A stretch of DNA of 27,069 nt, taken from positions 1 through 27,069 of the IMG/VR virus record IMGVR_UViG_3300043436_002816. One strand, written 5' to 3'. The translations under genes were made by a program, and so were the position numbers. Shown piece after piece: positions 1 to 27,069 of the stretch (positions within the stretch are counted from its first letter, which is position 1; each line of letters starts with the position of its first letter). Source of the DNA: a virus. The notes below the pieces were generated by a model that saw nothing but the letters and a program-made list of their open reading frames with translations, did not search any database and was not told the origin of the DNA.

Positions 1-843
1 GACGAGATTGCTCGGATTGTCGGTAATGACCCTAGGTCAATCCGGCAGTTCGAGAGGCTGTTTGCGGATGTTCAGGCAAACATCGCGGGGCCTTCCACTA
101 TCGTCCTGAATTACGCGTCAGACGGGGCGCTCACCTCACCCATCCCAGTGACGGCCAACTACACGCTTGTGCCTGTCAGCGGCACGGCTTTGACTAGCGG
201 CGTAAGCTGGGGCGTTACGGTGCTGTCTGGTTCTTTTGTTGGCGCGGGGCCTACGGCAGGCGGGACGGGAACTGGCGTCATTCAGATCAATTCGGGCTTG
301 GCATCTCCCACCGTTTTGCTGGGGGTGACAGCTAGGGTAAACGGCAAGGGATACCCGCCCTTTTCCGTGACTGTGAGCCGTTCGACTGCGGCACCTGACA
401 GCGGCGGCGGCGGGACTGTGCCGGGGGACAGCACGAGCGCTCTGGTTAGCTTTGACGCCGCGACCTTTGATCCGATCACACGGGACTTGGCGGTAACGCT
501 TCCAGCTGCCGCAACGTCCGCGACTTTGACCGCTGCGAACATATTCCTTGATTTGGAAAGCGCCGCGCCTGACGGATTTACGACCGTGGAGGTGAAGTGG
601 CAGAGAGAGACTGCCCCTAGCGTTTGGAGCGATGTTGGCTCGTCCGCGCTTTCGACGCCTGATCCGTTTGTATTGGATGAAGGCGGCGGCCTTTATACCA
701 CCCTCGCGGGCGAGGTGACTTGCAATCGGACAGAAACGGGCCTTGTCGCGGGCAGTGCGCAGAAGTTCAGGCTAGTTGCGCGGGTTCTCGCGGGTAATGT
801 TCGAGCGGTCTTCCCCTTCGGGACTGCAAGCGTTTCTAGCTAG
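1..843 (+). CDS. Virion structural protein, C-terminal part (truncated by window edge)
   Basis: The frame is open from the first base, so the true start lies upstream; a GTG at 148 is unlikely to be the start because the reading frame continues to its left. The visible 280 residues begin with a short helical segment (NDPRSIRQFERLFADV, residues 9-24), a type of sequence I associate with phage structural proteins. A Gly/Ser/Thr/Val-rich, probably beta-sandwich region follows, with a Gly-rich linker near residues 130-140 (SGGGGTVPG) and a second beta-rich domain. It sits directly upstream of ejection-protein genes, so a neck, tail or decoration role is likely. I do not recognise a specific family; the structural role is inferred from composition and position. 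Confidence 0.6.
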   Translation, partial: DEIARIVGNDPRSIRQFERLFADVQANIAGPSTIVLNYASDGALTSPIPVTANYTLVPVSGTALTSGVSWGVTVLSGSFVGAGPTAGGTGTGVIQINSGLASPTVLLGVTARVNGKGYPPFSVTVSRSTAAPDSGGGGTVPGDSTSALVSFDAATFDPITRDLAVTLPAAATSATLTAANIFLDLESAAPDGFTTVEVKWQRETAPSVWSDVGSSALSTPDPFVLDEGGGLYTTLAGEVTCNRTETGLVAGSAQKFRLVARVLAGNVRAVFPFGTASVSS

Positions 844-923
844 GCTTGCGTTTTGTTTGGGTTTGCTGTAATCCGGTTTTACTGAGTAGGTGCGCGGCCA
901 GTGGTGCATATCCGAGGATGGGT

Positions 924-1373
924 ATGAGCGCGACTTACTGGCTTTCCAAGAACCTGAAGGAATCGTTTTCGATTGATGGCGCGGCGCATGATTGGCTCAT
1001 GGCGCTGTGGAACGTCATTCAGGTGTTTGACGATATGGCCGATGGCGACCATCCCGACCGCGAAGATTTGATGGCGGCGATTGGCGAGGCCCTAGTGCTT
1101 ATGCCGGGGAATCCGTTCTTCCGCCAGAACGCCGACGCTCTGCTCCCTTTGCTGGCCGTGGCAATCCTTAAGTGGAAAGCGGCTGACGATGTGGAGTTGC
1201 GCGGCAAGCCCTGCGAAATGTCCTACGCTTGGCGGGCTGGCTTTTACGACATTGTGCTGGCTGTTGTTCAACTGGTTCACGGGCGTGAGGTGGCAATGGA
1301 CGCTGCGCAGTATGTGATGAACCTTTACGGCGAAAGCTACGCCAACTACCACGAGGAATTTGCTCATGCCTGA
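924..1373 (+). CDS. Conserved-looking helical phage protein, unknown function
   Basis: A 149-residue, mostly alpha-helical and acidic protein. I chose ATG 924 because GAGG lies 6 bases upstream; an in-frame ATG at 918 and a TTG at 846 are weaker alternatives. The C-terminus reads NLYGESYANYHEEFA. No signal peptide or membrane segment is evident, although the middle (LLPLLAVAILKW) is hydrophobic enough to pack as a core helix. Its last 8 bases overlap the start of the ejection-protein gene at 1366, so it is in the same late transcription unit and probably helps assemble or package the ejection proteins. Function not recognised. Confidence 0.6.
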   Translation: MSATYWLSKNLKESFSIDGAAHDWLMALWNVIQVFDDMADGDHPDREDLMAAIGEALVLMPGNPFFRQNADALLPLLAVAILKWKAADDVELRGKPCEMSYAWRAGFYDIVLAVVQLVHGREVAMDAAQYVMNLYGESYANYHEEFAHA

Positions 1374-2334
1374 TCCAGTAACCGGGATTATTGGGGGCGC
1401 TTCCGTCATCGGGGGCATCTCGCAAAGCAAGGCGAGCAAGAAAGCCACCCGTGCGCAGCAGCAGGCCGCAGACCAATCTATTGCGGAACAGCGCCGTCAG
1501 TTTGACGCAATGCAGTCGCTCTTGCGTCCTTATGTTAACGCTGGTGGGCCTGCGCTTCAGGGGCTTATGGACTTGGCGGGGCTTTCCCCGGCTCAGACGA
1601 ATTGGACGGCTTACGCGCAATCCGACCCGCAGCTTATGGCGGCGTATCAGGCGCAGCAAAATCAGGCGATGCCTCCTGCGCAAGGCGGTGCGGGTGCGCC
1701 CTATGGCTTGGGCGAGATGTTTATCGGCAACATTGGCGGCGGTTACAACCTTGGCCCTGTCGGGCGCGACGGGATGATTGCCGAGGATATGGCCTTTAAT
1801 GGCGGGCCTATGTCGCTGGAGCAGTTCGCGCAGCAGTATTATGCGCAGAACGGCGGCGACCTTTCAGCGTTTCAGGATAACCCGCAGGCGCGGGCGGTTG
1901 CGCAGATCGAGGGCCAGCCGATGTTCCAAGCCATTGCGCGTCAGGGCGAGGAAGCTATTCTCCAGAATGCCTCGGCAACGGGCGGGCTTCGTGGCGGCAA
2001 CACGCAGGGCGCGCTTGCTAGGTTCCGGCCTGAATTGCTTAACCAGTTTATCAATCAGCAGTATGGCCGTCTCGCTGGGCTTACGGAGCTTGGTCAGAAC
2101 GCGGCTGCGGGCGTTGGCTCCGCAGGGCTTTCGACCGGTGCTAACATTGGCAACGTCCTGATGAGCCGGGGAGCGGCTACGGCTGCGGGTGCTGGTGCGC
2201 AGGGACAAATCTTTGCTAACACGATTAGCAACCTTGCGGGCGGTATCGCGGGCGGCATTCGACCGGGCGGGCCGAGCGGGGGCCTCGTCGGTAGCGTAAA
2301 CAGTGCATTCCGCGCGAACCCGAGTATCTTCTGA
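1366..2334 (+). CDS. DNA-ejection (internal virion) protein, short
   Basis: A 322-residue protein of the type carried in podovirus heads and injected with the DNA to build a conduit through the cell envelope. The N-terminus (MPDPVTGIIGGASVIGG) is a Gly/Ile/Val amphipathic or membrane-active segment, followed by a helical stretch rich in Gln, Ala and Lys (residues about 20-55, KASKKATRAQQQAADQSI) and then Gly/Ala/Gln-rich sequence to the C-terminus. This N-terminal layout is typical of phage DNA transfer proteins. ATG 1366 is chosen over the upstream TTG 1360 because CGAGGAA lies 7 bases before it. The stop overlaps the next start by one base (TGATG). The family assignment rests on layout and neighbours. 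Confidence 0.65.
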   Translation: MPDPVTGIIGGASVIGGISQSKASKKATRAQQQAADQSIAEQRRQFDAMQSLLRPYVNAGGPALQGLMDLAGLSPAQTNWTAYAQSDPQLMAAYQAQQNQAMPPAQGGAGAPYGLGEMFIGNIGGGYNLGPVGRDGMIAEDMAFNGGPMSLEQFAQQYYAQNGGDLSAFQDNPQARAVAQIEGQPMFQAIARQGEEAILQNASATGGLRGGNTQGALARFRPELLNQFINQQYGRLAGLTELGQNAAAGVGSAGLSTGANIGNVLMSRGAATAAGAGAQGQIFANTISNLAGGIAGGIRPGGPSGGLVGSVNSAFRANPSIF

Positions 2335-3170
2335 TGGTGTATCAGTATCAGCCCGTGAACCCGCTTGATGCCTTTGCGCAATCGTTTCAGATGGTGCGCG
2401 GCATTCAAGACGACAACACCCGCCGCCAGCAGGAGCAGGTCAAACAACAGCAAGCCATGCAGCGCCAGCGTGACTTGCAGGGCGCGCTTGCAAACCTGCG
2501 GATCAACCCGTCGCCGGAGGCTATTGCTGAGTTCGGGCTTATGTTCCCCGAAATGAAAGAGCAGATCGACGGGTATTACAGCACGCTTAGTTCCGCCAAG
2601 CAGGCAACGCAAAAGCAGGTGATGGGCGAGGTTGTGATCGCGCAGCGCACTGGGCGATTGGATCAGGTTCCAAGCATCTTCGAGCGTTATGCCGTGGCCG
2701 CTGAAAACAGTGGCGACATGGCGGCGGCGAAAGAATATCGTGATGCCGCTGAGTTTGCCAAGACCAACCCAGAGGGCGCTGCGGAAACGGCCAAGCTGCG
2801 GTTTGGGCTGATTGACCCGGACGGTTACAAGACGCTCTTTGACACCGGCATCGACCTAGACACCTCGCAAATCAAAAACTTGATTGCTGAGGGATTGAAA
2901 CCGGGAACACCCGAGTTTCAAGCCGCTTTGCGGGAGGAGCGCACCAAGGTTTCGTTCTTCCATCCGGAGTATGGATACGTCAGCGGTTCGCCTGAGTTTG
3001 TGCAAAGCGTATTCGGCGGCTCCGCGCCTGCCGATACTGAAAAGCTGCCCCGCATCACAACCAAGGAAGGATACGATGCGCTTGCGCCGGGGCAAAAGTA
3101 TATCGGCCCTGACGGCAAGCCGTATCAGAAGTCGGGAGGCGCTGGCAGCAATGCCAGCGGCAACTTTTGA
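2334..3170 (+). CDS. DNA-ejection (internal virion) protein, middle
   Basis: A 278-residue hydrophilic protein translationally coupled to the previous gene by a TGATG overlap. The N-terminal 70 residues form a Gln/Arg-rich helix or coiled coil (TRRQQEQVKQQQAMQRQRD), followed by a helical repeat-like middle and a C-terminal tail with the phrase ITTKEGYDALAPGQKYIGPDGK and a Gly/Ser-rich end. Tails with a 'GxxYxxPDGxxxxK' phrase are common at the C-terminus of phage virion proteins. Together with the flanking genes it would make up the ejectosome. The last 20 bases overlap the transglycosylase gene in another frame. Confidence 0.6.
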   Translation: MVYQYQPVNPLDAFAQSFQMVRGIQDDNTRRQQEQVKQQQAMQRQRDLQGALANLRINPSPEAIAEFGLMFPEMKEQIDGYYSTLSSAKQATQKQVMGEVVIAQRTGRLDQVPSIFERYAVAAENSGDMAAAKEYRDAAEFAKTNPEGAAETAKLRFGLIDPDGYKTLFDTGIDLDTSQIKNLIAEGLKPGTPEFQAALREERTKVSFFHPEYGYVSGSPEFVQSVFGGSAPADTEKLPRITTKEGYDALAPGQKYIGPDGKPYQKSGGAGSNASGNF

Positions 3171-3525
3171 TAAGATCATGCAGATCACTGTCCAATCGGA
3201 AAGCAGGGGCAATCCTAACGCTATCAGCCCCAAGGGCGCGCGTGGCTTGATGCAGGTTATGCCCGAAACGGCGCGCGATCCCGGCTATGGCATCCGCCCG
3301 TCAAACGGGACGCAGGCCGATGACGTTCGGGTTGGCCGCGAATACCTGCGGGCCATGCAAAGGGAGTTCGGCGGCGACATGGCTAAGGTGTGGGCGGCTT
3401 ATAATGCGGGGCCGGGACGAGTGCAGTCCGCAATTAGACAGCATGGCTCGAATTGGCTACGCAATCTGCCTAAGGAAACACAAGATTACGTGCGCAAGAA
3501 TATGCGCGCACTGGGAGCAAAGTAA
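3151..3525 (+). CDS. Lytic transglycosylase, SLT-like (virion-associated)
   Basis: A 124-residue stand-alone SLT-type (GH23) peptidoglycan-cleaving domain that cuts the MurNAc-GlcNAc bond so that DNA can pass the cell wall at entry. Visible family motifs are the catalytic Glu17 in QSESRGNPNA, the GLMQ motif at 32-35 (GARGLMQVMPETA), AAYNAGPGRV at 81-90 and a C-terminal ETQDYV phrase. ATG 3151 is chosen because it keeps the helix before the catalytic Glu and has GGAGG 11 bases upstream; ATG 3178 would remove part of that helix. It lies between two ejection-protein genes, overlapping the first by 20 bases and the next by one. It is short compared with host SLTs, which carry extra domains. Confidence 0.88.
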   Translation: MPAATFDKIMQITVQSESRGNPNAISPKGARGLMQVMPETARDPGYGIRPSNGTQADDVRVGREYLRAMQREFGGDMAKVWAAYNAGPGRVQSAIRQHGSNWLRNLPKETQDYVRKNMRALGAK

Positions 3526-6500
3526 TGGCTATCCAACCGAACACTTGGCAGCCGCCCAAGAATGAGCAGCTTGGCGATCAGCCCGTTCTTGGCGGCAATG
3601 TGTATGTTCCCGCCAATCCCGAAGGCGCGGCGCGCAAACAGCGCGAGGAAGAGCGTGATATTACGCGCACGGACATTGCTGTGCGCAGCGAAGAACGCAC
3701 CGAAGAAGAAACCCGCCTCGGTCGCTTTGACACCTACCGCAAAGAATTTTACGCCAACCCCGTTGTGCGTCAGTTTCAAGACGTAGACGCTGCGACCCGC
3801 CAGATCGTCGAATTGGCGAAGCAGGAAAGCGATCAGCCCGGCCCCGGCGACATTGCGCTAATCATTAGTTACATGAAGGCGCTTGACCCCGGCAGCGTTG
3901 TCCGGGAAGGCGAGTTTGCGACTGCCGAAAATGCAGGCGGCATTCCCGAGACTGTCCGCAACTATTACAACAAGGTTGTGAGCGGTGGCCGTCTTAGCCC
4001 CGAACTGAAGCGCGAGTTCGCTAGCACGGCAACGTCGATCTACAATGCGCGGCGCGGTGCATATAACTCGTATGCAGAAGTCATGCGTGGGCTTGTGCAG
4101 GATGCAGGCGGCGACCCTGATAGGCAGGGCATCCGTATTGCTGACGAAATCACCTTTGAAATACCCCCCCCGCCCGGTGAGCGCCCCGCAGGCGCAGGCG
4201 AAGCCTTCCTTACCGAGCGCGACAAGGAATTGCAGGCCAAGCTTTCGCAGGCTTACGCATCCGGCGCAACGCTTGCCGAATTGCAGGCTCTTGCGCAGCC
4301 GTATGGGCAGACTATCCCGATTGCCTCGCAGGAGGAGCTAGACGCGGCGCGGGCGCAGGGGCGTGGCATTGTCGTTACGCCTACGGGCATGGGCGTGCCT
4401 GATCCCCGCGAAGAAATGGGCTTTATCGAAAGCATTGGTGAAACCCTGACGGGCAGCGAGCGCAGCACGCCAGAAATTGAAGCCCTGCCCGATTGGGGCA
4501 CTATGCCCGAATTGAACAGCCTGAGCGTTGACAGCTTCCAAGCGGCCCTCGGCACTATGATTACGAACCCGCAGGAAAGCGTTGCGATTATCCGCGCGCA
4601 GTTTCCGGGCGTTCAGGTGCGTCAGGATGAAAAGGGCAACTTTATCCTGCGCAGCTCCGCAGACGGGCAGGAATACGCAATCAAGCCGGGTTTCCGCATG
4701 ACGGACATTCCCCGTGCGCTTGGCGGTCTTGCCGCGTTCACCCCCGCTGGCCGTGCCACTACGGTTCTCGGCTCCACCGTCGCTGGCGCGGGGACGCAAG
4801 CCGCTATTGAGGCAACTCAAGCGGCTACGGGCGGCGAGTTCAATTCGGACGAAGTTTTGCTGGCTGGGGCTGTTCCGGGTGCCATGACGACTATCGGCAA
4901 GGGCATCAGCGCGGTTCGCAATGCCCGCGCAGCCCGAACCACCACGCCGGAAGTTGCGCCTGTGCAGCCCGCGCCCATGCAGCCCGCTCCGGCTGCCGCA
5001 CAGCCCGCAGCTATGGCTGATGAGCTTGCCGTTCCCACTCTTACCGCCGAAACGCAAACCGAAGTCGGCACCATTGCCCGTCAGGCTATCGGGCGCGGCA
5101 AAAATGCAAAGGACGCGCAGGCTAAGCTTGCCATCATGGCTCAGGTTGATCCTGAGGCACGTGCGGCGGCTGAACGCCTTGGCATCGAATTGCCCGTTGA
5201 TGTTCTTTCCAATGACGCGCGGCTTTTGACTGTCACCGGCCTTGCGCGTTCGCAGATTGGCAGCGAAGCACAGACCGCTTGGGGTCAGACTGTTTCGCAG
5301 GCAATCCAGCAGTCGGATGATACGTTGCGGGCTATCGGGGCGACCCGTGACCTTGGGCAGGTGAGCGAAACCGTGCGCAATCGTCTCGTCAAGGACATCG
5401 ACAACCTTGAGGCCGACGCTGGCGTGCTGCGCCGTGAGGTTGATGACGCGATTGACGTTCAAGGGCGTGTGGATGCCAAAAGCCTTCAGGCCCAGCTTAC
5501 CAAGACGATTAACGACCTTGGCGGCATTGACGAGGCCAAGCAGGCATTCTCTGCGGAAGAGAAGAAGCTTCTGGCGATGCTGGGTGAGGGTGAACAGGCA
5601 AAGATGCCGACCTATGCGCGCCTTAACCAAGTGCGGGATCAAGTTGGCCGTGCGCTGTTCAAGAACCAAGGGCCGTGGGTTGATGCTCCGACCGCTACCC
5701 TGAAGCGGTATTACGGCGCGCTGGCAGACGACCAGATTGCCCATATTGAGGCTGTGGCCGGTAAGGAAATCGCGGACAAGATGCGCGGGTCTAACGACCT
5801 TTATTCGCAGATGTTCAAAGCCCGTGAGAGCATGAAAACCGTTTACGGCAAGTCGCTGGAAAAGGACATTGGCCCGCTAATCAAAACTGCGATTACTACG
5901 GGCGCGAAGGGTAACGGCGAGGCGCTGCGCAAGCTTATGGCGGCGGTTCCCGAGGACTTGCGCCCGCAAGCGGTGCTGTCGGGTATCTTTAGCCTTGCCG
6001 AGCGACAAAGCGCGCAACGGGGCTTTAGCTTTGCTGAGTATGCGAAACTGTATAGCGGCCTTCGCCAGAACAGCCCTATCTACGCTGAGATTGCCAAGAC
6101 TATCGGCAAGGAAAACGAAGTCATCCTTCGTGACCTGTATTCGATCAGCAAGCGCGTTGCTATGGCCGAAAACAAGATCGTCCGCACGGGGGCAAGTAAC
6201 CAGCCCTTGCTGAACGCGCTTAATGCCGAGGGGCTTGTGAGTAAGCTTGCGGCGGGTGCAGTGCGGCGCGGCGCTGTGACGGGCACGACTGCCCTTGCAG
6301 GCGGCGTAGCTGGCGGGCCGGTCGGCGCGGTTGTTGGCGGCGGTATCGCGGATGCATTGCAACAATCCGCCTCGCAAGCGGGCAAGAGCAACCTTGATAA
6401 GCTGCACAGCGTTCTCGCAAGCGAACCGTTCAAGGATTTGGTCGAGAAGGCGGCTGATGGAACCGTCAAGCCTGCGGATGTAAACCGCACCGCTAATGAT

Positions 6501-6647
6501 AAGGGCTTCCGCCGCTTTGCCGCAACGGTTCTCGGCATTAAGGACTTTGACGGGCGCAAGAATTGGCTACAGTCGGCCATGACCGTAGGCGCTTCGACCC
6601 AAGCAACTCCCGAACAGCAACCCACTTCCACCATTGAGGTTCGATAA
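3525..6647 (+). CDS. Large DNA-ejection / internal virion protein (1040 aa)
   Basis: The largest gene in the window, placed between the transglycosylase and the tailspike, where podoviruses encode their largest ejection protein. Sequence features in order: a charged helical N-terminus (residues 1-300); a small-residue hydrophobic segment at about 395-426 (RALGGLAAFTPAGRATTVLG); a Pro/Ala/Gln-rich linker at about 476-497; a long helical domain (500-910); and a second glycine-zipper-like segment at about 918-945 (ALAGGVAGGPVGAVVGGGIAD). The two Gly/Ala segments could insert in the inner membrane during ejection. Start and stop overlap the neighbours by one base (TAATG). The role is inferred from size, order and membrane-active segments. 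Confidence 0.7.
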   Translation: MAIQPNTWQPPKNEQLGDQPVLGGNVYVPANPEGAARKQREEERDITRTDIAVRSEERTEEETRLGRFDTYRKEFYANPVVRQFQDVDAATRQIVELAKQESDQPGPGDIALIISYMKALDPGSVVREGEFATAENAGGIPETVRNYYNKVVSGGRLSPELKREFASTATSIYNARRGAYNSYAEVMRGLVQDAGGDPDRQGIRIADEITFEIPPPPGERPAGAGEAFLTERDKELQAKLSQAYASGATLAELQALAQPYGQTIPIASQEELDAARAQGRGIVVTPTGMGVPDPREEMGFIESIGETLTGSERSTPEIEALPDWGTMPELNSLSVDSFQAALGTMITNPQESVAIIRAQFPGVQVRQDEKGNFILRSSADGQEYAIKPGFRMTDIPRALGGLAAFTPAGRATTVLGSTVAGAGTQAAIEATQAATGGEFNSDEVLLAGAVPGAMTTIGKGISAVRNARAARTTTPEVAPVQPAPMQPAPAAAQPAAMADELAVPTLTAETQTEVGTIARQAIGRGKNAKDAQAKLAIMAQVDPEARAAAERLGIELPVDVLSNDARLLTVTGLARSQIGSEAQTAWGQTVSQAIQQSDDTLRAIGATRDLGQVSETVRNRLVKDIDNLEADAGVLRREVDDAIDVQGRVDAKSLQAQLTKTINDLGGIDEAKQAFSAEEKKLLAMLGEGEQAKMPTYARLNQVRDQVGRALFKNQGPWVDAPTATLKRYYGALADDQIAHIEAVAGKEIADKMRGSNDLYSQMFKARESMKTVYGKSLEKDIGPLIKTAITTGAKGNGEALRKLMAAVPEDLRPQAVLSGIFSLAERQSAQRGFSFAEYAKLYSGLRQNSPIYAEIAKTIGKENEVILRDLYSISKRVAMAENKIVRTGASNQPLLNALNAEGLVSKLAAGAVRRGAVTGTTALAGGVAGGPVGAVVGGGIADALQQSASQAGKSNLDKLHSVLASEPFKDLVEKAADGTVKPADVNRTANDKGFRRFAATVLGIKDFDGRKNWLQSAMTVGASTQATPEQQPTSTIEVR

Positions 6648-8665
6648 TGACCCAAGTAGTGAATCCGTTTTTCTCGTTCTTTGACCTTGACGGTAACCCG
6701 CTTGAGGGCGGTCAAATCTACATTGGGCAGGCCAATCTAGACCCGCGCACTAACCCCATCCAAGTCTATTTTGACGAGGATCGGACTATTACGGCTGCGC
6801 AGCCTATCGGGACGGTAAGCGGGCTTCCTGCCTATCAGGGCGCGCCTAAAAATATGTTTATTGCCGAGGCGAATTATTCCATTCTCGTATTGAACAAGTT
6901 CGGCACACCGATTGTCTCCTCTCCCGATGGGATTGTGGTGCTTACGGGCGGCGAGCTTGATGGGCAGAACGGTTCGGATAATGTCGGGTTTATCCAGTCG
7001 GGCGCGAGTGCCGATCCCGAGACTGTGCAAACCGCATTGCGCCGCGAGGTGTGGGCCGATCAATATAAGCTGGCGGCGGACGCTGACGACAAGGCGTGCA
7101 TTGAGCGCGCAGTCACCGCATTGCTGGCTGCGGATGGCGGCGGAATCGTGCGCCTTTCGCGCCGCACATATACGCTCAATTCCGGCATCACCTTTACGAA
7201 CCTCAATAACATCCGAATTGTTGGCGCGGGACGCTCCAATCAGGGGACGCTTATTCGTGAAAACTTCACGAGCGGCGATTGTTTTGCGTTTCGCAACTGC
7301 CAATCAAGCGAGATTAGCGATGTTAAGTTTTGGCCTGTTGTTCGCAAGACCAGTGGCTTTTCGGTAGTTTTGGATAATGGCTGTTTTGATATGCGGGTCA
7401 ATATCCGTAGTGATTACGGATGGAACGGGCTGCTAATCAATGGCGCGACTGAAACCCGCTATCGCATTATCACCCGCTATATGCTGGGGACAAACGGCGT
7501 AAAGTTTGCAGGCTCGCTTTCGACGCAATCCTATCGCTGCATTGCCGAGGATCACATTGGGGACAATCCTTTCCCCTCGACTGTCAACGCGACCAGTGCA
7601 AACGCAAAGACGTTTAGCGCAAGCATGGCCTTGGCCAATGGCGACCACTTCATCGCAAACAATACCATTTGGCAGTGTGTAGTGGCGGGGACTGCGGGGG
7701 CATCCGCTCCCTCGGGTTATCCGGCAGGCACTAGCCCTGAAAGCGTATTTGAGACCAATATCACGAACGGCACGGCCCAAGTGCGCTTTGTGAGCAATTC
7801 GGCCTTCACTCACCTCGTGCAGGATAACTACGCCTATTCGCTGGTGATTGGTTACGCCGCCTTGCTTAACGGGGCGCGGGGCTTTGCTATGGAGGATGCG
7901 GCCAATACCGGGACTAGCTATCCGGTGTGGGCGTTTATCGTTAACCTTGAGTGCGACAATAACTATTTGTCGGGCGTTGATCTGCTTAGAGGCGAGGGCT
8001 TCTACGGCAGCGGCATCCAGTGGATTGGCTCGTGTAAAACGGGCAGCGGGGTTATCATCAATCCCACCTTCCGTGGCGATGTTGTGTTTGGCGAAGGCAC
8101 TCGGATCATGGGCAATGCCGAGCATGGTGTCTTGCGGCAGGCGGGGCCTGTGAGCGTCCGCTTTGACGGGGCCGAATGCACCGATAACAGCGCGGAAAGT
8201 GCTGGCTCCTTCCACGGCTTGCAAATCGCCGCTTCCAGTGTGGACACGCAAGTCAATGGCGGGCGGTTTGGCGATAGCCCCTCGGTTGCCGGAAACAATC
8301 AGGGCTTTGGCATCAGTATCGGCAACAGCACCACAAACACCTCTATTATCGGCGCGAACGTCCGTGGCAACACCACTAGCGCAATCTCCATTGGCACTTC
8401 GCAAACCAATCTGCTGATTAAGGATTGTCCGGGCTATAACGCCTCCGCTTCGGCTGCAATTACGGTTGGGGCCTCTCCCTTTGCGTTTGCAAATACGACT
8501 GGCGCGGATGCTCTTGTGTCCGTAACGGGCGGCACGGTTTCGGACATCTCTATGGACGGCGTGACTTTGGCGACTGCAAGCCCGCGACAGGTGGTGGTTC
8601 CAGCTGGAGCAACATTGACCGTAACCTATACGGTTGCCCCAACTATGGCGCGGCGCTTGCTGTGA
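6647..8665 (+). CDS. P22-like tailspike with N-terminal head-binding domain
   Basis: A 672-residue receptor-binding protein. Residues 1 to about 110 match the P22 tailspike head-binding domain type: the start VVNPFFSFFDLDGNPLEGGQ, then QIYIGQ, TNPIQVYFDED, and a late NYSILVLNKFGTPI phrase. From about residue 145 (ADDKACIERAVTALLAADGG) the sequence looks like a right-handed beta-helix of the pectate-lyase-like type, rich in Asn, Gly and Ser with rungs such as RIVGAGRS. A short beta-rich C-terminal domain ends the protein. It probably binds and perhaps cleaves O-antigen or capsule, but I cannot identify catalytic acids by eye. Coupled to the gene upstream (TAATG) and to a 37-codon gene downstream (TGATG). 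Confidence 0.88.
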   Translation: MTQVVNPFFSFFDLDGNPLEGGQIYIGQANLDPRTNPIQVYFDEDRTITAAQPIGTVSGLPAYQGAPKNMFIAEANYSILVLNKFGTPIVSSPDGIVVLTGGELDGQNGSDNVGFIQSGASADPETVQTALRREVWADQYKLAADADDKACIERAVTALLAADGGGIVRLSRRTYTLNSGITFTNLNNIRIVGAGRSNQGTLIRENFTSGDCFAFRNCQSSEISDVKFWPVVRKTSGFSVVLDNGCFDMRVNIRSDYGWNGLLINGATETRYRIITRYMLGTNGVKFAGSLSTQSYRCIAEDHIGDNPFPSTVNATSANAKTFSASMALANGDHFIANNTIWQCVVAGTAGASAPSGYPAGTSPESVFETNITNGTAQVRFVSNSAFTHLVQDNYAYSLVIGYAALLNGARGFAMEDAANTGTSYPVWAFIVNLECDNNYLSGVDLLRGEGFYGSGIQWIGSCKTGSGVIINPTFRGDVVFGEGTRIMGNAEHGVLRQAGPVSVRFDGAECTDNSAESAGSFHGLQIAASSVDTQVNGGRFGDSPSVAGNNQGFGISIGNSTTNTSIIGANVRGNTTSAISIGTSQTNLLIKDCPGYNASASAAITVGASPFAFANTTGADALVSVTGGTVSDISMDGVTLATASPRQVVVPAGATLTVTYTVAPTMARRLL

Positions 8666-8778
8666 TGCTACAAGAGGCGATACGTGAGGTCGAACAAGGC
8701 CATTGCGACCGGATAGCGTGTCTGGGGCACTGGAAGGTTTGGCGCGAAGGCGAAGAAGTTAAGGTAGAGGTTTTTTAA
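8665..8778 (+). CDS. 37-residue protein between the two receptor proteins
   Basis: A small gene coupled on both sides: its ATG overlaps the tailspike stop (TGATG) and its stop overlaps the next start (TAATG). The product is short, charged and soluble (MLQEAIREVEQGH at the N-terminus, GHWKVWREGEE in the middle). There is no membrane segment. The tight coupling is the main evidence that it is translated. It could be a small chaperone or assembly factor for the spikes, but this is only a guess from position. Confidence 0.6.
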   Translation: MLQEAIREVEQGHCDRIACLGHWKVWREGEEVKVEVF

Positions 8779-11144
8779 TGGGTATCATTCTGGGTCTTGG
8801 ATTTGGCACTATTGCAGTGCCACCCCCCATCCCTAGCGGGCTTGAGGTCGGCACTGAAAGCATCAAGTTTGCGACGGGCAACCTTCAGGTAGCAGGGCAG
8901 ACTTCGGTTCTCAAGCAGTCCACGACTGGGCTTGGCACCATCTTGCGCGCGGGCGATACCTTCCTTGTCTGCCGGTTCTATGTCGATTTTGACCGAATGA
9001 ACCGCAACAACCGCTTTTGCCTATTCGGCAATATCGTCAGCGATGCGGCGCAGCCCGGACAGTTGGCGGTGCGCTTTCTGCCGGACGCGCTGAATAGCAG
9101 CTTCGGCACGCGGCGCGGCAAGTTTGAAGTCAGCGTGCGCCAGAGTGGCGGCGTGCTGCCAGATTATAGACTTGGCGGTGCGACGATGCCCACAACATCG
9201 GGTTGGTATGATCTTTGGGTCAGGCGCACTGGCGATGTCATCAAGATCGACGTTTACAACATGGCCGGAACGAAGGTCAGCGACGGCGCGGCAAGCGCGC
9301 TAACGCAGGCTAATTTCGGCCTCAACAGCTTTGGCGGGACTACCGCCTTTTATATTGGCGATGCGGTGGATGTGGCCAATGAGGCGACAACCAGCACCGC
9401 GCGCGGTATAGACAACAACAGCAACGTCGGCTGGGAAGGCGCAATTGCGTTCCTTGGCTGGGGGAGTGCTGCGGTGAGCGATGCGGACTGCGAGGCGATT
9501 GCCTTGGGGGCGGCGCACACCACACGCATCGCGGCTAGTAACTTCGCCTATGCACGCCGGTTCCGCGATACTACGGTTGCAAGCCGCTCGCCCGTGTCCG
9601 GCACAAGCGACACTTCGGCGGCTTGCACTGTGATCGGCGCATTTTTGCCCGGTGGCACGCCGGGGCGGCAGACCACTTCGGACTGGATCACGCTCAACCC
9701 CGTGCCGGACTATTACGGCTTTGGTGTCGATCCGGCAACGCAACAGGCAACCGTTCCTTTTGCGGGATCGTGCGGGGGTGTGGCATTCAGCGGCTCGATC
9801 ACCGCTGCGCTGTTGCCTACCTTTGTTTACCGGCGCGAGGTGCGCTTTCTGTCCGGCGCGATTCAGGGCCGCTTTATCAGTGAGGCGGGCGTGCCGGTTG
9901 CGGCATGGCAGACCCTTGCTACCACTAGCGCGACTGGCATCACCGAAGGCCGCACCTTCACCGAAAACAGCCGTTCGGCTCCCTCGATCAAGGTGCTGAT
10001 TAGCGGGCAGTCTCAGATGGACAGCTTCGCCAAGGGCACCAGCCTTAACAACACGATGCCCACGCCTTCGGTGGCGATGGTGCGGCGCGATACTAGCCCT
10101 GTAAACCCCAGCGCAGCGGCGTTTCAGACGCTTGCCGAGGTCGGCAACTATCGCGCGGCGGATGGCGTGGCGCAGCTTGCCAAGGTGGTCAATGGCGGGG
10201 CTTCGGCGGTCAGTGTCGTGTTCAATGCCGTGGACGGCACGGGTGTCTCGTCCCTGATTGACGATTGGATCAGGGGCAGCTTCAACACGCTCGACTTGCT
10301 GGCCTATTCGGGCAATGACATTACCATTGACCTGTGGAACTGGCATAGCACCGACGCAGGGCAGGGCGCGAACTTCGGCAACAACGTGCTGGGCGCGGCC
10401 TATCTCGGCACTGGCCCGCTGGCGACGGCCAACAAGCTGCCGAACATTCGCCGCGCCAATGCGCGCATTGTGATTGCAGTAGCCACCCGCGAAACCACCA
10501 CTAGCGCGGGGCCGTTTACTACCGATCAATCCACCGGCATCGGCCTTGTCCGGCAGTCGGCGCGGGCGTGGGCGGCGGCCAACGGGGCTTACATCGCCCC
10601 CGAACAGATCGACATGAAGCTGGCGGCGGGCAATGGCCCGCACCAAGACCAAGCGAGCGCGCGTGGTAATCCGCGCATCTTTGGGCGCATGGGCGAAGGC
10701 ATTAACCGTGCGCTTGGGTTCTCGTCCAGCGTTGACCCGACGATTGGCAGTCCGCAGTTCAACAGTGGCAAGGCCAGCTTCCGCCTTACTGTCACGCTGC
10801 CGAATGCAGGCTCCGCCTTGCGCGTGGACAACGCCGCAACCTACGGCAGCAATGTTCAGGGCTTTGAAATTAGCACCGATGGCGGCACGGCTTGGAGCCG
10901 CAACGGCTTCACCGCGACCTTTAGCGGCACCACCGTCACGCTCACGAAGTCCTCGGGCGATTGGACTGGCCTTGCTGCTGGCGCTTTGCGCGTCCGCTAC
11001 GCCTTCGGCGGGCCGTTCTCTTACGGCACCAGCCTCGAAAGCAGCGAGGAGTTTCGCGGCCTGCTGTATGACGGCACGGCGCTGGAAGGCGGTCTCGGCC
11101 TGCCCGTTTCACCGCTAGCGGCGACTGTAGTAGCAGAACCGTGA
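8778..11144 (+). CDS. Tail spike/fibre protein with SGNH-esterase-like core
   Basis: A 788-residue virion protein. Residues about 25-250 look like a concanavalin/LamG-type beta-sandwich (for example WYDLWVRRTGDVIKIDVYN). Residues about 405-650 resemble an SGNH/GDSL carbohydrate esterase: VLISGQSQMDSF with candidate nucleophile Ser412, a GND phrase with WNWHSTDAGQG in the region that matches the middle SGNH blocks, and GPHQDQASARGN with candidate catalytic His622 followed by GRMGEGINRALG. A C-terminal beta-sandwich (ISTDGGTAWSRNGF) completes it. Such domains usually remove O-acetyl groups from surface polysaccharide. The N-terminus, MGIILGLGFG, may be an anchoring peptide. The esterase call is by motif only; a non-catalytic lectin-like fold remains possible. 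Confidence 0.72.
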   Translation: MGIILGLGFGTIAVPPPIPSGLEVGTESIKFATGNLQVAGQTSVLKQSTTGLGTILRAGDTFLVCRFYVDFDRMNRNNRFCLFGNIVSDAAQPGQLAVRFLPDALNSSFGTRRGKFEVSVRQSGGVLPDYRLGGATMPTTSGWYDLWVRRTGDVIKIDVYNMAGTKVSDGAASALTQANFGLNSFGGTTAFYIGDAVDVANEATTSTARGIDNNSNVGWEGAIAFLGWGSAAVSDADCEAIALGAAHTTRIAASNFAYARRFRDTTVASRSPVSGTSDTSAACTVIGAFLPGGTPGRQTTSDWITLNPVPDYYGFGVDPATQQATVPFAGSCGGVAFSGSITAALLPTFVYRREVRFLSGAIQGRFISEAGVPVAAWQTLATTSATGITEGRTFTENSRSAPSIKVLISGQSQMDSFAKGTSLNNTMPTPSVAMVRRDTSPVNPSAAAFQTLAEVGNYRAADGVAQLAKVVNGGASAVSVVFNAVDGTGVSSLIDDWIRGSFNTLDLLAYSGNDITIDLWNWHSTDAGQGANFGNNVLGAAYLGTGPLATANKLPNIRRANARIVIAVATRETTTSAGPFTTDQSTGIGLVRQSARAWAAANGAYIAPEQIDMKLAAGNGPHQDQASARGNPRIFGRMGEGINRALGFSSSVDPTIGSPQFNSGKASFRLTVTLPNAGSALRVDNAATYGSNVQGFEISTDGGTAWSRNGFTATFSGTTVTLTKSSGDWTGLAAGALRVRYAFGGPFSYGTSLESSEEFRGLLYDGTALEGGLGLPVSPLAATVVAEP

Positions 11145-11157
11145 TAGGGAGCCGGTG

Positions 11158-11760
11158 ATGGGCCTTGGACTAGTCCCCAATCTTGGCAGCAATGCATCGG
11201 CGGGTGGTGGCGCTCCTGCTGCGCCTCTCTACGTTTGGCTTGGCGAAAGCCTTGCTGCGGCTCCTGCTCTGTCAGGCGTTCCGGCCAATTCCACCTACCT
11301 GAACCGCACTGAAAGCACGTTTGTGACGCGCGGCGGTATCGAAATGCGCTCGCCGTTCACGGGAACGACTGCCAGCAATTCGGGCGGCTTTGCATCGGTG
11401 CCAACGTGGGTTCAGGGCAGCGCCTTTAACTCCGCCGAGTTTCGGGTGCCATCGGGAACGTGGCAAGTCGGCTTCATCATGAACAACGCGACATCTAGCG
11501 CCAACATGCTGATGATTGACAATCCCGCAGGCGTGAACGTGACCCGCCAGACCATCGCGCTAACGGGCTTGGCTTCGTCTTTGTCGAACACCAGCGGAAC
11601 GACTTACACCGCTGTTGGAACTGCGGTTGCGGACGTTGTGGCGGGGATGACGCTAGTCCCGGTGATTGTCTCGAATGCAGGCGGCGGGCTTGGGATTATG
11701 CGGCTCTACGCCAACGGCACCAGCACTTCGATTGCTGCATTTGTGTTGCTTGCGCCATGA
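11158..11760 (+). CDS. Minor virion protein, beta-rich (200 aa)
   Basis: A 200-residue Ser/Thr/Ala/Gly-rich protein. ATG 11158 is preferred over the adjacent GTG 11155, with AGGGA about 8 bases upstream. Its N-terminus (MGLGLVPNLGSNASAGGG) resembles the start of the 788-residue spike (MGIILGLGFG), suggesting both attach to the particle by the same kind of peptide. The rest predicts as beta strands (WQVGFIMNNATSSANMLMID). It ends in an ATGA overlap with a 27-codon gene. It is likely an accessory fibre or spike component; no family recognised. Confidence 0.6.
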   Translation: MGLGLVPNLGSNASAGGGAPAAPLYVWLGESLAAAPALSGVPANSTYLNRTESTFVTRGGIEMRSPFTGTTASNSGGFASVPTWVQGSAFNSAEFRVPSGTWQVGFIMNNATSSANMLMIDNPAGVNVTRQTIALTGLASSLSNTSGTTYTAVGTAVADVVAGMTLVPVIVSNAGGGLGIMRLYANGTSTSIAAFVLLAP

Positions 11761-11840
11761 TCTGGTTCCTAATCGCCCCCGCCCTGTGGCTGCACAACAA
11801 CGAGCCGGAGCTACGCAAGATATACGAGGCGCGGCCATGA
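11757..11840 (+). CDS. 27-residue hydrophobic peptide before the holin candidate
   Basis: A micro-gene whose ATG overlaps the previous stop (ATGA) and whose stop overlaps the next start (ATGA). The peptide begins MIWFLIAPALWLHNNEPE, a short hydrophobic N-terminus followed by a charged tail. It could be a small lysis modulator or simply a coupling ORF that delivers ribosomes to the gene at 11837. Support is the double overlap only. Confidence 0.4.
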   Translation: MIWFLIAPALWLHNNEPELRKIYEARP

Positions 11841-12130
11841 CTAAGCCCAACACCCAAGCCGAGCGCCTGACGCGCATTGAAACCTTGCTAGAGCAGGCCG
11901 TGATACAACGCACTGAAGAACGCGAGCGATACGCGGAAGAGCGAAAGCTTCTGACCGGAACAATCGACAGCATCGCAGCAGACCTAAAAGACATTCGGGC
12001 CGAATTGAAAGAGGACAAGGACGACCTTGCTGCGCTCAAAAACAAAGGCGCTGGTCTGCTTGTCGGCGTGGGGATTGTGGGAAGCTGCATTGGCGCGGCG
12101 GGCAGTCAAATTATAGAGTGGTTCAAATGA
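11837..12130 (+). CDS. XhlA-like membrane protein, candidate holin
   Basis: A 97-residue protein with an N-terminal charged helix or coiled coil (residues 5-68, RIETLLEQAVIQRTEERERY and DLKDIRAELKEDKDDLAAL) and one C-terminal transmembrane segment (about 71-90, GLLVGVGIVGSCIGAAG). This is the layout of the XhlA/haemolysin-type holin-associated family. It lies immediately upstream of the endolysin, with the two genes overlapping ATGA. Holin is the most likely role because the endolysin has no evident export signal; the 53-residue gene at 12786 is the competing candidate. The start is set by the ATGA overlap with the upstream micro-gene. Confidence 0.6.
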   Translation: MTKPNTQAERLTRIETLLEQAVIQRTEERERYAEERKLLTGTIDSIAADLKDIRAELKEDKDDLAALKNKGAGLLVGVGIVGSCIGAAGSQIIEWFK

Positions 12131-12786
12131 TGTTTAGCAAACTCGCAAACCGCATTCGAGAGATCGCCGCCGTGGCTGACGTTCGCCCCAGAGGGTATAA
12201 AGCTAAGGCATCCCCTGCGGCACCTAAGCCCGACCCCATGGCCGAGGTTGACGCTGCGCTAGCGCAGGAGCCGCCGCGTCCTGAATTGCCGCCCGTGACG
12301 CATCCCGTGCGCAAGACAGGCAAGGCGGGCATTGACCTGATGCATTCGTTCGAGGGCTGCGAAAAGAAGCGGCCTGACGGGCGTTTTGAGGCCTATCTGT
12401 GCCCTGCCAAGGTTTGGACTATCGGTTGGGGAAGCACGGGCATTGACCCCTTCCACGGCGGGAAAATCCGGCAGGGAACGGTGTGGACGCAAGGGCAGTG
12501 CGATATGCGTTTCGAGCAGCACCTTGCGCAGTTTGAACGCGCCGTGCTTGACGGTCTGGCGGGGAGGCCCGCTTCGCAACCGCAGTTCGATGCGATGTGC
12601 AGTTTGTGCTACAATATCGGGCCAGATGCGTTCAAGCGTTCGACGCTACTGCGGCTGCATCGTGCGGGCGATTATCCCGGCGCGGCCAAGCAATTCTTGC
12701 GCTGGACGAGGGGCGGAGGGCGCGTCCTGAAGGGCCTTGTGCGCCGTCGTGAGGCTGAGGCTGCACTTTACCGGAGCGGGTTCTAA
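12127..12786 (+). CDS. Endolysin, GH24 lysozyme
   Basis: A 219-residue muramidase that hydrolyses peptidoglycan at lysis. The GH24 (T4/P21-lysozyme) signature is clear: catalytic Glu76 in HSFEGCEK, then AYLCPAKVWTIGWGSTG with Thr98 at the T4 Thr26 position. The residue six before Thr98, matching T4 Asp20, is Cys92; a Cys here occurs in many phage GH24 enzymes. Later family phrases are QFDAMCSLCYNIG and FLRWTRGGGRVLKGLVRRREAE. The first 65 residues are a Pro/Ala-rich extension without a signal peptide or signal-anchor helix, so release probably depends on a holin. Starts at ATG 12127 (ATGA overlap) or the adjacent ATG 12130. Confidence 0.92.
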   Translation: MMFSKLANRIREIAAVADVRPRGYKAKASPAAPKPDPMAEVDAALAQEPPRPELPPVTHPVRKTGKAGIDLMHSFEGCEKKRPDGRFEAYLCPAKVWTIGWGSTGIDPFHGGKIRQGTVWTQGQCDMRFEQHLAQFERAVLDGLAGRPASQPQFDAMCSLCYNIGPDAFKRSTLLRLHRAGDYPGAAKQFLRWTRGGGRVLKGLVRRREAEAALYRSGF

Positions 12787-12947
12787 TGGCTGTTCTACGC
12801 TACATCAAAGCCCGCCTAGGCGAGCGTTCGACTTGGCTGCTTATCGGTTCGGGCATCGGCACTGCGGCGATGCTTCCTTGGCCGTGGTCTATCGTGTCGG
12901 CTGTGGTGCATACCGCCGCCGCGCTTGTGCCGGATAACGCGGAATGA
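12786..12947 (+). CDS. 53-residue membrane protein, candidate holin or antiholin
   Basis: Coupled to the endolysin by a TAATG overlap and to the Rz gene by ATGA. The peptide has a basic N-terminus (MAVLRYIKARLGER), a first hydrophobic stretch (TWLLIGSGIGTAAML), a PWPW turn, and a second one (SIVSAVVHTAAALV), ending in an acidic tail. Two short helices joined by a tight turn with a positive N-terminus fits a small holin or pinholin-like protein. It lies between endolysin and spanins, a typical lysis-cassette position. Which of the two membrane proteins here is the pore former cannot be decided from sequence. Confidence 0.6.
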   Translation: MAVLRYIKARLGERSTWLLIGSGIGTAAMLPWPWSIVSAVVHTAAALVPDNAE

Positions 12948-13324
12948 CCTTCCCTCTTTCGGGCTATATCGGCGCGGGCGCATTGGTTGCCGGACTGCTT
13001 GGCGGTTGGACAGTCCGCGACTGGAAGGCCGACAGCGACGAGGCCAAGGCCAAGGATAGGGCATTTGCGCAATACACCGCGCTAACCGAAACGCTGGCAG
13101 ACCAGTCCCTTGCCTATGAAGTGCTGGCGCAATCCCTGCGCGCAGGTGAGCGCCGCGACCGTGAAACGATACGGGAGACCTTTAGGAATGTGGAAGTCCC
13201 TGCTGTTTGCACCCCTCCCGCTGCTATTGGCAGCTTGCTCGACAACGCAGTCAAACGGGCCAATTCCGCCGCGTCCGGCGAACCTGTCAGCGCCCTGCCA
13301 GCCCCTTCCCCCGCCCCCCGCTGA
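12944..13324 (+). CDS. Inner-membrane spanin (Rz-like)
   Basis: A 126-residue protein with an N-terminal transmembrane anchor (residues 6-22, SGYIGAGALVAGLLGGW) followed by a charged helical periplasmic segment (DWKADSDEAKAKDRAF to about residue 80) and a Pro/Ala-rich end. This is the Rz layout: it spans the periplasm and joins the outer-membrane spanin to fuse the membranes in the last step of lysis. The Rz1-like gene starts inside it at 13188 in another frame, which is a strong family signature. Sequence identity to named Rz proteins cannot be judged by eye. Confidence 0.8.
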   Translation: MTFPLSGYIGAGALVAGLLGGWTVRDWKADSDEAKAKDRAFAQYTALTETLADQSLAYEVLAQSLRAGERRDRETIRETFRNVEVPAVCTPPAAIGSLLDNAVKRANSAASGEPVSALPAPSPAPR

Positions 13325-13412
13325 TTTGCGCGACCCGCAAAGAGCCGAGTGGGAATTGGCTATCATTGCGCTTTTTGGCGAATGTGCCGCCAAGGTGGTG
13401 GCGGCAAACTAG
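13188..13412 (+). CDS. Outer-membrane lipoprotein spanin (Rz1-like)
   Basis: A 74-residue lipoprotein read in a different frame from the Rz gene, overlapping its last 137 bases and extending 88 bases past its stop. The signal peptide MWKSLLFAPLPLLLAAC ends in a lipobox with Cys17 as the lipidated residue and Ser at +2, consistent with outer-membrane sorting. The mature part is Pro-rich (PIPPRPANLSAP, PLPPPPADL), as usual for Rz1, then a short amphipathic helix. ATG 13188 has GGGAG about 10 bases upstream and AGGA directly in front. Confidence 0.85.
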   Translation: MWKSLLFAPLPLLLAACSTTQSNGPIPPRPANLSAPCQPLPPPPADLRDPQRAEWELAIIALFGECAAKVVAAN

Positions 13413-13418
13413 CGAACA

Positions 13419-13474
13419 ATTGCAAACCCCGTGTAATTATATAAGCAAGAGAAACCAAAGGGGAGTTTTGCAAT
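13419..13474 (+). promoter_or_regulatory. Hairpin that covers the ribosome-binding site and start of the phosphoesterase gene
   Basis: In the 60-base gap after the spanins, ATTGCAAA plus CCCC (13419-13430) can pair with GGGG (13460-13463) and TTTGCAAT (13467-13474), leaving a 3-base bulge. The 3' arm contains the GGGGAG ribosome-binding site and the first two bases of ATG 13473, so the folded mRNA would block initiation. The 29-base loop is AT-rich and contains TATATAAG, which may be a -10 element, though no good -35 is spaced correctly. It could also act as DNA, as an operator. Confidence 0.45.
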
Positions 13475-14612
13475 GCCAACACCACCAATGACTGACGAAA
13501 AGTGCCTTGAAGCCGTGCAGGCTTTGCAGGAGCATGGAAGCCAAGCCGCTGCAGCTAATGCGCTAGGGATTGCCCGCACTACGTTTCAAGACAGACTGCG
13601 CATGGCGGCACGCAGGGGCATCGCTCCCGGACATTGGGAAAGCGGCACAGCGCCGGGGTTCTCGATTGGCAAGGTGACGATCCAGCGCGGGCCTAGCGGG
13701 CAAGTTGAACGGACTTGGGAGCGACAGCACCCCGAGGCGGAGGCTTCGCAGGCCGCGTTTGATGCAGCGATTAGAGACTTGTGCGAGCGCATCCCGCCGC
13801 TTCCTGTCATTCCGGCACCTAGATCGGTTGACAACGATTATCTAAACCTTTTCCCTATGGGCGATCCTCATTTTGGACTGCGCAGCTGGCGGCCCGAAAC
13901 CGGCGAGGACTTCAACCTAGAGAAGGCTGAGGCAATGACGTTTGGCGCGATTGACCGGCTTGTTGCCCGTGTCCCGCCTGCTGGCACCGGATTGCTCTTG
14001 AACCTTGGGGACTACTTCCACGCCGATGATAGCAGCAACCGCACACCGCGAGGCCAGAACCAGCTAGACGTTGACGGGCGGTTCCAGAAGATTGCGAGCG
14101 TAGGCTTTCGGGCGATGGTGCGTTGCATCGAACGGATGCTAGAGACGCACGACAAGGTGATTGTGCGAAACAATCCCGGCAACCATGACCCGCATCAGGC
14201 GCGGATGCTGAATATCGCTGTCGAGGCGCGCTTCCACGATAACCCGCGCGTCTATGTCGACCCGTCGCCTAGCGTGTTCTATTACTATCGCTTTGGCAAA
14301 ACCCTTATCGGCTCCACGCATGGGGACGGCGCAAAACTGGCAGACCTTCCCCTGCTTATGGCGCGAGACGCAAAGCACGATTGGGCCGCGTCGGACTTTC
14401 GAGTTTGGCACGTGGGCCACTTTCACCATAACCAGAAACTAGCGCAAAAGGACTTGGTTGGCTGCGAAGTCGAGACGCATAGAACGCTTGCGGCTGGCGA
14501 TGCGTGGCACCACGGCCAAGGCTACCGCTCCCTGCGCGACATGAAGGTGATTAGCTATCACCGCGAATTGGGTGAGGACTTGCGCATCCGTTGCGGCGCA
14601 GAGAGCCTATGA
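13473..14612 (+). CDS. HTH-metallophosphoesterase (calcineurin-like)
   Basis: A 379-residue protein combining an N-terminal helix-turn-helix (residues about 8-48, HGSQAAAANALGIARTTFQD) with a calcineurin-like phosphoesterase domain. The metal-binding motifs are complete: DPHFG (Asp131, His133), LNLGDYFHADD (Asp180), GNHD (Asn237, His238), STHGDG (His283) and GHFHH (His316, His318). The family includes Mre11/SbcD-type nucleases and many other phosphatases. The DNA-binding domain suggests a nucleic-acid substrate, but this is inferred. It follows the lysis cassette after a 60-base gap with its own leader hairpin and overlaps the next gene (ATGA). Confidence 0.87.
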   Translation: MPTPPMTDEKCLEAVQALQEHGSQAAAANALGIARTTFQDRLRMAARRGIAPGHWESGTAPGFSIGKVTIQRGPSGQVERTWERQHPEAEASQAAFDAAIRDLCERIPPLPVIPAPRSVDNDYLNLFPMGDPHFGLRSWRPETGEDFNLEKAEAMTFGAIDRLVARVPPAGTGLLLNLGDYFHADDSSNRTPRGQNQLDVDGRFQKIASVGFRAMVRCIERMLETHDKVIVRNNPGNHDPHQARMLNIAVEARFHDNPRVYVDPSPSVFYYYRFGKTLIGSTHGDGAKLADLPLLMARDAKHDWAASDFRVWHVGHFHHNQKLAQKDLVGCEVETHRTLAAGDAWHHGQGYRSLRDMKVISYHRELGEDLRIRCGAESL

Positions 14613-14779
14613 ACTCCCCAGACGCATTGCGCCGTGCCGCCAACGCTATCGAGGCCTCTGCGATAGGTGACGGCACGGACGCTACCCTAGTCCTGCTTGC
14701 GCGCTTTATTGAGCGCAGGGTGGCAGGAACGGCCTGTGAGGACGAGGCTAGGGCGTTGGCTACTCTGCTGACGCCTTAG
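14609..14779 (+). CDS. 56-residue hypothetical protein, last gene of the rightward block
   Basis: Starts in an ATGA overlap with the phosphoesterase gene (ATG 14609). The product is a small helical protein (PDALRRAANAIEASAIGDG to LARFIERRV, then EDEARALATLL). There are no Cys or membrane segments. Its last 20 bases overlap the end of the opposing gene 14760-14906, and both ends lie in a 15-bp inverted repeat. Function not recognised. Confidence 0.6.
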   Translation: MNSPDALRRAANAIEASAIGDGTDATLVLLARFIERRVAGTACEDEARALATLLTP

Positions 14780-14785
14780 CCTCGT
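14742..14785. terminator. Long hairpin at the convergent gene junction, possible bidirectional terminator
   Basis: ACGAGGCTAGGGCGT (14742-14756) is complementary to ACGCCTTAGCCTCGT (14771-14785) at 14 of 15 positions, the exception being a G-T pair that is allowed in RNA, with a 14-base loop. The stem lies over the 3' ends of both convergent genes. No T-run follows on either strand, so it is not a classical intrinsic terminator. It could still stop, pause or protect transcripts meeting here. Confidence 0.45.
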
Positions 14786-14906
14786 AATGGGGTCTAACTT
14801 GTGCGGGTGTTCTGCCATCGGCAAGTCGGATGGGCCATGCGCTGTTAGGGCTGGTGCGGCGGTTGGGGTCTGGCTTGTGCGCCAGAATAAACTTCGGTCG
14901 GGTCAT
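14760..14906 (-). CDS. 48-residue basic hypothetical protein, last of the leftward operon
   Basis: Minus-strand gene with a near-perfect ribosome-binding site: AAGGAG followed by six bases and ATG at 14906. The product begins MTRPKFILAHKPDPNRRTSP and ends ASAE, hydrophilic and basic in its first half. It is the distal gene of a tightly packed leftward operon and converges on the rightward gene ending at 14779. Too short for the usual ORF length filter, but the ribosome site makes it convincing. No function recognised. Confidence 0.6.
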   Translation of the reverse strand: MTRPKFILAHKPDPNRRTSPNSAWPIRLADGRTPAQVRPHYEAKASAE

Positions 14907-14909
14907 CTC

Positions 14910-14975
14910 TCACTCCTTGTATTCGCGCAGGCTTGCAATTTCGGACTGCAACTCCTGATTTGCCATGTCTTTCAT
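14910..14975 (-). CDS. 21-residue peptide in the leftward operon
   Basis: A minus-strand micro-ORF, MKDMANQELQSEIASLREYKE, which starts three bases after the repeat-protein stop and ends three bases before the next ATG; its 3' end holds the AAGGAG of that next gene. It predicts as one amphipathic helix. It may be a real peptide or only a leader that carries ribosomes across to the next gene. Confidence 0.35.
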   Translation of the reverse strand: MKDMANQELQSEIASLREYKE

Positions 14976-14977
14976 CC

Positions 14978-15298
14978 CTAGCGCCTAATCTTGACGCTTG
15001 TCTGCACAGTTCCGTCGCCGTCGCCGTTGCCGTTGCCGTAGCCGTAGCCGTAGCCGTAGCCGTTGCCGTAGCCGTAGCCGTCGCCGTTGCCGTAGCCGTC
15101 GCCGTTGCCGTAGCCGTAGCCGTAGCCGTTGCCGTAGCCGTAGCCGTAGCCGTAGCCGTCGCCGTTGCCGTAGCCGTAGCCGTTGCCGTAGCCGTAGCCG
15201 TAGCCGTTGCCGTAGCCGTCGCCGTTGCCGTAGCCGTAGCCGTCGCCGTTGCCGTAGCCGTAGCCGTAGCCGACCGGCATGAAGATGGTGGGGGCCAT
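14978..15298 (-). CDS. Tyr/Asn/Asp-Gly dipeptide-repeat protein
   Basis: A 106-residue protein of which 87 residues are an unbroken dipeptide repeat. The short N-terminus is MAPTIFMPV, then 43 consecutive XG units with X limited to Tyr (25), Asn (11) or Asp (7), and the basic C-terminus is TVQTSVKIRR. Asp units always follow an Asn or an Asp unit. The ATG overlaps the stop of the upstream gene (TGATG), with GGGGG about 8 bases before it, so it sits in the operon like its neighbours; this is why I read it on the minus strand although other frames are also open. Gly-Tyr-rich repeats suggest a disordered, sticky, possibly condensate-forming or silk-like protein. No function known to me. Confidence 0.65.
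   Translation of the reverse strand: MAPTIFMPVGYGYGYGNGDGYGYGNGDGYGNGYGYGYGNGYGYGNGDGYGYGYGYGNGYGYGYGNGDGYGNGDGYGYGNGYGYGYGYGNGNGDGDGTVQTSVKIRR
15011..15271. repeat. Hexanucleotide tandem repeat, about 43 copies of GCCGTN
   Basis: On the plus strand the unit is GCCGT followed by A, T or C, never G, for about 261 bases without interruption or length change. The only variable base is the first base of each alternate codon on the minus strand (TAC, AAC or GAC, each paired with GGC). Because the unit is two codons long, gain or loss of copies by slippage keeps the reading frame. Such arrays are prone to assembly error, so copy number here may be approximate. Confidence 0.95.
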
Positions 15299-15600
15299 CA
15301 CAGCCCCCACTTGTCCTGCACCGGAACGCAGAACACTTCTGCTCCCGCTGGCATGTCAACGTCAGCGATCTTGCGCAGGTCAGCTTTGGCTTTCCTCGGG
15401 TCGGCGATCATTCCCGCGAAGCCAATGCTCTCCCACTTGAACACGTGGAGCGCGTTGCTGATACGGATGCGCCCGTTCTCGCGGGTCACGTCGCCTGCGA
15501 AAATCCAACCACGATCCACCACGACAACAGCGCGGGCGCCAGTCGGGCGGTTAGCAATAGGCACATAGTCAACGCCGTTGATTGTTACGATGTTAGTCAT
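15298..15600 (-). CDS. Small beta-rich phage protein, DUF6948-like
   Basis: A 100-residue soluble protein with a beta-rich core (VVVVDRGWIFAGDVT, then RIRISNALHVFKWES) and a helical part (DPRKAKADLRKIADV). The pattern of a strand, a Gly-containing turn, an arginine-rich strand and a Trp followed by a helical segment resembles the small phage family DUF6948, from memory and without a search. It starts in an ATGA overlap with the upstream gene, with GGAG nearby, and ends in a TGATG overlap with the repeat-protein gene. Function unknown. Confidence 0.7.
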   Translation of the reverse strand: MTNIVTINGVDYVPIANRPTGARAVVVVDRGWIFAGDVTRENGRIRISNALHVFKWESIGFAGMIADPRKAKADLRKIADVDMPAGAEVFCVPVQDKWGL

Positions 15601-15734
15601 TTCATATTCTCCTTCTTCAGGTCTGCTTCCAGTTCCTCGATGCGGTCTGCGGCTTCTGCCAGCAACGGGTCTGGCGCATAATGCAGCTCGTCATAGGTGA
15701 ATCTGTCACGCAGCCGCTTCACTAGGTCGGTCAT
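15597..15734 (-). CDS. 45-residue helical protein
   Basis: A small acidic helical protein, MTDLVKRLRDRFTYDELHY then LLAEAADRIEELEADLKKE. The 'LLxEAADRIEELE' phrase recurs in many small phage proteins. Coupled by ATGA on both sides, with GGGGGTGG about 5-12 bases before its ATG at 15734. Likely a coiled-coil partner or adaptor; no specific role recognised. Confidence 0.65.
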   Translation of the reverse strand: MTDLVKRLRDRFTYDELHYAPDPLLAEAADRIEELEADLKKENMK

Positions 15735-15832
15735 GACAGCCACCCCCAGACAAGCGCGCCAACGGCGATCCAAAAGCACACACCCAGCGCCAGCAACACC
15801 TGACATCCGCGCGGGTCGAAGTCGTCATTCAT
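15731..15832 (-). CDS. 33-residue single-pass membrane peptide
   Basis: The ATG at 15832 overlaps the previous stop (ATGA) and has GAGAGGA about 8 bases upstream. The peptide is MNDDFDPRGC followed by a strong hydrophobic helix (QVLLALGVCFWIAVGALVWGWLS) that runs to the end. An acidic N-terminus and a helix ending the protein suggest N-out or tail-anchor topology. It is the third of three consecutive tiny membrane genes. Confidence 0.55.
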   Translation of the reverse strand: MNDDFDPRGCQVLLALGVCFWIAVGALVWGWLS

Positions 15833-15912
15833 AGTCCAATCCTCTCAACAATAGCGGGAAGCGACGGCACCAGCATCCCGCAGACAAATAGGGTGGCGAA
15901 CAGGCGGGTCAC
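15829..15912 (-). CDS. 27-residue membrane peptide (GTG start)
   Basis: I chose GTG 15912 because it overlaps the previous stop as GTGA and has a perfect GGAGG eight bases upstream. ATG 15927 would give five more residues (MEADA) but a poorer ribosome site. The peptide, beginning MTRLFATLFVCGMLVPSLPA, is hydrophobic with a Pro-kinked helix and a charged C-terminus (IVERIGL). It is the second of the three tiny membrane genes. Function unknown. Confidence 0.5.
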   Translation of the reverse strand: MTRLFATLFVCGMLVPSLPAIVERIGL

Positions 15913-16025
15913 GGCATCGGCCTCCATGCGAAGTCCCAAATCCCGTGCCCGCCCATCACGGCGGACAGGATCACGATCAGCGCAATCGTGGCGAGCAAGA
16001 TGCGCGTTTCGGTTGACGCGCTCAT
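15909..16025 (-). CDS. 38-residue single-pass membrane peptide
   Basis: ATG at 16025 overlaps the stop of the upstream gene, with AGGTGG about 6 bases before. The product MSASTETR is followed by a clear transmembrane helix (ILLATIALIVILSAVMGG) and a short aromatic tail (GIWDFAWRPMP). First of three consecutive tiny membrane genes. Candidate roles in this setting are superinfection exclusion or host-envelope modulation, as for other early phage membrane peptides; this is inference. Confidence 0.55.
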   Translation of the reverse strand: MSASTETRILLATIALIVILSAVMGGHGIWDFAWRPMP

Positions 16026-16213
16026 GCTGCACCACCTTGCACACCGCGAAGGTGCGCAATCATCTCGGCAATCGCCTGCGGTTCCTGACGCGCAATTTCG
16101 GGCGTGATCGACTGAACGGCGCGCCAAGCCTTCACGGAGGCGTCCTCACGCCACGGCGCAAACTGTTCGGCGGCTGCGGCATCACAGGCCGCGACTGTGC
16201 GAAGTCTCGTCAT
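16022..16213 (-). CDS. 63-residue hypothetical protein
   Basis: Starts at ATG 16213 in a one-base-shifted overlap with the upstream stop, with GGAG 8 bases before. The sequence (MTRLRTVAACDAAAAEQFAPW, EIARQEPQAIAEMIAHLRG) is helical, with a Pro/Trp-containing middle. It has no membrane segment or zinc motif. Its place as second gene of the leftward operon suggests early expression. Function not recognised. Confidence 0.6.
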   Translation of the reverse strand: MTRLRTVAACDAAAAEQFAPWREDASVKAWRAVQSITPEIARQEPQAIAEMIAHLRGVQGGAA

Positions 16214-16431
16214 TGCTTGCTCTCCTTTGCGATAATCTCGCGGGCTTGTTCGAGATAGTAATTCCGAAGGCCTGCCGCTTCCAGCCAATCGGCAAAGTCG
16301 TCGCGCCAGTCGTTATCGAGATCGAACGTTTCCAGTTCGTAGCCGTCGCAATGCAAAATCTCCTCGCGCTCGTATTCAAGGACTTCGTAATCCTCGCGGG
16401 CAAGCAGGTCTGCCAGTTCTTCAATTTCCAT
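16210..16431 (-). CDS. Highly acidic small protein, first gene of the leftward operon
   Basis: A 73-residue protein with 24 Asp/Glu and only 7 Arg/Lys, net charge about -17 (for example EREEILHCDGYELETFDLDN and DWRDDFADW). ATG 16431 has AAGGAG seven bases upstream; a longer reading from 16464 would pass through the leader. It is the promoter-proximal gene of the leftward operon. Extremely acidic, small, early phage proteins include DNA mimics that block restriction or other DNA-binding host proteins; that role is a hypothesis from charge and position. It could also be a general helical adaptor. Confidence 0.7.
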   Translation of the reverse strand: MEIEELADLLAREDYEVLEYEREEILHCDGYELETFDLDNDWRDDFADWLEAAGLRNYYLEQAREIIAKESKQ

Positions 16432-16442
16432 AACGTTTCTCC

Positions 16443-16500
16443 TTTGCTGACACCTTTCTGCCACCGCTCCATGATGCTGTCAAACACATTTTTGCTATTG
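16443..16500 (-). promoter_or_regulatory. Leftward promoter, member 1 of a three-copy family
   Basis: Read on the minus strand: GCAAAAA (16495-16489), then TTGACA (16483-16478), a perfect -35, then GTGTCAGCAAA starting 30 bases after the first T, running into the ribosome-binding site of the 16431 gene. A second GCAAAAA lies 21 bases further upstream (16516-16510), two helical turns away, suggesting tandem protein binding. The -10 at 17-base spacing (CAGAAA) is poor, so activation by a phage or host factor is likely. Confidence 0.6.
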
Positions 16501-16550
16501 CCATGCGATTTTTTGCGGCTAAGGTGTGCGGACTAGCAAGGGAGATTGCA

Positions 16551-17147
16551 ATGACAGATTATTCAGTCAAAGTGACCGTTCGGAATGGCCGAATATTAAA
16601 AGCCATGCGTGACGCAGGCTATTCCAGCATGGCGGAGTTTTGCCGCAAGACTGGTTACAGTTACCAAGTTCTTTCAAGGCTGGTTTCGATGACGCAAACG
16701 GCGTATCGGGCTAATGGGGAGTGGCGCGATGCGGTATTGCATTTGTCATCCGTATTGAACTGCGACCCCGAAGACTTATTCACTGGCAGGCAGGCCGCAG
16801 GATTGGCAACAAACTCGGTCGAGGTAGATATGGGCGAGGAGCAAGTGGCCGCGCTGGTATCAAATGTTGCGACGCCCGAGGCCTTGGAGGCGGGCGCTAC
16901 TGTTGAACGGCTTTTGACGTTTCTTAACGACCGTGAGCGTAGTGTGGTGGCCGCGCGCATGGAGGGCGCAACCTATAGAGACGTTGGCTGTGACATGGGG
17001 TTTTCTGCTGAGCGCGTTCGTCAAATAGAGGCCAATGCGCATCGGAAAATGCGGGGGAAAATGATTAGAGCGGATCAGGCGGCGAGAGACGCTACCCCGC
17101 AATGGATTGTGGACGCTGGCAATCGCGGGAAAGGTATGGCGCGATGA
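16551..17147 (+). CDS. HTH plus sigma-70 region 4 regulator
   Basis: A 198-residue DNA-binding protein with two recognisable parts. Residues about 11-78 form a Cro/XRE-like helix-turn-helix (SMAEFCRKTGYSYQVLSRLV, ending in NCDPEDLF as in XRE domains). Residues 118-170 match sigma-70 region 4 (LLTFLNDRERSVVAARMEG, TYRDVGCDMGFSAERVRQIE, AHRKMRG). No region 2 is present, so it cannot be a full sigma factor; it could replace or contact region 4 at the -35 element. ATG 16551 is chosen for AAGGGAG six bases upstream. It is divergent from the leftward operon and first in the rightward operon, the classical place for an early switch regulator. Confidence 0.82.
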   Translation: MTDYSVKVTVRNGRILKAMRDAGYSSMAEFCRKTGYSYQVLSRLVSMTQTAYRANGEWRDAVLHLSSVLNCDPEDLFTGRQAAGLATNSVEVDMGEEQVAALVSNVATPEALEAGATVERLLTFLNDRERSVVAARMEGATYRDVGCDMGFSAERVRQIEANAHRKMRGKMIRADQAARDATPQWIVDAGNRGKGMAR

Positions 17148-17302
17148 ACCGATATGACGAAGCAATAAGCGCGGCGGATGATAAGCTGCGCAAAGATTGG
17201 GAGCGCGGCAGTGCCGAGTTACTGCAAGCTATCCGCTATGCAAGGGAAGGGATTGACCCGCAAATGCCGCTGTTTTCATGGGTGCCCAATGTCGATATTT
17301 GA
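17144..17302 (+). CDS. 52-residue hypothetical protein
   Basis: Starts in an ATGA overlap with the regulator gene. A short hydrophilic helical protein (MNRYDEAISAADDKLRKDWE, then LLQAIRYAREG) ending in FSWVPNVDI. Its last 14 bases overlap the GcrA-like gene. No family recognised. Confidence 0.6.
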   Translation: MNRYDEAISAADDKLRKDWERGSAELLQAIRYAREGIDPQMPLFSWVPNVDI

Positions 17303-17567
17303 CCGCAATCATAAGGGCTGGACGACTGGCGACGTAAAGAAACTGCGCGAGCTGTGGGAAAAGGGCTTTACGTCCTACGAGATTGCGAAGGTGATGGGCC
17401 GTTCGCGCAATTCGATTTGCTCGGCAGCGCGGCGGTATGAATTGCCGTATCGTGCCAACATCATCCCCGCAAAGCCCGATCTTATCACACAGCGCCAGCA
17501 CGACAAAGCGCGGCAAGAGTATATCGACAGCATCGCGCGGGCTAGCGTTCGGGTGACTGTGGCATGA
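17289..17567 (+). CDS. GcrA/SANT-like HTH DNA-binding protein
   Basis: A 92-residue protein with an N-terminal helix-turn-helix of the GcrA/Myb type: W11 opens GWTTGDVKKLRELWEKG, then SYEIAKVMGRSRNSICSAA, then RYELPYR. This matches the spacing of GcrA-family proteins (Trp, Leu-rich helix, 'IAxxxGxSRNxI', 'RxxLPxR'). GcrA binds sigma-70 and DNA in alphaproteobacteria. The tail (DLITQRQHDKARQEYIDSIA) is helical. The start overlaps the previous gene by 14 bases and the stop overlaps the next start (ATGA). A plain HTH protein without sigma contact is the alternative. Confidence 0.7.
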   Translation: MSIFDRNHKGWTTGDVKKLRELWEKGFTSYEIAKVMGRSRNSICSAARRYELPYRANIIPAKPDLITQRQHDKARQEYIDSIARASVRVTVA

Positions 17568-17920
17568 TTGTCCTGCCTTGGCCGCACAAGTCGCTTTGGC
17601 CTAACGGGCGCGCCCATTGGGCAGAGAAAGCGCGAGAGGTAAAGAAGCATCGCAAGTGGGCATATCTGGCGACACGCGAAGCAAAAATAAGTGTTGGCAA
17701 CGGCCCTATTTGTGTGCATATTGTTGTTAAGCCAAAAGCGAGAGGGCCAGCGCCAGACCGGGATAATGCCATTGCAGCCTGCAAGGCGTATCTTGATGGA
17801 ATTGCCGAAAGCCTAGGCGTAAACGACCGTCACTTTGCCGCCCCGACTGTGACGATTAGCGATGAGAGGACGGGGCAGTTTGTGATTACGATTGGAGAGA
17901 CAAATGGAACGTCGCTTTGA
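17564..17920 (+). CDS. RusA-like Holliday-junction resolvase
   Basis: A 118-residue endonuclease that would cut four-way DNA junctions during phage recombination and packaging. RusA family features in order: an N-terminal WPNGRAHW phrase (the 'N..W' element), the acidic cluster PDRDN (Asp65, Asp67), Lys74 and LDGIA shortly after, and a third acidic residue in GVND (Asp88). The length is close to RusA of E. coli. It overlaps neighbours at both ends and belongs with the Rad52-, NinB- and HNH-like genes in one early recombination operon. Confidence 0.82.
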   Translation: MIVLPWPHKSLWPNGRAHWAEKAREVKKHRKWAYLATREAKISVGNGPICVHIVVKPKARGPAPDRDNAIAACKAYLDGIAESLGVNDRHFAAPTVTISDERTGQFVITIGETNGTSL

Positions 17921-18068
17921 AATTCGCGCTGGCAAGCATTCGCCTTGCGAGTTGGTCTCCATTTCCCCGCGCAATTGGTCGCCGGACGGGATTAACGTCA
18001 TTACCGAGGGGACGCACACGCAATGCCAGCGGGTGCTTGATGCCCTTTTGAACAACATGAAGGCATAG
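17904..18068 (+). CDS. 54-residue hypothetical protein
   Basis: Begins inside the end of the RusA-like gene (17-base overlap) at ATG 17904, with GGAGAG about 6 bases upstream. The sequence MERRFEIRAGKHSPCELVSI then QCQRVLDALLNNM is a small mixed alpha/beta protein. It is followed nine bases later by another small gene. Function not recognised. Confidence 0.55.
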   Translation: MERRFEIRAGKHSPCELVSISPRNWSPDGINVITEGTHTQCQRVLDALLNNMKA

Positions 18069-18077
18069 GAGAGCAAC

Positions 18078-18236
18078 ATGGAAGATGAAATTGAGTTTTG
18101 GATGGAAGCCAACAGCGTCAAGCGGATTGTCCGCATGGCTGGCGGCGGCTGGGGCGTGTATCTTGAAGGTGACGAACCTTTTGGCACTGGCGCATCCTTG
18201 CTTGAGGCGCTTGATGCAGCGGAGGCGCGGACATGA
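18078..18236 (+). CDS. 52-residue acidic hypothetical protein
   Basis: ATG 18078 with AGGAGAG shortly upstream. The product (MEDEIEFWMEANSVKRIVR, GGGWGVYLEGDEPFG, LLEALDAAEA) looks like a small strand-turn-strand-helix protein. The stop overlaps the Rad52-like start (ATGA), so the two are co-translated. No family recognised. Confidence 0.55.
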   Translation: MEDEIEFWMEANSVKRIVRMAGGGWGVYLEGDEPFGTGASLLEALDAAEART

Positions 18237-18952
18237 GCATTACCGAACAACTTTCCGCGCCATTCCCGCCCGAGGCTATCCACTGGCGTTCTCAACAAGT
18301 GTTTGAACGTGACGGGCGTTATTCGGCGCTGGCGCTTGCATACATTGATGCGCGGGACGTTATGGACAGGCTAGACGAGGTTTGCGGGCCTTGCGGCTGG
18401 CAGGACAGTTACGTGGAAACCCCCAAAGGCCGCGTCATTTGCAGTCTTTCAATCCTTTGCGGCGATGGCGAATGGATTAGCAAGAGCGATGGCGCTGGCG
18501 ATACAGCCGTGGAGGGCGAAAAGGGCGGCATTTCGGACGCTTTCAAGCGCGCTGGCGTGAAGTGGGGCATTGGCCGCTATCTCTACGCCCTTGGCAACGT
18601 CTATGCGCCCTGTGAGGCTAACAAGCGCGGCGATAAGTTGTATTTCAAGAAGTGGCTCCCCGAGGCCGATAGGGTATTCGCGCAGGCGCTGGCCAAAGTG
18701 TCGGCAACGCCGGAACCGAAGCCCGAGCCGAAGCCCGTTGCCACCATCACCGAAGCGCAGCTTACCGAATTGCAGCTACTCTTCACACACCTTGCCGTTC
18801 CCGTTGCGGACTTCCTCAAGGTGGCAAAAATCAAGTCGCTTTCCGACCTGCCCGCTGATTGGTTTGAGCGCGCGAAGAAGTGGATTAACGAACAGGCCAA
18901 GGCCAAGCGGGAAACTACTGCCGAGGCGCTTGACGATGAAATTCCGTATTAA
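18233..18952 (+). CDS. Rad52-like single-strand annealing protein
   Basis: A 239-residue protein related by motif to the Rad52/Rad22 annealing family. The core runs from residue 5 to about 145: LSAPFPPEAIHWRSQ, YIDARDVMDRLDEVCGPCGW, then the diagnostic GGISDAFKRAGVKWGIGRYL (98-117). A Pro/Glu/Lys linker (161-168) leads to a helical domain and a C-terminal tail LDDEIPY that resembles the acidic tip of bacterial SSB. It would pair complementary single strands in replication-linked recombination. Same operon as RusA-, NinB- and exonuclease-like genes. Confidence 0.85.
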   Translation: MSITEQLSAPFPPEAIHWRSQQVFERDGRYSALALAYIDARDVMDRLDEVCGPCGWQDSYVETPKGRVICSLSILCGDGEWISKSDGAGDTAVEGEKGGISDAFKRAGVKWGIGRYLYALGNVYAPCEANKRGDKLYFKKWLPEADRVFAQALAKVSATPEPKPEPKPVATITEAQLTELQLLFTHLAVPVADFLKVAKIKSLSDLPADWFERAKKWINEQAKAKRETTAEALDDEIPY

Positions 18953-18963
18953 GGAGAGAAGCG

Positions 18964-19233
18964 GTGAAAATTGCTTTGTATATTGAGGACGGATTAGAGC
19001 AAATAGTTCTAACGCCAGAGACCAAAACCGAAGAGTCGATTCTTGGAAAACTGCATGACGGAAGCAGGCAGTTGAGCATTAAGCGTGGCGAGTTTTACGA
19101 ATGCCGTGGGGGTTGGGTGCGCCATTCTGCATCGTATACGGCAGGCGGCTATTACGAGCCGACCTACAACGCTAGCGACAAAAGCACCATGATTGTGCTG
19201 CGCGCCGCGTCGGAGGAGAGCGAAGATGCATAA
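18964..19233 (+). CDS. 89-residue hypothetical protein (GTG start)
   Basis: The GTG at 18964 is supported by AAGGAGAG about 6 bases upstream. The product is a small beta-rich protein (MKIALYIEDGLEQIVLTPET, then REFYECRGGWVRH-like strands) with an acidic C-terminus (EESEDA). It ends 8 bases inside the exonuclease gene. Not recognised; many early phage operons carry such small accessory proteins next to nuclease genes. Confidence 0.6.
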   Translation: MKIALYIEDGLEQIVLTPETKTEESILGKLHDGSRQLSIKRGEFYECRGGWVRHSASYTAGGYYEPTYNASDKSTMIVLRAASEESEDA

Positions 19234-19876
19234 CGTATTTGTCGACATCGAAACCCTGCCCGTCCAATGCCCCGAACGCCGCGCAAAGATTATCGCGGAA
19301 GCCAAGCCGCCCGCCAACATGAGCAAGCCGGAGACCATCGCAAAGTGGCGCGAGGAAAACGCGGACGCGATTATCGCCAAGACCAGCTTTGACCCTGCTG
19401 AGGGTCATATCTGTTCAATCGCATGGGCGATAGGGGATGGCGAGGTGTTTTGCTATACTGCGGAAGAATTGGCTTGGGAGAGAGGCGCAGTTCAAATGTT
19501 TTTTGACATGCTCCCTCAAACTGGAATGTGCCGCTTTATCGGCCACTACATCAGCGGCTTTGACCTTCGCTTTATCATGTGCCGCGCTATCGTGCTAGGC
19601 GTGAAGGTGCCTGCACTATGGCCGCGTGACCCGAAGCCTTGGGATCAACAAGTGTTTGACACAATGACAGCGTGGGCCGGAAGCAAGGGGACTATCTCAC
19701 TTGACCGCTTGTGCGAGGCGTTGGGCATTGAAAGCCCCAAGGGTGAATTGACCGGGGCTGGCGTTGCGCAAGCGTGGGCGGATGGACGTTTTGACGAGAT
19801 TGCCGCATACAATCGCGGTGACGTTGTTGCGGTGCGCGAGGTGTTCCGCAAGTTTGAAGCCGTAGGGCTGGTTTGA
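19226..19876 (+). CDS. 3'-5' exonuclease, PolB-exo type (DEDDy)
   Basis: A 216-residue exonuclease that resembles the proofreading domain of family-B polymerases without the polymerase. The DEDDy set is visible: Asp7 and Glu9 in VFVDIETLP, Asp113 in GHYISGFDLRF, and Tyr195 and Asp199 in AAYNRGDVVAVREVF. ATG 19226 is used instead of the upstream start at 19193 because the DIET motif then lies at the N-terminus as usual. Likely roles are trimming 3' ends for annealing by the Rad52-like protein or editing during replication. Confidence 0.85.
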   Translation: MHNVFVDIETLPVQCPERRAKIIAEAKPPANMSKPETIAKWREENADAIIAKTSFDPAEGHICSIAWAIGDGEVFCYTAEELAWERGAVQMFFDMLPQTGMCRFIGHYISGFDLRFIMCRAIVLGVKVPALWPRDPKPWDQQVFDTMTAWAGSKGTISLDRLCEALGIESPKGELTGAGVAQAWADGRFDEIAAYNRGDVVAVREVFRKFEAVGLV

Positions 19877-19887
19877 AAGGAAAGACA

Positions 19888-20133
19888 ATGAGCAATCGTA
19901 AGGACATCATGGCCCCGCGCAAGAAAAACGACGGCGGCACGTATTGGGTGAAAATCGGCACGGCATGGTTTAACGACAAGGGCGGTATCCAGCTTGTCTT
20001 TGACGCGCTTCCCCTGCCTGATAGCGAGGGCCGCGTGGTGGCCAATCTGTTTGACCCTAAGCCGCGTGATGGGGCAGCGCCTGCCCGCCAGCAATCGGGC
20101 CGAGACGATCTGAACGACGATATTCCCTTCTAA
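19888..20133 (+). CDS. Small ssDNA-related protein with SSB-like C-terminal tail
   Basis: An 81-residue protein with an N-terminal basic stretch (NRKDIMAPRKK), a compact beta core (TYWVKIGTAW, GGIQLVFDALPLPD) and a Pro/Ala/Gln-rich linker ending in LNDDIPF. That ending matches the acidic tip of bacterial single-strand binding proteins, which recruits exonuclease I, RecO and other partners. The core is too short for a complete OB fold of standard SSB size. ATG 19888 has AAAGG eight bases upstream. It could load host DNA enzymes or compete with host SSB; this is inference. Confidence 0.6.
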   Translation: MSNRKDIMAPRKKNDGGTYWVKIGTAWFNDKGGIQLVFDALPLPDSEGRVVANLFDPKPRDGAAPARQQSGRDDLNDDIPF

Positions 20134-20143
20134 CCAATTCGCT

Positions 20144-20209
20144 AGGCGTGTATCAAGCTGCCACGCCTTAGGAAGCCCGGTGGCGGGACGGGTGCGAAAC
20201 ATCCCGCCA
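20144..20209 (+). promoter_or_regulatory. Structured leader with two hairpins (20134-20225 gap)
   Basis: The 92-base gap holds two inverted repeats. First: AGGCGTG (20144-20150) pairs with CACGCCT (20162-20168), extendable with a bulged base to CTAGGCGTG and CACGCCTTAG. Second: TGGCGGGA (20181-20188) pairs with TCCCGCCA (20202-20209), with a 13-base loop. AGGAGA and the ATG at 20226 follow closely. Neither has a T-run, so a regulatory or RNA-processing element is more likely than a terminator. Confidence 0.4.
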
Positions 20210-20225
20210 ACATAGGAGAAACGAC

Positions 20226-20435
20226 ATGACGCAAGCAGGACGAGTGCTAGATTGGCTGCAAAATCGCGGCGACCTAGACCCTATGACAGCATGGAACGAA
20301 TTGGGCATTTACCGCTTGGGCGCGCGTATCTTTGACCTTCGCAAGGAAGGCCATGCGATTGAACGCCGGATGAAAGACGTAAGCAATCGCTTTGGCGAGA
20401 CTTGCCACGTTGCTTGCTATAGCTTGGGAGAGTGA
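20226..20435 (+). CDS. Small winged-HTH-like protein
   Basis: A 69-residue protein with the pattern of short phage helix-turn-helix proteins: VLDWLQNRGDLDPMTAWNEL, then GIYRLGARIFDLRKEGHAIE. 'RLGARIFDLRKxGxxI' is the recognition-helix phrase of this group. A Cys pair and a hydrophobic C-terminus (CHVACYSLG) follow. ATG 20226 has AGGAGA about 7 bases upstream. It is preceded by a 92-base structured leader, so its expression may be tuned separately from the genes before it. Confidence 0.7.
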   Translation: MTQAGRVLDWLQNRGDLDPMTAWNELGIYRLGARIFDLRKEGHAIERRMKDVSNRFGETCHVACYSLGE

Positions 20436-20437
20436 CA

Positions 20438-20590
20438 ATGCGTGTGACTATTGAATTGGCTGAGGATGGGTCTTTGCTGATTGGCGATATTTGGGAAAGC
20501 GAAGATTACGCGCTTGCCAGCCAGTTTCTTTTGGAGGCTGCGGACGCATTAAAGCAGGCGGCGGATATTTTTTCGAAAGAGGCCAATTGA
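20438..20590 (+). CDS. 50-residue hypothetical protein
   Basis: Begins two bases after the HTH gene stop, with GGGAGAG just upstream, and its stop overlaps the next start (TGATG). The product MRVTIELAEDGSLLIGDIWE then FLLEAADALKQAADIF is a strand-helix protein, acidic. No recognised family. Confidence 0.55.
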   Translation: MRVTIELAEDGSLLIGDIWESEDYALASQFLLEAADALKQAADIFSKEAN

Positions 20591-20922
20591 TGCTCCGCAA
20601 ACTGCCCAAGAAACCCAAGCGCGAAACGCGCTTCCGCTCGCAGCGTCACCTAAACCACGTTCGCAGTTTTGCGTGTGTGAGTTGTGACGCGGAAGCCCCT
20701 ATCGAAGCCGCGCACGTAAGGCTTGGCAGTGGTGCAGGCATGTCGCAAAAGCCGCATGATTACTACGCGGTGCCATTGTGCAAGGACTGCCACCAGAGAC
20801 AGCATACGCAAGGCGAGCGCACATTCTGGCAGGACAAAGACCCGCAGGCAATCATGGGCGAGTTAATCCGCACAAGTCCCGTAAGGCGGGAGATAGAGGC
20901 GCACCGCAATGGCAAGAGTTAG
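20590..20922 (+). CDS. HNH/DUF968-like putative nuclease (Ref/HNHc_6 type)
   Basis: A 110-residue protein with a basic N-terminus (LRKLPKKPKRETRFRSQRH) and a zinc-binding HNH-like core: Cys29 and Cys32 in FACVSC, His42 in EAAHVRLG, a Lys-Pro-His-Asp phrase at 54-57, and VPLCKDCHQRQHTQG with Cys64, Cys67, His68 and His72. This matches the DUF968/HNHc_6 group that includes phage recombination nucleases such as P1 Ref. It would act as a nuclease or structure-specific DNA-binding protein in the recombination operon. ATG 20590 is set by the TGATG overlap; the ORF is open further upstream. Confidence 0.75.
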   Translation: MLRKLPKKPKRETRFRSQRHLNHVRSFACVSCDAEAPIEAAHVRLGSGAGMSQKPHDYYAVPLCKDCHQRQHTQGERTFWQDKDPQAIMGELIRTSPVRREIEAHRNGKS

Positions 20923-21112
20923 CCCCGCAGAGGCGCAAGCAATTCTAGAAGAATTTGAGCGCGAGGGTTTGGTTTACCGCGATGAAGACGGTCGATGGCA
21001 TTTGCGAGAGGATGCCAAGACCGAATACTATCGCGGCGAATATTGGGTTTCTGTAAGCAAGCCAATGGGGAGAGTGTTATGGTCAACTTCAAACGATATA
21101 TTGGGATGGTAA
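20909..21112 (+). CDS. 67-residue wHTH-like hypothetical protein
   Basis: Starts 14 bases inside the previous gene. The N-terminal half (SPAEAQAILEEFEREGLVYR) followed by DEDGRWHLREDA has the helix-helix-beta-hairpin look of a small winged domain. It ends 34 bases past the start of the next gene. The identity is uncertain; it may be a minor regulator. Confidence 0.5.
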   Translation: MARVSPAEAQAILEEFEREGLVYRDEDGRWHLREDAKTEYYRGEYWVSVSKPMGRVLWSTSNDILGW

Positions 21113-21222
21113 ACCAGACTGGCCGCAAGTCGCAACCCAAAACCCCGTCCGAAATGCGGCAAATGCATTTGGAAAAGGTTGGCGAACTGGTGCGACAAAT
21201 CCGCGCCAAGAACAATGCCTAG
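21079..21222 (+). CDS. 47-residue basic helical protein
   Basis: ATG 21079 has GGGGAG six bases upstream, which is better than any earlier start. The sequence is basic (MVNFKRYIGMVNQTGRKSQP, then MHLEKVGELVRQIRAKN) with a C-terminal helix. It overlaps the NinB-like gene by 8 bases. Unknown, perhaps nucleic-acid binding given the charge. Confidence 0.5.
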   Translation: MVNFKRYIGMVNQTGRKSQPKTPSEMRQMHLEKVGELVRQIRAKNNA

Positions 21223-21646
21223 CCGCGTGATCAAAACCGACGCGCAGTTTCACGCATTAGGGCGGCTGCTATCCGGCTTGCAAAAGCCTTTCACTGTAAG
21301 CTGGAAGCCCGGCGCGGACAGGACGCTAGACCAGAACGCCCTGCAATGGAAATGGGCGGGCGAAGCGGCTGCGCAGCTTGGCGACCGAACGGCTGAGGAA
21401 TTGCAGCGCGAGTGGAAGCTAACTTTAGGCGTTCCAATCCTGCGCGCAGAGGATGACGACTTTCGGGCGTTCTATGACAAGGCGCTAAAGTCGCTGCCCT
21501 ATGAGCAAAAACTAGCAGCCATGCGATACGTTCCCGTCACCAGCATTATGTCAGTGCCGCAAATGTCTGCCTACATGGATGCGGTGATGCGCCAGTGTCA
21601 GGAACAGGGCATTGTTTTGACGGTTCCGCAATACGAAAACGGTTGA
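21215..21646 (+). CDS. NinB-like recombination protein
   Basis: A 143-residue protein resembling NinB (lambda Orf), a recombination mediator that helps load annealing proteins on SSB-coated DNA. Family-type phrases are FTVSWKPGADRTLDQNALQW ('R..DQN..WW-like'), the long middle helix, and YVPVTSIMSVPQMSAYMDAVM near the C-terminus. ATG 21215 is used; the ORF extends upstream. It ends with the -35 of the promoter for the ParB-like gene (21643), so it is the last gene before a new transcription start. Confidence 0.75.
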   Translation: MPSRVIKTDAQFHALGRLLSGLQKPFTVSWKPGADRTLDQNALQWKWAGEAAAQLGDRTAEELQREWKLTLGVPILRAEDDDFRAFYDKALKSLPYEQKLAAMRYVPVTSIMSVPQMSAYMDAVMRQCQEQGIVLTVPQYENG

Positions 21647-21682
21647 CGCTAGCCGCCATTAGGTTAGTTTGAGTGCAGCAAA
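21643..21682 (+). promoter_or_regulatory. Promoter of the IbrB/IbrA pair, member 2 of a three-copy family
   Basis: TTGACG (21643-21648) is followed by GTGCAGCAAA at 21673, exactly the offset seen upstream of 16431 and 26305. An A-tract (CGAAAACGG) precedes the TTGACG. The -10 region (TAGTTT at spacing 16) is weak. The TTGACG overlaps the stop of the NinB-like gene, leaving a 47-base gap before the ParB-like start. Confidence 0.6.
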
Positions 21683-21693
21683 GGAGAAAGTAA

Positions 21694-22857
21694 ATGGCAT
21701 ATTCAACGCTTAGCGCGTCATACGCTTTGGCGCAGCAAATCCGCGAAACGCTTTCCGCGATGGAGGGCGATGACCTTGTTTCCACCATTAACGAATTGCG
21801 CTTGGCAATCCACGAACACAGCCCGTTCAAGAGCGAGCCGGTCGATTGTGTCCTTTGGGTGCCTAATTCGACGGTGTATGCAAACGACTACAACCCGAAC
21901 AGCGTTGCACCGCCTGAAATGGAGTTGCTGCGCCTGTCCATTGATGCGGACGGTTACACGCAACCGATTGTGTCCATGCCTGACGATAACGGTGGCTATG
22001 AGGTTGTTGACGGCTTCCACCGTCACCGCGTTGGCAAGGAAATTCCTGAAATTCAGGCGCGCGTTAAGGGTTATCTCCCGCTGGTTTGCATCCGCTCTAG
22101 CCAATACGATAAGTCGAGCCGGATTGCGTCCACGATTAGGCATAACCGCGCCAGAGGTAAGCACAAGGTTAACGCAATGTCTGACATTGTGCTGGAATTG
22201 AAGCGGAGGAATTGGAGCGATGCGAAGATTTGCAAAGAACTTGGCATGGATCAAGACGAGGTTTTGCGCCTGTGCCAAATTAGCGGATTGACCGAGATTT
22301 TTGCTGATCAAGAGTTTTCGAGCGCGTGGGAGCCTCAGGGGTCGATTAGTCCTGATGACTTTGGGGACTTGTCTGGTTCGGCGGAAGATTACCTTAACGC
22401 AATGGGTGATGTTCGCGCCACTAATACGGACGACCCTGAGCGCATTTTCCATACCTTCGACAAATGGGAGTGCGCTCAGGCGGGGTTTTACGAAACCAAA
22501 CCGCCGCAAGGCATGACTGCCGATCATTGCCGCGCTTACTATCGGGAATTGCTTGCTGACATCCCTGAATTTGAGCGCGTTCTTGAGGGTGTGATTAGCG
22601 AATGGAAGCACTCTTGCGAGCATTACCTTACTAATCGTGCAATGAACCGCATTGCATGGCTTGGGCAGGCGGCACTTTGCTACAAGCACGGCATCCCGTC
22701 GGAGTTTCGCGGAGGCTATGGTCTTTTGACCGAGGAGCAACAGCTTGCCGCTGATGAAGCCGCTTTGCGCGCCCTAAACAAATGGATGGAGCGCAATGGG
22801 CGTGAGCCTGTAGCTATGGGCGATGCCAACCCGAACCGCCAATCTGACATCTATTGA
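21694..22857 (+). CDS. ibrB: ParB/Srx-like protein, IbrB type
   Basis: A 387-residue protein with a ParB/sulfiredoxin-type N-terminal domain: VYANDYNPNSVAPPEMELLR at about 61-80, IDADGYTQPIVS, and the box GYEVVDGFHRHRVG (His109 to Arg112). A ParB-like helix-turn-helix region follows (IRHNRARGKHKVNAMSD to EVLRLCQISGLTE, about 149-201), then a longer helical C-terminal part. Its neighbour is an IbrA-like protein; the IbrA/IbrB pair is known from E. coli as activators of prophage immunoglobulin-binding genes. In ParB relatives this domain binds CTP, but I cannot confirm that here. It has its own promoter element upstream. Confidence 0.78.
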   Translation: MAYSTLSASYALAQQIRETLSAMEGDDLVSTINELRLAIHEHSPFKSEPVDCVLWVPNSTVYANDYNPNSVAPPEMELLRLSIDADGYTQPIVSMPDDNGGYEVVDGFHRHRVGKEIPEIQARVKGYLPLVCIRSSQYDKSSRIASTIRHNRARGKHKVNAMSDIVLELKRRNWSDAKICKELGMDQDEVLRLCQISGLTEIFADQEFSSAWEPQGSISPDDFGDLSGSAEDYLNAMGDVRATNTDDPERIFHTFDKWECAQAGFYETKPPQGMTADHCRAYYRELLADIPEFERVLEGVISEWKHSCEHYLTNRAMNRIAWLGQAALCYKHGIPSEFRGGYGLLTEEQQLAADEAALRALNKWMERNGREPVAMGDANPNRQSDIY

Positions 22858-22864
22858 GGCTTAC

Positions 22865-24118
22865 ATGGGCAAGAGATACCTTGAGAAAAATGTTTTGCAG
22901 GCTTCGCGCGAGCGCATTGCCGCAACGTTTGATGTAGTCGAGAGGGTTTATATCGCTTTTTCTGGCGGAAAAGACAGCAGCGTTATGTTTCACCTTGTGA
23001 TGGAAGAGGCGCAGCGCCGGGGCGTTCGCGTGGGCGTGATGTATATCGACATGGAGGCCCAATACGCTGACACGATCAAGCACGTTAAAGAGATGTTGCA
23101 TCTTTATCAGGACAACATTGATCCGCACTGGATTTGCATCCCCATGCGCCTGCGAAACGCGCTCACAAACTATGAGCCGCAATGGATTGCATGGGAGCCG
23201 GGGCGAGAGGATGATTGGATCAGACCTAAGCCGCACGGCTGCAAGGGCGTGGAAGATTACCCGTTTCTTTTGGACGATATGTCAGACGGCATAGAGTTTG
23301 AGGAGTTTATCGTTATGTTTGGGCGCTGGTATGGACAGGGCAAGCCAACGGCGGGCTTTATCGGTATCCGCGCTCAAGAAAGCCTGCACCGTTATTGCGC
23401 CATTGCGACATGGGAAAAGCGCGACTTGATGCTGAACGGTTGGCGCTGGACGACCAAAATTGTCGATCAGGTTTACAACGTGTATCCAATTTATGATTGG
23501 TTGACGGAGGATATTTGGCGCTATCACGCGCACAGCCCTGACAAGCCGCACAACGCCATTTATGACAAGATGCAAATGGCGGGCGTTCCCCTGTCCGATC
23601 AAAGATTGTGCCAGCCCTTCGGGGATGACCAGAGGCGCGGACTTTGGCTGTATCATATCCTTGAGCCGGAAACTTGGTTTAAGCTGGTGGGGCGCGTCAA
23701 CGGCGTGAACAGCGGCGCGCTCTACATTAACGAAACTGGCAATATGACGGGATACAATAAGATCACGCTTCCGCCGGGGCATACGTGGCAAAGCTTCACG
23801 AATATGTTGCTGCGCACGTTGCCACCTAAAACCCGCGACCATTACGCCGAGCGGATGCGCAAGTTTATGGTGGGCTGGTTCAAACGGGGATATACTGAAA
23901 TTCCGCAAGAGGCACCGCCCGAACTTGAGGCAAAGCAGTGGGCCCCCTCTTGGCGGCGCATGGCTAAGTGCCTTTTGCGCAATGACTACTGGTGCAAGGG
24001 GCTTGGGCAAACTCAGCCTAAGAGCGCGGCATGGCTGCGTTTTAAGGAAATGAAAAAGCAAAAAGCCGTTGCGCCAATGGCGGAAGGCGAAGATTTGTTC
24101 GGAGGCGCAAATGCTTGA
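22865..24118 (+). CDS. ibrA: PAPS-reductase/N-type ATP-pyrophosphatase protein, IbrA type
   Basis: A 417-residue protein with the ATP-pyrophosphatase P-loop SGGKDSS (Ser33-Ser39) near its N-terminus, then VGVMYIDMEAQY and a Trp/Tyr-rich middle (GFIGIRAQESLHRY, DWLTEDIWRYH). The C-terminal half has phrases seen in IbrA/DUF3440 proteins: GVNSGALYINETG, LPPGHTWQSF and a tail with Cys residues (CLLRNDYWCKGLG). The family adenylates a substrate for sulfur or similar transfer; the true substrate is unknown. ATG 22865 (TGAGG five bases upstream) is preferred over 22823 and overlaps nothing of the ParB-like gene. Confidence 0.85.
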   Translation: MGKRYLEKNVLQASRERIAATFDVVERVYIAFSGGKDSSVMFHLVMEEAQRRGVRVGVMYIDMEAQYADTIKHVKEMLHLYQDNIDPHWICIPMRLRNALTNYEPQWIAWEPGREDDWIRPKPHGCKGVEDYPFLLDDMSDGIEFEEFIVMFGRWYGQGKPTAGFIGIRAQESLHRYCAIATWEKRDLMLNGWRWTTKIVDQVYNVYPIYDWLTEDIWRYHAHSPDKPHNAIYDKMQMAGVPLSDQRLCQPFGDDQRRGLWLYHILEPETWFKLVGRVNGVNSGALYINETGNMTGYNKITLPPGHTWQSFTNMLLRTLPPKTRDHYAERMRKFMVGWFKRGYTEIPQEAPPELEAKQWAPSWRRMAKCLLRNDYWCKGLGQTQPKSAAWLRFKEMKKQKAVAPMAEGEDLFGGANA

Positions 24119-24443
24119 CGATCTGCAATACGCCGATGAGGATTATGAGCGCGAGATGCGCAAGGCTTCTAACCTGCTTGCCCTTTGCATTGCGAGGGCA
24201 AGGCAGGGGTTGCCCACCAAATCGCCAGAGGGGCTTAAATGGAAGATTAAACCGGGCGGGGTTCAAAGACCGTGGGCCGATTGGGAGTATGAAACGCTGT
24301 TATCCGCTAGGGCGGATGGATTGACCTATCAGGACATTGCGGACGAGTTGGGCCGGACGCATGATGCGGTCAAGAAAATGGCGCGCAAGCTACAGTCGCC
24401 GGATGAGCGGCGCTGTGAGATATTAGCGAGTATGTCACGGTGA
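24111..24443 (+). CDS. SANT/GcrA-like HTH protein, second copy in the operon
   Basis: A 110-residue DNA-binding protein. The C-terminal half shows a Trp-started helix-turn-helix (WADWEYETLLSARADG, TYQDIADELGRTHDAVKKMA) like the GcrA-like protein at 17289, although the two are otherwise different. The N-terminus is helical (EDYEREMRKASNLLALCIAR). GGAGG lies five bases before ATG 24111. It overlaps the IbrA-like gene by 8 bases and the replication gene by GTGA. A regulator of early or replication genes is plausible. Confidence 0.65.
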   Translation: MLDDLQYADEDYEREMRKASNLLALCIARARQGLPTKSPEGLKWKIKPGGVQRPWADWEYETLLSARADGLTYQDIADELGRTHDAVKKMARKLQSPDERRCEILASMSR

Positions 24444-25177
24444 CGGGTCTGCCATGGTTTCGCGCTTATTCGCGCATGATTGATGATGACAAGCTGCGAT
24501 TGCTGGCATTTGAAGACCGCTGGCATTTTGTCGCATTGTGTTGCCTCAAGTGCGAAGAGCTTTTGGACGAGCCGGATAGCGATATGCGGCGGCGGCGGAT
24601 TGCCGTGCGGTTAGGTGTGCAGGTGCGAGAGTTGGAGGAAATTGGCAGGCGATTGCAGGAAGTCGGATTAGTCGATTTTGAGCTAAATCCTATTGCTTGG
24701 GATAGGCTGCAATTTAAGACCGATAAAAGCACTGATAGAGTTAGGGAGTGGCGAAAAAAGCAGCAAAAACAAGAACGAAACGGCGTGCAACGTTTCAGTA
24801 ACGTTTCTGTAACGGCCCAAGATACAGAAACAGAGACAGATACAGAGTTATCACCTAAAGGTGATTGTGCGCCTAAGGCCGCACCCGCTGACGATTTTGG
24901 GTTTGATGATTTTGTTGAAACGTGGAACGAAGTGGCGGATGAGTGCGGTCTGCAAAGGATTAAACGAAAGACCGAGCCAAGGCGGCGCGCGTTCAATGTT
25001 CGGAAGCGTGAGTATCCTGACATTGACGATTGGAAGGCCGCTTTTCGATGCTTGACCGCAAACAAGTGGATGCATGGAGACAACAAGACGGGATGGCGGG
25101 CAGACCCCGACTTTTTCCTGCAAGCAAGATCGTTTACAAAGCTAGTGGAGAACCAATATGGCCAAGCTGAAAGATGA
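24440..25177 (+). CDS. Replication initiator/organizer, lambda-O-like layout
   Basis: A 245-residue protein starting with GTG in a GTGA overlap. The N-terminal domain (1-95, LPWFRAYSRMIDDDKLRLLA to the helix RELEEIGRRLQEVGLVDF) looks like a winged helix of phage replisome organizers. A low-complexity linker (96-152, KKQQKQERNG, AQDTETETDTE) follows, then a C-terminal domain (FDDFVETWNEVADECGLQ to SFTKLVENQYG) like those that contact a helicase. As in lambda O, repeats resembling an origin lie inside the linker DNA. No helicase gene is in this window, so the phage may load a host or downstream helicase. Confidence 0.72.
   Translation: MTGLPWFRAYSRMIDDDKLRLLAFEDRWHFVALCCLKCEELLDEPDSDMRRRRIAVRLGVQVRELEEIGRRLQEVGLVDFELNPIAWDRLQFKTDKSTDRVREWRKKQQKQERNGVQRFSNVSVTAQDTETETDTELSPKGDCAPKAAPADDFGFDDFVETWNEVADECGLQRIKRKTEPRRRAFNVRKREYPDIDDWKAAFRCLTANKWMHGDNKTGWRADPDFFLQARSFTKLVENQYGQAER
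24750..24866 (+). other. Candidate replication origin inside the initiator gene
   Basis: The linker DNA holds an A-rich stretch (24754-24780), an inverted pair GAAACG (24777-24782) and CGTTTC (24791-24796), a direct repeat CGTTTCAGTAA (24791-24801) followed at once by CGTTTCTGTAA (24802-24812), a run of ACAGA repeats (24824-24846), and a perfect palindrome ATCACCT-AA-AGGTGAT (24850-24865). Iterons in the linker of the O gene are the lambda arrangement. Repeats could partly reflect the Thr/Glu-rich protein sequence. Confidence 0.45.
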
Positions 25178-25376
25178 TTATTCGGGGCGATTTGCTATCG
25201 GCAATGAGGCCCTGATTGCTTTCATCGACGAGATTAACGAGATGCGCGCCCGATCTGGCAATCGGATGAGGTTTCGCCCGCAACGCCGAACGGATGGAGT
25301 TGTGTGGATGCAAGAGTTTGACGAGATACAGCGCCCGCGCTCTGCGCACTCGCATAGCCAGCGTTACAGCCGTTGA
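25158..25376 (+). CDS. 72-residue basic hypothetical protein
   Basis: Starts 20 bases inside the replication gene and ends in a TTGA overlap with the next gene. The sequence (MAKLKDDYSGRFAIGNEALI, then EINEMRARSGNRMRFRPQRR) is basic and mainly helical, ending in a Ser/His/Arg tail. No recognised family. Its overlap position suggests co-translation with the initiator. Confidence 0.55.
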   Translation: MAKLKDDYSGRFAIGNEALIAFIDEINEMRARSGNRMRFRPQRRTDGVVWMQEFDEIQRPRSAHSHSQRYSR

Positions 25377-25573
25377 CGTTCGAGCCTATCCCCGCTCCCG
25401 GTTATCGTGAGATAACAGGCAAGCGCAAACCCCCTTCCAGCATGGGGACGCACCTTTACTGCCAGCTAAGAAACGGATGGTGCGACCCTACGCCTTGGCC
25501 GGTTCATTCCACAAGGTGGGTTCACGACGGAAGCGTTGGCGATGTAGTGGCGATACGGCGCGTTGAAGATTGA
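25373..25573 (+). CDS. 66-residue hypothetical protein (TTG start)
   Basis: TTG 25373 overlaps the previous stop as TTGA, mirroring the ATGA and GTGA joints elsewhere in this genome. The product (MTFEPIPAPGYREITGKRKP, then GTHLYCQLRNGWCDPTPWPV) is rich in Pro, Trp and Cys, with two Cys that could bind metal. No family recognised. Confidence 0.5.
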   Translation: MTFEPIPAPGYREITGKRKPPSSMGTHLYCQLRNGWCDPTPWPVHSTRWVHDGSVGDVVAIRRVED

Positions 25574-25574
25574 C

Positions 25575-25603
25575 TTGCGCGCGTTCTCCATTTGTGCCAC
25601 TAT
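25575..25603 (+). promoter_or_regulatory. Possible promoter upstream of the HNH gene
   Basis: TTGCGC (25575-25580), a 17-base spacer and CACTAT (25598-25603) in the 90-base gap before the homing endonuclease. It lacks the conserved GTGCAGCAAA element found at the three other promoter sites, so it may belong to the inserted endonuclease gene. Both hexamers are imperfect. Confidence 0.25.
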
Positions 25604-25663
25604 GCGGGCGTGACGGTGCTACCAACACCGCCAGCCCTGACCACAACGCAAGGACACTGCGAT

Positions 25664-26254
25664 ATGGCTAGAAGTGATCTACCTTCCCCTGAACTTTTGC
25701 GCAAGGCTTTGCGCTATGAGCCGGACACCGGCAAGCTGTTTTGGCGCGAGAGGGACGGCAAAGACGTTCCATGCGCGAGGGCTAGCTGGAATTCGCAATA
25801 CGCAGGCAAGCCCGCCTTCGATGTTCTGGCCCCTGACGGCTATCGCAAGGGCCGATGCCTTGGGGCGGTAACGATGGCGCACCGCGCAGCTTGGGCGATT
25901 TACTATGGCAAGTGGCCGGAGCATCACATTGACCACATTAATGGGGTTCGGGACGATAACCGGATTGCAAACCTTAGGGAGGTGAACCGCAACGGAAACG
26001 CCCGAAACCGTAGGTGCTATGGCGATTTGCCGCTCGGTATCAGAAAGCGCAAAAGAAGAAAGCCCTATGAGGCTAGCATGACCATCCAAGAGAATGGCGT
26101 AAAGAGGGCCATTTATATCGGCTCGTTCGAGACTTTGGATGAGGCCATTGCCGCTAGAAAGCAAAAAGAGAAAGAGTTCGGTTTTCACCCGAACCATGGA
26201 GCCAAGCCCATCAACGGCGCGGGATGTTACCGCCGCACGCAAAAAACTGTTTGA
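25664..26254 (+). CDS. HNH homing endonuclease with AP2-like domain
   Basis: A 196-residue protein with the HNH motif AHRAAWAIYYGKWPEHHIDH (72-91), continued by INGVRDDNRIANLREVNRNG (92-111), then an AP2-like DNA-binding segment (LPLGIRKRKRRKPYEASMTI, AIYIGSFETLDEAIAARK). This HNH-AP2 architecture belongs to free-standing phage homing endonucleases, which cut cognate sites lacking the gene and spread by repair. ATG 25664 has AAGGA nine bases upstream. It interrupts the early operon with its own gap, which fits insertion as a mobile gene. Confidence 0.88.
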   Translation: MARSDLPSPELLRKALRYEPDTGKLFWRERDGKDVPCARASWNSQYAGKPAFDVLAPDGYRKGRCLGAVTMAHRAAWAIYYGKWPEHHIDHINGVRDDNRIANLREVNRNGNARNRRCYGDLPLGIRKRKRRKPYEASMTIQENGVKRAIYIGSFETLDEAIAARKQKEKEFGFHPNHGAKPINGAGCYRRTQKTV

Positions 26255-26290
26255 CACCTTGTTTGGCGCTGGGTAGGAGGGTGCAGCAAA
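26251..26290 (+). promoter_or_regulatory. Promoter upstream of 26305, member 3 of a three-copy family
   Basis: TTGACA (26251-26256) overlaps the HNH gene stop; GCAAAAAA lies just before it, and GTGCAGCAAA follows at 26281, the same 30-base offset as the elements at 16483 (minus) and 21643. At 17-base spacing the -10 is TAGGAG, a poor match. Confidence 0.6.
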
Positions 26291-26304
26291 CAAGGAGACA
26301 CGAG

Positions 26305-26484
26305 ATGAGCAATGCCGACCGCCCCGCCGCCCATATCCGCCACAAGGGCATCATGATTGACGCTTCGTGGAACAAGGACGGCACCGTTGATTATTACGTG
26401 GTGCAGGGTTCGCGCGGTCGCTACTACGGGCTGGATATTGCCAAGGAAATCGCAGAGGGTATCGCGCGGCGCAAGGCCGCTTAA
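26305..26484 (+). CDS. 59-residue hypothetical protein
   Basis: ATG 26305 follows CAAGGAGA and the third family promoter. The product (MSNADRPAAHIRHKGIMIDA, WNKDGTVDYYVVQGSRGRYY, then a basic end) is a small mixed alpha/beta protein, positively charged near the termini. No family recognised. Being first after its own promoter suggests high or early expression. Confidence 0.6.
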   Translation: MSNADRPAAHIRHKGIMIDASWNKDGTVDYYVVQGSRGRYYGLDIAKEIAEGIARRKAA

Positions 26485-26513
26485 CCCAACATTCAAGCAA
26501 AGGAGAGTGACAC

Positions 26514-26672
26514 TTGCCCGAACTAACCCCCGCCGATCAATCCCGCTTAGAAGAGCTTGACGCAATCATTCATGCAAACAAGCTTCACATTGCGCCAGTA
26601 AAGGCCGAGCGCAGGCGCATCCTTATGCGAGGCTATCAAGCTGCGACACGCGACAGACGCAAAGGAGAATAA
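26514..26672 (+). CDS. 52-residue helical protein (TTG start)
   Basis: TTG 26514 is preceded by AAAGGAGAG at a suitable spacing. The product (MPELTPADQSRLEELDAIIH, ILMRGYQAATRDRRKG) is a charged helical peptide. Its final codons contain the AAAGGAGA used by the next gene. Too short for ordinary ORF filters. Unknown function. Confidence 0.5.
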   Translation: MPELTPADQSRLEELDAIIHANKLHIAPVKAERRRILMRGYQAATRDRRKGE

Positions 26673-26674
26673 CA

Positions 26675-26770
26675 ATGGGTTTCGTTTTCATGGCATGGAT
26701 TGCCTTTGCCGCTGTAGTGGTTTGCTGGCCGAGCAAGGCATGGGGATATGAGGGCAAGCGGCTCGATTGA
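26675..26770 (+). CDS. 31-residue membrane peptide
   Basis: Starts two bases after the previous stop at ATG 26675, with AAAGGAGA upstream. The peptide begins with a hydrophobic helix (MGFVFMAWIAFAAVVVCW) followed by a short basic tail. Similar in size to the tiny membrane genes of the leftward operon. Function unknown. Confidence 0.5.
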   Translation: MGFVFMAWIAFAAVVVCWPSKAWGYEGKRLD

Positions 26771-26802
26771 GCGCATATTGCAAAGCGCAGTGGATTGGGT
26801 TA

Positions 26803-26876
26803 GACCCGTTGCGGGTCGCGGCTCTCTCCCCGCGCTGAAGCGTCTGTCCGGTGTGCGCTAGACCCAAAGACCGGAC
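26803..26876 (+). promoter_or_regulatory. Intergenic RNA structure, three hairpins
   Basis: The 125-base gap 26771-26895 carries GACCCG-TTG-CGGGTC (26803-26817), GCGG-loop-CCGC (26818-26833), and GTCCGGT (26846-26852) paired with ACCGGAC (26870-26876), followed by GTTTATT. TAGACCC occurs twice (26801, 26859). The last hairpin with its weak T-run could be a terminator; the whole might be a structured leader for the gene at 26896. Confidence 0.35.
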
Positions 26877-26895
26877 GTTTATTCTGGAGAGAAAC

Positions 26896-27069
26896 ATGAC
26901 ATCGCCAAACAAGCCCAGCAAGTCGGATATTCTAGCGGCAAGAGAAATTGCCATGACGAAGCTAACCCCGTCTTTCCGCAAGGCGATTGACGCGGGCGAG
27001 TTGGACGATTGGGGGCTGGTGCAATCCGCACTGGCCGAGTTGATCCGCAAGCGTGAAGGCGAGGAGGAA
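26896..27069 (+). CDS. Partial hypothetical protein, cut at right edge
   Basis: ATG 26896, with GGAGAG seven bases upstream, opens a frame with no stop for 58 codons to the window end. The visible part (MTSPNKPSKSDILAAREIAM, then KAIDAGELDDWGLVQSALAE) is hydrophilic and helical. A function cannot be assigned from this fragment. Confidence 0.55.
   Translation, partial: MTSPNKPSKSDILAAREIAMTKLTPSFRKAIDAGELDDWGLVQSALAELIRKREGEEE

What the first reader, a model, noticed from the sequence alone, without database searches (positions are those of the whole stretch)
16551..17147. XRE-type HTH fused to sigma-70 region 4, without region 2
One protein carries a repressor-like domain and the sigma domain that contacts -35 elements. 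It sits at the divergent early junction, next to promoters with strong -35 but weak -10 boxes. It could act as a repressor, an appropriator of the host sigma-70, or a switch between both.
Basis: partly seen in the sequence, partly recalled or inferred. Interest (0 to 1): 0.65.

Follow-up and report, generated by a model that had tools for sequence, protein, structure and literature searches.

The report
Phage XRE–sigma-region-4 fusion regulator family
A small phage protein joins a repressor-type DNA-binding domain to the sigma-factor domain that normally reads promoter −35 boxes; it is one member of a widespread, apparently undescribed family in uncultivated tailed phages, and it probably redirects the host RNA polymerase to phage promoters.

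Summary
ORF 16551–17147 (198 aa) carries an N-terminal Cro/C1-type HTH and a C-terminal sigma-70 region 4, each above its Pfam cut-off, and has no region 2. It is not a one-off. About 90 IMG/VR loci encode the same layout (35 sequences after 90% clustering). All have the same domain order and one copy in each of the ten contigs tested. None was found in two scans of 84,980 bacterial/archaeal genomes (limited sensitivity) or by tblastn in 50,697 named phages. AlphaFold models of two distant members agree: an XRE domain, a paired-strand linker and a sigma4 fold (0.9 Å over 56 aligned residues to Taq sigma4). The −35-contact residues of sigma4 are conserved, whereas the XRE recognition helix varies most. 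Eighteen fusion contigs lack tyrosine integrase and any sigma region 2. In four of six other lineages the gene lies close to the terminase genes.

Best explanation: a phage-specific promoter regulator of sigma-appropriation type. The XRE domain chooses the promoter, and the sigma4-like domain stands in for host sigma4 at the beta-flap/−35 element. This is inferred, not shown. New variant of a known kind.

The parts
16551..17147 (+). XRE–sigma70 region 4 fusion protein, 198 aa
   Evidence: ORF; Pfam HTH_26 and Sigma70_r4 above curated cut-offs; full-length homologues
16557..16586 (+). N-terminal conserved strand DYSVKVTVRN (residues 3–12)
   Evidence: beta strand 4–9 in the model; mean pairwise identity 0.71 across 34 members, but this motif was also the search pattern, so its conservation is partly ascertainment
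16590..16784 (+). Cro/C1 (XRE) HTH domain, residues 14–78
   Evidence: PF13443, 29.9 bits; SinR-like fold 3qq6; recognition helix 37–45 is the most variable helix of the two HTH domains
16812..16835 (+). Linker strand NSVEVDMG (residues 88–95), predicted to pair with the N-terminal strand
   Evidence: DSSP strand 89–94, the only other strand of 3 or more residues in the model; same element at 91–96 in a distant member; E91 invariant
16899..17054 (+). Sigma70 region 4.1–4.2 domain, residues 117–168
   Evidence: PF04545; Foldseek 1rio_H rmsd 0.9 over 56 aligned residues; −35-contact residues E585, R586, R588, Q589 and also R596 kept, R584 is Ala
16447..16475 (+). Promoter-like site CTGACA-N17-CATGAT (not above chance)
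16498..16525 (+). Promoter-like site TTGCCA-N16-TAAGGT ahead of the fusion gene (not above chance)
16455..16483 (-). Promoter-like site TTGACA-N17-CAGAAA for the divergent minus-strand genes (not above chance)
17289..17567 (+). Neighbour two genes downstream: 92-aa protein with the N-terminal half of the GcrA domain only
   Evidence: PF07750 28.3 bits (cut-off 26.9), profile positions 3–58 of 155; among the searched fusion-bearing loci only L124 has a comparable GcrA-like gene beside its fusion

Best explanation
The protein is a phage promoter-selectivity factor that works by sigma appropriation within a single polypeptide. The XRE domain binds a phage-specific operator beside or over the -35 region of particular phage promoters. 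The tethered sigma4-like domain then does the job of host sigma4 there: it docks on the beta-flap and/or touches the -35 element in place of sigma70 region 4, while host sigma70 region 2 still opens the -10. This switches polymerase towards phage middle or late operons and, at high dose, away from host promoters. Shown by computation: the two domains, their order, a conserved family, conserved sigma4 DNA-contact residues, a variable XRE recognition helix, and no phage-encoded region 2 in the contigs tested. Inferred: DNA binding, operator identity, polymerase contact, and activation rather than repression.
For: Both domains lie above their Pfam cut-offs and the fold is predicted with high confidence in two distant members. 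The sigma4 part superposes on Taq sigma4 from the lambda CI-NTD/sigma4/DNA complex (1rio, rmsd 0.9 over 56 aligned residues). A family profile hits primary sigma factors across 4.1–4.2 (SigA/RpoD, E about 1e-20). Residues of the -35-reading helix are kept in 34 members: E585 27/34, R586 32/34, R588 30/34, Q589 30/34; R596, an activator-contact position (own knowledge), is kept in 32/34. The sigma4 recognition helix is conserved (mean pairwise identity 0.56) and the XRE recognition helix is not (0.26), as expected for a shared polymerase/-35 interface with phage-specific operators. No sigma region 2 occurs in 18 fusion contigs, so any -10 recognition would come from the host. The gene lies close to TerS/TerL in G003, G012/G017 and G001 and near TerS in G006, the setting of late regulators. 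Two fusion phages carry repeated phage promoters whose -35 region holds a phage-specific motif: CTTGACACTGTAT upstream of five transcription units in G015, and AAAAACGCTTT plus a TATAA-like -10 at four sites in G016. Precedent: T4 middle promoters replace the -35 with a MotA box (PMC6755090), and T4 gp33 is described as a sigma4 mimic on the beta-flap (PMC2988020).
Against: No binding or transcription data exist. The relative orientation of the domains is not determined (pTM 0.55–0.57). R584, a main -35 contact, is Ala in the window protein, and L023 has lost Q589, so not every member may read a -35. No repeated operator was found in the window or in most sister contigs, and nothing ties the G015 and G016 motifs to the fusion protein. 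In the window, the L136–L185 clade and G015 the gene sits in early or replication operons or abuts the upstream gene, rather than always standing alone at the late border.
Confidence: 0.45

Rival explanations
1. Two-headed DNA-binding repressor. The XRE and sigma4 domains are simply two HTH modules that together occupy an operator and a neighbouring −35 box, blocking host polymerase at early phage (or host) promoters without contacting polymerase.
For: XRE domains are mostly repressors; −35-contact residues are conserved; in the window the gene is the first plus-strand gene at a divergent junction with −35-like boxes.
Against: No lysogeny context: no tyrosine integrase in 18 contigs, controls 14 of 14 positive, and no relatives in genomes. 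In many relatives the gene has no intergenic region of its own to autoregulate, the start abutting or overlapping the upstream gene. Region 4.1, the part that contacts the beta-flap in sigma, is retained as well as 4.2.
Confidence: 0.27
2. Late-gene activator in the manner of Firmicutes phage ArpU/RinA or PBSX Xpf regulators: a sigma4-like HTH binds late promoters, and the XRE part adds dimerisation or specificity.
For: Close to TerS/TerL in several lineages; sigma4-like regulators before terminase genes are an established phage pattern (own knowledge).
Against: The window protein matches no late-regulator family in Pfam, PHROGs or NCBIfam; the position is not universal; an XRE part is not known in those families (own knowledge).
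Confidence: 0.17
3. Sigma decoy. The sigma4 domain mimics host sigma4 to sequester a host anti-sigma factor or a rival phage's sigma4-binding protein, as PhyR mimics a sigma factor in the alphaproteobacterial stress response.
For: Sigma mimicry is established in Alphaproteobacteria (PhyR, own knowledge); sigma4 is a frequent target of phage proteins (PMC3985653; 4g6d).
Against: Does not explain the conserved DNA-contact residues or the fused, intact XRE domain.
Confidence: 0.07
4. Degenerate remnant of a full sigma factor whose region 2 was lost and whose region 3 was mistaken for an XRE domain.
For: Weak tblastn alignments of residues 19–182 to full sigma factors on two plasmids.
Against: Those plasmid proteins are complete sigma factors and their similarity is confined to the C-terminal end. 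The N-terminus scores as Cro/C1 and SinR-like. The same architecture is conserved at 26–42% identity over 34 sequences, which a remnant would not be.
Confidence: 0.02

Closest known systems
T4 sigma appropriation (AsiA + MotA)
   Same: A phage factor with a DNA-binding part and a part acting at sigma region 4/beta-flap redirects host polymerase to promoters with a phage box in place of the −35 (PMC6755090).
   Different: T4 uses two proteins, neither with a sigma4 fold; here a true sigma4 domain is fused to an XRE domain in one chain.
T4 gp33 (and the gp55/gp33 split sigma)
   Same: gp33 is described as a sigma4 mimic that binds the beta-flap tip (PMC2988020).
   Different: gp33 has no recognisable sequence similarity to sigma and works with gp55; no region-2 partner exists in the 18 fusion contigs tested, and here the DNA-binding residues of sigma4 are kept.
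Lambda CI activating PRM through sigma4 (1rio complex)
   Same: The same two folds act side by side on promoter DNA; the sigma4 part matches 1rio_H at 0.9 Å over 56 aligned residues.
   Different: In lambda they are separate proteins (CI and host sigma); here they are covalently joined and the sigma4 is phage-encoded.
Phage late regulators ArpU/RinA/Xpf
   Same: Small phage regulators, near terminase genes in several lineages (own knowledge for those families).
   Different: No XRE domain in those families as far as known; the window protein matches none of their models.
A0A0F7L6V6, 'Sigma-70 region 3 domain protein' (uncultured marine virus)
   Same: Full-length structural match, 200 aa, E 5e-11; very likely a family member.
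   Different: Named region 3 in the database; no function is recorded.

Membership tests
Sigma-70 family sigma factor (functional) | Region 2 for −10 recognition and core binding | tested here: not met
   No Sigma70_r2 in the protein, the window or 17 other fusion contigs; control genomes ring in 10 of 14
Sigma-70 family sigma factor (functional) | Region 4 fold with −35-contact residues | tested here: met
   PF04545 36.3 bits; 1rio_H 0.9 Å over 56 aligned residues; E585, R586, R588, Q589 kept, R584 lost in the window protein
XRE (Cro/C1) family DNA-binding protein | Cro/C1-type HTH fold | tested here: met
   PF13443 29.9 bits, cut-off 22; SinR 3qq6 match. Not every member passes one XRE Pfam model at the threshold used
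CI-type lysogeny repressor | Temperate context (integrase, presence in prophages) | tested here: not met
   No PF00589 in 18 contigs; no relatives in two genome-contig scans. Serine integrases were not tested and the scans used one short motif
CI-type lysogeny repressor | C-terminal self-cleavage/dimerisation domain | tested here: not met
   The C-terminus is sigma region 4
T4-type sigma appropriation (MotA/AsiA) | Displacement or remodelling of host sigma4 at the beta-flap | not testable with these tools
   Needs binding or structure with polymerase
T4-type sigma appropriation (MotA/AsiA) | Phage box in the −35 region of target promoters | tested here: inconclusive
   Such motifs are present in G015 and G016, absent from the window; binding protein unknown
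ArpU/RinA/Xpf late regulators | Match to those family models | tested here: not met
   No such model among the Pfam, PHROGs or NCBIfam matches
GcrA (neighbouring gene) | Full GcrA domain including the C-terminal sigma-interaction part | tested here: not met
   Only profile positions 3–58 of 155 match

The most novel reading that the evidence does not exclude
A previously undescribed, widespread family of phage regulators that achieve sigma appropriation in one polypeptide: an XRE domain chooses the promoter and a captured sigma region 4 replaces host sigma4 on the polymerase, a natural counterpart of the artificial CI–sigma4 fusions used in bacterial two-hybrid assays.
Probability: 0.35. Interest if true: 0.8.

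Novelty: new variant of a known kind. Interest (0 to 1): 0.6.

Why it matters
Phages that lack their own polymerase must redirect the host enzyme, and the known solutions (T4 AsiA/MotA, gp33/gp55, lambda Q, P7) come from few cultured phages. If this family works as proposed, one small protein combines promoter choice and sigma4 replacement, and its modular form (variable XRE, conserved sigma4) would make sigma appropriation easy to test and to use as an orthogonal switch. Even without the mechanism, the family gives an annotation to a protein now recorded, if at all, as a sigma-region-4 or region-3 protein, in phages whose hosts are uncultured.

Tried and rejected
Sigma remnant or mis-called region 3: rejected, since the plasmid hits are full sigma factors matching only at their C-terminal end and the layout is conserved. 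Split sigma with a phage region 2: none in 18 contigs. CI-type lysogeny repressor: no tyrosine integrase and no genome hits. GcrA partner bringing sigma region 2: attractive because GcrA is a sigma70 cofactor in Caulobacter (model cited in PMC7987155), but the neighbour has only the N-terminal half of GcrA, and a comparable gene is found next to the fusion only in L124. Promoters in the window: sites exist but are within chance. Repeated operator in the window: only a ribosome-binding-type motif repeats. Conserved operator upstream of the fusion in the L136–L185 clade: the start abuts or overlaps the upstream gene, so there is no intergenic operator. T7-type polymerase in the contigs: search uninformative because the control did not ring. 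ERF as an anchor to find relatives: gave 18 loci, none with the fusion.

Full report
What is there. The window is a linear 27,069-base IMG/VR record from a tailed phage with P22-like parts: a P22 gp7-type ejection protein, a head-binding tailspike, a Rad52/Erf annealing protein, a ParB-like protein and a DUF3440/PAPS-reductase protein. ORF 16551–17147 (+) encodes 198 aa. Residues 14–78 match Cro/C1-type HTH_26 (29.9 bits, cut-off 22) and residues 125–168 match Sigma70_r4 (36.3 bits, cut-off 24.1); nothing matches region 2. The alternative start at 16503 listed by the ORF finder is not supported, because homologues begin at the 16551 methionine or within a few residues of it.

A family. A search with the whole protein found no relative in viral contigs and none among 50,697 named phages. 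A search with the XRE half alone found eight loci, and a search for the phage's ParB-like protein found L031; all match over both domains. Iterating with alignments gave 29 and then 72 loci: 94 ORFs passed the family profile in the fetched loci, or 35 sequences after 90% clustering and removal of two ordinary sigma factors. Identity to the window protein is 26–42%. Every member in the alignment has the order XRE then sigma4, and all 34 aligned members match Sigma70_r4. Ten contigs tested carry exactly one copy. Other members also gave no full-length hit in named phages, only the sigma4 part of real sigma factors or nothing. Two scans of 84,980 bacterial and archaeal genomes gave none. Those genome scans used one short N-terminal motif, so members with RNN or RNA in that motif could be missed; absence from genomes is likely but not proven.

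Structure. AlphaFold2 on a 34-sequence alignment gives mean pLDDT 88.6 and pTM 0.55: strand 4–9, five XRE helices, strand 89–94, then the sigma4 helices. A distant member (L168) gives the same elements at pLDDT 85.3. The two strands are the only strands of three or more residues, so they must pair (inference from DSSP). They correspond to the conserved motifs DYxVKVTVRN and NSxEVxM, which suggests a fixed latch around the XRE domain. The low pTM means the orientation of sigma4 relative to XRE is not determined. Foldseek finds Taq sigma4 from the lambda CI-NTD/sigma4/DNA complex (1rio_H, 0.9 Å over 56 aligned residues), S. aureus sigma4 (4g6d) and SinR (3qq6); these domain-level matches carry high probability but E-values of 0.04–0.06, and no PDB match reaches 0.001. 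In the viral library a full-length match is A0A0F7L6V6 of an uncultured marine virus, E 5e-11.

Which parts are under constraint. Aligned to E. coli sigma70 region 4 (sequence and numbering from my own knowledge), the −35-reading residues are kept: E585 in 27 of 34, R586 in 32, R588 in 30, Q589 in 30, R584 in 20 (24 with Lys). R596, known as an activator-contact position, is kept in 32. The window protein keeps all but R584. The sigma4 recognition helix has mean pairwise identity 0.56; the XRE recognition helix has 0.26, the lowest of the segments compared by pairwise identity. The N-terminal strand has 0.71, but it was the search pattern, so that figure is inflated. A conserved −35/polymerase face with a variable operator-reading helix is what a promoter-choosing factor would show.

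Context. The 17 other contigs examined and the window lack tyrosine integrase (control positive in 14 of 14) and lack any sigma region 2 (control positive in 10 of 14). A T7-type polymerase search was uninformative, since its control did not ring. Gene order varies. In G003 and G001 the gene is followed, after at most one gene, by TerS and then (with further genes between in G001) TerL. In G012/G017 it is followed by a small XRE protein, a ParB–methyltransferase protein, TerS and TerL. In G006 it is two genes from a divergent TerS. In G015 it lies beside DNA polymerase A, in G016 at the end of an operon, and in the window at the head of the plus-strand early genes. Closeness to the terminase genes in four of six other lineages is suggestive of late regulation but not universal.

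Promoters. No repeated operator was found in the window. In two other fusion phages there are repeated motifs. In G015, CTTGACACTGTAT lies upstream of five transcription units, all five genomic matches being upstream of genes, along with a palindrome TTGCTTAC-N4-GTAAGCAA at several of them. In G016, AAAAACGCTTT lies in the −35 region of four early promoters with a TATAA-like −10; it recurs in the related contig L167. These are leads; nothing shows that the fusion protein binds them.

Mechanism. I favour sigma appropriation by one protein: the XRE domain selects phage promoters and the sigma4-like domain substitutes for host sigma4 at the beta-flap/−35, with host sigma2 opening the −10. Published precedent covers each half: T4 MotA/AsiA (PMC6755090), T4 gp33 as a sigma4 mimic (PMC2988020), and displacement of sigma4 by phage P7, where fusions of CI to sigma4 or the beta-flap are standard assay tools (PMC3985653). 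The main rival is a two-headed repressor that only occupies DNA. No step of polymerase contact or DNA binding has been shown.

Novelty and verdict. Searches of the open literature found no description of this architecture; subscription papers were not searchable. It is a new variant of a known kind (phage factors acting at the sigma4/beta-flap site) and, as a family, apparently unannotated.

Noticed in passing
window 15012–15272: Array of 43.5 copies of the hexamer CCGTAG (90% match) between the late genes and the minus-strand genes; it opens long spurious frames on both strands.
   Followed up: no
window 21694–24118: ParB-like protein followed by a PAPS-reductase/DUF3440 protein, resembling the IbrB/IbrA pair (own knowledge); in G003 the same two families are adjacent.
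   Followed up: no
G015 (L196/L197), e.g. contig 32168, 30712, 28590, 24152, 15525 (−): Repeated promoter motif CTTGACACTGTAT upstream of five transcription units and a palindrome TTGCTTAC-N4-GTAAGCAA at several of them.
   Followed up: partly
G016 (L198/L199) contig 15337 +, 15305 −, 12746 −, 9651 −; L167 3019 +: Motif AAAAACGCTTT in the −35 region of early promoters with a TATAA-like −10 about 18–20 bases downstream, two of them back to back.
   Followed up: partly
L124 4456–5052 (+): Gene next to the fusion with two tandem GcrA-like N-terminal domains.
   Followed up: no
window 24084–24443: Second small HTH protein with a weak Sigma70_r4_2 match (20.4 bits, below the 25.7 cut-off), similar in type to the GcrA-like gene.
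   Followed up: no
L127 2772–3362: Family member whose sigma4 recognition helix is missing in frame while flanking sequence is intact; real deletion or assembly fault not resolved.
   Followed up: no
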